Shown one piece after another: positions 1-43,078 of a stretch of 43,078 nt of DNA (position 1 is the first letter of the stretch; every line of letters begins with the position of its first letter). Below the pieces are notes generated by a model. The model searched no databases, had not been told where the DNA came from, and saw nothing but the letters and a program-made list of their open reading frames with translations. A program made the position numbers and the translations under genes. Source of the stretch: an uncultured Desulfobacteraceae bacterium (GTDB lineage Bacteria; Desulfobacterota; Desulfobacteria; Desulfobacterales; UBA5852); the NCBI GenBank assembly GCA_913060875.1, contig CAJXSL010000025.1, positions 1 through 43,078 of the forward strand, given 5' to 3'.

Positions 1-74
1 GCTCCCGGGCTTCAAACCCGGTGTGGGGCGTTAAAACCGTCCCGGGTGGGTTCGATTCCCATGCACTTCCGCCA
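1..74 (+). tRNA. selC: tRNA-Sec (UGA-decoding), 5' end outside window
   Basis: This is the 3' part of a selenocysteine tRNA. The anticodon arm is CCGGG-CTTCAAA-CCCGG, giving anticodon TCA. It is followed by a long variable arm (GGGGCGTTAAAACCGTCCC region), a T arm with GGTTCGATTCC, and an acceptor end TTCCG plus encoded CCA ending at 74. The long extra arm, TCA anticodon and G discriminator match the bacterial tRNA-Sec pattern. A T run at 75-81 follows and may end the transcript. The organism therefore probably makes selenoproteins, although none was recognised in this window. The 5' half lies upstream of the window. Confidence 0.88.
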
Positions 75-253
75 TTTTTTTATAGACACATCCGGTATAC
101 CCACGGATCAAAATGTTGCATTCCCTCTATATGGCTATTCGGTAGCCTTCGCTATCCCATCCAAGACCGGCACTTACAGGATGTCACAGCCGACGTTCAA
201 CCCATGTTGTACGCATGCGCTTTACCCCAAATTAGAAGACATGCGCCCGGTTC

Positions 254-430
254 TTATTTTTCGGGATCGAAAAACGCAAAAAAAAGGAAAATGCCGGCAC
301 ATGCCGCACTCACCAGCAAGGCACTGAAAAACGATATATTGACCAGCTTTTCCGCTATATATCCGTAGACACACAACCCGGCTCCCAGGAAAAGCATTCC
401 GGCAACGATCAGTTTGGCCACCGCACTCAT
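254..430 (-). CDS. small two-helix membrane protein (58 aa)
   Basis: This short ORF starts with ATG at 430 and ends with TAA at 254. GGGAGGG lies 9 nt upstream of the start, a good ribosome binding site. The 58-residue product begins MSAVAKLIVAGM and has two clear hydrophobic segments (about residues 6-24 and 33-53). They are joined by a short polar turn (YIAEKLVN), and the protein ends FFDPEK, so it looks like a two-helix inner-membrane hairpin. I do not recognise a family. It lies convergent to selC. Hydrophobic pattern plus a strong Shine-Dalgarno argue for a real gene; lack of any homology evidence keeps confidence moderate. Confidence 0.6.
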   Translation of the reverse strand: MSAVAKLIVAGMLFLGAGLCVYGYIAEKLVNISFFSALLVSAACAGIFLFFAFFDPEK

Positions 431-983
431 CGAATAATTCCCTCCCGATTGTACATGTTCTTGGTTTCAAACTGTCGATGGCGGCAAAAAATTGTCGGCC
501 AGCACCAGACCACGTTGTCAATTTTGCGTCACCATCTCGAATATCCATCTATATCCCAAATTACGCCAATAAACGCAAACGCCTTCGGTATGTCAAGTCA
601 TCGAAAGCCTCTCATCCCTACATCAAAAGCATGTTGAAACACCCCTTCCGGTTGCCGTCACAAACAGCCGTCCCTGCACTTAGCAAGGATGATGTTACAC
701 CCCAACCAAAAACATTGAAGCGCCATCCTCGGTAATTCTCCTGAAAGGCCATCACCCCCCTACCCTTCCGCAGCATGGGGTGCCTTTCCCCACCCTATTC
801 CCAAATATTGATTCAGCGAATTCCGACGATAATCTCGATTCTATCGCAGCGCAAAAATTAAGAATTCTTACTTTTTTGGTTGCTTTAATTCTTACATTCT
901 GTATTTTTATTTTTACATTATTATTTTTTATTTTATTTATATTTTTATTGATTTATTTTTTTCTTTATTGTAGGCTTTCTTAC
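431..983. other. gene-free stretch with extreme T-rich tract
   Basis: No convincing gene is visible here. The most striking part is 871-970, where the plus strand is very T-rich: between 901 and 970 only five of 70 bases are G or C. It sits directly before the ribbon-helix-helix gene at 984. An open frame running through it (from 780) would encode a long Leu/Phe/Ile stretch, but that is what T-rich DNA always gives and no ribosome binding site supports it. The tract may be a promoter or curved-DNA leader; this is inference. Confidence 0.5.
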
Positions 984-1142
984 ATGGCTCAGAAGAAGAC
1001 ATTTTCAACCCGGGTGGATGAAGCGCGCATCAAGGCGCTCAAGCACCTGGCCGTGGATACGGACAAATCCCTCGGGGTTTTGCTGGAGGAAGCCATCGCC
1101 GATCTTGTGCGCAAATATGAGAAGAAAGGAATCAGATCATGA
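984..1142 (+). CDS. ribbon-helix-helix DNA-binding protein (52 aa)
   Basis: The product starts MAQKKTFSTRVDEARIKALK and has the beta-strand/helix/helix layout of the RHH (CopG/Arc/MetJ) fold: a short strand with KTFSTRVD, helix 1 (EARIKALKHLAVDT) and helix 2 (LGVLLEEAIADLVRKYEKK). Such proteins bind DNA as dimers through the strand and act as repressors or antitoxins. No toxin gene follows; instead the stop codon overlaps the start of a PilZ gene (ATGA). The reading frame stays open far upstream, but the ATG at 984 is the start that gives a normal RHH length. The ribosome binding site is weak (TAGG). Confidence 0.75.
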   Translation: MAQKKTFSTRVDEARIKALKHLAVDTDKSLGVLLEEAIADLVRKYEKKGIRS

Positions 1143-1564
1143 CCAAAGACAGGAGGCCATTATGTGCGGGGCGGCTGCACGAAGCGGATTTCTGTTTGTT
1201 TGGCGACCATGAGGATGAACCAAGGAGCATGGAACGGGATAAACGCCGGTCAAGGCGTTTCCAGCATGAAGAGCCAGTGATCCTGGAAACCCAGGAGGGT
1301 GAGCTGGTGGGTGCGGTGGTGATGAATTACGGCCAAAACGGGTTGTATTTCGAGTCGAATTTAAGGGTCCGCCGGGGGACGATTCTCCGCATCTGCAACG
1401 AGGCGACGTTATCCAGCAAGGATGGCGGCGGTTGTCGCGCCGAGGTGCGCTGGTCCAGACGCCTGAGGTTGGATCCGGCGGATTACGATTATGGGGCCGG
1501 GGTCCGGTACTGCCGTACCGTGGTCGATGACCAAACGGGGGTTCGGCAAAAAACAGCAGCATAG
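1139..1564 (+). CDS. PilZ-domain protein
   Basis: The 141-aa product carries the two PilZ signatures. There is an arginine cluster RRSRRF at about residues 36-41, and after about 20 residues NYGQNG at 63-68, which fits the (D/N)xSxxG motif except that Ser is Gly. PilZ domains bind cyclic di-GMP and relay it to motility, polysaccharide or transcription outputs. The start at 1139 overlaps the stop of the RHH gene by 4 bp and has AAAGGA 8 nt upstream. A second ATG at 1229, right before the arginine cluster, has AAGGAG too close (1 nt) to be ideal. Residues 1-30 have no clear domain. Loss of the motif Ser may weaken ligand binding. Confidence 0.72.
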   Translation: MTKDRRPLCAGRLHEADFCLFGDHEDEPRSMERDKRRSRRFQHEEPVILETQEGELVGAVVMNYGQNGLYFESNLRVRRGTILRICNEATLSSKDGGGCRAEVRWSRRLRLDPADYDYGAGVRYCRTVVDDQTGVRQKTAA

Positions 1565-1671
1565 CAATATAGCCATACGGTGTCACATGCAGCAGGGTTC
1601 AGTTTTCGAAATCGAGGCTCACTTGGGGCGCTTCAGCCCCCCTTACCTAAACTTTTTTCGGGAGAAAAAAG

Positions 1672-1905
1672 ATGAAAACAGAAAAAGGTACCACTGATGC
1701 CGAAAAGGGAATCGAATGCATTCAAAACATCTGCCTCAGTGAAAAATCCACTGAATGCATTTGCCCCAAGTGCGGGGCCCGTCATCGTGTCAAGCTATTG
1801 TGGACCGGTCGGGGCACGCCCCGCAAATTCTGCCCGATATGCAAGCACTATTCGAATTCCATCAATGATTCCGATCCTTGCACCGTCAGCCCCATGACCG
1901 TTTAA
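1672..1905 (+). CDS. small zinc-ribbon protein (77 aa)
   Basis: The 77-residue product has two CxxC knuckles, CPKCG near residue 31 and CPIC near residue 54. They are separated by a basic, aromatic stretch (RHRVKLLWTGRGTPRKF), the pattern of a one-zinc ribbon. The start ATG has GGGAG 7-8 nt upstream. The stop TAA at 1903-1905 is immediately followed by a 26-bp palindromic repeat. The role is unknown; zinc ribbons of this size usually bind nucleic acid or protein partners. It may be co-transcribed with the PilZ gene 107 bp upstream. Confidence 0.62.
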   Translation: MKTEKGTTDAEKGIECIQNICLSEKSTECICPKCGARHRVKLLWTGRGTPRKFCPICKHYSNSINDSDPCTVSPMTV

Positions 1906-1931
1906 CCTGCATATTTCATGAAATATCCGGG
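1906..1931. repeat. 26-bp palindromic repeat, degenerate copy 1
   Basis: This copy reads CCTGCATATTTCA then TGAAATATCCGGG, a decayed version of the perfect palindrome CCCGAATATTTCA/TGAAATATTCGGG seen at 9019-9044. It begins at the base after the stop codon of the zinc-ribbon gene. It probably acts as a transcription terminator or REP-like element. Confidence 0.7.
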
Positions 1932-2078
1932 TTGAAGAGGAACCCGCGGGTTTCTGTTATCATCCGCAGGGATCGATTGCATCGCCAAACCGGGCATTCC
2001 AACCATCCTGCAGAATGTTTCCCGTCCGGTATTGCCAATCTGTGTTTTTTTGAAACCAGGTGAGCCGTCCAAAGTTTA

Positions 2079-2102
2079 GCGGCCCCGGAAAACCGGGGCC
2101 GC
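2079..2102 (+). terminator. strong GC-rich hairpin (10-bp stem, AAAA loop)
   Basis: GCGGCCCCGG, loop AAAA, CCGGGGCCGC is a perfect 10-bp stem. It is followed by TTATGG rather than a T run, so it is not a textbook intrinsic terminator. It may be a stable RNA hairpin in a leader, because a Shine-Dalgarno and a 19-codon ORF start only 8-18 nt further on. Confidence 0.55.
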
Positions 2103-2119
2103 TTATGGAGGAAGGAGGT

Positions 2120-2179
2120 ATGATGAAAGCAATATGGCAGTTGCTTTCTGGTCCTTTAGAGACCATGACAGTAGAATAG
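2120..2179 (+). CDS. 19-codon ORF, possible leader peptide or small protein
   Basis: ATGATG at 2120-2125 opens a short frame giving MMKAIWQLLSGPLETMTVE and ending in TAG at 2177-2179. The region GAGGAAGGAGG just upstream is one of the best ribosome binding sites in the window; it suits the second ATG better (4 nt). The frame lies between a GC-rich hairpin and the feoAB operon 236 bp downstream. No known peptide is recognised. It could be a leader peptide, a small membrane-associated peptide or chance. Confidence 0.4.
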   Translation: MMKAIWQLLSGPLETMTVE

Positions 2180-2345
2180 TTACATTTTTTTAATTTTCCA
2201 GTTGTCGTCCATGACACCCGCCCCTATTTTTTATATCCAGATCCTCCCACATTTTCTCATCTATCTGTTTTTTTTTGTTTTTCCCTCATGATTACCGGCC
2301 ACTAAAAAAGTTCAGGTCGCCAAAAAAATATTGCAAAATTTTGGT

Positions 2346-2367
2346 AATTGGCCGATAGTCGCCAATT
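2346..2367. promoter_or_regulatory. inverted repeat upstream of feoAB
   Basis: AATTGGC - 8 nt - GCCAATT is a 7-bp inverted repeat ending 47 bp before the feoA start, in an AT-rich stretch that should contain the promoter. It could be an operator. It does not match the Fur consensus (GATAATGATAATCATTATC) that one would expect for feo genes, and no clear Fur box was seen in 2180-2414. This rests only on symmetry and position. Confidence 0.35.
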
Positions 2368-2414
2368 TAATGTCTGTGAGGTTGCTTACGAACTTTAAAC
2401 GTTAGGGCTCGTTG

Positions 2415-2666
2415 ATGATAACCCGTCAATTCATACACAAACCGTTGAGCAAGGTGGCCGAGGGGCAGCGCGCCCGCATTGTCGCCGTTGGCGGCGGCGG
2501 TGCCCTGCGCCGCCGCATCCTGGAAATGGGCATGACCCGCGGAACCGAGCTGTTCGTGGAAAAATACGCCCCTCTGAAAGATCCTTTGGAGGTCATTGTC
2601 AAGGGCTTCCACGTTTCCCTTCGCGTTGCCGAAGCTTCCGAAATCACAGTTGAAGTTGTGGAGTAA
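2415..2666 (+). CDS. feoA: ferrous iron transport protein A
   Basis: The 83-aa product (MITRQFIHKPLSKVAEGQRA) has the SH3-like FeoA fold pattern: VAVGGGGALRRRILEMGM, TRGTELFVEKYAPLKDPLEV and a closing beta strand region EITVEVVE. FeoA is a small cytoplasmic partner of the FeoB iron(II) transporter. The ATG at 2415 follows TAGGG at 7-8 nt; a TTG one codon upstream is also open. The gene ends 9 bp before feoB, so the two are surely one operon. Confidence 0.9.
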   Translation: MITRQFIHKPLSKVAEGQRARIVAVGGGGALRRRILEMGMTRGTELFVEKYAPLKDPLEVIVKGFHVSLRVAEASEITVEVVE

Positions 2667-2675
2667 CCCGTCACC

Positions 2676-4862
2676 ATGAACCAGAATGCCATCACCATCG
2701 CCCTGGCCGGCAATCCCAACGCGGGCAAAACCACCATATTCAACAACATCACCGGCACCCGGCAGAAGGTGGGCAACTGGCCCGGCGTTACGGTTGAAAA
2801 AAAAGAAGGCCGCGTCCACAAATTCGGTTACGACCTCAAGATCATCGATCTGCCCGGCATCTACAGCCTGACCCCCTTTTCCATCGAAGAAATCGTGGCC
2901 CGGGACTATATCCTGGACCAGTGCCCGGATGTGGTCATCGACATTATCGATGCCTCCAACCTGGAACGCAGCCTTTACCTGGCGACCCAACTAAGGGAGC
3001 TGGGACGATCCAAGGTCCTCTTTGCCCTGAACATGTCCGACGTGGCCACGGCGCGCGGCTACAAGATCGATGCGGACAAACTCTCCGAACTCCTGGATGT
3101 GCCGGTGCACGCCACGGTGGGAAACAAAAACCAGGGAGTGGAGGATCTCCTGCAAAAGGCGATCGAACTGGCGGTGTCAGACACAGCGCCGTCCCGGCAT
3201 CGCAAAGTCCGCTATTCCAACGATATCGAAGCCGCCATTTCCGAACTGGAAACCCTTCTGACGCCCCATATGGAGCACGAAAGCCCTTATGATCCGCGCT
3301 GGGCTTCCGTCAAGCTGCTCGAAAACGACAAGGTCGTCGTGGACCGGCTCCCGACGGTCCTTCCCACGGATGCGCTCGACGCTCTGATGTCAAAGACAGC
3401 CTCCCAGCGCCAGACGTTGCAGGCGCGCTACGATGAAGATCCGGAAATCGTGCTGACGGATGAGCGCTACGGGTTTATCGCCGGCATCATGAAAGAGGTT
3501 TTTTCGACTTCCTCCCGCCGGCGCATCGATACCTCCCGCAATATCGACCGGGTGCTGACCAACCGGTTTATCGGCTTTCCCATCTTTATTTTCTTCATCT
3601 GGGCCATGTTCCAGCTGACTTTTACCTTGGGCGCCTACCCCATGGACTGGATTGAAAGCGGTGTGGGGGGCCTGGCGGCATTGATCGACTATGCCCTGCC
3701 GGACAGCCTGGTCAAAGATTTGTTCATCAACGGCATCCTGGCCGGCGTGGGCAGCGTGATTGTATTTCTGCCCAACATCCTGATCCTCTTTTTCTGCATC
3801 GCCCTTTTCGAAGATACGGGCTACATGTCGCGCTGCGCCTTTTTGATGGATAAAATCATGCACCTGATCGGCCTCCACGGCAAATCCTTCATCCCCATGC
3901 TCATGGGATTCGGCTGCAACGTTCCGGCCGTCATGGCAGCCCGCACCCTGGAGAGCGAGAAAGACCGCCTGCTCACCATCCTGATCACCCCGTTCATGTC
4001 CTGTTCCGCCAAGCTGCCGGTGTATATCGTCCTGGCCGGCACGTTTTTCGGCGCCCGCGCCGGCACCGTCATTTTTGCCATCTATCTCCTGGGGATTGTC
4101 ATCGCCATTGTATCCGGCCGGCTTTTCCGCACCACCCTCCTGCGGGGTGCCGACGCCCCCTTTGTGATGGAACTGCCCCCCTACCGCGTCCCCATGCTAA
4201 AATCCCTGTTGATCCACATGTGGGACCGCAGCAAAATGTTTCTCAAAAAAATGGGCGGCGTCATTCTGGTGGGCTCCATCATTATCTGGGCCCTGTCGGC
4301 GTTTCCCCGCACCACCACATTTACCCATGACTACCCTGCCGCCATGGCCCATATCGAGGCGGCCTATGCCGAGAAAACAGCGCGGGCCGATGCTGAAGAT
4401 CAACCCGCTCTGGAAAAAGAAAAATCAGAGCGGCTCCTGGAGGTGCAGCGGGCCATGCGGGCCGAACAAACGGCCAATTCCTTCATGGGACAAATCGGCC
4501 AGGGAATTGCGCCTGTCTTCGCGCCGCTGGGCATTGACTGGCGGGGCGGAGTTTCCCTGCTGGCCGGATTTGTGGCCAAAGAAATCGTGGTCAGCACCAT
4601 GGGGGTCCTGCACGCGGTCGACGAAGAGGGCTCCGAAGCCCTGCGGGAAGCCCTGTTAAAATCCGGCATGACGCCCCTGGCCGCCTTTTCCATGATGATC
4701 TTCGTATTGCTTTATGTCCCCTGCATTGCCACCGTGGCCACCATTCGCAAGGAAACCAATTCCACCAAGTGGATGCTCTTCAGTGTCGGGTACACCACAG
4801 CCGTGGCCTGGGTCATGGCCTTCGTCGTCTACAACGGTGGACGCCTGATCGGCCTGGCTTAA
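2676..4862 (+). CDS. feoB: ferrous iron transporter FeoB
   Basis: FeoB imports Fe(II) across the inner membrane. The 728-aa protein has an N-terminal G domain with G1 GNPNAGKTT (residues 12-20), the G2 region NWPGVTVEKKEG, G3 DLPGIYSL and G4 NMSD, then a helical GDI-type linker. After residue about 290 come the membrane helices, with two Gate regions: one around residues 360-520 (MGFGCNVPAVMAARTLESEKDRLL; TPFMSCSAKLPVYIV) and one around 640-720 (GFVAKEIVVSTMGVLH; YVPCIATVATIRKE). Length and motif order are normal for the family. An Ala/Glu-rich loop (about 550-600) is charged and probably cytoplasmic. No feoC follows. Confidence 0.95.
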   Translation: MNQNAITIALAGNPNAGKTTIFNNITGTRQKVGNWPGVTVEKKEGRVHKFGYDLKIIDLPGIYSLTPFSIEEIVARDYILDQCPDVVIDIIDASNLERSLYLATQLRELGRSKVLFALNMSDVATARGYKIDADKLSELLDVPVHATVGNKNQGVEDLLQKAIELAVSDTAPSRHRKVRYSNDIEAAISELETLLTPHMEHESPYDPRWASVKLLENDKVVVDRLPTVLPTDALDALMSKTASQRQTLQARYDEDPEIVLTDERYGFIAGIMKEVFSTSSRRRIDTSRNIDRVLTNRFIGFPIFIFFIWAMFQLTFTLGAYPMDWIESGVGGLAALIDYALPDSLVKDLFINGILAGVGSVIVFLPNILILFFCIALFEDTGYMSRCAFLMDKIMHLIGLHGKSFIPMLMGFGCNVPAVMAARTLESEKDRLLTILITPFMSCSAKLPVYIVLAGTFFGARAGTVIFAIYLLGIVIAIVSGRLFRTTLLRGADAPFVMELPPYRVPMLKSLLIHMWDRSKMFLKKMGGVILVGSIIIWALSAFPRTTTFTHDYPAAMAHIEAAYAEKTARADAEDQPALEKEKSERLLEVQRAMRAEQTANSFMGQIGQGIAPVFAPLGIDWRGGVSLLAGFVAKEIVVSTMGVLHAVDEEGSEALREALLKSGMTPLAAFSMMIFVLLYVPCIATVATIRKETNSTKWMLFSVGYTTAVAWVMAFVVYNGGRLIGLA

Positions 4863-5247
4863 CCCGGAAATTGCATGACATCTTCGGGGTAAAGGGGCTC
4901 CCTCCCTCACCTACTTCAAATGGCCGCCATCCTCACCAGCGTGAAGGACGGTTGACATGCCCACCAATTGGCAACGCAAGGCTTGATTTGCTCTGTCATT
5001 CCGGGCGGGATTCTTAACTTCTTACGCTTCACACCGGTGACCACGACATGCCGGATCGGTACCTGTCCCGGACGCCGATCTGGCATCTGGCTTGACGTTG
5101 AAACGGCAAGCCCCGTCCTTTAGCACCTGCATCACTGTTAAAACTATAAATACTTGAATTAATTATGAATATAGGATTTGCATACAGAAGGATTCTGTGA
5201 AGGCAAACAGCGGTGGAAGGCAGGCGGGGCAGGAAAACCGCGGGGTG
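4863..5247. other. gene-free gap after feoB
   Basis: No gene is visible between the convergent feoB and the second feoA. The one structured item is an 11-bp inverted repeat (one G-T wobble) at 5049-5085, TGCCGGATCGG - 15 nt - CCGATCTGGCA. It has no following T run on either strand, so I do not call it a terminator. Confidence 0.5.
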
Positions 5248-5496
5248 TCAGCAGACGAGAATTTTGTGGGCCATGCCGCGTCCCAAGACCAGCCGGCTGC
5301 CCCGCACATCGAGGATGAAAGGGTCGCCGGGGGAGTTGCTGATGATTTCAACTTCTACACCGGGTAACAGGCCCATGGCAGCCAGGCGGCAGGTCATCTG
5401 TTTCCCCCCGTTGACCGACACCAGTCGGACTTTGCTTCCCCGGGAGGCCATAATCAGCGGCATGTGCGGTAGACTCATCGTCATCAAACCCATCAT
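5248..5496 (-). CDS. second FeoA-domain protein
   Basis: The protein has the FeoA core SRGSKVRLVSVNGG, CRLAAMGLLPGVEVEIIS, GDPFILDVRGSRLVLGRGMA, closely matching the family layout (a first beta strand, then the (L/M)G(L/M)xPG turn and a final strand). It is a stand-alone copy with no feoB partner on this strand and points towards the feoAB operon. Several in-frame ATGs (5496, 5493, 5484, 5478, 5463) could start it. None has a good ribosome binding site, and the family length would fit 5484 or 5463 as well. Stand-alone FeoA proteins often modulate FeoB or have unknown roles. The fold call is strong; the start is not. Confidence 0.78.
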   Translation of the reverse strand: MMGLMTMSLPHMPLIMASRGSKVRLVSVNGGKQMTCRLAAMGLLPGVEVEIISNSPGDPFILDVRGSRLVLGRGMAHKILVC

Positions 5497-5614
5497 TAAT
5501 GTTATACCGGCCTCAATAGGGCAATCGGAAAGGCATGTCAAGAATTATTTGGCAAGACGAACTTTTTTATTGGAACCATTTAATTCCTGCCCTCGCGACA
5601 ATCTATGCCGCTAT

Positions 5615-5640
5615 CCCGAATATTTCATGAAATGTTCGGG
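5615..5640. repeat. 26-bp palindromic repeat, copy 2
   Basis: CCCGAATATTTCA followed by TGAAATGTTCGGG, one mismatch from a perfect palindrome. It abuts the TAG stop of rlmD (5641-5643, minus strand) with no spacer. On RNA it would fold into a 10-12 bp hairpin, so it may terminate rlmD transcription. Confidence 0.75.
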
Positions 5641-7029
5641 CTAGCGTCTTTCCAGCCGTGCGACGCTCTCGATATGCCAGGTGTGGGGAAACATGTCCAC
5701 CGGTTGAACTTCCGCAATACGATACAGGTCCTTGAGGGTGTTGATGTCCCGTGCTAGGGTGGCCGGATTGCAGGAAACATAGACGATCCGTTGCGGCGCC
5801 GTCTGCATGACCTGTTTCAAGACATCCTTGTGCATGCCGTCCCGGGGCGGGTCGATAACCATGACATCCGGCGCCACGTCCAGGGCGGCCAGCTGGTCAC
5901 GGATATCCCCCAGCACGAAACGGCAGTTGTCGATGCCATTGGTGCGGCAGTTGCGCTCGGCATCCTGCACCGCACTGGGGACGATTTCCATCCCCACCAC
6001 CTCCCGGGCCCCCTCGGCCAGGAAAATGGGAATGGTGCCGGTGCCGCTATAGAGATCCAGCACGGATTCCGTCCCGGAAAGGCAGGCAAATTCCTTGACC
6101 TTGCCATACAGGAGAGCGGCCGAACGGGTGTTGGTCTGGAAAAAGGAGTTGGCGGAGATTTCGAATTCAAACGCCCCGATGCGATCGGTCAGCTTGCTCC
6201 GGCCCGCCACCGGCACCTCGTATTCCCCCACGGCAATGGCGGCTTTGCGGGCAGATATGTTGTTCACCACCGCAACGATTTGCGGATACGCGGCCATGAG
6301 CTTCTCGGCCAGGGGTCTGATCGCGGCCATGTCTTCGGCGGCGGTAATGAAATTGACCAGCCATTGATCCTCCGCCACGGAGTGCCGCAGCATCAGAAAC
6401 CGCCAGAAGCCGACATGGCTGCGCAGGCCGTAGGGCGGCAGACCCGATGCCCGCATGCCCTGCCGGACTTCCGCAAGGATGGCGTTGCCCAGATCCGGCT
6501 GGAGCAGACAGGCCCGGTTGTCGAGCACCTTGTGGAAGGTGCCGGGCACATGCAGCCCCAGGGCAAAGCTGATATCCTGGTCCGCCTGCCCCAATTCCGA
6601 CGGCAGAAGCCAGCGCCGATCGGAGCAGGAGAATTCCATCTTGTTGCGGTAGCCGAATATCGGATCGGCCGGCAGCGCGGGATGGACGATGGCGTCCTTC
6701 AATCCACCGATATGATCCAGGGCTTCCGCCACATGGCGGCGTTTATAAACCAGCTGGCGGTCATAGCGGAGAAACTGCCATTTGCACCCCCCGCAGAATC
6801 CGCTGTATTCACAGGGCGGGTCGACCCGATCCGCCGAAGGCCGGATCAGCTGGGTCACGCGGGCTTCAGCATACTGTTTGCGTTTTTTGAATACGCGGGC
6901 CTGGACATGATCGCCGGGCACGGCCTGGTCGATAAACACGGCCATCCCGTCCACCCGGGTCAGCCCCTTGCCTCCGAAAGCAAGATCCGCTACCTCGACA
7001 TCGATAATTTGACCTTTTTTTACTGTCAT
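5641..7029 (-). CDS. rlmD: 23S rRNA (uracil-C5)-methyltransferase, RlmD/RumA type
   Basis: The enzyme uses S-adenosylmethionine to make 5-methyluridine in rRNA. The 462-aa protein begins with a TRAM domain (residues 1-60). It then has iron-sulfur cysteines in CEYSGFCGGCKWQ (C73, C79, C82) with a further Cys near 174 (NRACLLQPD). The SAM motif is DLYSGTGTI, followed by DPPRDG and the catalytic VSCNPATLARD near the C terminus. The 4Fe-4S set separates it from TrmA. RumA-like paralogues (RlmC, RlmD) are hard to tell apart by eye, so the target uridine is an inference. It is transcribed divergently from the hydrolase at 7177. Confidence 0.9.
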   Translation of the reverse strand: MTVKKGQIIDVEVADLAFGGKGLTRVDGMAVFIDQAVPGDHVQARVFKKRKQYAEARVTQLIRPSADRVDPPCEYSGFCGGCKWQFLRYDRQLVYKRRHVAEALDHIGGLKDAIVHPALPADPIFGYRNKMEFSCSDRRWLLPSELGQADQDISFALGLHVPGTFHKVLDNRACLLQPDLGNAILAEVRQGMRASGLPPYGLRSHVGFWRFLMLRHSVAEDQWLVNFITAAEDMAAIRPLAEKLMAAYPQIVAVVNNISARKAAIAVGEYEVPVAGRSKLTDRIGAFEFEISANSFFQTNTRSAALLYGKVKEFACLSGTESVLDLYSGTGTIPIFLAEGAREVVGMEIVPSAVQDAERNCRTNGIDNCRFVLGDIRDQLAALDVAPDVMVIDPPRDGMHKDVLKQVMQTAPQRIVYVSCNPATLARDINTLKDLYRIAEVQPVDMFPHTWHIESVARLERR

Positions 7030-7082
7030 GCTTCAATACGCTCGATTCATTGTTGTTCGCCTAAGGCGATTTAACATCTTAC

Positions 7083-7106
7083 CGGGCAGCGTGTCAGCGC
7101 TGCCCG
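7083..7106. promoter_or_regulatory. hairpin in divergent intergenic region
   Basis: CGGGCAGCG - TGTCAG - CGCTGCCCG is a perfect 9-bp stem between the divergent rlmD and hydrolase genes. Neither strand has a following T run, so it is more likely an operator or leader structure than a terminator. Confidence 0.4.
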
Positions 7107-7176
7107 AAATGCGAGATCCTTTATACGAGGCGGACCGCCAAATCAATCCTTTCAACCCAGGAATAGCGATTTTTTC

Positions 7177-7938
7177 ATGCCAACCTCACCTCAGCCGGCA
7201 AACGCCGGCCCCGGAAATGAAACCGAACTGACGTTCCGGTCGGATGGTCTGCGCCTCCAGGGCACCCTGCACCTGCCCGACCAGCCGCGTCCCCATTTGG
7301 TGGTCGGATCCCACGGCCTCTACAGCAGCGGTGCCTCTCCCAAACAATACGAACTGGCCCGCGGGTGCTGCCGGATGGGCCTGGCCTATTTCCGGTTCGA
7401 CCATCGGGGCTGCGGACGCAGCGAGGGCCGTTTTGCGGAGGTCACCACCCTGGCGGGGCGCCGCAACGACCTGGTGGACGCCGTAACCTTTCTGCGCAAA
7501 ACCTTTGACCTGGGCACCGGATTGGGACTGTTCGGCAGCAGCCTCGGCGGGGCAACCTGTCTGGCCGCGGCCGGCGCACTCACCCCCCAGCGCCTGGTCA
7601 CCCTGGCTGCGCCGGTGGACAGCCGTTCCATTCTGGCCGCGGCCAAAGCGCACGAACCGGTGGTGGAGCCCCTGTTCTACAAGGACGCTTTTCAGTTCGA
7701 CCTCGTCGAAGCCATCGGATCCGTCACCGGTATCCTGGTCATTCACGGCGACAGGGACGACGTCATCCCGCCGGCCCATGCGGATAAAATTTTGGAACGG
7801 GCCGGTGAGCCCAAGCAGCAGTTGATCATCGCCGGTGGGGACCATCGTCTCAGCCAGGCAGTTCATCAGCAGCAATTCGTGGAAGCCACCCTGGCATGGT
7901 TCCGACCGTTGACCCAACCAGCACCAACCCATAGGTAA
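7177..7938 (+). CDS. alpha/beta hydrolase
   Basis: This 253-aa protein has the serine hydrolase layout: the oxyanion segment VVGSHGLYSSGASPK, a DHRGCGRSEGRF stretch, nucleophile elbow GSSLGG (about residue 121), an acid in HGDRDDVIPP, and the catalytic His in GGDHRLS near the end. These features resemble the dienelactone hydrolase/peptidase S9-like group of acyl hydrolases. There is no signal peptide, so it should be cytoplasmic. The substrate cannot be told. The next gene starts 5 bp after its stop, so the two are probably co-transcribed. CAGGAA lies rather far upstream of the ATG. Confidence 0.85.
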   Translation: MPTSPQPANAGPGNETELTFRSDGLRLQGTLHLPDQPRPHLVVGSHGLYSSGASPKQYELARGCCRMGLAYFRFDHRGCGRSEGRFAEVTTLAGRRNDLVDAVTFLRKTFDLGTGLGLFGSSLGGATCLAAAGALTPQRLVTLAAPVDSRSILAAAKAHEPVVEPLFYKDAFQFDLVEAIGSVTGILVIHGDRDDVIPPAHADKILERAGEPKQQLIIAGGDHRLSQAVHQQQFVEATLAWFRPLTQPAPTHR

Positions 7939-7943
7939 ATCCC

Positions 7944-8273
7944 ATGCTGAATGTCAAAGTTGCCCAACTCAGCCCGGACGATCTCAAGGCCATTCGCGAT
8001 CTCGAAAAAAGACTGGGTGAACAGGTATGTCTGCTGGCGGTTGAAAAAGAAGGCGCGCTCTACGCCCTGGAAGCCAAGATGGCCCCCAACCGCTGGGAAC
8101 GCATCGATCGGGTCTATCCTGAAATCAAAGACCTGAAAGCCTTTTTCCAACGACACGAGGATGCCCACGATGCCAAAGCCGCCCTCAAGTCCTTCCTGAA
8201 TTCCGCCAAGGCGAAACACCTTCGGAAGCGGCCGGTTCGCATTCGGCTAAGCGTCCCCGTCATCGACGACTGA
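7944..8273 (+). CDS. hypothetical protein (109 aa)
   Basis: A small soluble protein beginning MLNVKVAQLSPDDLKAIRDL. It is rich in charged residues, has predicted helices (LEKRLGEQVCLLAVEKEG; DLKAFFQRHEDAHDAKAALK) and ends with a basic stretch KAKHLRKRPVRIR. I do not recognise a family. It follows the hydrolase gene by 5 bp and has AGGT upstream of its ATG. The close spacing and normal codon use support a real gene that is translated with its neighbour. Confidence 0.65.
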   Translation: MLNVKVAQLSPDDLKAIRDLEKRLGEQVCLLAVEKEGALYALEAKMAPNRWERIDRVYPEIKDLKAFFQRHEDAHDAKAALKSFLNSAKAKHLRKRPVRIRLSVPVIDD

Positions 8274-8280
8274 GGACGGC

Positions 8281-8391
8281 TTCGTCAAACACCCGATATC
8301 GGCGTTGTGCTGCATTCCTCGTCGCTGCGGCGTACTTATGTACGCCTCACTTCTCGGAATTTGCACGCCTTGATCTCAGGCGTTTTACGAA
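8281..8391. repeat. interspersed palindromic element, copy 1
   Basis: A 111-bp element bounded by imperfect 13-bp inverted ends (TTCGTCAAACACC and GGCGTTTTACGAA, 11 of 13 pairing). It has a central hairpin GGCGTAC-TTAT-GTACGCC at 8329-8346. The inner text (CCTCGTCGCTGCGGCGTAC, GCACGCCTTGATCTC) matches copy 2 at 8777-8903. It has no coding capacity and looks like a MITE or REP-type element. Confidence 0.75.
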
Positions 8392-8440
8392 CCCGTCTCT
8401 TCCGTTATTATTTGATCTTTATGCCGATAACCGTGATGGC
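8387..8440. repeat. 54-bp direct repeat, left copy
   Basis: The segment starting ACGAACCCGTCTCTTCCG and ending CGATAACCGTGATGGC recurs at 8958-9011 with a single base change (GTT to GAT). The copies flank a 517-bp interval that holds the second palindromic element and a perfect 32-bp palindrome. Confidence 0.8.
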
Positions 8441-8668
8441 AGAGTGAGGATCCTCCCGCAGAGCGGTGCCTCAGGTAGACCCCTCGAAGGGGGTTTTAAA
8501 ATGGTTTGCCGCTTTTGGTTTCCCTTTGTCCCGCGCCGAGCATCGGCGGGGCGGACGGAAAAAAGCGCGCGGACTGTCTGAGTCCCGCTGAAAGCGGGGC
8601 GAGTTTCCGCGTGCTCCGGCCGCACCGACGACGCGCAGGATAAAGCGGGGCGCGGGCGGTTTCTTTTG

Positions 8669-8700
8669 ATTCCTTTTCTTTTCCGGAAAAGAAAAGGAAT
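8669..8700. repeat. perfect 32-bp palindrome
   Basis: ATTCCTTTTCTTTTCC followed by its exact reverse complement. As RNA it gives a long purine/pyrimidine hairpin without a true loop. It lies in the non-coding interval between the 54-bp repeats. It may be a bidirectional terminator or part of the inserted element. Confidence 0.75.
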
Positions 8701-8776
8701 AACAAAACCAATCACTCCGGATCGGTAGAATATCCATGGTTCATCCACAAAAGATGGCGGGCTAAAAGAAAAATAC

Positions 8777-8903
8777 GGCCAGATTCGTCAGACGTCCGAA
8801 TATCTGCGTTACGCGTCGCCCTTCGTCCGTGCGGCGTACCGTCGTACGCCTCTCTCCTCAGGCACTTGCAAGCCTTGATCTCGAACGTCTGACGAATCTG
8901 GCC
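8777..8903. repeat. interspersed palindromic element, copy 2 (19-bp terminal inverted repeats)
   Basis: This 127-bp element is bounded by perfect 19-bp inverted repeats (GGCCAGATTCGTCAGACGT at 8777-8795, complement at 8885-8903). It has a central hairpin GGCGTAC-CGTC-GTACGCC at 8833-8850. The core resembles copy 1 (8281-8391). No ORF is present. The structure is that of a miniature inverted-repeat element, perhaps mobilised by a transposase elsewhere. Confidence 0.78.
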
Positions 8904-8957
8904 TGCATCTGGATCCTGGCAGTTCTCAATGGAAGGCCGAATGGATATTGGCCGTAA

Positions 8958-9011
8958 ACGAACCCGTCTCTTCCGATATTATTTGATCTTTATGCCGATA
9001 ACCGTGATGGC
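8958..9011. repeat. 54-bp direct repeat, right copy
   Basis: Partner of 8387-8440, with one mismatch. It ends 7 bp before the palindrome that abuts the amidohydrolase stop codon. The pair suggests a duplication or insertion at this intergenic site; short ORFs across 8419-8748 look spurious. Confidence 0.8.
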
Positions 9012-9018
9012 CGGCCAA

Positions 9019-9044
9019 CCCGAATATTTCATGAAATATTCGGG
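9019..9044. repeat. 26-bp perfect palindromic repeat, copy 3
   Basis: CCCGAATATTTCA followed by TGAAATATTCGGG, perfectly symmetric. It starts at the base after the TAG stop (9045-9047, minus strand) of the amidohydrolase gene, as copies 1 and 2 do for their genes. It is probably a terminator hairpin. Confidence 0.8.
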
Positions 9045-10244
9045 CTAAGCGCGATGATCGAACTGGGTGTGGCCATCGATCATGAACAGGGCCGGAGCGG
9101 ACAGGTTTTGCGGAAAAGCTTCGGGGCCGCCGGGCAGGGCCAGGAGGGTCGCCCGGAAACCCGGGGCGATCTTCCCCGTCCGGCTCAGCCCCATCAGCAG
9201 GGCCCCGTTCCGGGTGGCGCACCGAACCGCTTCCGGAATGGTGAAACCGGCGGTCAGCAGGAGATCGATTTCCTCCCGAACGGCACGGCCGTGATGGACA
9301 CCGATGGTGCCGGCGTCCGTCCCCACCGCGACCTTGACGCCCAGTTCCCGGGCCTGGCGCACCTGGTCCAGTTGATGGTCCAGGTTGCGGCGCACCACAT
9401 CCGCTTCGATGCTCCCCGGCGGGGCATGCCGGGCGTAGCCCGCCATGGTGACCGCCGTGGGCACCCAGAAGGTCGGCGCATCCGCCAGGCGCTTGAAGTT
9501 GTCCGTCCCCATGAAAAAGCCGTGTTCGATGCTGTGGCAGCCGGCCGCAATGGTTCGCTGCACGGGTTCGGCACCGTTGACATGCACCATCACCTTCTTG
9601 TCGCGGGCTTCCGCGGCCTGCACCGCCGCTCGCAGTTCTTCGGTGGAGAACTGGGGGGCGGTTTGTTTCCCGTAGATTTTCAGACTGTTCAGGCCGGAAT
9701 TGACAATCTTGATATGGTCCACCGCCTCGGTCGAAGCGGCAACGGCCTGAGCCAGGCCCTGGCCATTGCCGGGGGAGCGGCCGATCAGTTTGCCGTAGCG
9801 GCCGGTTTGGCGCCAGGCGCGACCGGCCACATGCACCGTCAGGGGCCATCGCCCCCCGGGCATTTCCTCCTGCTTGAACCGCAGGGCATGGGCCCCATAA
9901 TCCCCCCCGTCACGAATGGCCGCCACGCCGCTGGCCAGATGTTGGTCCAGGTGGGCGGCAAGCACCTCGGCCATGGGGTCGTAGGGGGCGGCCAGCTGCC
10001 ATTGACGCATGTCAGGGTCGGCCTTGCCGGACATGAAAAGATGGACGTGGCAGTCGATCAGGCCCGGCATAAGCAGGCAATCGCCAAGGTCCAGGTCCGG
10101 CCGGCGGCAGTCCCCTTCCCGGACCGGCCGGCAACCACGGATGCCCTCCCCCTGGATCTCGATGACCATATCTTTCTGAATAGCATTGCCGCTGCCATCC
10201 GCCACCCACCCCGCTCTTATGAATAAATTCTCGTCAGTTGGCAT
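9045..10244 (-). CDS. metal-dependent amidohydrolase
   Basis: The 399-aa protein belongs to the amidohydrolase superfamily. It has the N-terminal composite beta domain, then GLIDCHVHLF (HxH metal ligands), a Lys in HIKIVNSG that could be the bridging carboxylated lysine, MVHVNG and HSIEHG (His ligands), and GTDAG (Asp). This order resembles imidazolonepropionase-like/prolidase-type enzymes acting on amides or dipeptides; the substrate is unknown. The start chosen is ATG at 10244 (MPTDENLFIRAGW); the frame stays open upstream into the neighbouring gene. It overlaps the end of the upstream hydrolase gene by 11 bp, which suggests coupled translation. Confidence 0.85.
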   Translation of the reverse strand: MPTDENLFIRAGWVADGSGNAIQKDMVIEIQGEGIRGCRPVREGDCRRPDLDLGDCLLMPGLIDCHVHLFMSGKADPDMRQWQLAAPYDPMAEVLAAHLDQHLASGVAAIRDGGDYGAHALRFKQEEMPGGRWPLTVHVAGRAWRQTGRYGKLIGRSPGNGQGLAQAVAASTEAVDHIKIVNSGLNSLKIYGKQTAPQFSTEELRAAVQAAEARDKKVMVHVNGAEPVQRTIAAGCHSIEHGFFMGTDNFKRLADAPTFWVPTAVTMAGYARHAPPGSIEADVVRRNLDHQLDQVRQARELGVKVAVGTDAGTIGVHHGRAVREEIDLLLTAGFTIPEAVRCATRNGALLMGLSRTGKIAPGFRATLLALPGGPEAFPQNLSAPALFMIDGHTQFDHRA

Positions 10245-11139
10245 GGTTAGATCTCGTCGAATCGGCAGACAACGCCCCGTGGTCTTCGAGAAATTGACGC
10301 ACGGCCGGCCCATAGCCGGGTGTTGCGGAAGAAGAACTGTGGTTTGCCCCGGAAGCCGCATAAAGGGTCACCGGGGCGGCGTTAAAGCAGGCTTTGAGCT
10401 CATAAGCGAAACGCAACGGAAAGCGGCCGTCCTTTTCGCCGTGAATCAGCATGACCGGCACCCGGATATCCGCTGCCAGGCGGCAGGGGGTCATTTTTTT
10501 CAAGCGTCCCCCGTAAAAGAGGTTCATCCAGAAGAGAATCATCGGGCCGCAGCTTCGTCCGAAAAAGGGACTGGCCCAGGTATAGAGGTGCATCAGGGCT
10601 TCGTAGGTGTCGGCAAATACGCCCTCCAGGAACAACAGCCGAATTTTACCGGGATTGCGCGCGGCCGCAATCAGGGCGCCCCCTGACCCGGCGGAGTGCC
10701 CGTACAAAACCACCGGTTCGTCCAGCCAGGCCAGAACGGTTTCGATATCTTCGGCAAACTTCATGATGTTCATAAAACGGCTGGGCGAACTGTTGCCGTG
10801 ATCCCGGGCGCTGTGCATGACAGTGGTGAAGCCCCAGCTTGCAAAAATGCGCGCCCGGCCCACCATGCGGTCCCGATTGCGCCCCCAGCCATGCATGAAG
10901 AGAATCGTCCCGCGGCTGGGCCCCTCCGGACGCACCCGCCATACCTCGATGGATCCGCCGTCCACGGCCTTGAGCCGCAGATCCTCCACTTGGCCCCAGT
11001 CGGGTGGGTCCGCGACCGGATTACGGGGATACTGCTGGACGAAATAGGTCAATATCAATGTCAGCAACAAATAGACGGCCACGCAGACCAAAAATCCAAC
11101 CATCACGACCATATCTACCCCACTCACCACGGGCGGCAT
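10234..11139 (-). CDS. membrane-anchored alpha/beta hydrolase
   Basis: A 301-aa protein whose first 35 residues hold one hydrophobic helix (MVVMVGFLVCVAVYLLLTLI), anchoring it to the membrane. The rest is an alpha/beta hydrolase: GTILFMHGWGRNRDRM (oxyanion region), nucleophile GHSAGSGG, HGEKDGRFP (acid) and GANHSS (His) near the end. It resembles the BAAT/lysophospholipase-like group. The ATG at 11139 has GGAAG about 7 nt upstream. It shares a transcript with the amidohydrolase; the pair may process one amide or ester substrate, but this is a guess. Confidence 0.82.
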   Translation of the reverse strand: MPPVVSGVDMVVMVGFLVCVAVYLLLTLILTYFVQQYPRNPVADPPDWGQVEDLRLKAVDGGSIEVWRVRPEGPSRGTILFMHGWGRNRDRMVGRARIFASWGFTTVMHSARDHGNSSPSRFMNIMKFAEDIETVLAWLDEPVVLYGHSAGSGGALIAAARNPGKIRLLFLEGVFADTYEALMHLYTWASPFFGRSCGPMILFWMNLFYGGRLKKMTPCRLAADIRVPVMLIHGEKDGRFPLRFAYELKACFNAAPVTLYAASGANHSSSSATPGYGPAVRQFLEDHGALSADSTRSNHAN

Positions 11140-11356
11140 TTATCGCTTCCGGCACCACGAGTGCTGTACCGCAAGCCAGTTCGAGCCAAAACGAAAATTT
11201 ATAGCGGAAAAAGCCGCATTATTTCAAGGGAGAAAGCGGGGGGAGGACCGGCAGACGGCTAAGGAACCGGTGGACCAATCTCCCGTCCAGATTGATGAAC
11301 GGGATGCTTTTGCCGACACTGCCTTTCCGGTTGACGATCGCAAATCGGGGTGCGCA

Positions 11357-12628
11357 TCAGGTCCTCACTTTTTTGAGAGGCAACAATCCCGATAAATACA
11401 GCCGCAGCCGGTCAAATGCCATGGCGGCAAAGATGCGCCGGTTCATGTCCCGATCGCCAAAGGAAAAGCCATAGCGGAAGGCGGTAGAGCCCTCCGGTGT
11501 TGCCAGACCGATGCAGACCGTTCCCACCGGTTTGTCATCGCTGCCCCCGTCCGGCCCGGCAATGCCGGTGGTGGACAGGGCATAATCGGCCCCGCTGACC
11601 CGCCGGGCGCCCTCCGCCATTTCACGGGCCGTGGTTTCATCTACCGCGCCATATTGCGCCAGGGTTTCCGAGCCGACCCCCAAAACCGCTCTCTTGGCAG
11701 CGTTGGCGTAGGTGACGGCGGAAAGCAGGAAAAAGCCGGAACTGCCCGCCACGTCCGTCAGCTGTTTGGCCATGAGCCCGCCGGTGCAGCTTTCGGCCAG
11801 GGCCAGGGTGGCGCCGCGGTCGAGCAGCATACCGCCGAGCACCTCGGGCAAGCGCCGCCCTTCTTCGGAAAGGACCCGTTTCCCCAACCGTTCCCGGATG
11901 GCGATCTTGAGTTCTCCAATCCGCGTTTCCAGGCCCTCTTCCCGTTTCCCATGGCTGTAAATCCGGATGTGAATCTCGGGAAACAGCACCCGTAGCCCGA
12001 TCTGCAACCTGCTGTCCGCAGCCGCCAGATCCCGCAATTCCTCCCCCACCACGGATTCGGGCAGGCCGAATGTCGTGACCACATCCACCCGATGGAACCG
12101 GCCTTCGGCCTGCTGATGCGCCTTCAGGTCCTTTAAAACATGGCGGGCGAGCATGGGTTTCATCTCCCGGGGGACCCCCGGCAAAAAATACAGCCGGCAA
12201 TCCCCGAGCTGCATACGGAACCCCGGGGCCGTGCCGTTCTTGTTTTCCAGAACCACGGCCTTGTCGGGCAGCAGGGCCTGTTTGCGGTTGGCCGCGGTCA
12301 TTTCCAGGCCCCGGGACCGAAAGAATCTTTCCATCTGTGTCAATGCCTCCGGGTCTTCTCTCAGCGCGACACCGGCCGCCAGGGCCGCGGCCGCCGCGGT
12401 CACATCGTCCATTGTCGGCCCCAGGCCGCCGGTGACCACGGCCACTTCCGCGCGCCGGGCCATCGCCTGCAATACCTCGGCAATCAGCTCCGTATCGTCA
12501 CCCACACAGGTATGCCGCATGACAGTGATGCCGCCGGACTCGAGCGCTTCGGCAATGGCGGCGGCATTCGTATCGGCGATGGCGCCGGAGCGCACCTCGT
12601 CACCCGTGGAAAGAATTTCAGCCCGCAT
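11357..12628 (-). CDS. cinA: CinA: competence/damage-inducible protein, NMN deamidase
   Basis: The 423-aa protein has both CinA domains. The N-terminal molybdopterin-binding-like domain (residues 1-170) has EILSTGDEV, TGGLGPTMDD and LPGVPREM. The C-terminal PncC domain (from about 260) has LAESCTGGLMAKQLTDVAGSS and TTGIAGPDGG. The C-terminal domain hydrolyses nicotinamide mononucleotide to nicotinate mononucleotide in pyridine nucleotide recycling. The N-terminal domain is linked to ADP-ribose pyrophosphatase activity in some bacteria. The start at ATG 12628 (MRAEILSTGD) has GGGAG 9-10 nt upstream; the longer open frame to 12745 is not needed. Confidence 0.92.
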   Translation of the reverse strand: MRAEILSTGDEVRSGAIADTNAAAIAEALESGGITVMRHTCVGDDTELIAEVLQAMARRAEVAVVTGGLGPTMDDVTAAAAALAAGVALREDPEALTQMERFFRSRGLEMTAANRKQALLPDKAVVLENKNGTAPGFRMQLGDCRLYFLPGVPREMKPMLARHVLKDLKAHQQAEGRFHRVDVVTTFGLPESVVGEELRDLAAADSRLQIGLRVLFPEIHIRIYSHGKREEGLETRIGELKIAIRERLGKRVLSEEGRRLPEVLGGMLLDRGATLALAESCTGGLMAKQLTDVAGSSGFFLLSAVTYANAAKRAVLGVGSETLAQYGAVDETTAREMAEGARRVSGADYALSTTGIAGPDGGSDDKPVGTVCIGLATPEGSTAFRYGFSFGDRDMNRRIFAAMAFDRLRLYLSGLLPLKKVRT

Positions 12629-13341
12629 ATGGTTTGTCTCCCTTGGTAGGTTTTCGATGCATCCGGCATGGCGCAGGGGATTTCCGTCAGCCCTGCCATG
12701 CGCGGCCGCCACCATAAATGGATCGCCGCCAAATGGCAACCACATCGCAAAACCAATCCCCTGTTTTCAACATCCGATTGAAAAAAGGATGCTCAGACGC
12801 CATCTTAGGAGGAGTTAACGGAACTGTCCCGCAAGCCTTGCATTGCATCGTCATACCCCCCCATGATAATGAAAAATCGAAATCTCCTTTTCGACATCAT
12901 TCCGGCGAAAGCCGGAATCTCCTCCATGCCGGTCCAAGGCTTGCAACAAGATCCCGGCTTTCGCCGGGATGACAGGCGTGTTGGTCTATTGAGTTGCCGA
13001 AGCAATAAAATACAACAGATTCCGGTTCAATTCCGGAATGACAGGTATATATCCGGGCCCGGAGGACCCGGCGTTGGGTTCCCCCTGGAAGGGGGGATGC
13101 TCCAATCGCGAGAAACAATAGGCATCAGAAGACAGAATTCAGGAGCCAGAAGGATTTTGATGTCGCTTCGCTCCGTCTTTTGAAAAAAATCGAATGCGCC
13201 GAAGGCGAAAACCTTATTCTGAATTCTGGATTCTGACGCCTGAATTCCTATACGACGATTACGGCGGAGCCAATTATCTCTGACCTGGCCCAGAGGACCA
13301 AGTTTTCTGGACCGAATAAAAACCATTTATTGGAGTCCCCC
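12629..13341. other. repeat-rich gene-free gap between divergent cinA and pyrC
   Basis: No convincing gene is present. The gap contains a cluster of REP-like hairpins (12890-13045) and, further right, an imperfect inverted repeat pair (GAATTCAGGAGCCAGAA at 13135-13151 and its near complement at 13231-13247, 15 of 17 pairing) bounding about 110 bp. Both divergent promoters should also lie here. Confidence 0.6.
12890..13045. repeat. REP-like hairpin cluster (three hairpins)
   Basis: Three hairpins of one family: ATTCCGGCGAAAGCCGGAAT at 12899-12918, ATCCCGGC-TTTC-GCCGGGAT style at 12951-12970, and a decayed ATTCCGG-TTCAA-TTCCGGAAT at 13019-13039. Flanks carry CAT/GACA motifs in opposite orientation. 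The same family recurs at 35736-35970. These repeats are common extragenic palindromes in many proteobacteria. Confidence 0.8.
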
Positions 13342-14679
13342 ATGTCACGCCTGCTCATCACCAATGCCCAAATCGTCAACGAACAGCACATTACCAGGGG
13401 CGACATATGGATAGATAAGGGCCGCATCGAAGCCGTGGGCGGCGACCTGAGCGGGCGGGCGGCGGATACGGTCATCGACGCCAATGGACGGGCTTTGCTG
13501 CCTGGCCTGATTGACGACCAGGTGCATTTCCGGGAGCCGGGGCTGACCCACAAGGGGGATATCGGCTCGGAATCCCGGGCCGCCGTGGCCGGCGGCATTA
13601 CCAGCTTCATGGAAATGCCCAACACCAACCCCACCACCACCGACCACCAGGCCCTGGAAGCCAAACGCGCCATTGCAGCCCGCACGGCCCACGCCAACTA
13701 TGCCTTTTACCTGGGCGCCACCAACACCAATATCGAAGCGGTCAAATCCCTCGATCCGCTGAAAGTTTGCGGCGTCAAGGTTTTCATGGGCGCCTCCACA
13801 GGCGATATGCTGGTGGATGACCCCGATACGCTGGAAAAGATCTTCGCCGAGGCCCCCGTTCTCGTGGCCACCCACTGCGAAGACACACCCACCATCGTCG
13901 CCAATGAAGCCCGTTTCCGGGAGCGCTACGGCGATGATGTGCCCATGCACTGCCACCCGGAGATTCGCAGTCGTGAGGCCTGCCTGAAATCATCTTCCCT
14001 GGCGGTGGATCTGGCCAGGCGCCACGGCACACGCCTGCATGTCCTGCACCTGACCACGGCCGATGAAATGTCTCTTTTCAGCACCGCGCCCACCAATCAG
14101 AAATCCATCACGGCGGAAGTCTGCGCCCACCATCTTTTTTTCAGTGACGCCGACTACCCGACCCGCGGCGCGCGCATCAAATGCAACCCCGCCATCAAGG
14201 GGGAAAGCGACCGCCAGGCCCTGCTCCGGGCCGTCATAGAGGGACGGATCGACATCATCGCCACGGATCACGCCCCCCATACCCGGGAAGAGAAGCAAAA
14301 CCTTTACTTCAATTCCCCTTCCGGACTACCGCTGGTCCAGGATGCCCTGCCCTCCCTTTTGGAGCATTATCACCAGGGCGTGCTGCCCCTGCCCCTGATC
14401 GTCGAAAAAACCAGCCATGCCGTGGCCCGTTTGTTTGCTATCCAGGAGCGTGGCTTTATCCGCGAGGGCTACTGGGCCGATCTGGTGCTGGTGGATCTCG
14501 AGCGTCCCCATACGGTGGAACCCGGCACGGCCTTCGCCAAATGCGGGTGGTCCCCTTTTGAAGGCCACCGTTTCCAATCGACGGTTGATCTGACCATCGT
14601 CAACGGCCGGATCGTCTACCAGGATGGCCGCTTCCCCGAGCCGCCCAGGGGAGTGGCGTTGACATTCGAAAGGACCTAA
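13342..14679 (+). CDS. pyrC: dihydroorotase
   Basis: The enzyme closes carbamoyl-aspartate to dihydroorotate in pyrimidine synthesis. The 445-aa protein has the amidohydrolase layout: LPGLIDDQVHFREPG, the carbamylated-lysine region VKVFMGASTG, THCED, LHVLHLTTADE, RIKCNPAIKG and ATDHAPHTREEK. The start at ATG 13342 has GGAG 6 nt upstream (13332-13335). One oddity is that the usual HxH metal motif reads QVH, with Gln for the first His. That variant is, as far as I recall, known in some dihydroorotases with the same LTHKGD context. No other pyr gene is adjacent. A non-catalytic or hydantoinase-like role cannot be fully excluded. Confidence 0.88.
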   Translation: MSRLLITNAQIVNEQHITRGDIWIDKGRIEAVGGDLSGRAADTVIDANGRALLPGLIDDQVHFREPGLTHKGDIGSESRAAVAGGITSFMEMPNTNPTTTDHQALEAKRAIAARTAHANYAFYLGATNTNIEAVKSLDPLKVCGVKVFMGASTGDMLVDDPDTLEKIFAEAPVLVATHCEDTPTIVANEARFRERYGDDVPMHCHPEIRSREACLKSSSLAVDLARRHGTRLHVLHLTTADEMSLFSTAPTNQKSITAEVCAHHLFFSDADYPTRGARIKCNPAIKGESDRQALLRAVIEGRIDIIATDHAPHTREEKQNLYFNSPSGLPLVQDALPSLLEHYHQGVLPLPLIVEKTSHAVARLFAIQERGFIREGYWADLVLVDLERPHTVEPGTAFAKCGWSPFEGHRFQSTVDLTIVNGRIVYQDGRFPEPPRGVALTFERT

Positions 14680-14958
14680 TTGCCTGCCTGTGGCCGCACT
14701 ATCACCAACCGCCACCACATGGTGCGCAAAATTTTATCCCGGTGAGGCCACCGTCGCGAATTTTGACGACCCTGTCGAAACTGCGAACCAAAACAAAAAG
14801 CACGGTGGCGGTTAACAGGGTGGAATGATTTTAACAGGGCGCCTTCCCGGTACCGCCGAAAATGAGGGGCTTGGTTGCGAAAGAAAACTATGGTATCTGA
14901 GCCTACCAACAGGAACCTGTTAAGCACGACTCACCATACTTGAAGAAAGACCATCATC

Positions 14959-15492
14959 ATGCGAACGACATCGACGCTACTCACCGTGTTTATCCTGCTG
15001 GGAACGGTTGCCACCGGATCGGCGCAAGACGTGGTGCAAGGCTTTTCCGGCATTCGCTGGGGCACATCCATCGAAGATGTCCGCGGCCTGCACGAAACCG
15101 CCCGCAGCGGCGATATCCATTATTACAAACGCGCCGAAGATTTTTACAGCATTGCCGGCGTCACCCTGTCGGAATTGATCTACGGATTTTACCAGGGGCA
15201 GTATTTTGCCGCCTACATGCCATTGAATTCCCCCGCGGACTTCGCCAAGGTGAAAAAGCACCTGGACACCGTCTACGGGGATGCCCGCGCCCAGCTACGC
15301 ATCAACCAGACCATCTACATCTGGGATTTCCTGGAGGTGAAGATCAAGCTGAAACAGTACCGCAATCAACCCCGATCCAAACTGGCCTTCTACTATGTCC
15401 CCCTGTCCACCAGGGCCAACACGGCGAAATCCGGTACCGGCAGTGAAACGATCCTCCCCCTGGATCCCGGCGAACCGGAATACGATTTCTAA
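14959..15492 (+). CDS. exported hypothetical protein
   Basis: The 177-aa product starts with a signal peptide (MRTTSTLLTVFILLGTVATG then SAQD, a likely signal peptidase I site near residue 22). It has a mature domain with GIRWGTSIEDVRGL and KVKKHLDTVYGDA motifs. This FSGIRWGTS...YG layout is seen in small periplasmic proteins of unknown function in delta-proteobacteria. AAGAAAGA precedes the ATG. It is probably monocistronic; the receiver-domain gene starts 193 bp later. Function unknown. Confidence 0.75.
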   Translation: MRTTSTLLTVFILLGTVATGSAQDVVQGFSGIRWGTSIEDVRGLHETARSGDIHYYKRAEDFYSIAGVTLSELIYGFYQGQYFAAYMPLNSPADFAKVKKHLDTVYGDARAQLRINQTIYIWDFLEVKIKLKQYRNQPRSKLAFYYVPLSTRANTAKSGTGSETILPLDPGEPEYDF

Positions 15493-15685
15493 ATCGTATC
15501 TTTTTATGGACGCAACGTTCAAAAAAGGTCACGCCGCCGCCTCTTTCATCGGGGCCTGAATAGATAAAATAGTTCACAATTTCGATATATTGTACCCTTC
15601 CCGCCGGCCTGGCACCATATTTGCTATGTCCTATTCAGGTAATCCTCCCCACGATCTCGAATAAGCAAGACTCAGGTGGTTCCCA

Positions 15686-16075
15686 ATGACGACACCCGCA
15701 TTGAAAAAAGTTCTGGTGGTCGATGATTTCGAAGGCGTAGCAACCCTTGTCAAAGAAGCGATCGAAGACATCAATTATACGGTCAAAACCGCTTGCAGTG
15801 CCGAAGACGGCTACCGCACCTATCTGCGTTTCAAACCCGATATCCTGATTACCGATATCGAAATGGGCTCCAAAAACGGGTTCGAACTGGCCGAGGACAT
15901 CCGCTCCATCGACCCGGAAATCAAAATCATCTTTATGAGCGGGTATTCCGACAAACTTGAGAACCGCCGCCAATCCGAGGCCGACACCTGTTCCACCGCG
16001 TTTCTCCCTAAACCGTTTTCCCTGGATGATCTGTACGATCATTTGGATCATTTCGGAAAGGCCGTCTGCCATTGA
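15686..16075 (+). CDS. stand-alone response regulator receiver protein
   Basis: The 129-aa protein is a single CheY-like receiver domain: KKVLVVDD (acidic pair near residues 13-14), phospho-acceptor Asp in DILITDIEM (about 57), switch Ser in FMSGYS and Lys in LPKPFS. No output domain follows, so it would act by protein contact like CheY or Spo0F, or as a phosphorelay intermediate. Its histidine kinase is not in the window. The small membrane protein gene starts 18 bp after its stop and is probably co-expressed. Confidence 0.88.
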   Translation: MTTPALKKVLVVDDFEGVATLVKEAIEDINYTVKTACSAEDGYRTYLRFKPDILITDIEMGSKNGFELAEDIRSIDPEIKIIFMSGYSDKLENRRQSEADTCSTAFLPKPFSLDDLYDHLDHFGKAVCH

Positions 16076-16093
16076 AGGCAGAAGGAAGTTCGC

Positions 16094-16348
16094 ATGCAAG
16101 ATCTCTTCAATGATGATGCCAACGTTTCCCATTATGCCGAAGACAAACCGTTCCGCATGTCCGACCAAGGCGATCCCGACAGGTCGGATTTACATGATAT
16201 AGAGGATACCCTCCGCATCCTATCGCCAAGCGCAATGCCGATCCATTTTCCCCGCAACCGCTTTTTTGGGGGTATTTGCCTGGCCCTGCCCCTCTCCGCC
16301 CTGATCTGGTTTCTGGTTTATTTCGTATGGCAGCAAATTATCGCCTGA
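16094..16348 (+). CDS. small membrane protein (84 aa)
   Basis: The N-terminal half is polar and acidic (MQDLFNDDANVSHYAEDKPF), and the C terminus has one hydrophobic helix (ICLALPLSALIWFLVYFVW) followed by QQIIA. It therefore looks like a single-pass protein with a cytoplasmic tail. AAGGA lies 8 nt before the ATG. No family is recognised. It lies 18 bp downstream of the receiver protein gene, so it may anchor or modulate that protein; this is a guess from position. Confidence 0.62.
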   Translation: MQDLFNDDANVSHYAEDKPFRMSDQGDPDRSDLHDIEDTLRILSPSAMPIHFPRNRFFGGICLALPLSALIWFLVYFVWQQIIA

Positions 16349-16389
16349 CAGCCGGGCAAGTTCTCCACTTTTCCACATTCTTTACAAAA

Positions 16390-16428
16390 TAAAAAAAGCC
16401 TGCAATTCCCTTGAGGAATTTGCAGGCT
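16390..16428 (-). terminator. intrinsic terminator of the pgsA-tRNA transcript
   Basis: Read on the minus strand: AGCCTGCAA-A-TTCC, short loop, GGAA-TTGCAGGCT, then seven T. The stem is 13 bp with one bulged A. It lies directly after tRNA-Cys and should end the pgsA/tRNA-Gly/tRNA-Cys transcript. Confidence 0.88.
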
Positions 16429-16444
16429 GGATAAGTTGCGTCTT

Positions 16445-16519
16445 TGGAGGCGGCAGGCGGATTCGAACCGCCGAATAACGGCTTTGCAGGCCGCTGCCTT
16501 ACCACTTGGCTATGCCGCC
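16445..16519 (-). tRNA. tRNA-Cys (anticodon GCA)
   Basis: The minus strand reads GGCGGCATAGCCAAGTGG as the 5' acceptor and D arm, an anticodon loop CTGCAAA (GCA), a T arm GGCGGTTCGAATCCGCC, and the acceptor complement TGCCGCC-T plus encoded CCA. All stems pair. It lies 10 bp downstream of tRNA-Gly. Confidence 0.96.
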
Positions 16520-16529
16520 AGAAAAAAAA

Positions 16530-16604
16530 TGGAGCGGGAAACGGGATTTGAACCCGCGACTTCGACCTTGGCAAGGTCGCACTCTACCACTGAGTTATTC
16601 CCGC
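16530..16604 (-). tRNA. tRNA-Gly (anticodon GCC)
   Basis: The minus strand begins GCGGGAATAACTCAGTGG and has the anticodon loop TTGCCAA (GCC), a T arm CGGGTTTGAACCCCG and acceptor complement TTCCCGC-T plus CCA. It lies 53 bp downstream of pgsA. The order pgsA, tRNA-Gly, tRNA-Cys is the same as pgsA-glyW-cysT in Escherichia coli. Confidence 0.96.
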
Positions 16605-16657
16605 TCAGTTAAGAAAAGACTTTCTATCGATTCCGGCGTCTGATGTCAACAAAAAAA

Positions 16658-17224
16658 TTATAATTTCAATACACCCCGGAAGCGAAGAAAATAATCGGCG
16701 CCCGACCACACGGTCAGCAGCAGGGCGCACCACAGAAAGAACATGCCAATCAGGTGAAACTGAATGCCGAGATAAGGGTAATGGATCAGCAACGGGATGA
16801 TGGCGGCGATCTGGAAACCGGTTTTGTACTTGCCGAGATTGGAGGCCGAGACATCCTCGTGGCTTTCGGCCATCAGGTTGCGCAAACCCGTCACCGCCAG
16901 CTCTCGCCCGATGATAATGCACACGATCCAGGCCGGCACCCAGCCCAGCGAAGTCATCATGATAAAGGCCGAAGAAACCAGCAGTTTGTCGGCCACCGGA
17001 TCCATCACCTTGCCGAAGCTCGACTCCAGGCCCAGCCGCCGGGCGAAAAAACCATCCAAGGCATCCGTGACGGACGCAATGCTGAAAATCAGGGCGGCCA
17101 GGATGGTGGTAAACCGGTTCGGGAATAACAGGAGCACCACCAGCCCGGGAATGGCCAAGACCCGGTAGAGGGTCAGATTATTGGGATTGCTGAAATGGCT
17201 TTTAAGGCGTTCCGACAGTTCCAT
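16658..17224 (-). CDS. pgsA: CDP-diacylglycerol-glycerol-3-phosphate phosphatidyltransferase
   Basis: The enzyme makes phosphatidylglycerol phosphate in the inner membrane, the first step of phosphatidylglycerol and cardiolipin synthesis. The 188-aa protein has the CDP-alcohol phosphotransferase signature DALDGFFARR...GKVMDPVADK (Dx2DGx2ARx8-9Gx3Dx3D) at about residues 54-80. Five or six hydrophobic helices surround it. N-terminal NPNNLTLYRVLAIPG is typical of PgsA. The length is normal. It is the last protein gene of the minus-strand run before the two tRNAs. Confidence 0.94.
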   Translation of the reverse strand: MELSERLKSHFSNPNNLTLYRVLAIPGLVVLLLFPNRFTTILAALIFSIASVTDALDGFFARRLGLESSFGKVMDPVADKLLVSSAFIMMTSLGWVPAWIVCIIIGRELAVTGLRNLMAESHEDVSASNLGKYKTGFQIAAIIPLLIHYPYLGIQFHLIGMFFLWCALLLTVWSGADYFLRFRGVLKL

Positions 17225-17249
17225 ACCATGGGCTCGCTGTTGGTTGGGG

Positions 17250-17894
17250 TTAGTTGCCGGCCTTCTTCCAGTCGTCCAGGAAAGACTGAATCCCTTTGTC
17301 TGTCAGCGGATGGGCCGCCAGTTTCTTGAGAACGTTGAACGGTATCGTGGCGACATCGGCGCCGATCAGGGCCGTGTCGAGAACGTGCATCGGGTTGCGG
17401 ATGCTGGCCACGATGATTTCGGTTTCGTAAGCGTAATTGCTGAAAATATCGGCCACCTGCTCGATCAGCATCATCCCCTCCTGGGACAGGTCGTCGAGCC
17501 GTCCGACGAAGGGGCTGACATAGGTCGCCCCGGCTTTGGCGGCCATCAAGGCCTGAAGGGCCGAAAAAACCAGGGTCACATTGGTTTTGATGCCTTCCGC
17601 AGTGAGGGTGCGCACGGCTTTCAACCCGTCGGTGGTCATGGGGATCTTCACCACGATGTTGGCGTGAATTTTGGCCAGTTCACGGGCTTCCGCAACCATG
17701 CCATCGGTCTCCAGGCTGATCACCTCGGCGCTGATGGGGCCGTCTACAACCTTGCAGATCTCGGTGATGATTTCCTTGAAGTCCCCTTTCTCGCGGGCGA
17801 TCAGGGTCGGGTTGGTGGTCACGCCATCCACCATTCCCATGGCGTTGGCTTCTTTGATTTCATCGATGTTGGCGGTATCAATGAAGAATTTCAT
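17250..17894 (-). CDS. transaldolase-like fructose-6-phosphate aldolase (TalC/FSA type)
   Basis: The 214-aa protein is of the short TalC/FSA class: [32 protein letters not shown], Schiff-base Lys in VVKIPMT (K83), [26 protein letters not shown] and [24 protein letters not shown]. It would act as a transaldolase or fructose-6-phosphate aldolase in sugar phosphate metabolism; the two cannot be told apart by eye. AGGAGG lies 11 nt before the ATG. It is 25 bp upstream of pgsA on the same strand. Confidence 0.92.
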
Positions 17895-17934
17895 TCGGTC
17901 GCAATCCTCCTGGCTGGGTATTCATTCAATAGGG

Positions 17935-18207
17935 TTATGATTTCTTCTCAGACGCGTGTTCACGGCGGTAGCGCTCGCGGCATGCTTCGCTGCAAAAATA
18001 AAGAACTTCATCCCCTTCATGCAAAGGGATGGCGCTCCGCTGGGCAATGTAAGTCTTGCACACCGGATCCTGCACCAGGACGTCATCGACGGCGGTTCCG
18101 CTGCGGCCGTTCAAATCGTCCGGCCGGGCCATGGTGCCGATCATCCAGGACTTCAGGGCCCGATAAAAAACATAGCCCACCACCGCGATAATGATGAGTT
18201 TAAGCAT
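17935..18207 (-). CDS. small YHS-like/PP0621-type protein
   Basis: The 90-aa protein has an N-terminal membrane helix (MLKLIIIAVVGYVFYRAL) and a C-terminal metal-binding-like motif DPVCKTYI...YFCSEACRERYRRE. The arrangement (anchor, linker, DPVC...CSxxC) resembles PP0621 family proteins and YHS domains, whose cysteines probably bind a metal ion. The start overlaps folK by 8 bp. The function is unknown; the operon context does not suggest one. Confidence 0.75.
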   Translation of the reverse strand: MLKLIIIAVVGYVFYRALKSWMIGTMARPDDLNGRSGTAVDDVLVQDPVCKTYIAQRSAIPLHEGDEVLYFCSEACRERYRREHASEKKS

Positions 18208-18736
18208 CGATCCGCATCACCTCCTGCCCGTCGTCTCCCAGGCCTTCGAGTAATTCGCCGACGTGGGATCCAAGGAGCGGGTGCACAAGATGGGGATCTA
18301 TATCACAGATGGGCTGCAACACAAAACGCCTTTTGTGCATGCGGGGATGGGGCAGCTCCAGGTCCACGCTTTCCAGGACCAGGTCGTCATAGAAAATCAG
18401 ATCCAGGTCCAGTATGCGGGGCCCGAAGCGAATTTCTTTCTCCCCCTGCCCGGCCTCTTCCTGGACGGCACTGGTGGCCGCCAGCAACTGGTGGGGGCTC
18501 AGGGATGTCGCAATACGAAAGGCGGCATTGACGAACCAGTCCTGGTCGGTATAGTCCACCGGCGCCGTGCGGTAAAACGGCGAGGTGGCCGTCAGTTCGA
18601 TGTCCGGGTGGGCGGCCACCCGGGATATGCCGAACCGGCAATGGGCCGTTTTATCCCCCAGGTTGGACCCCACCGAGATATAGGCGACATGGCCGCAACG
18701 GGGATTCAAACCGGCTTTTCCGTCCGGCCGTGTCAT
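18200..18736 (-). CDS. folK: 2-amino-4-hydroxy-6-hydroxymethyldihydropteridine pyrophosphokinase
   Basis: HPPK transfers pyrophosphate from ATP to the pterin alcohol in folate synthesis. The 178-aa product has AYISVGSNLGDKTAH, SPFYRTAPV, DWFVNAAF and the signature RFGPRILDLDLIFYDD followed by LPHPRMHKRRFVLQP. All are typical. The ATG overlaps the dapF stop (ATGA), so translation is coupled. The first 16 residues are an extension with Cys, without known role. Confidence 0.93.
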   Translation of the reverse strand: MTRPDGKAGLNPRCGHVAYISVGSNLGDKTAHCRFGISRVAAHPDIELTATSPFYRTAPVDYTDQDWFVNAAFRIATSLSPHQLLAATSAVQEEAGQGEKEIRFGPRILDLDLIFYDDLVLESVDLELPHPRMHKRRFVLQPICDIDPHLVHPLLGSHVGELLEGLGDDGQEVMRIDA

Positions 18737-19557
18737 GCCAGCAGCGCATCCGGATGAAGTTCACCGGTGTAGACGATGCGGGCATCGCCCTCCATATAGA
18801 CCTCCCGGAACCGGTCGCCCTCCTGCTCGAAATGAATGGTGAGAACGCCGCCGCTGCGCGTGGTCACCGGGATGGGAGACGTCCATTCCCTGAGAGCGGC
18901 TGTCACGAGAGCGCTGGCGACACATCCCGTGCCGCAGGCCAGGGTTTCGTCCTCCACACCCCGCTCATAGGTTCGCACCTGGAGAGCGCCTTCGGCCAGG
19001 GACGACACGAAATTGACATTGGTGCCGGCCGGCGCGAACCGGTCGTGGTAGCGTATGGCCCGCCCCGTGGGCACGATATCCGCCGTGGCCAGGTCATCCA
19101 TGGCCACCACCGCATGGGGCACCCCGGTATTGATGCTGCTGATCATCAGGGGGCCGCTATCCAGATCAATCCAGTAGTCAAGTCGGCAATCCTCGGGCGG
19201 GGTCATTTTGACCTTGGCCTGGTCGCCGCGCATTTCCGCCTGGATGGGTCCGGCATCCGTCTGAAAGGTCATCTGCGAGCCGGTGATGCCCAAATCGCGT
19301 GCAAAGCGGGCCGCGCAGCGCGCCCCGTTGCCGCACATTTCCGCCCGACTGCCGTCGGAGTTGTAAAACTGCCACTGGAAGTCAAAGCCTTCGGCGTCTT
19401 CAATCAGGATCAGGCCGTCCGCCCCCACCGAAAGCTTCCGGCGGCAAGCGCGCCGCGCCAGATCGGCCGGATCGGAGGCCACCCGCCCGGAGCGGTTGTC
19501 GATGAGGATAAAATCGTTGCCGCACCCGTTCATTTTGGTGAAGGGAATCATTTCCAT
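18733..19557 (-). CDS. dapF: diaminopimelate epimerase
   Basis: DapF converts LL- to meso-diaminopimelate for lysine and peptidoglycan. The 274-aa protein has FTKMNGCGNDFILID, the catalytic Cys75 in MCGNGARC and Cys208 in LACGTGCVAS, plus NFVSSL and GVEDETL. The length is standard. It lies 15 bp downstream of lysA and overlaps folK by 4 bp. No dapA or dapB follows, unlike many related gene blocks. Confidence 0.95.
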   Translation of the reverse strand: MEMIPFTKMNGCGNDFILIDNRSGRVASDPADLARRACRRKLSVGADGLILIEDAEGFDFQWQFYNSDGSRAEMCGNGARCAARFARDLGITGSQMTFQTDAGPIQAEMRGDQAKVKMTPPEDCRLDYWIDLDSGPLMISSINTGVPHAVVAMDDLATADIVPTGRAIRYHDRFAPAGTNVNFVSSLAEGALQVRTYERGVEDETLACGTGCVASALVTAALREWTSPIPVTTRSGGVLTIHFEQEGDRFREVYMEGDARIVYTGELHPDALLA

Positions 19558-19572
19558 ACCAGCCCACCTCGC

Positions 19573-20829
19573 TTAAAGAAAATCGGGGATCGATTCCCCG
19601 TGAATCAAATCCGCATATGTTTGCCGTTCCCGGATGACGCCAAAGGCGTCGTCCCGCACCATCACCTCCGCCAGACGCAGGCGCGAACAGTAGTTGGAGG
19701 CCATGGTAAAGCCGTAGGCCCCCGCACTCATCACGGCCAAAAGATCCCCCGGGGCCGCATCCGGCACATCCCGATCCCGGGACAGAAAATCGCCGGTCTC
19801 ACAGATGGGGCCTACCACATCGGCCCTGATCCGCTGACCGCCGGCGGCCTCCCGCACCGGCCAGAGGTCGTGAAAGGCATCGTAAAGCGAGGGGCGGATC
19901 AGATCGTTCATACCGGCATCCACCACCATGAACCGTTTCTGGTCGCCGTCTTTGCGGTACAACACCCGGGTAACCAGGATGCCGGCATTGCCCACGATAA
20001 CACGGCCGGGTTCGAGAACCAGCCGCACATCCAGCCCGGCCAGGCCCTCCCGGATGGCCGTGCCGTAGTCCATCGGGTGGGGCGGCTGCTCGTCGTGGTA
20101 GGTGATACCCAGTCCCCCGCCAACGTCCACCACCCGGATGGCAATGCCCTCCCGGGCCAACTGCTCGATGAGCTCCCGCAGGCGCGCCAGGGCGTCCCGG
20201 AAGGGTGCGGCTTCGGTGATCTGGGAGCCGATATGGCAATCGATGCCCTTGACGTCCACATGCGCCATGTCCCGGGCCTGACGGTAGAGTTCGATGGCCG
20301 CCTGGGGTGACAACCCGAATTTGTTTTTCTTCAGCCCCGTGGAAATATAGGGATGGGTCCTGGGGTCCACGTCCGGGTTGACGCGCACGGCGACGGGGGC
20401 GCACCGCCCCAGGGCACCGGCCCGCGCGTTGATGAGTTCCAATTCCGGCCGGGACTCCACGTTCAGCATGAAAATGCCGTGTTCCAGGGCGCTGTCGATC
20501 TCCGCGGCGGTTTTACCGACACCGGAGTAGACAATGGTGGCCGGATCGAACCCGGCCTTGAGGCCGCGGTAGAGTTCACCGCCGGAAACAATGTCGAGGC
20601 CGCTGCCCAGCCCGGCGAACAGCCGCAGGACAGCCTGGCTGGAATTGGCTTTGGCCGAATAGCAGACCATCCGGTCCATGCCTTCGAAGGCCTGGTCAAA
20701 GGCCTGGAAATGGCGGGTCAGGGTGGCATGGCTGTAGAGATAAAAAGGGGTGCCGACCTGCTCGGCGATGGCTTCGATGGACACCCCTTCGCAGCAGAGT
20801 CGGCCGTCGTTATACTGGAAATGATGCAT
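19573..20829 (-). CDS. lysA: diaminopimelate decarboxylase
   Basis: The PLP enzyme makes lysine from meso-diaminopimelate. The 418-aa product starts MHHFQYNDGRLCCEG with GGGAGG 5 nt upstream of ATG 20829. It shows YSAKANSSQAVL (PLP lysine), GSGLDIVSGGELYRGLKAGF, VRVNPDVDPRTHPYISTG, DVGGGLGI, EPGRVIVGNAG and CETGDFLSRDR. Lysine synthesis genes lysA and dapF thus stand together after the arginine genes. Confidence 0.95.
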   Translation of the reverse strand: MHHFQYNDGRLCCEGVSIEAIAEQVGTPFYLYSHATLTRHFQAFDQAFEGMDRMVCYSAKANSSQAVLRLFAGLGSGLDIVSGGELYRGLKAGFDPATIVYSGVGKTAAEIDSALEHGIFMLNVESRPELELINARAGALGRCAPVAVRVNPDVDPRTHPYISTGLKKNKFGLSPQAAIELYRQARDMAHVDVKGIDCHIGSQITEAAPFRDALARLRELIEQLAREGIAIRVVDVGGGLGITYHDEQPPHPMDYGTAIREGLAGLDVRLVLEPGRVIVGNAGILVTRVLYRKDGDQKRFMVVDAGMNDLIRPSLYDAFHDLWPVREAAGGQRIRADVVGPICETGDFLSRDRDVPDAAPGDLLAVMSAGAYGFTMASNYCSRLRLAEVMVRDDAFGVIRERQTYADLIHGESIPDFL

Positions 20830-20851
20830 GCTAACCTCCCTGTTGCGCGCG

Positions 20852-21310
20852 TCAATCCGTGGTGATGGCCACGATGTTGGAATCCGGTCCGAGCCGTCCC
20901 TGCGCGTCAACGGGCACGACTTTGAAGCGATAACGCGTGCCCGGCAATTGTTCTTCCCGATAGGTCATCTTCGGAGCGGCCGCCTCGCCTGCCGCCATGG
21001 GCACGTCGGCCACGGGCTTGAACAGGATCGGACAGCCTTCGCAGACATCCGCTGTAACCGGATCCGCCGACCGGTAGATCCGGTAGCCGGCCACGTTTGC
21101 GGCCTTATCCGCGGCGGCCGGCGTCCAGTTCAATACGATGTCGCCGCCCGCCAGGGCGGCCGCCAGGTTACGGACACCGGCGGGCATTTCAACATCGGGC
21201 AGCCTCGGCGGGGCCTTCTTGCCGCAGCCCGCCGTCAATGAGCAGAGCAATAGCGCCATCATACCGACAAGGATTGTGGTCCCACCGTGCTTCAGCCGTC
21301 GCATACGCAT
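20852..21310 (-). CDS. LptM-like lipoprotein with fibronectin type III domain
   Basis: The 152-aa product has a signal peptide ending in the lipobox LTAGC, then GKKAPPRLPD. This CGKK...P pattern resembles LptM (YifL), an outer-membrane lipoprotein that helps LptD assembly. The rest is a fibronectin type III-like region: LNWTPAAADKAANVAGYRIYR, TRYRFKVVPVDAQGRLGPDSN. GGAGAGACC precedes the ATG. It lies between argH and lysA; in E. coli yifL (lptM) also lies next to dapF. The position next to lysA-dapF supports an LptM relationship, but the extra domain makes the role uncertain. Confidence 0.78.
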   Translation of the reverse strand: MRMRRLKHGGTTILVGMMALLLCSLTAGCGKKAPPRLPDVEMPAGVRNLAAALAGGDIVLNWTPAAADKAANVAGYRIYRSADPVTADVCEGCPILFKPVADVPMAAGEAAAPKMTYREEQLPGTRYRFKVVPVDAQGRLGPDSNIVAITTD

Positions 21311-21328
21311 GGTCTCTCCGTCTTGTCC

Positions 21329-22723
21329 TTACAGGGGAAGCGCTTCGGCGGCCAACTGTTCCGCCGCCGCACGGACAGCGGCCCGCACGTTGTCCGTGGC
21401 CGTGCCGCCCTTGGATGTGCGCCGATCGATGACCTGCTCCACGGTCAGCGCCTCAAACAGGTCCGCATCGATAACGTCGGAAAATGTCCGCATCTCCTCG
21501 AGGGACAGTTGATCCAGTTCCTTGCCCTGGCCGAGGGCGAACGCCACGGCCCGCCCCACCACGGAATGGGCCTCGCGAAAGGGGATTCCCTTGCCCACCA
21601 GGTAATCGGCCATATCCGTGGCATTGAGGAACCCGGTGGTCGTGGCCCGGCGCATGACATCGGTTTTAAACGTCACCCGCGGCAGCATTTTGGCCATCAC
21701 GTCGATGCAGGCCGTCAGGGTGTCCACCGTGCTGAAGATGGGGCCCTTATCTTCCTGCATGTCCCGGTTATAGGCCATGGGAAGCCCTTTCATGGTGGTC
21801 AGCAAGGCCACCAGGTCGCCGAAGACGCGCCCGGTCTTGCCCCGGATCAATTCCGGCACATCCGGATTTTTCTTCTGGGGCATGATGCTGCTGCCGGTGG
21901 AAAAGGCGTCCGGCATCTCGATAAACCCGAATTCACTGCTGGCCCACAGGACGAGTTCTTCGGACAGGCGGCTGAAGTGCACCATGCAAATGCTGGCCGC
22001 AGACAGGAACTCCAGCATGAAATCCCGGTCCGCCACGGCGTCCATGCTGTTGGCCGACACCCCGGCAAAGCCCAGTTGCGCCGCCGTGTCGTCGCGGTCG
22101 ATGGGAAAGGTCGTACCGGCCAGGGCGGCGCAGCCCAGGGGCATGACATCGATCCGGGTCAGGGCATCGCGGAAGCGGTCGCTGTCCCGTGTGAACATCT
22201 CGTAATAGGCCAGCAGGTGGTGGGACAACAGCACCGGCTGGGCCCGCTGCATATGCGTGTAGCCGGGCATGACCGCCCCCATCTGGGAGCCGGCCGCGTC
22301 CACCAGAACCCGTCGCAGGCCGTGCAATTGGCGGATGATGAGACGGGTCTCCTCCCGCAGGTAGAGCCGGGCATCCAGGGCCACCTGGTCGTTGCGGCTG
22401 CGGGCCGTGTGCAGCTTGCGCGCCACTGGTCCCACGATTTCGGACAGCCGGCTTTCCACGTGCATGTGGATGTCTTCCAGGCGGTCGACAAAAACGAACC
22501 GGTCCGTTTCGATCTCGTCCCGGATTTGCGCGAGTCCCCGCACAAGCTGGTCCGCATCGTCTTCGCTGATAATGCCCGTATGGGCCATCATGCGGCAGTG
22601 GGCCATGCTGCCGTCGATATCATGGCGGTAAAGCCGTTTGTCGATGGCAATGGAGGACGTAAACGCCTCCACGGTTTGGTCCGTGCTTTCGGAAAAGCGC
22701 CCGTCCCAGGGTTTTTCGGCCAT
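21329..22723 (-). CDS. argH: argininosuccinate lyase
   Basis: ArgH splits argininosuccinate to arginine and fumarate, the last arginine step. The 464-aa protein starts MAEKPWDGRFSE and carries the fumarase/lyase signature GSSIMPQKKNPD, with TARSRNDQVALD and MPGYTHMQRAQPV also visible. TAGGAG lies 7 nt before the ATG. It is 10 bp downstream of argG. Confidence 0.96.
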   Translation of the reverse strand: MAEKPWDGRFSESTDQTVEAFTSSIAIDKRLYRHDIDGSMAHCRMMAHTGIISEDDADQLVRGLAQIRDEIETDRFVFVDRLEDIHMHVESRLSEIVGPVARKLHTARSRNDQVALDARLYLREETRLIIRQLHGLRRVLVDAAGSQMGAVMPGYTHMQRAQPVLLSHHLLAYYEMFTRDSDRFRDALTRIDVMPLGCAALAGTTFPIDRDDTAAQLGFAGVSANSMDAVADRDFMLEFLSAASICMVHFSRLSEELVLWASSEFGFIEMPDAFSTGSSIMPQKKNPDVPELIRGKTGRVFGDLVALLTTMKGLPMAYNRDMQEDKGPIFSTVDTLTACIDVMAKMLPRVTFKTDVMRRATTTGFLNATDMADYLVGKGIPFREAHSVVGRAVAFALGQGKELDQLSLEEMRTFSDVIDADLFEALTVEQVIDRRTSKGGTATDNVRAAVRAAAEQLAAEALPL

Positions 22724-22733
22724 GGTCTGTCTC

Positions 22734-23939
22734 CTACTGTTGCTCCAGCATCTTCTGGATGCGCAGACGCAGGGCGTTCAAGCGGATAAAGCCTTCGGCG
22801 TCTTTATGGCTGTAAACTTCGTCGTCTTCGAAGGTTGCGAAGTCTTCCCGGTACAAAGATCGATCCGACTTGCGGCCGCTTACCCGGCAATTGCCCTTGA
22901 ACAGCTCCAGCCGCACCACGCCGGCCACGTTCTGCTGGGTCATATCCACCATGTTTTGCAGGACGGCCATCTCGGGGGAGAACCAGAATCCGTTGTAGAT
23001 CAACTGGGCATATTTGGGAACCAGGGAATCCCGCAGGTGGACGACTTCCCGATCGAGGGTTATGGATTCCATGGCCATGTGGGCGATCCGCAGGATGGTG
23101 CCGCCGGGGGTTTCATAAACGCCCCGGGACTTCATGCCCACAAAACGGTTTTCCACGATGTCCATGCGGCCGATGCCGTGCTGTCCGCCCAGTTCGTTGA
23201 GCCGCTTCAGCATGGCCGCCGGCGACAGGGCTTCGCCGTTGATGGCGGTCGGATTGCCCTGCTCAAAAGCGATTTCGATGGTCTTGGGGTGATCCGGGGC
23301 CTCGAGCGGCGACCGGGTCAGGGTAAAGATATCTTCCGGCGCGGCCGCCCAGGGATCTTCCAGGATGCCCCCCTCGTAGCTGATGTGCAGCATGTTGCCG
23401 TCCGTGCTGTAGGGCTTGGCATGGGTGGTGGGCACATCGATGCCGTGGCGCTTGGCAAAATCCATGAGGATGGTCCGGGAGTTCAGATCCCATTCGCGCC
23501 AGGGGGCGATGATTTTAATGTGCGGGTTGAGCGCCAGGTACCCCAGTTCGAAGCGCACCTGATCGTTGCCCTTGCCGGTGGCCCCGTGGCTGACGGCATC
23601 GGCATCTTCTTCCGCGGCAATCTCGATCTGCCGCTTGGCGATCAGGGGACGGGCGATGGAGGTGCCCAGCAGATAGGTTCCTTCGTAGATGGCGTTGGCC
23701 CGGAAAGCGGGGAAGACATAGTCGCGCACGAATTCTTCCTTCAAATCTTCCACGTAAGCCTTGGCCGCCCCGGTTTTCATGGCGTTGTCTTCCACGTGGG
23801 CCATGTCGTCCACCTGTCCCAGGTCGGCCGAGAAGGTGACCACCTCGCAGTCATAGGTTTCAATGAGCCATTTGAGAATAACCGATGTATCCAGGCCCCC
23901 GGAATAGGCCAGCACCACTTTGTTCACGTTGACAGTCAA
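22734..23939 (-). CDS. argG: argininosuccinate synthase
   Basis: ArgG joins citrulline and aspartate with ATP. The 401-aa protein has the PP-loop AYSGGLDTS, then [20 protein letters not shown], and the usual [11 protein letters not shown] and [19 protein letters not shown] blocks. I chose TTG at 23939 as the start (TTG ACT GTC), with GGAGG 9 nt upstream inside the end of argD; this gives 5 bp between the genes. The longer open frame to 23978 overlaps argD. A GTG at 23927 is also possible. Confidence 0.95.
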
Positions 23940-23944
23940 TTTGA

Positions 23945-25135
23945 TTAAACCTCCGTTGATAGAATAGCGTCCAGGCAATCGATCAGTGCATCGATCTCAC
24001 GGGTCGAAATGATCAGCGGGGGGGCAAACCGCAGGATGTCCCCCTGCACACAGTTGATGACGAAACCGCGCTCCAGGCATGCGTTCACGATGGGAGCGCC
24101 CTCTTCCTTCAGTTTGAGCCCCAGCAGCAGCCCCCGGCCCCGCACGGCTTCGATACGGGCGTGCCGGCCCTTGAGTTCCTGCAGGCGTTCCAGGAAATAG
24201 GCCCCGATACGTGCGGCACGGGCCACAAGGTCCTCGCCTTCAATGGTTTGGACCACCGCCAGGGCGCCCGCCGTGATGATGGGCGTGCCGCCGAAGGTGG
24301 TGGCATGGGCCCCGGGTCCGAAGGCCCCGGCGGCGGCTTCCCGGGCCAGCATGGCGCCGATGGGCAGCCCGTTGCCCAAGGATTTGGCCAGGGTCATGAT
24401 ATCCGGTGTGACGCCCTCGTGCTCATGGGCGAAAAGCTTGCCGGTCCGTCCCATGCCGGTCTGGACCTCGTCCAGGATCATCAGGGCGCCGCGCTCGTCG
24501 CACAGCCGCCGCACCGCCGCCAGGTAACCGGGGTCCGGGCAAACGATGCCCCCCTCCCCCTGGATCGGCTCCAGCATGACGGCGCACACGGAATCGTCCA
24601 CCCGGGCCGCCAGGGCCTCCGCATCGTTGAAGGGGACGAAATCAAAGCCTTCCAGAACCGGTTCGAACCCCTTGCGGATTTTGGCCTGTCCGGTGGCCGA
24701 CAGGCTGCCCATGGTGCGTCCGTGGAACGACTGCTCCATGGCGATAATGCGATAGCGGTCTTGCGCCCCCTGGTCCGAAAAGTATTTGCGGGCCAGCTTG
24801 ATGGCGGCCTCGTTGGCCTCGGCCCCGCTGTTGCAGAAAAAAACGCGATCCGCAAAAGAGTGCCGGATAAGCCATTGGCCCAGCGCCACCTGGGGTCGGG
24901 TGTAAAAGAGATTGGATACGTGCAGCAGTTTGCCGGCCTGCTCGGCCAGGGCGGCCTGCACCGCCGGATGGGCGTGGCCCAGCCCGCAAACGGCAATGCC
25001 GGCCAGAAAATCGGTATAGGCCTTGCCGGCCGTGTCCCAAAGGGTGGCCCCCTGTCCTTTTTCGAAAACCACCGGCATCCGGCTGTAGGTGGTTGCCAGT
25101 ATCTTTTCCGCTGTCTCGATCGTCACCTGTGTCAT
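23945..25135 (-). CDS. argD: acetylornithine aminotransferase
   Basis: A PLP-dependent class III aminotransferase of arginine synthesis that may also serve succinyl-diaminopimelate transfer. The 396-aa product has [55 protein letters not shown] and the PLP lysine in [17 protein letters not shown]. The ATG overlaps the argB stop by 4 bp (ATGA). argF, often found between argD and argG, is absent here. Confidence 0.95.
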
Positions 25136-26028
25136 TCCGTCACTTCCGTTCCAATTCCGCTGTCGGTGAAAAGTTCCAGCAGCAGGGCATGCCGCTTGGT
25201 CCCGTTGATGATGGGAACCTTGCGCACCCCCTCCTGCAGTGCTGCCAGGGCATATTCGATTTTGGGGATCATCCCGCCGGATATGGTGCCGTCGGCGATC
25301 AGGTCCTTTATGGCGGGACGGCGAATCGTGGGGATAAGTTGTTCCTGGCCATCCATCACGCCGTCCACATCCGTCAGGTAAACCAGCCGTCCGGCCTGGA
25401 GAGCACAGGCAATATGACTCGCCACCAGATCGGCATTGATATTGAAAGTTTCTCCCGCAGGCCCGGTGCCGACCGGCGCCACGATGGGGATAAATCCCTT
25501 TTCGGCGAGGGTATGGATAATCCCGGGGCGAACGCGGGTCACGTTGCCCACCAGGCCCGGATCGATGATTTCCGGGGGGGCGTCGCCCTGGTCCTGTGTG
25601 ACGATTTGCAATTTCTCGGCCTCGATGAGCCCGCCGTCCTTGCCGCTCAGCCCCACCGCCTTGCCGCCGTGCCGGTTGATCAGGGCCACGATGCTTTTGT
25701 TGACCTTGCCGCCCAGCACCATTTCCACCACATCCATGGTGCGTTCATCGGTCATCCGCATACCGCGCACGAACTTGGGGCGAATCCCCATCTGGTCCAG
25801 GACCGCGTTGATCTGGGGGCCGCCGCCATGCACCACCACGGGATTCAGGCCGATAAATTTCAACAGGGTCACATCCTGGGCAAAATCGTCCCGCAGCTGC
25901 GGGTCCACCATGGCATGCCCCCCGTATTTGATGACGATGGTCATCCCGGAAAACTGCCGGATGTACGGCAGGGCCTCCACCAGGATATCGGCCACATTGG
26001 GCGTCTGTTTCGGATCGGCTTGTGCCAT
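25132..26028 (-). CDS. argB: acetylglutamate kinase
   Basis: ArgB phosphorylates N-acetylglutamate. The 298-aa protein has [10 protein letters not shown] (ATP Lys), [21 protein letters not shown] and LTDVDGVMD of the amino acid kinase fold. It begins with an N-terminal helix (residues 1-30) typical of arginine-inhibited hexameric forms, so feedback control is likely. It ends inside argD's start. An intergenic gap of 54 bp separates it from hslU. Confidence 0.94.
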
Positions 26029-26082
26029 GCGTTCCTGCTCCTTTTGCTTCCTTGCCTCGGCAGACGAAGGCCGTATAGGGGC

Positions 26083-27459
26083 CTACAGTATATAGCGGCT
26101 CAGGTCTTCGTCGTCCTTGACGCGCTGCAGCTTGGCGACAACATCGTCGCGGTCGATGGCGATGGTTTTGGTGTCGATATCGGGCGCATCAAAGAGAATA
26201 TCTTCCAACAGGCATTCCATGAGGGTGTGCAGTCTTCGGGCCCCGATGTTTTCGGTGCGTGCATTTACTTCTTCGGCAATCGCCGCGATGGTCTTCACGG
26301 CATCGTCCGTGAAGGAAAGCGCCACCCCCTCTGTTTCCAGCATGGCCTGGTATTGCAGCAGCAATGCGTTGCGCGGCTCTTTGAGAATCAGGTAGAAATC
26401 ATCCTTGTCCAGGGAATCGAGCTCCACCCGGATGGGGAAACGCCCCTGCAGCTCAGGAATCATGTCGGCGGGCTTGATGGTATGAAACGCCCCGGCGCCG
26501 ATAAACAGGATGTGATCCGTCTTGACCGGGCCGTATTTGGTGTTGACCGAACTGCCCTCCACGATGGGCAGCAAGTCCCGCTGGACCCCCTCCCGGGAAA
26601 CATCCGGCCCCTGGCGGCTGTCCGACCCCACGATCTTGTCGATCTCGTCCAGAAAGATGATACCGGACTGTTCCACCTTTTCGACGGCGCTTTTCACGAC
26701 CTTGTCCATGTCCACCAGGCTTTGGGCTTCCTCCTGGGTGAGGATCTCCCGGGCCTGGTGGACCTTCATTTTGCGCTTCTTGGTGTTTTTCGGCAGGAGT
26801 CCCCCCAGCATGTCCTTGAAATTGAAGCCCATCTCTTCCATGCCGGCATTGGAAAAAATCTCCACCATGGGGGTGGTCCGGGCGCTGACATTGACTTCCA
26901 CTTCGCGCTCGTCCAGTTTTCCGTCCTTGAGCATGCGGCGGAGCTTGTCCCGGGTGTTGGAAGAGACCTCCGGGGGCGCTTCGGCCGCATCCCCATTGGC
27001 GGATGCTTCCGCCGGCCGCAGTTGAAATCCCCTCTGGGGCGCGGGTTTGGGCAGCAGAATGTCCAGCAGACGTTCTTCCGCCAGTTCCCGGGCCTTGGGC
27101 TGCGCCTCCTCCTGGGCCCGGGCCTTGAGCTGGTTGATGGTCAGTTCCAGCAGATCCCGCACCATGGATTCCACATCGCGCCCCACGTAGCCCACCTCGG
27201 TAAACTTGGAGGCCTCCACTTTGTAAAAAGGGGCGTCCGCCAGCAGGGAGATACGACGGGCGATCTCCGTCTTGCCGACCCCGGTGGGCCCGATGAGAAT
27301 GATGTTTTTCGGGGCGATTTCGTCCTGCAGATCTTCCCGGACATGCTGCCGCCGCCAGCGGTTTCGCAGGGCGATGGCAACGGAGCGTTTGGCCTGGTGC
27401 TGCCCGATGATATAGCGGTCAAGCTCCCGGACGGTTTCGGCCGGTTTGAGTTGTTTCAT
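26083..27459 (-). CDS. hslU: ATP-dependent protease ATPase subunit HslU
   Basis: HslU (ClpY) unfolds proteins for the HslV peptidase. The 458-aa product has [21 protein letters not shown], Walker A GPTGVGKT (57-64), [14 protein letters not shown], Walker [11 protein letters not shown], and an insertion I-domain around 120-240 before the sensor region. It ends LSRYIL, the typical HslU tail that docks in HslV. The start is ATG 27459 ([10 protein letters not shown]); the frame is open upstream to 27489. It is 57 bp downstream of hslV. Confidence 0.95.
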
Positions 27460-27516
27460 GGTTTTCAAAGTCCTGTACAGGAGCGGCATTTTCCGCGCCT
27501 TTCACGTCGAATCAGC

Positions 27517-28047
27517 TCACGCTTCTTCGATCGTCAATTGGTGATTGGTGAATACACAAATGTCAGCGGCAATCTGCATGGCCGCCTCCACGATCTGGCG
27601 GGCCGTCATGTCGGCGTGGACCGTCAAAGCCCGCGCCGCCGCCTGGGCGGCGATACCGCCGGACCCGATGGCCAGAACCCCTTCATCCGGCTCGATCACA
27701 TCCCCGGTGCCGGATATCAGCAAAGTGCTTTCTTCGTCCGCCGCGATCATCAGGGCCTCGAGCCGCCGCAGGTATTTGTCCGTACGCCACTCCCGGGCCA
27801 GTTCCACAGCACTGCGCACCAGATTGCCGTTGTAGCGCTCAAGTTTGCCCTCCAGCTTTTCCGACAGGGTCAGGGCGTCCGCCGTAGCCCCGGCAAACCC
27901 GACGATGATGCGGTCGTTGTAGATACGGCGCACCTTGCGGGCATGGTGCTTGACCACCGTGTTGTTCATGCTCACCTGGCCGTCACCGGCCACGGCCAGC
28001 TGGCCCTGGTGGCGCACCGCCAGAATGGTCGTACTCCTTATTTTCAT
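27517..28047 (-). CDS. hslV: ATP-dependent protease peptidase subunit HslV
   Basis: HslV (ClpQ) is a proteasome beta-like threonine peptidase. The 176-aa product starts MKIRS followed by [11 protein letters not shown]; the first Thr of TTI is the expected catalytic N-terminal residue, so a short 5-residue propeptide would be removed. [38 protein letters not shown] and [16 protein letters not shown] are all family-typical. It is followed by hslU and preceded by xerC, an order also common in other bacteria. Confidence 0.95.
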
Positions 28048-28080
28048 GATCGTGCCTTCTTTTCCGTTTAACGGCCGTCC

Positions 28081-28998
28081 TTATTTGCGCGGATGGGCCT
28101 TGTCATAGACTTCCATCAGGCGATCGATGCTCACATGGGTGTATTTCTGGGTTGTGGAAAGGCTCTCGTGCCCCAGCAACTCCTGCACCGCCCGGAGATC
28201 CGCCCCGGCATTCAACATGTGCGTGGCAAAGGTGTGGCGCAGGGTGTGGGGGGACACCGGCACCATCATCCCGCAGGCCCGCACCAGTTGATCGAGGCAG
28301 CGCGCCATGGACCGCACCGACAACCGTCGCTTGAATTTGTTTAGGAACAATGCCCCCGCCTGATCGGGCGCAATCCCGGTCTCCTGATAGAGCTTTTCCC
28401 GGTAGTCCCGTATCGCCCGGGCCGCCTTGGTCCCGATGGGCACCATCCGCTCCTTGTTCCCCTTCCCCGCCACCTTGATGGTCAACCCTTCCAGGTCCAC
28501 ATGGACGGTGTCCAGCCCGGCCAGTTCACTGATGCGGACACCTGCGGTGTAAAGGGTCTCGAAAATCGCCCGATTGCGCCGGTCGAAAACCGTTTCATCG
28601 GGAATGGCGTCCAACAGGCGGAACATGTCATCCACCGTGAGGCAGGCGGGTATCTTTTGCCCCCGTTTGGGTGTTTGCACCGCCTCGGCCGGGTTGACTT
28701 CGAGCACTCCCTGGCGGACCAGGAATCGGAAGAAGCTGCGCACGGCCGACAGCTTGCGGGCAATGGTCGTCTTCCGGTTCTTCCGGTACAGCGCCGCCAG
28801 GTAGCCCCTTACATCCAGGGCATCCACCTCCCGGGGATCGAACCTTACCGCGTCTTCGTCCCCGCCCGCGACAATGCCGGCAAATTCCTCCAGGTCGTGG
28901 CGATAGGCCCGTATGGTATGCGCGGAATAGCCCTTTTCAGCCGACAGGGATTCCAGAAACGATGCCAGCAGCGGTATTCGTGATGATTGTGTTTCCAA
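28081..28998 (-). CDS. xerC: tyrosine recombinase XerC
   Basis: XerC resolves chromosome dimers at dif sites with XerD. The 305-aa protein has an N-terminal SAM-like DNA-binding domain (residues 1-100) and the catalytic set R155 (GVRISEL), K179 (VAGKGNKER), H251-x-x-R254 (HTLRHTFATHML), H277 (LGHESL) and Y286 (KYTH). The start is TTG at 28998 (METQSSRIP), with TAAGG 7 nt upstream; no later in-frame ATG leaves the full N-terminal domain. Position before hslVU supports XerC rather than a phage integrase. Confidence 0.92.
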   Translation of the reverse strand: METQSSRIPLLASFLESLSAEKGYSAHTIRAYRHDLEEFAGIVAGGDEDAVRFDPREVDALDVRGYLAALYRKNRKTTIARKLSAVRSFFRFLVRQGVLEVNPAEAVQTPKRGQKIPACLTVDDMFRLLDAIPDETVFDRRNRAIFETLYTAGVRISELAGLDTVHVDLEGLTIKVAGKGNKERMVPIGTKAARAIRDYREKLYQETGIAPDQAGALFLNKFKRRLSVRSMARCLDQLVRACGMMVPVSPHTLRHTFATHMLNAGADLRAVQELLGHESLSTTQKYTHVSIDRLMEVYDKAHPRK

Positions 28999-29040
28999 AG
29001 TCGCGCCTTACGACAGGGCCGGTTCCCGTCCAAAGAGAAG

Positions 29041-29682
29041 TTACGGCGCCATCAGCGATGCGATCTCCTCCCAGGAGGATACCTCCCGGAAGGGATGCGG
29101 ATAACGGTTCCAGGGCTGCACGTACAGAATGGGGGTGATGCCCACCCGGCTCAAATGGAAGCAGGTTTCCAGACGATCTTCCACGAACACGCGAATGCCC
29201 TCCGCAAGCAGAACTTCGGCCTTGGCCTCGAAGGAACCGGTGGCCTCCACCTCGATCTGGGCGGGATCCAGGGGCAGGTTGCTTTCCAGCCAGCTCCGGA
29301 TCACACCGGCCTCGGGGCGGGCCGTCACAAAACGGACGGTCTGCCCCCTCTGGCCGAATCGGGCCATGTGCGGCCCCATGCCGTCCATGGGGCGCAGCTG
29401 CGGGGTGTGCGTCCCCGCAATGATCTGGTCGATGACGGCCGCGATGATGTCCGGGTCCAGATCGAGACAATCCTCGAGGTTGTAGCTGGTGATATCCTCG
29501 TAGCGAAGGTGCTCGACCTGAAAGGATTCCCGGGCGATCTCGATAAACAGCTGCATGGTGTCGGCGATGACGCCGTCAATATCAAAGGCGGTCGTCGCCG
29601 GCGCCAGGCCATGATAAGCCGAATCGTCCGTCACCAAGGCCCTACGGGGCGCCCCGGAAGGCATTTTAATGGCCGCGTCCAT
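29041..29682 (-). CDS. HAD-superfamily phosphatase (nucleotidase-like)
   Basis: The 213-aa protein has HAD motif I FDIDGVIADT (Asp nucleophile near residue 34), motif II Thr in VTARPEA, and a motif IV-like VEDRLETC. This spacing resembles 5'(3')-deoxyribonucleotidase-like HAD proteins. The cap segment (about 45-105) is helical. The substrate is unknown. It lies between a Rho-N-like gene and xerC on the same strand. Confidence 0.82.
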   Translation of the reverse strand: MDAAIKMPSGAPRRALVTDDSAYHGLAPATTAFDIDGVIADTMQLFIEIARESFQVEHLRYEDITSYNLEDCLDLDPDIIAAVIDQIIAGTHTPQLRPMDGMGPHMARFGQRGQTVRFVTARPEAGVIRSWLESNLPLDPAQIEVEATGSFEAKAEVLLAEGIRVFVEDRLETCFHLSRVGITPILYVQPWNRYPHPFREVSSWEEIASLMAP

Positions 29683-29696
29683 ATCGTTGCGTTCCG

Positions 29697-30023
29697 TCAG
29701 GCCGACCGCCGGCTGCGGCTCTTGAGGCGGGAGATCTTGCGTTTATAAATGGTGGCCATGCGGCTGTCCTTGCCTTCCAGAGCAGCGGCCCTTTTCACTT
29801 TCAGGTCCTTGATCTTGGCCTTGATATCGCGCAGGGAAGCATCCGCTTTTTTCTTGCCGGTCTCTTCGATGCCGCGGGCCTGCCGGATGGCGCTCAGCAA
29901 TTCGTCCTTGTTCATACCGTGGGCCCCCGTGATGCCGGATGTTTCCTTGGCGACCTCCCGCAGCTCCGTGGCGGTCATCTTCTCGAGGGGTTTTTCCTTG
30001 GCCTCTTTTTTCTTTCCACCCAT
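29697..30023 (-). CDS. Rho N-terminal-like domain protein (108 aa)
   Basis: A basic protein with an N-terminal Lys-rich stretch and a SAP/Rho-N fold region, MTATELREVAKETSGITGAH followed by MNKDELLSAIRQ, matching the Rho termination factor N-terminal domain. A Lys/Arg-rich helix and tail (KAKIKDLKVKRAAALEG...RSRRSA) follow. Such small proteins probably bind nucleic acid; a role in transcription termination is only suggested by the fold. AAGGAG lies 10 nt upstream of ATG. Confidence 0.8.
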   Translation of the reverse strand: MGGKKKEAKEKPLEKMTATELREVAKETSGITGAHGMNKDELLSAIRQARGIEETGKKKADASLRDIKAKIKDLKVKRAAALEGKDSRMATIYKRKISRLKSRSRRSA

Positions 30024-30134
30024 GCGCCGTTATCTCCTTTCATGAAAGAACGAGCGGAGGCTGGCGAGCCCCCGCTTCGTGAAGCATTTCCGAATAGTGC
30101 CTATGCATTATCGCCGGTGGTAAAAGTCAACGGC

Positions 30135-30151
30135 CCGAACGTTCCGTTCGG
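30135..30151. other. short inverted repeat 3' of the slipin gene
   Basis: CCGAACG-TTC-CGTTCGG is a perfect 7-bp hairpin. It lies between the slipin gene stop (30237) and the next gene. It lacks a clear T run, so termination is uncertain. Confidence 0.35.
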
Positions 30152-30236
30152 CGTTCGATAAAACGTTTTCAATAAACCACTTCATCATGGGATGTCAACC
30201 GTCACATCCTCAATGGCCGCTGGGCAACCGGTGGCT

Positions 30237-31025
30237 TCAGGCGTCTTGATCCGCCGCCGGTTTATTGTTGTCCTGCAGCATGTGTTCGAGGGGTTTCATC
30301 AGGGGCCGGAACAAATCGATCGGAATCGGGAATATGGTGGTGGTGTTGTTCTCACTGGCCATCTCGTTGACCGTCTGGAGGTAGCGCAGCTGCAAGGCCA
30401 CCGGGTATTTGGCGATAATGGAAGCGGCCTCGGACAGCTTGTCGGCCGCCTGCCGTTCGCCCTCGGCATTGATGATCTTGGCCCGCCGGTCGCGCTCCGC
30501 TTCGGCCTGGCGGGCCATGGCCCGCTGCATCTCCTGGGGCAAATCGATGTGCTTGAGCTCCACCGTGGTCACCTTGATACCCCAGGGATCGGTATGGGTA
30601 TCGAGGATTTCCTGGAGTTCGGCATTGATTTTTTCCCGCTCCGCCAGCAGGTCATCCAGTTCGGCCTGGCCGCACACGCTGCGGATCGTGGTCTGGGCCA
30701 GCTGGGACATGGCATAGCTGTAATTTTCCACTTCGATGATGGCCTTGATGGGATCGATCACCCGGAAATAGATCACGGCATTGACTTTGACGGAAACGTT
30801 GTCGCGGGTAATGACATCCTGAGGGTCCACGTCCAGGGCCACCAGGCGCAGGCTGACCTTGACCATTTTATCGATAACCGGAATCAGGATGATCAGGCCC
30901 GGCCCCTTGGCATTGATGACCCGGCCCAGCCGAAAGACCACGCCGCGCTCGTATTCACGCAGGATCTTGATGGCCGCGGAAAGAAAGAATACCGCCAGGA
31001 CGACGATGAGAATCGTGGTATACAT
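30237..31025 (-). CDS. slipin (SPFH/band-7 membrane protein)
   Basis: A stomatin-like scaffold protein of the inner membrane. The 262-aa product has an N-terminal helix ([19 protein letters not shown]), the SPFH domain ([12 protein letters not shown]...[13 protein letters not shown]...[23 protein letters not shown]) and a C-terminal coiled coil with [31 protein letters not shown] precedes the ATG by 3 nt. It is encoded 64 bp downstream of nfeD, its classic partner; such pairs are thought to control membrane microdomains and proteolysis. Confidence 0.93.
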
Positions 31026-31089
31026 GGGACCTCCACTTTTAAGTTGGTAAATTGGACAGGCGACCTGCAGCCGGCGGCCCGATCCGCTG

Positions 31090-32385
31090 TCAAGCCTCGT
31101 CGTTTACAGCTTCGACGACCGCGGTCAGCCCATCGACATCCACCACGCGAACCTTGCGGCCCGCTTCCAGGGGCGACTCCGCGCGCGCCTTCCACAGTTC
31201 ACCGTGCACGAATACTTTGCCCTCGGGATCGATGGACGCTTTTACAGTGCCGACTTCACCGATCAGCCCCCGCCGCCCGGTGCGGGTCACGGCCACCTGG
31301 GCCTTGAAGGCCAGCCCGGCCACCACCGCAAAAAAGATGGAAACCGCCCCCACCGCCGGGATCAAAACGCCCAGCGACAGGCGCGCGCCATAATCGGACT
31401 CCTCGAAGAGCATCAACCCGCCCAGAAAAAGCGCAATGGTGCCGGCCACGCTCAACATGCCGTAGCTCGTAACTTTTATTTCAAGGATGAACAGGATGAC
31501 GGCCAGGGCCATCAGGAGAATGCCCACATAATTGACCGGCAGCATCTGAAAGGCGTAGATGGCCAGGATCAGGCACAAACCGCCGATCACCCCGGGGAAA
31601 ATGGCCCCGGGATGGGAAAGCTCGAAATAAAGGCCGGCCGCCCCGATCAAAAAGAGGATAAAGGCGATGTTGGGGTCGCTGATGGCTTTCAGCACCTTGG
31701 TCCGCAGCCCCTCTTCCACCACCTTGCGGGGCGCGTCCCTGACATCCAGGACACCTTTGTCCTGGACCTGGCGGCCATGGAGCAGCCCGATAAGGGCGTC
31801 CAGGTCATCGGCCACCAGATCGATGACGTTTTCCCGCAACGCCTCGGTTTCGGTGATGGAAACACTGTCGCGGATGGCATCCTCCACCCAGTCGGCATTG
31901 CGTCCGCGCTGTTCGGCCACGCTGCGGGCGTGGGCCACCATGTCGTTCACCACCTTCTCGGACATGGTGTCGTCGATTTCCTTCCCCCCGGCGCCCACCG
32001 GGTGGGCCGCCCCGATATTGGTGCCCGGCGCCATGGCGGCAATGTCGGCGGCCATGGTGATCATGACCCCGGCCGATGCGGCCCGCGCCCCTGAAGGCGC
32101 CACGAATACCACCACCGGCGCCTTGGCGGCCAGGATGTCCACCACGATGGACCGCATGGATTCGGCCAGCCCGCCGGGGGTGTCGAGTTGAATGACGATA
32201 CAGGCGGCGTTTTCCCGGTCGGCATCTTCAAGGGCGTCTTCCACGAAGTCCGCCACCCCGGGGCTGATCGGTGCGGCAATGGTCAGGACATGGACCGCCG
32301 GTGTTTCCTGGGCCGCCGCCGTTGTGCCCCACAGGCCCAGCAGCACCGCCACGACAATGATCAACAGCCTTCGTTCAAAGCGCAT
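31090..32385 (-). CDS. NfeD family protein with ClpP-like serine protease domain
   Basis: The 431-aa protein has a signal peptide (cleavage near AAAQE, residue 25), a ClpP-class serine protease domain with nucleophile Ser104 in [11 protein letters not shown] and [11 protein letters not shown], 4-6 membrane helices (about 235-360), and a C-terminal OB-fold NfeD domain ([17 protein letters not shown]...[14 protein letters not shown]). This is the long form (1510-N-like protease), whose partner stomatin follows. It should cleave stomatin-like or membrane proteins in the periplasm. Confidence 0.92.
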
Positions 32386-33079
32386 GGCCCAATTCCTTCA
32401 TCACCATTTTCATGTCTTCCCACACATCGCGCTTCTTGGCCGGGTTGCGCAGGAGATAGGCCGGGTGGTAGGTGGGCATCAAACGAATGCCCTCAAACAG
32501 GTGAAACCGTCCCCGCAGGCGCGAGATGGGCACCTCGGTTTCCAGCAGGGTCTGGGCGGCGACCTTGCCCAGGGCCACGATGAAATCCGGCCGGATAACC
32601 GTCAGCTGGCGTTTCAGAAACGGCAGGCAGGTCTCGATCTCCTCGGGCAGCGGATTGCGGTTTCCCGGGGGCCGGCATTTGACGATGTTGCCGATATAGA
32701 CCTCTTCGCGGGTCATTTTCATGGCCTGGATAATGCGGGTCAGCAGTTCACCGGCCGCCCCCACAAAGGGTTCGCCCTGGAGATCTTCTTCCCGGCCCGG
32801 CCCCTCCCCCACGAATACCAGGCGGGCTTTGGGGTTGCCGGCCCCGAAAACGATGCAGTGCCGCTGCCGGCACAACGGGCATCGTTGGCAATCCCCCAGC
32901 TCTTCCCGGATGGTTTCCAGACTTTCCGTCCGCCGGTTCAGGGGCTCGTGCCAATGGGTCATCCGCTCCCGGGACGCATCCGAGCAGTCGTAGCCCGACA
33001 CCCCCTGCCGCTGGTATTGGCGGCAGGTGTTGAGGATGTCATCCAGGACGGAAATCATATCGGGTGGCTGGTTTTCCAT
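32375..33079 (-). CDS. uracil-DNA glycosylase, family 4 (4Fe-4S)
   Basis: The enzyme removes uracil from DNA. The 234-aa protein has the family 4 motifs FVGEGPGREEDLQGEPFVG (water-activating region), GNIVKCRPPGNRNP and TYHPAYLLRNP. Four cysteines fit an iron-sulfur cluster: C64 and C67 (CQRC), with two later ones in KCRPP and ETCLPF. The first 55 residues are extra and lack a clear motif. It overlaps nfeD by 11 bp. Confidence 0.92.
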   Translation of the reverse strand: MENQPPDMISVLDDILNTCRQYQRQGVSGYDCSDASRERMTHWHEPLNRRTESLETIREELGDCQRCPLCRQRHCIVFGAGNPKARLVFVGEGPGREEDLQGEPFVGAAGELLTRIIQAMKMTREEVYIGNIVKCRPPGNRNPLPEEIETCLPFLKRQLTVIRPDFIVALGKVAAQTLLETEVPISRLRGRFHLFEGIRLMPTYHPAYLLRNPAKKRDVWEDMKMVMKELGHAL

Positions 33080-33255
33080 GGCGTCCTAACATCTTGAGCC
33101 AAGCTTCGCAGGCGGCGGAAAAGCGCCTTCCGCGCAGCGAGGCTTTATGCAAACATTCCCTAAATGTGAAAAATTTCCATCACTACCAAAAGCTAATCCG
33201 CACCGCCGTCATTGCAAGATGAACAAGGCGCCGGTCGTCCTCGGCGGTTCTATAG

Positions 33256-34455
33256 CTAAGGTTTTGGCATGGCCGCGATCCGGTCCAGAAGACGGTGGGC
33301 CACGTCTTCCTTGCCCATCATCTCCAGGGGCTCCGCCTTTCCGTCCGGGTAGAAAAGCGTCACCTTGTTGGTATCCCCCGCAAATCCGGAACCCGCCTCC
33401 CCGATCACGTTGCCGACGATCAGATCCAGGTTCTTGTCCCGCAGCTTCTGGGCGGCGTTTTCCTGCAAATCCCGGGTTTCGGCGGCAAAACCGATCACCA
33501 GCCGCGCCCCCTTGCGCTGACCGATCTCCCGCAGGATGTCCGTGGTCTTTTCAAGCGCCAGGGTCAAATGGTCGGCGGTCTTCTTGATCTTGTGTACCGC
33601 CGGCGAAGCCGGACGGTAGTCGGAGACCGCGGCCGTCTTGATGACGATGTCGACATCATCCAGCAGGGACATGACACTGTCATGCATCGCCCGGGTCGAG
33701 TCGACACGGTGAACCTCCACATCCACCGGGTCGGCCAGCGCCACCGGGCCGCACACCAGCTTGACCCGCGCGCCCCGCTGACGGGCCGCATTGGCAATGG
33801 CAAACCCCATCTTGCCGGAGGACGGATTGCTGATGAAGCGCACCGGATCGATGGCCTCCCGGGTCGGGCCGGCCGTCACGAGAATGGTGCGGCCGGCAAA
33901 ATCGTCCGGCGCCATGACCGCGGTGAGCTTCTCCACGATATAGGCCGGATCCGGCAGGCGCCCCGGGCCCGTCGTGCCGCAGGCCAATTGGCCCGCATCC
34001 GGTTCGACAATAAAATGCCCGTAGCCGCGCAGGATATCCAGGTTCCGTTGAACGGCCGGGTGCGCGTACATGTTGGTGTTCATGGCCGGACAGATGACCA
34101 CCGGAGCGGTCACGGCCAGCATATAGGTGGACAGGGCATCGTCGGCAATACCGCCGGCCAGCTTGCCGATGCAGTTGGCCGTAGCCGGGGCTACAACGGC
34201 CAGATCGGTGGACTGGGCCCAGTCGATGTGCCGGATGGCGGCATCGCCCTCGTCGAAAACACTGGTGCAGACCGGCTCGCCGGAAAGGGCCTGGAACGTC
34301 CCCGGGCCCACGAACCAGCGGGCATTTTCCGTCATGATCACCCGCACCCGGGCCCCGGCCTTGGTCAGCAGCCGCAGCAATTCAACGCTTTTATAGGCCG
34401 CAATCCCCCCGGTGACACCGAGGGTTACATTTTTATCCTGGAAAAATGACGCCAT
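33256..34455 (-). CDS. coaBC: bifunctional phosphopantothenoylcysteine decarboxylase/synthetase
   Basis: Makes 4'-phosphopantetheine for coenzyme A. The 399-aa protein has the CoaC flavodecarboxylase part first ([45 protein letters not shown], and the Cys motif [14 protein letters not shown]). The CoaB synthetase part follows ([54 protein letters not shown]). Both halves look intact. It stands among unrelated housekeeping genes and is preceded by a lipoprotein gene. Confidence 0.95.
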
Positions 34456-34504
34456 AGGAATCCTTTACTTCACATGCCGGCACAACCGCTTGCCGATGGG
34501 TGCA

Positions 34505-34993
34505 TCAGTCTTGGTACAAGCCACCGCCGATGCTTTTAGCCGAAGGCGCAACAGCGATTTCCGCGTAAGTATAGATGAGTTCCTCGTGAATGCTGATCAC
34601 CGCCGTACGGTTGGTTTTCTGGAAGACGAGAATCGAGCTGGTGTCGGCCGTCGGCGACTTGAAGGACGCAATTTCCTGCCACTTGTCGCGCTCCATGGCG
34701 CTCTTGAAAAAGGTCAGCAGGGAGTTGCGGTCCACCCATCCCTTGATGGTCAGGATACCGGTGGTCACCCCCGAACCTTCGACAATATAGGTCCGTTTGT
34801 CGTCGATCTTCATCTCGCTGGGCAGGAGGATGTCATCAAAATCCCGGTAGAGGGTGGGGGCGGTCGTCTTGTCGGCGCTGTCAGCCCCGGATGAGGAGGT
34901 GCTGTTCATGCTCGAACAGGCCGCCAGCATCGTCACCAGGGCCGCCAGGAAAAGATAAGTCGCCAAATTGTTCCGCCACCGCGTTGCATCCAT
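34505..34993 (-). CDS. putative outer-membrane lipoprotein
   Basis: The 162-aa product starts MDATRWRNNLATYLFLAALV and has the lipobox LAAC (Cys near 27), so it should be lipidated. GGAGG lies 6 nt before ATG 34993; the frame is open upstream to 35071. The mature part has YRDFDDILLPSEMKID, GVTTGILTIKGWVDR, TFFKSAMERDKWQEI and FQKTNRTAVISIHE. This resembles DUF4810- or YpfJ-like small lipoproteins only loosely, so I give no family. It may end the promoter-proximal side of the long minus-strand run. Confidence 0.78.
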   Translation of the reverse strand: MDATRWRNNLATYLFLAALVTMLAACSSMNSTSSSGADSADKTTAPTLYRDFDDILLPSEMKIDDKRTYIVEGSGVTTGILTIKGWVDRNSLLTFFKSAMERDKWQEIASFKSPTADTSSILVFQKTNRTAVISIHEELIYTYAEIAVAPSAKSIGGGLYQD

Positions 34994-35322
34994 GATGGTC
35001 CTCCATTGCTGAGGGTTGATGGCCGTGCGATTCGGCCGGGAAAGATAGAAATATTGGGATGTTGTGGGCACATTGTGGCGGCCCTGCAGGGCCGTTCACA
35101 GTGGTGAGCTATATATCACAGAGAGGATTTATAAGGCAACCGGAAGCAGGGTTTCTGTTGGTGGTACATCATGGCCGGCAGGATGTGTACGGGTTCTTAT
35201 AAATAGGTTTTACCTATCATTTTACACATTTTTATTTAGGCTTGCCAGATCAATATCCATAACTAAATTGATTGTCAGTTGAGGCAGTCATGCACGACCA
35301 ACAAACAACAAGGAGAAACACC
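34994..35322. other. divergent promoter region
   Basis: No gene is seen. The stretch separates the minus-strand lipoprotein run from the plus-strand small ORFs at 35323, so both promoters should lie here. It turns AT-rich at 35190-35275. No clear promoter boxes could be assigned by eye. Confidence 0.4.
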
Positions 35323-35457
35323 ATGGAAAATACACGTACAGATGACTACACCAAAGACGATAACGAAGGCCATGTAGATACCCGTCATTTCAACCACGAA
35401 TGTGAAAACCCCGATCCTCATCTGGGATGTGACATGGGAATCGATGTTGCGGGATAA
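35323..35457 (+). CDS. small acidic protein (44 aa)
   Basis: ATG at 35323 follows AAGGAG at 7 nt, a near-ideal ribosome binding site. The product MENTRTDDYTKDDNEGHVDT ends with HECENPDPHLGCDMGIDVAG. It is very acidic and has two Cys and several His in the C-terminal half, which could bind metal. An upstream frame start (35272) lacks a good site. A second small ORF starts 18 bp after the stop. No family is recognised. Confidence 0.55.
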   Translation: MENTRTDDYTKDDNEGHVDTRHFNHECENPDPHLGCDMGIDVAG

Positions 35458-35475
35458 GACACCGAGAGGTGCCTC

Positions 35476-35568
35476 ATGATCGGAATCATACTGACGATAG
35501 CTGTTATCGGATACTACATAAACAGCTGCCTGGCGAACATAAACACGAACGCGAGCTGTAAAATATAG
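35476..35568 (+). CDS. small membrane peptide (30 aa)
   Basis: ATG at 35476 with GAGAGGTG 5 nt upstream gives MIGIILTIAVIGYYINSCLA then a short polar tail ending in TAG. The hydrophobic first 20 residues fit a single membrane helix. It follows the acidic ORF by 18 bp. A strong terminator lies 100 bp downstream (35668), so the two ORFs seem to form one short transcript. Confidence 0.45.
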   Translation: MIGIILTIAVIGYYINSCLANINTNASCKI

Positions 35569-35667
35569 CAACAAGGCAGAGCTTCAAACCATAGGCAACC
35601 AAAGTCGTACCCCACGCAGCTGAACTGTGTAGCCTTGTGAAAATAGATCCTGCAAATGGATGAAACG

Positions 35668-35698
35668 GGCAGAGCCTCATTGAGGCTCTGCCTTTTTT
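35668..35698 (+). terminator. intrinsic terminator
   Basis: GGCAGAGCCTCA-T-TGAGGCTCTGCC followed by TTTTTT, a strong GC-rich hairpin (about 10-12 bp) with T tract. It would end the transcript of the two small ORFs at 35323-35568. Confidence 0.9.
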
Positions 35699-35735
35699 CG
35701 TACTATTAACCTGGCAACAAAATATGCAAACTCAC

Positions 35736-35970
35736 GTCATCCCGGCGAAAGAGATTGTGTCGCTATTCAACGGGGTTGCCTGTCATGCCGGCGAAAGCCG
35801 GCATCTCCTCAAACGAATGGCATGATTATACAACAGATTCCGGCTTCCGCCGGAATGACCCATGATGCCAAACCCCTAACGCGTCAATTACGACACAGCC
35901 TCGAAAGCCTGGATCTCCATGCCCCCCCCATTTGCCCATAGATTCCGGCTTTCGCCGGAATGACAAGAGG
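35736..35970. repeat. REP-like hairpin cluster (four units)
   Basis: Units of the same family as 12890-13045: a truncated half at 35739-35755, ATGCCGGCGAAAGCCGGCAT at 35785-35804, ATTCCGGC-TTCC-GCCGGAAT at 35837-35856 and ATTCCGGC-TTTC-GCCGGAAT at 35942-35961. GTCA and GATT flanks mark orientation; adjacent units point towards each other. Confidence 0.8.
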
Positions 35971-36312
35971 CCAGACGATTAATTTCAAATTGCTTATCTG
36001 TGCTCATTTGACAGGCCTGATCCCCATGCTTAATACATAACTATTCAAGTCATTCATTTCCACTCCTGCACGCCGAGAACAATCGTCAACGCCCACCTTA
36101 CCAACCGCCTCTCCTGATCCGATCATTGCCGGGGCAATTGCCTCAACCAATCCATAACCTGACCAATCCCTTGCCTGTCATGAAAAAATCCATCCCAGCG
36201 CGGTTTCTTAAACTGCCACCATAAAGCCTCCAGGGGAATTCTATCTCTGGAGGCCTAAGCATAAATAGTCATTTTCAGTCCCCCTCAACCCATTTCACCA
36301 AAGGAGAGCAAA

Positions 36313-36612
36313 ATGGTTATTATCAACAGGATGTCCTATCCCCCGGAATCTGCCAACCAAATGGCCAAAAGATTCCTGGAAGCCCCGCAAATCCCTGACT
36401 TCATGACCCGAAGAGGACCCTATGTCGGATCCAACGTTTCAGACGGCATCACGATTGTGGCTTTTTACGAGTTGGACAACGCCAGGCTGGCAGAGGGTAT
36501 GGAGTTCATCGGGAACTATTATACGATGTTTTTTGGGGTGCCAGGCTTCAAATACGAGATCACCCCCCATTTCGATGTTGCCGAAGGGTTGAAAATGCTT
36601 GGCATGGGATAA
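36313..36612 (+). CDS. hypothetical protein (99 aa), tandem family member 1
   Basis: AGGAG lies 6 nt before the ATG. The 99-aa product (MVIINRMSYPPESANQMAKR) has a short first beta strand, two helices around residues 15-25 and 58-68, a middle DGITIVAFYELD strand and an end with FIGNYYTMFFGVPGFKYEIT. The layout (beta-alpha-beta-beta-alpha-beta) suggests a dimeric ferredoxin-like fold. It resembles the next gene in pattern (YP, DGI, aromatic FF-YYxE). Function unknown. Confidence 0.7.
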   Translation: MVIINRMSYPPESANQMAKRFLEAPQIPDFMTRRGPYVGSNVSDGITIVAFYELDNARLAEGMEFIGNYYTMFFGVPGFKYEITPHFDVAEGLKMLGMG

Positions 36613-36711
36613 TGCCGGCACGGCTCTATTGCGGCGGAGCCGGCCCCGCCCCCCCCCACGATGCACATCAACTCCGATCATTTGGAGAAAAGCTACACAA
36701 GGGAGGTCATC

Positions 36712-37041
36712 ATGCCGATTATCGTGATCGATGCCCATTATCCAGCAAGCCGAACCCAGGAGGTCCTGACGGCCTGGCAGGGGGCTTTGGAAAAATACAC
36801 CCGCCCCAAAGAACTGGGGAAATCATTGGTCGAGAATGCCGTTTCCAGCGGGTATGACGGTATAAGGGTTTTTTCCGCCTTTCAAACGAACCCCGGGAAA
36901 TACGAAGAGGCCGCCGCATATTTCAGAAAATTCATGACCAGCTTTTTTCATATTGAAGACTATTACTATGAAATGGCCACCTGGGCGACCCTCGAGGAAG
37001 CGATGGAATCTATTGGTGCGAAAATGCCGGAACGTTCATAA
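36712..37041 (+). CDS. hypothetical protein (109 aa), tandem family member 2
   Basis: GGGAGG lies 6 nt before ATG 36712; an upstream in-frame ATG at 36661 lacks a good site. The product MPIIVIDAHYPASRTQEVLT has the same beta-alpha-beta-beta-alpha-beta pattern as the gene before it, with GYDGIRVFSAF, TSFFHIEDYYYEMATW and EEAMESIGAK. I take the two as paralogues from a tandem duplication. They sit 99 bp apart on the same strand. No known family is assigned. Confidence 0.7.
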   Translation: MPIIVIDAHYPASRTQEVLTAWQGALEKYTRPKELGKSLVENAVSSGYDGIRVFSAFQTNPGKYEEAAAYFRKFMTSFFHIEDYYYEMATWATLEEAMESIGAKMPERS

Positions 37042-37289
37042 AATGAGGTGAAACCTGGGGCTCCAATCTCCCGGATTGAATACAGCCGGTGCAGTCTTAG
37101 CTCGGCGTGCCGGCTGTGCCACGCCAAAAGAGATAACGGAAAGGGAATAAAGTTGGGATCAACTCCCAGAGGGTTGGCGAGATTTAAAAGGGGCCGAGGA
37201 ACCAGGGGTTCAAGGGGTCGGGTGAAAAGCGGATATACCGGCACAGAATGCGAAACAGGCTGTTCGCGACGTTGATTGTATTGATGCGA

Positions 37290-37802
37290 TCAGGTGCTGA
37301 AATCCGGGTTGAACGGGCACTGGACATTGGTACAGTTCGGGCACCCCGTGCGATAAAGCAATACGTAGAAAAATCCGGCAAACAGGCCGGTGTAAAGCAG
37401 GAAGTACAGCACCGATCCCATCTGAAGTATGGCCACGTAGGGAATGCACACCCTGAGAAAGTAGGCCAATACCGCGCCCACCCCTGCCATGGGTCCGAAA
37501 TCCCCTCCCCGGCTGAAAAAGCGCGGCGCACAGCTCCCCTCCAGCGGCACCGGGCAAGACTTCCCATAGTTCGCGCAGTGCCGGCATGTCAGGGCATAGA
37601 GCACGAAATAAGATGCGGCCCAGGACGCCAGATACATGAACAGGGCGAAAAGGGATAGTTTCCAGCTCAGGTACAACCCGAACAGAAACAGGATGACGAT
37701 CAGGACGCCATTGATGCCGTATTCCCTGATGGTGAAGTCGGACAGCCAATTTTTACGTCTGTTGCCAATATTCATATCAACCCCCTCCCCTGGGTTCTTC
37801 AT
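37290..37802 (-). CDS. Cys-rich multi-pass membrane protein
   Basis: The 170-aa protein has four hydrophobic helices (about residues 30-50, 50-70, 105-125 and 130-150). It has two Cys motifs next to membrane helices: CRHCANYGKSCPVPLEGSC (about 73-91) and CPNCTNVQCPFNP near the end. These could bind a metal or redox cofactor. Two starts are possible: ATG 37802 (GGAGGT 6 nt upstream) and ATG 37775 (GGGAGG 7 nt upstream). No family is recognised. It is convergent with the tandem pair. Confidence 0.72.
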   Translation of the reverse strand: MKNPGEGVDMNIGNRRKNWLSDFTIREYGINGVLIVILFLFGLYLSWKLSLFALFMYLASWAASYFVLYALTCRHCANYGKSCPVPLEGSCAPRFFSRGGDFGPMAGVGAVLAYFLRVCIPYVAILQMGSVLYFLLYTGLFAGFFYVLLYRTGCPNCTNVQCPFNPDFST

Positions 37803-38004
37803 CTGTCGACCTCCATCGATTTTAGTTAATCTCGTGAAGTTTGGGCGTTAGATGTCTCGCTATCTGATGTGGCGTCTGCGCAAGCGTTGGAGCCGTGGTG
37901 AGGTAAATTTTGGTAGGCCTATAGATGCCCGTTTGTCAATGTTAGATTAACCCGAATGGATGATTTGGGCAATGTTATGGGAATTAATTCTCGCTCGCCG
38001 ATCC

Positions 38005-38038
38005 AAAAAGAAACCCCGCTACCTGCCGGCAACGGGGT
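38005..38038 (-). terminator. intrinsic terminator, PEP-CTERM operon II
   Basis: On the minus strand ACCCCGTTGCC-GGCA-GGTAGCGGGGT followed by TTCTTTTT. The 11-bp stem has G-T wobbles. It lies 30 bp after the stop of the 38068 gene and is nearly the same as the terminator at 40369. Confidence 0.88.
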
Positions 38039-38067
38039 ATCCCCTCCTAAAGCCTATACGTCAACTG

Positions 38068-38811
38068 TTACTTCTTGAATTTTTTGCGGCCGAATCCGGC
38101 CAAACCTACCAAGCCTAAACCCATTAGGACGACAGTGGAAGGTTCGGGGACAGGAGCAACGTCGATTGTATCAACAACTGACACGCTAAATATTTCGGAG
38201 ATACCGCCACCGAAACTAATGGTATGAGTACCAGCACTTAAGGGCTCTATCATTAACCAGTATCCATCTGATACGGCATCACCTGATGGCCCTGCCGGAA
38301 CGCCTAAAGGGTTGTTTAAAGCTGCGTCATAACTGAATATGGGGGACAGCTCACGGTAATCGAATAAATTTGGCACTGCCATGCCGTCAATCTCTGCGAA
38401 AAGATTATCAACTTCGCGAATAAGAGAATCTGCATAATCCCTTAAATCTTCTTCTGTAGGAGATCCGCCAAAAGATGATTCCGAGACAGAGACATTGATA
38501 AGTGGTACCAGCAAATATGTATCAATTGGTACAGAAAATGACCTTGTAGCTTCCCCACCAATAGTTCCAGCAACAAAAAAGACAGGGCCTGATTGATTGA
38601 TAGACGAATAGACACCTGTGGTATCAGTAAACGCATCATTTGGAATAGATTGCGAATATGCCCACTGCCACCACTCGGCAGTCCATTCACCGATTGTCCG
38701 CCCTTCAACTGTTGAACCTTGAGCTAACACTGTAGTTGCATTTGCTGGAGTAATACAAACCAATATAAACAGGCCAACGGCGAGCATCATTAGTACTCTA
38801 ATTTTTTTCAT
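38068..38811 (-). CDS. PEP-CTERM secreted protein (WWQW motif)
   Basis: The 247-aa product has a signal peptide (MKKIRVLMMLAVGLFILVCI, cleavage near ANA), a mature domain with TIGEWTAEWWQWAYSQSIPN near the start, and a PEP-CTERM tail PVPEPSTVVLMGLGLVGLAG then FGRKKFKK. The tail should be recognised by an exosortase (EpsH-like), which is not in this window, and delivers the protein to the surface or matrix. The EW(T/S)xxWWQW segment also occurs in other exported proteins of unknown function. A possible riboswitch lies upstream at 39007-39099. Confidence 0.9.
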   Translation of the reverse strand: MKKIRVLMMLAVGLFILVCITPANATTVLAQGSTVEGRTIGEWTAEWWQWAYSQSIPNDAFTDTTGVYSSINQSGPVFFVAGTIGGEATRSFSVPIDTYLLVPLINVSVSESSFGGSPTEEDLRDYADSLIREVDNLFAEIDGMAVPNLFDYRELSPIFSYDAALNNPLGVPAGPSGDAVSDGYWLMIEPLSAGTHTISFGGGISEIFSVSVVDTIDVAPVPEPSTVVLMGLGLVGLAGFGRKKFKK

Positions 38812-39123
38812 TTTATTTCCCTTTAAGTGATGGCCTTATCAAAAAGACACAATTTAGATGACAGCCTTTGAGCCAAAACCATGCGGAAGAAATTTGATTG
38901 GATATCCCATTGACCAACTCCTGCCCCATTTACTTTTTCTAAAAATTCAAAGCGAATCCAGCTTTCTTCTCCAAAAAGCATAAAAGCCGCAGTCGCCTCC
39001 AATTAAGGCAACCCGGCTTTCTCCCGTGGATCTGTGGCTACCGCCCCTGAGAGACCCGCAGCTTTCCGTCCCCACTTCACAGCGGGTTTGGCTTTTTCTT
39101 GAACGGATGTTGTAGGTGATCTG
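38812..39123. other. leader of the 38068 gene with riboswitch-like RNA A
   Basis: The interval holds riboswitch-like copy A and its terminator-like 3' part, then about 150 bp of AT-rich untranslated leader before the ATG at 38811. No separate promoter was identified, so the gene appears to be transcribed from operon II upstream. Confidence 0.5.
39007..39099 (-). promoter_or_regulatory. GEMM-like riboswitch candidate, copy A
   Basis: On the minus strand: GCCAAA, hairpin CCCGCU-GUGA-AGUGGG (GNRA loop), GGGACGGAAAGC, GGGUCU pairing with AGAUCC, and the 3' strand GCCGGGUUGCC. This is the order and text of the c-di-GMP-I (GEMM) aptamer family. The base I align to G20 is C. Directly after it, GCCGGGUUGCC can pair with GGCGACUGCGGC (11 bp, one bulged G) followed by UUUUAUGCUUUUU, giving a terminator that competes with the aptamer. 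It lies between two PEP-CTERM genes. Confidence 0.62.
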
Positions 39124-39771
39124 TTATCCTCTTATTTTTTTACGCCCTAAGCCGGCTAAACCGACCAATCCTAAACCCATCAAAACGATGGTGGAAGGTT
39201 CGGGGACAGGGGCTGGATTATTGTTGATAGAAGCTTGGAATACCCCTAACGGAATTTCATCAAAAATATTACCAAAGGCACTCACTTTCGTAGTAAAAAC
39301 CCAATCAAATCCAGAAAGGCCATAGAATTCTTCCAATATGGAATTTTTAACGTCAATCCCGTATCCTTCGAAATGGCTATTATAAACTTCCTCCCCATTA
39401 TTTAAGTAGGGCTCGATTGTCCACCCCCAACCTGCCAAGCTATTAAAATTTCCTGAAAGAAGAACGCCACTTTCAATTCCCAATTCAGGTACACTTCCTG
39501 TAATCGTAAATACGTTCGTTTCTGTTGAGAAATTTAATCGGCCATTAACTATACTCAAATCCACTCCACTGTTTATGGGAGCATCGTACGCATAAATAGT
39601 ATCTAAAATAATATCGCTACCGATACACCCTTCTGAGGTCGGGATGAGACTGATTTCACCACCATGATCTACATGGTCTACAAACCCGATAGTCGGAATC
39701 GCCAATACATTGCCTGCTACAAAGAATACGAATGAGAAGACAATACAAAATAAAAAATTTGTTTTTTTCAA
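39124..39771 (-). CDS. PEP-CTERM secreted protein
   Basis: The 215-aa product starts at TTG 39771 (MKKTNFLFCIVFSFVFFVAG), with a G-rich stretch just upstream; there is no ATG alternative before the signal peptide. After cleavage near VLA-IP the mature part is a beta-rich domain of unknown function. The tail is PVPEPSTIVLMGLGLVGLAG then LGRKKIRG, a PEP-CTERM sorting signal. Riboswitch-like copy B sits upstream and copy A 25 bp downstream. Confidence 0.88.
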   Translation of the reverse strand: MKKTNFLFCIVFSFVFFVAGNVLAIPTIGFVDHVDHGGEISLIPTSEGCIGSDIILDTIYAYDAPINSGVDLSIVNGRLNFSTETNVFTITGSVPELGIESGVLLSGNFNSLAGWGWTIEPYLNNGEEVYNSHFEGYGIDVKNSILEEFYGLSGFDWVFTTKVSAFGNIFDEIPLGVFQASINNNPAPVPEPSTIVLMGLGLVGLAGLGRKKIRG

Positions 39772-39895
39772 ATCCCCCCCTTTTTTTAATTAATAGGTAT
39801 CGGTTAATGCGCTTTTTTATTTTATATAGGCATCAACGAATGAAACATAGACGGCCACAGAGGATTCAATAAAAGCAGGCGTCACCTGTAGCCAC

Positions 39896-39983
39896 GGCAG
39901 CTTGGCTTTCTCCCGTGGTCTGTGGCTATCGCCCCTGAAAGACCCGTGGCTTTCCGTCCCTATTTATTGGTGGGCTTGCCTTT
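39896..39983 (-). promoter_or_regulatory. GEMM-like riboswitch candidate, copy B
   Basis: Minus strand: GGCAAGCC, a weak CCC...GGG hairpin, GGGACGGAAAGCCACGGGUCU, and 3' strand GCCAAGCUGCC. Of the four copies this one fits the GEMM consensus best at the ligand-contacting region (GGC at the 5' strand, GGAAAGCC). Its 5' end lies about 18 nt downstream of the -12 element of the sigma-54 promoter, so it should be the first part of the operon II transcript. The terminator form is weaker here (CAGG-UGACG-CCUG followed by CUUUU). Confidence 0.62.
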
Positions 39984-40000
39984 ATTCACAGCACCTTCGT

Positions 40001-40015
40001 GCAATATATGAACCA
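40001..40015 (-). promoter_or_regulatory. sigma-54-type promoter, operon II
   Basis: On the minus strand TGGTTCATATATTGC: GG, exactly 10 nt, then GC, with flanking TGG and TTGCA matching the -24/-12 consensus TGGCACN5TTGCA in most places. Transcription would start about 12 nt further on, right before riboswitch-like copy B. Activation by an enhancer-binding protein is expected (EPS/PEP-CTERM gene sets often use PrsR-type regulators). Confidence 0.55.
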
Positions 40016-40368
40016 TATTTAGGAAAGATTGTCGAATACCGTATTGTTAAGATATTAAGATAATTTACGGTACTTCATAAAATTTTTGGGGCATATGAAC
40101 TATGAAACCAGTTTCACAATCATTTTTAACTTTTTGGGCACTCTATTACTCACAGTAGCTCAGTTTTCCTGAGTTTTTATGTAAAATCACCGTTGCAACC
40201 ATACCATCGTCCAAGCTGTCCTTTCATTGCTTCAGCATGAAATTTACCCGCCAGCCAAAAATTCACTCTGGCAAAACCACCGCCCACACCGCCCCCACCG
40301 TCCAACCCGCTAAGCTTTTGAGTTTTCTTTTATCGTCTTCTAAAGAAGCATCCTTGCCATATATGGCC

Positions 40369-40401
40369 AAAAAGAAACCCCGCCACCCAATGGCAACGGG
40401 G
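40369..40401 (-). terminator. intrinsic terminator, PEP-CTERM operon I
   Basis: On the minus strand CCCCGTTGCC-ATTG-GGTGGCGGGG followed by TTTCTTTTT. The 10-bp stem includes G-T wobbles. It lies 37 bp after the stop of the 40438 gene. It is very similar to the terminator at 38005. Confidence 0.88.
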
Positions 40402-40437
40402 TTTTCCCTCCTGAATTGAAGCCGATATGCGGACTGC

Positions 40438-41130
40438 TTATTTCTTGAATTTTTTCCGACCAAAACCCGCCAAACCAGCGAGGCCTAAACCCATTAGGAC
40501 CATAGTAGAGGGTTCGGGGACTGGGGCCACTTGATTCTGTCTCCACACCCCCCAATCAACGTTGCCCCACGAATAGTCAACTCTTCCCATATCATATTTC
40601 GCTATATCATTGTTATTTACATCACATTCGTAGATCACCCCCGTGTCCCAGTAAAATCCCGGACTGGGATTATGAACTGTTCTCATGAAGCCTGTATAAT
40701 GGTCAGCCTCTCCTGGCGGTACAGTGAGGCCATAGACGGATTCGCCGGTATTTACCCTAAAGTCCCAGGCTTCAATTAAACCATTGCTTACAACAGCGAA
40801 TATTGTACCGCCTCCCCCTGTATCGCTTGAAATGGTTTGTCGACCATCATTGAAGGACCAACTGGCCAGGTATGGGGCCAGGTCGAGGAAGCCACCGCCA
40901 CCCACCACGCCCCCATCTGGCAATAAGCCATCATTTGTCACCAACCTTACTGTCATCCGATCAGCAATGGTGTATGTACCGGCGGGAGGATTGTCATCTT
41001 CAAACCAATTAAAATTTGCCCCTGTGTAATTGTATTCATAGGGCACAGCATCTGCTGCAACAGGTGTCAATAAGAGACCACAGGCCAAGAATGCGAGTAT
41101 CATCTTCCCAAGAAACAGAAAAGTCTTCAT
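40438..41130 (-). CDS. PEP-CTERM secreted protein
   Basis: The 230-aa product has a signal peptide (MKTFLFLGKMILAFLACGLL, cleavage near ADA-VP). A beta-rich mature region includes a long Gly run (VVGGGGFLDLAPYLAS) and TGFMRTVHNPSPGFYWDTG. The tail is PVPEPSTMVLMGLGLAGLAG then FGRKKFKK. It is the last gene of operon I. Riboswitch-like copy C lies 54 bp upstream of its ATG. Confidence 0.9.
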   Translation of the reverse strand: MKTFLFLGKMILAFLACGLLLTPVAADAVPYEYNYTGANFNWFEDDNPPAGTYTIADRMTVRLVTNDGLLPDGGVVGGGGFLDLAPYLASWSFNDGRQTISSDTGGGGTIFAVVSNGLIEAWDFRVNTGESVYGLTVPPGEADHYTGFMRTVHNPSPGFYWDTGVIYECDVNNNDIAKYDMGRVDYSWGNVDWGVWRQNQVAPVPEPSTMVLMGLGLAGLAGFGRKKFKK

Positions 41131-41183
41131 TATCTATCGCCCCTTTCCTCTACAATTAAATTGAATACCTGTTATATGAACTA

Positions 41184-41275
41184 GGCAACCCGGCTTTCTC
41201 CCGTAGGTCTGTGGCAATCGCCCCTGAGAAACTCGTGGTTTTCCGTCCCCGCTTAGCAGCGGGTTTGGCTTTTTC
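41184..41275 (-). promoter_or_regulatory. GEMM-like riboswitch candidate, copy C
   Basis: Minus strand: GCCAAA, hairpin CCCGCU-GCUA-AGCGGG, GGGACGGAAAACC, and 3' strand GCCGGGUUGCC; its loop is GCUA rather than GNRA, and the middle arm (GAGUUU/AGACCU) pairs less well. Unlike A and D it has no terminator after it. It sits 30 nt after one PEP-CTERM gene and 54 nt before the next, so control could be at translation. Confidence 0.55.
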
Positions 41276-41304
41276 TTGCAATGTAAAATTTTATGAAATC
41301 AGCT

Positions 41305-41871
41305 TTACCGGTTCATTCTTTTCCTGCCATAACCGGCTAAACCGACCAAACCTAAGCCCATGAGGACTATGGAGGATGGTTCAGGGACTGGTGCGGTTTC
41401 GGCACTGATAGAAGCCTCATATGATGTGGCATACCAAAAATCAGAGAGTTCAACAGACGATGCATAAACGGAATAAGAGAAATCTGTAACTTCCAAAGTC
41501 TCTCGGTTCCATCTGAGCCAGAAATCGTTGGTACCAGGCATAATATATTCGATCCCTTCGGCCACGCCGCCGATAAGGTCCTCGTCTTCGTCATACGGTG
41601 ACGGTGATTCGTAGTCAATCTCAGATAGCAGGTAATTGTGCCCTCCAATGGTCAGATCGACCGAGATGAGGTAATCGATAGTTGCATTAACCGATGCAGC
41701 TTCCCAGGTGATAGTGCCTGAAACCGGATCATCGGGTGCTTCATTTCCATCCCAATCGACGAATCCAGAGGCTGAAAATTCCATGCTGATTGGTATAGCA
41801 TAGCTGTTTGTAAGCGTGCCAAAAACCAATAACAAGAATGCTACGGATACAATTACAAACACTTTTTTCAT
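41305..41871 (-). CDS. PEP-CTERM secreted protein
   Basis: The 188-aa product starts MKKVFVIVSVAFLLLVFGTL at ATG 41871 with GAGGAGG 7 nt upstream; the frame is open to 41955. Signal peptide cleavage near SYA-IP, an acidic mature part (DEDEDLIGGVAEGIEY) and the tail PVPEPSSIVLMGLGLVGLAG then YGRKRMNR. The gene lies between riboswitch-like copies D and C. Confidence 0.9.
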   Translation of the reverse strand: MKKVFVIVSVAFLLLVFGTLTNSYAIPISMEFSASGFVDWDGNEAPDDPVSGTITWEAASVNATIDYLISVDLTIGGHNYLLSEIDYESPSPYDEDEDLIGGVAEGIEYIMPGTNDFWLRWNRETLEVTDFSYSVYASSVELSDFWYATSYEASISAETAPVPEPSSIVLMGLGLVGLAGYGRKRMNR

Positions 41872-41955
41872 TCTCTCCTCCTCTCGATTTATAATAATAA
41901 ATATCTCAGCAAATGTCCGCCCAAAAAACAAAAAACCGAAGTCACCTATAACCAA

Positions 41956-42047
41956 GGCAACCCGGCTTTCTCCCGTGGATCTGTGGCTACCGCCCCTGAG
42001 AGACCCGTGGTTTTCCGTCCCCGCTTCGCAGCGGGTTTGGCTTTTTC
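41956..42047 (-). promoter_or_regulatory. GEMM-like riboswitch candidate, copy D
   Basis: Minus strand: GCCAAA, hairpin CCCGCU-GCGA-AGCGGG (GNRA loop), GGGACGGAAAACC, GGGUCU pairing with AGAUCC, and 3' strand GCCGGGUUGCC. The base aligned to G20 is C. A following GGUGACUUCGGU can pair with GCCGGGUUGCC (one bulged U), giving a terminator with UUUUUGUUUUUU. Copies A and D thus show the same switch with compensating base changes. It lies between the first two genes of operon I. Confidence 0.65.
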
Positions 42048-42076
42048 TTGCAATGCAAAATTTTATAAAATCAGCT

Positions 42077-42739
42077 TTACCGGTTCATTCTTTTCCGGCC
42101 ATAACCGGCTAAACCGACCAACCCTAAGCCCATCAGGACGATGGTGGAAGGTTCGGGGACTGGGGCAACATCAGATATGTTCGTCAGGATTAAATCGCTT
42201 TGCATAAGAATAGAAGATTCATTATTCCAGATATATTGCAATCCTTCGAAAGAAGCACCAACAATCCATTCTTCAATAAACAAACCTGCACCTATACTTA
42301 ATCTATCGTACATTGTAAGTAGGGCAAGATCGGTATCGACGGTTCCTGGCGTCCCCTGACCATATTCCTCTTCAACACCGTAATAGGTTATCAATGCATC
42401 AGAAGGCACGCTATTGTTCGTAAGAACTGTACCAGATATAAATTCAGCATAGAAGTAATCGAGATAGTTATCCGTATAAGGCTCGGGGCCATATCCATCT
42501 TCCATTATGTCCCTTGAGCCATCTGGTTGTAAAATGTACCCATCTGCATCAAAATCGATTAAAACCGTATAATCTATAGATGAACCTACCGAAAAACCTT
42601 GTACTTCTGCGATAGTTGCACCACCATCGGCAATAGATCTTACTGTTCCCTCAAAGGTATAGTATTGCGGAACCGCGTAGGAATTGGATAAAAAAACGAA
42701 AAGCAAGAAGAAGACGCATAAGAATAGCCGCTTAGACAT
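42077..42739 (-). CDS. PEP-CTERM secreted protein
   Basis: The 220-aa product has a signal peptide (MSKRLFLCVFFLLFVFLSNS, cleavage near SYA-VP), a mature beta-rich domain (YTFEGTVRSIADGG; GSSIDYTVLIDFDADGY) and the tail PVPEPSTIVLMGLGLVGLAG then YGRKRMNR. AAGGAGGT precedes the ATG by 3 nt. It is the first gene of operon I. The sigma-54-type promoter lies 137 bp upstream. Confidence 0.9.
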   Translation of the reverse strand: MSKRLFLCVFFLLFVFLSNSYAVPQYYTFEGTVRSIADGGATIAEVQGFSVGSSIDYTVLIDFDADGYILQPDGSRDIMEDGYGPEPYTDNYLDYFYAEFISGTVLTNNSVPSDALITYYGVEEEYGQGTPGTVDTDLALLTMYDRLSIGAGLFIEEWIVGASFEGLQYIWNNESSILMQSDLILTNISDVAPVPEPSTIVLMGLGLVGLAGYGRKRMNR

Positions 42740-43061
42740 GGGACCTCCTTTTGAAGGGATAGGTGGGCATTGTAGCCTGTGAATTCCAAATTAACGCATT
42801 CACTGAAATGCCCATAGAAATGTGTATGTGCCGGCAGCGAGCCATTGCGGCCCAAGGAAGGAAGCTATATATAACGCAAAAAGTATGCCGGAAACTGGCT
42901 AAGTTGCTGATATCAGATTTATAAAACAATCGAGGAGGGATAAGTTTATAAGTAAAAAACTTAGGCCAGACGAAATATGAAACATATTACATATAATTTT
43001 AGGAGGGTGTACAAATAACTGTGTAACTGGTTATCTATAATCTTACTCAAAGGAGCAGGAG
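42740..43061. other. divergent regulatory region of operon I
   Basis: No gene is seen. It contains the sigma-54-type promoter of operon I (42876-42891) and a leader with a GCATTTCA-GTGAATGC-type hairpin near 42797-42812. On the plus strand a ribosome binding site leads into a gene starting at 43062. No GEMM-like RNA was found here, unlike the leader of operon II. Confidence 0.5.
42876..42891 (-). promoter_or_regulatory. sigma-54-type promoter, operon I
   Basis: On the minus strand CGGCATACTTTTTGCG: GG, exactly 10 nt, then GC. The CGGCAT and TTTGC boxes fit the -24/-12 consensus TGGCAYRN4TTGCW closely. It is 137 bp upstream of the first PEP-CTERM gene. It pairs with the promoter at 40001 for operon II. 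Confidence 0.55.
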
Positions 43062-43078
43062 ATGACCAGTAAGAAATC
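43062..43078 (+). CDS. start of a gene running off the window
   Basis: ATG ACC AGT AAG AAA follows AAGGAG at 7 nt. Only five codons (MTSKK) are visible, so nothing about the product can be said. It is divergent from the PEP-CTERM operon I. Confidence 0.35.

Follow-up and report, generated by a model that had tools for sequence, protein, structure and literature searches.

Five PEP-CTERM genes on the minus strand of the window (the whole 43,078-nucleotide stretch of DNA that was analysed) are grouped as two operons, A (genes 1–3) and B (genes 4 and 5), which, judging from their sequence, are probably sigma-54-dependent and subject to a second, post-initiation gate in the form of c-di-GMP-I riboswitches, which are mostly intergenic. 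Control at two levels, as proposed in a sequence-only reading of this DNA, is the best-supported explanation on account of covariance-model matches, of terminators of the ON type in two of the four RNAs, and of a dyad common to both operons upstream of their sigma-54-like sites, although one of the RNAs is decayed and another has no terminator.

Operon A encodes proteins of 220 aa (gene 1, 42077–42739), 188 aa (gene 2, 41305–41871) and 230 aa (gene 3, 40438–41130), and operon B proteins of 215 aa (gene 4, 39124–39771, with a TTG start) and 247 aa (gene 5, 38068–38811). As that reading had stated, all five ORFs have a PEP-CTERM tail (Pfam PF07589, 29.5–32.9 bits; cut-off 20.7). The genome also encodes an XrtD exosortase (595.8 bits; cut-off 400), and tail and exosortase together mark the five proteins as predicted exosortase substrates. 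RpoN, GGDEF proteins and PrsT are encoded as well, a complement that, with XrtD, supports the two-level explanation. The matching end terminators described earlier are likewise present, at 40375–40404 (operon A) and 38013–38038 (operon B), and in a consensus terminator scan strong terminators were confined to operon ends and riboswitch interiors.

The GEMM-like RNAs that had been recognized by eye passed the gathering cut-off of Rfam covariance models in three of four cases. RS1, between genes 1 and 2 (41952–42050), and RS3, between genes 4 and 5 (39003–39101), scored 69.2 and 63.7 bits with RF03167 (cut-off 59), and RS2, between genes 2 and 3 (41181–41279), scored 50.4 bits with RF01051 (cut-off 35); by these scores RS1–RS3 are c-di-GMP-I riboswitches, with binding predicted. 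In contrast, RS0, in the operon B leader (39893–39990), scored 27.1 bits where 35 are required, and is not counted as a family member; its P2 and P2 loop are broken, and it attains 60.2 bits solely under a model built partly from RS0 itself. Four equal GEMM copies are thereby ruled out. An alignment inspected by eye places G20, A47 and C92 in all four RNAs, which we take to be the ligand-pocket positions in Vc2 numbering; the G kept by the window copies is presumably the position that predicts c-di-GMP as ligand. When 18 of the 20 genomic copies were compared, both sides had changed in 11 of 17 pairs, and none of 500 shuffles matched the observed covariation on four of five measures. The minimum-energy fold of the RS3 aptamer alone differs from the aptamer shape. 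Gene 1 has no aptamer before it; the slot that the aptamer takes in other leaders is filled in operon A by a conserved element (42827–42856), which had no Rfam match at E up to 10 and which, among 291 genomes, recurred in 6, at 7 places (3 without mismatch, all in the genus, and 4 that each have 2 mismatches).

In RS1 and RS3 the 5′ strand of a terminator (41931–41970, −17.2 kcal/mol, and 38983–39020, −22.2 kcal/mol, respectively, by folding) is the 3′ strand of the aptamer, so that aptamer and terminator are mutually exclusive, as in a transcriptional ON switch. The consensus scan lists the RS1 terminator; that of RS3 is absent from it. RS2 does not have this layout: no terminator was found for it, as would follow if RS1 was copied only as far as the end of the aptamer. 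The RS0 terminator is weak (−9.0 kcal/mol). With RS0 degenerate and RS2 lacking a terminator, two of the four gates are complete. Strand sharing was seen in 7 of the 10 PEP-linked copies of the genome versus 3 of the 10 others (p = 0.09), and we rejected the idea that the ON layout is exclusive to PEP-linked switches.

The GG-N10-GC sites noted earlier were found before both operons, with −24 GG and −12 GC elements and modest scores: CCGGCATACTTTTTGCG at 42875–42891 (operon A, 13.5) and ATGGTTCATATATTGCA at 40000–40016 (operon B, 12.7, weak alone, as 6.6% of random 105-nt stretches score as high). We set the matrix and thresholds for scoring ourselves, once the sites had been seen. By themselves the sites are unconvincing; better evidence is the equal distance, in both operons, of an enhancer-like dyad centred 92 bp upstream of the sigma-54-like 17-mer (TGTAATATGTTTCATA, 42976–42991, in operon A; TGAAACTGGTTTCATA, 40101–40116, in operon B). 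Four loci served to derive the dyad pattern by eye; the 91–92 bp spacing recurs in 3 of 25 held-out dyad sites, 4 of the 25 have a sigma-54-like score of at least 12.5 at other distances, and C4, a further PEP-CTERM locus of the same genome, has the pattern without the 92-bp spacing. Another sigma-54-like site (41924–41908, score 14.0), located past the terminator of RS1 but ahead of gene 2, could bypass RS1. The claim that the operons share the same parts does not hold throughout: gene 1 is without an aptamer, RS0 is degenerate and RS2 lacks a terminator.

Genome-wide, the c-di-GMP-I RNAs number 20 (19 matches, 18 of them over the cut-off, plus the operon B leader copy), and 10 of them sit directly before one of 21 PEP-CTERM genes, an adjacency that exceeds chance. 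A sigma-54-like site precedes all seven PEP-linked aptamers in leader position and none of the ten non-PEP aptamers (p = 5e-5). Across the order, a score of at least 12.5 was found before 5 of 10 aptamers linked to PEP-CTERM genes and 25 of the 104 others (p = 0.08), and a score of at least 14 before 2 of 10 versus 16 of 104; the 104 include 22 whose ORF extends beyond the locus and 6 without an ORF, so that a PEP tail is uncallable for those. A sigma-54 site before an aptamer was accordingly rejected as a PEP-CTERM speciality in the order. L155, a locus from another family of the order, has a serial aptamer-gene-aptamer-gene plan, with platforms, which supports serial gating. Inspection by eye of the matches listed in two 96-genome searches gave at least five same-strand PEP-aptamer pairs in the order (G065, G080 twice, G083, G097), as well as differently oriented pairs (for example G035 and G094). 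A pattern scan of GTDB returned at least 120 matches in at least 117 loci; among the matches listed, a PEP-type gene follows 9 of 34 with a sigma-54-like score of at least 13 versus 1 of 86 below it (p = 4e-5), where 27 of the 120 have an open-ended ORF or none and the low-score group probably contains many taxa that lack PEP-CTERM genes. Among the matches listed whose records were judged delta-proteobacterial by title (titles of 80 of the 117 loci), the counts were 6 of 12 versus 1 of 10 (p = 0.06), or 8 of 12 when two variant tails were counted (p = 0.01).

No protein of the genome exceeds the curated cut-off for the activator PrsR (TIGR02915): of 114 matches to the model, 61 score above 100 bits, and the best, at 444.6 bits versus 502.6, scores higher to NtrC. 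The operons are therefore not assigned to a PrsK/PrsR regulon. The one kinase scored for PrsK, which adjoins the best PrsR match, reached 88.8 versus 300. Compared by ending and spacer, the dyad finishes in RTTWCATA, about 84 nt short of the 17-mer, and Motif 1 of Haft 2006, as described in the available part of that paper, has 17 nt, ends TTTACA and lies about 63 nt upstream of the sigma-54 motif (spacer 62.8, SD 10.6, maximum 92; PMC1569441).

We suggest that both promoters would be fired by an activator that binds the upstream dyad at 92 bp. Gene 1 would be made whenever the operon A promoter fires. RS1 has two alternative folds that use one common strand: when c-di-GMP is absent, its 3′ strand would pair downstream and form the terminator before gene 2, and when c-di-GMP is present, the aptamer would retain this strand and polymerase would continue. 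This ON direction, for RS1 and for the same gating by RS3 before gene 5, is suggested by the terminator's use of the aptamer strand, as in the pilM riboswitch. RS2, as a putative copy of RS1, may have no activity or may work at the level of translation, and RS0 would be a decayed copy. The secreted mix would then depend on the c-di-GMP level: gene 1, and possibly gene 4, would be expressed first, and genes 2, 3 and 5 only at high c-di-GMP. The explanation is weakened by the incompleteness of two gates, the possible bypass of RS1, the RS3 terminator missing from the scan and the RS3 aptamer fold, as well as by the weak operon B score, the post-hoc matrix, the order-wide p of 0.08 and the lack of a PrsR over the cut-off.

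Each gene that follows an aptamer might instead be transcribed separately, behind a leader riboswitch of the ordinary kind, with tight packing giving the look of an operon and undetected promoters serving the internal RNAs. The site before gene 2 agrees with this, as do the two C8 aptamer-PEP units of the same genome, which have sigma-54-like sites of their own (14.2 and 15.0). However, RS1, RS2 and RS3 begin merely 22–26 nt past the preceding stop codon, the 100 nt upstream of each contain no sigma-54-like site (best scores 10.3–10.8), and sigma-70-like sites are not in excess (8 found versus 10.5 expected), all of which argues that the internal aptamers are part of the operons; together with the restricted distribution of strong terminators, this makes separate units rather unlikely. 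We also think it improbable that a unit of PEP tail plus aptamer was duplicated and its copies lost their regulation, leaving the internal aptamers as passive relics, because the terminators of RS1 and RS3 differ yet are equally well formed against the aptamer strand, P2 pairs covary across the genomic copies, and L155 has the same plan; such an origin would account for the gene 1 and gene 2 junctions, 91% identical over 220 bp from PEP tail to aptamer end, for the missing platform of RS2 and for the decay of RS0.

The putative sigma-54 assignment is supported by the 92-bp dyad in both operons and by the seven-of-seven versus none-of-ten contrast. That the GG-N10-GC matches are fortuitous and the operons are transcribed with an ordinary sigma factor is very unlikely in view of these two observations, of the missing sigma-70-like excess and of the sigma-54 control known for PEP-CTERM genes elsewhere, even if the operon B score, the 12.8 of three other PEP leaders (random 105-nt stretches attain 12.7–12.8 in 5–7%) and the result for PrsR point the other way.

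If sigma-54-dependent operons with serial riboswitch gates are the correct explanation, an all-or-none decision by sigma-54 would be followed by direct control of exosortase substrates by c-di-GMP through RNA. This would tie a biofilm messenger to PEP-CTERM surface proteins, which are still poorly understood, and intergenic gates would let a single promoter serve proteins that each have a c-di-GMP threshold of their own. More tentatively, the arrangement may form a c-di-GMP ladder, in which an ON gate between successive genes sets the mix, not only the amount, of secreted matrix proteins, and new rungs arise by copying a cassette of PEP-CTERM tail and aptamer beside unrelated protein bodies.

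Each layer has been described before. Judging from the available parts of the papers, sigma-54 motifs upstream of PEP-CTERM genes were reported in 2006 (PMC1569441), and sigma-54 control is described for Aquincola pepA (PMC9850573) and D. vulgaris DVUA0057 (PMC3333781). Like these PrsK-PrsR systems, the operons have PEP-CTERM genes behind −24 GG and −12 GC elements and a putative upstream activator motif, in a genome with exosortase and PrsT, but with no PrsR over the cut-off. Unlike the mostly single-gene operons of Haft 2006, where riboswitches go unmentioned in the available text (PMC1569441), they have an added RNA layer. An 18-kb stretch of Methylophaga nitratireducenticrescens GP59 contains four c-di-GMP riboswitches, every one of which flanks a gene of PEP-CTERM type, with Ribo5–7 about 1 kb apart by table coordinates; this case, from a distant genus, is a table entry known from the listing alone, and the word sigma is absent from the text as available (PMC12530212). 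The GEMM-Ib pilM riboswitch of Geobacter metallireducens, an experimentally shown ON switch, is described as building its terminator with the aptamer's own strand, as RS1 and RS3 do, but it senses cGAMP, whereas the window copies keep the G that presumably predicts c-di-GMP, and their ON direction is suggested by layout (PMC9262584). Tandem c-di-GMP-I riboswitches, defined as at least two aptamers within the same intergenic region (PMC12452182, available part), also place several similar switches in series on one transcript; those share one region before one gene or operon (PMC9481103, PMC12452182, as far as available), whereas here there is one aptamer per gap, which places the present RNAs outside that class, and whole genes intervene, so that each gene lies behind a different number of gates. 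The claim that no described system combines these parts needs qualifying, as each layer is in print (PMC1569441, PMC12530212, available parts), but our literature search found no paper that unites sigma-54 and c-di-GMP riboswitch layers at PEP-CTERM genes, and none with such riboswitch gates separating genes within a single operon. With each layer already known on its own, it is the stacking of the riboswitches inside the gene sets that looks like a new arrangement.

The five genes lie on the minus strand of the window in two operons, A (genes 1-3, ORFs at 42739-40438) and B (genes 4 and 5, 39771-38068). As the sequence-only reading had proposed, they encode PEP-CTERM proteins, the tails of all five ORFs passing the Pfam cut-off, and the matching terminators it described were found, one closing each operon. 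The window is one full contig of a 5.88-Mb genome with a completeness of 99.7%. It opens on a tRNA-Sec truncated by the contig start (1-70, plus strand), and it probably terminates at a repeat, because its end (43002-43078) is letter-for-letter identical to positions 1-77 of contig C10.

A covariance-model search matched three of the GEMM-like RNAs previously seen by eye to the c-di-GMP-I family of Rfam: RS1 between genes 1 and 2 (42050-41952), RS2 between genes 2 and 3 (41279-41181) and RS3 between genes 4 and 5 (39101-39003), all on the minus strand and each beginning 22-26 nt 3' of the preceding stop codon. The fourth, RS0 in the operon B leader (39990-39893, minus strand), reached 27.1 bits, under the cut-off of 35, and its P2 helix and loop are disrupted; gene 1 lacks an aptamer. 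Aligning 18 of the 20 copies in the genome (two long-loop copies were omitted) showed 95.1% of cells paired and both sides altered in 11 of 17 pairs. Shuffles reached the observed value in 0 of 500 cases on four of five measures and, on the fifth, in 3 of 500; shifting the partner by one column drops pairing to 46-55%. All these figures are biased in favour of the structure, which was taken from the alignment being tested. All four window copies retain the ligand-pocket positions G20, A47 and C92 (Vc2 numbering), and this retention predicts c-di-GMP rather than cGAMP as the ligand. An extended P3 arm bearing its own small hairpin is common to six PEP-linked copies of the genome (those directly before a PEP-CTERM gene) and two in G003, a genome of the same genus.

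RS1 and RS3 each have a terminator (-17.2 and -22.2 kcal/mol, respectively) whose 5' strand doubles as the 3' strand of the aptamer, and the terminator-containing full fold beats the aptamer and downstream sequence folded separately by 10 and 15 kcal/mol. A consensus terminator scan picks up the RS1 terminator but not that of RS3, and the RS3 aptamer folded alone does not take the aptamer shape. The terminator would be expected to prevail when ligand is absent, and the shared strand to stay with the aptamer when ligand is bound. Strand-sharing terminators (-17 to -28 kcal/mol) occur in 7 of the 10 PEP-linked copies of the genome versus 3 of the 10 others. No terminator was found at RS2; its 3' end folds weakly onto sequence close to the ribosome site of gene 3, giving only a hint of translational control. 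Comparing the gene 1/2 junction with that of genes 2/3 gives 91% identity across 220 bp; windowed identity is 0.83-0.97 where windows start between 42154, in the PEP tail, and 41974, at the aptamer end, and declines on either side. The tail-less protein bodies are otherwise dissimilar (top pair genes 1 and 2, 31% over 77 residues). By this comparison the duplicated unit is tail plus aptamer, ending at the platform start, which would explain the terminator-less RS2.

Sigma-54-like GG-N10-GC sites precede operon A (CCGGCATACTTTTTGCG, 42891-42875, minus strand) and operon B (ATGGTTCATATATTGCA, 40016-40000, minus strand). On a self-made matrix built on the sigma-54 consensus, with thresholds chosen after the scores were seen, a site of at least 12.7 lies within 100 nt upstream of all seven leader-position PEP-linked aptamers of the genome and of none of the ten non-PEP aptamers (p = 5e-5), whose best scores are at most 12.0; the three internal window copies score 10.3-10.8. 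Taken alone, the operon B score is weak (background 6.6%). Strong sites also precede aptamer-free PEP-CTERM genes on contigs C15 (15.2) and C4 (15.0). An extra site (score 14.0; 41924-41908, minus strand), located after the terminator of RS1 and ahead of gene 2, could bypass RS1.

A dyad, TGWAAC-N2-GTTWCATA, was drawn from reading the sequences upstream of operon A, operon B, G003 C10 and C13 of the same genome as the window, so that only spacing counts at these four loci: dyad centre and site are 92 bp apart in the first three and 91 bp in C13. Scanning five genomes of the genus for it yielded 35 places, 30 with loci, of which 25 loci were held out. A site of at least 12.5 lies exactly 91-92 bp downstream in 3 of the 25 (p = 7e-6 on a per-position background) and at other distances in 4. 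Two of the three precede PEP-CTERM genes (own C3 and G003 C42); the third (C1:1077919, minus strand, L313; 92 bp) precedes a 313-aa ORF of unknown kind just upstream of an aptamer-PEP-PEP-PEP operon. Because C3 and G003 C42 have a leader element in common with operon A, they may share ancestry and not be independent cases, although the sequence separating dyad from promoter has diverged. One and the same activator is probably behind both window operons. On the family test this activator does not classify as PrsR, although the dyad is similar to the end of Haft's motif 1.

The leader element, CTTGRGCYGCAATGGCTCGMTGCCGGCACA (30 nt; window 42856-42827, minus strand; G000:C3:205193; G003:C42:198139), stands directly 3' of the sigma-54-like site at three PEP-CTERM genes, in the slot held by a c-di-GMP aptamer in other leaders. 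An Rfam search with it gave no match, and it could be a novel regulatory RNA or protein site.

Half of the 20 c-di-GMP-I RNAs of the genome lie directly upstream of PEP-CTERM genes. The genome has one RpoN and, above the cut-off, 21 GGDEF places, of which two pairs look like fragments of single proteins; XrtD and PrsT sit in an exopolysaccharide cluster. Aptamer-PEP units recur in G003 (C24 and C10). Of the relatives' 114 distinct aptamer places, 10 stand before strict PEP tails and 2 others before VPVPA tails, which is no rate, as some loci were fetched for an adjoining PEP gene. A site of at least 12.5 precedes 5 of these 10 versus 25 of the other 104 (p = 0.08), which argues that sigma-54 with c-di-GMP-I is a broader theme, not a PEP-specific one. 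Strong sites also precede c-di-GMP-I aptamers of other, often large, genes of the order (L047, L053, L100, L105, L109, L113, L119, L120 and L129). In a GTDB scan for the aptamer pattern with an upstream TTGC, a PEP-type gene follows 9 of 34 matches scoring at least 13 versus 1 of 86 lower ones among the 120 listed, a taxon-biased contrast, many low-score taxa probably being without PEP-CTERM genes. L155, from a different family (G040), has the serial order aptamer, gene, aptamer, gene, with terminators of the RS1/RS3 kind, read by eye, after both aptamers, the first of which is weak (17 bits). The closest named DNA among the matches listed is JAHLLS010000004.1 (Deltaproteobacteria bacterium isolate MAG130), 84-91% identical to parts of the C8 aptamer-PEP unit. 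Clustered c-di-GMP-I aptamers were also seen, six within ~520 nt at G014:C109:691-1207 (in L073), four at G044:C102 and several at G022:C75 and C79.

The combined arrangement is real, beyond chance, and we moderately favour, as the best reading, sigma-54 operons with predicted serial c-di-GMP ON gates. The two-level control proposed from sequence survives in this form, but complete gates are two of the four RNAs, RS0 being degenerate and RS2 lacking a terminator. The novelty claimed for it has to be narrowed to known parts in a new variation. Among the open-access papers that the searches listed, none was recognised as joining both layers at PEP-CTERM genes, but each layer is published for such genes. 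Sigma-54 motifs lie upstream of 99 of 167 proteobacterial PEP-CTERM genes (the 2006 study, PMC1569441), Aquincola pepA depends on RpoN (PMC9850573), a D. vulgaris response regulator binds upstream of its five predicted PEP-CTERM targets (PMC3333781), and PEP-CTERM-type genes of Methylophaga are flanked by four c-di-GMP riboswitches over an 18-kb span (PMC12530212). RS1 and RS3 resemble pilM of Geobacter metallireducens, described as an ON switch whose terminator captures an aptamer strand together with the ligand-pairing C (PMC9262584). Tandem c-di-GMP-I riboswitches are common and are defined by sharing one intergenic region (PMC9481103, PMC12452182), whereas RS1-RS3 stand one per gap between genes.
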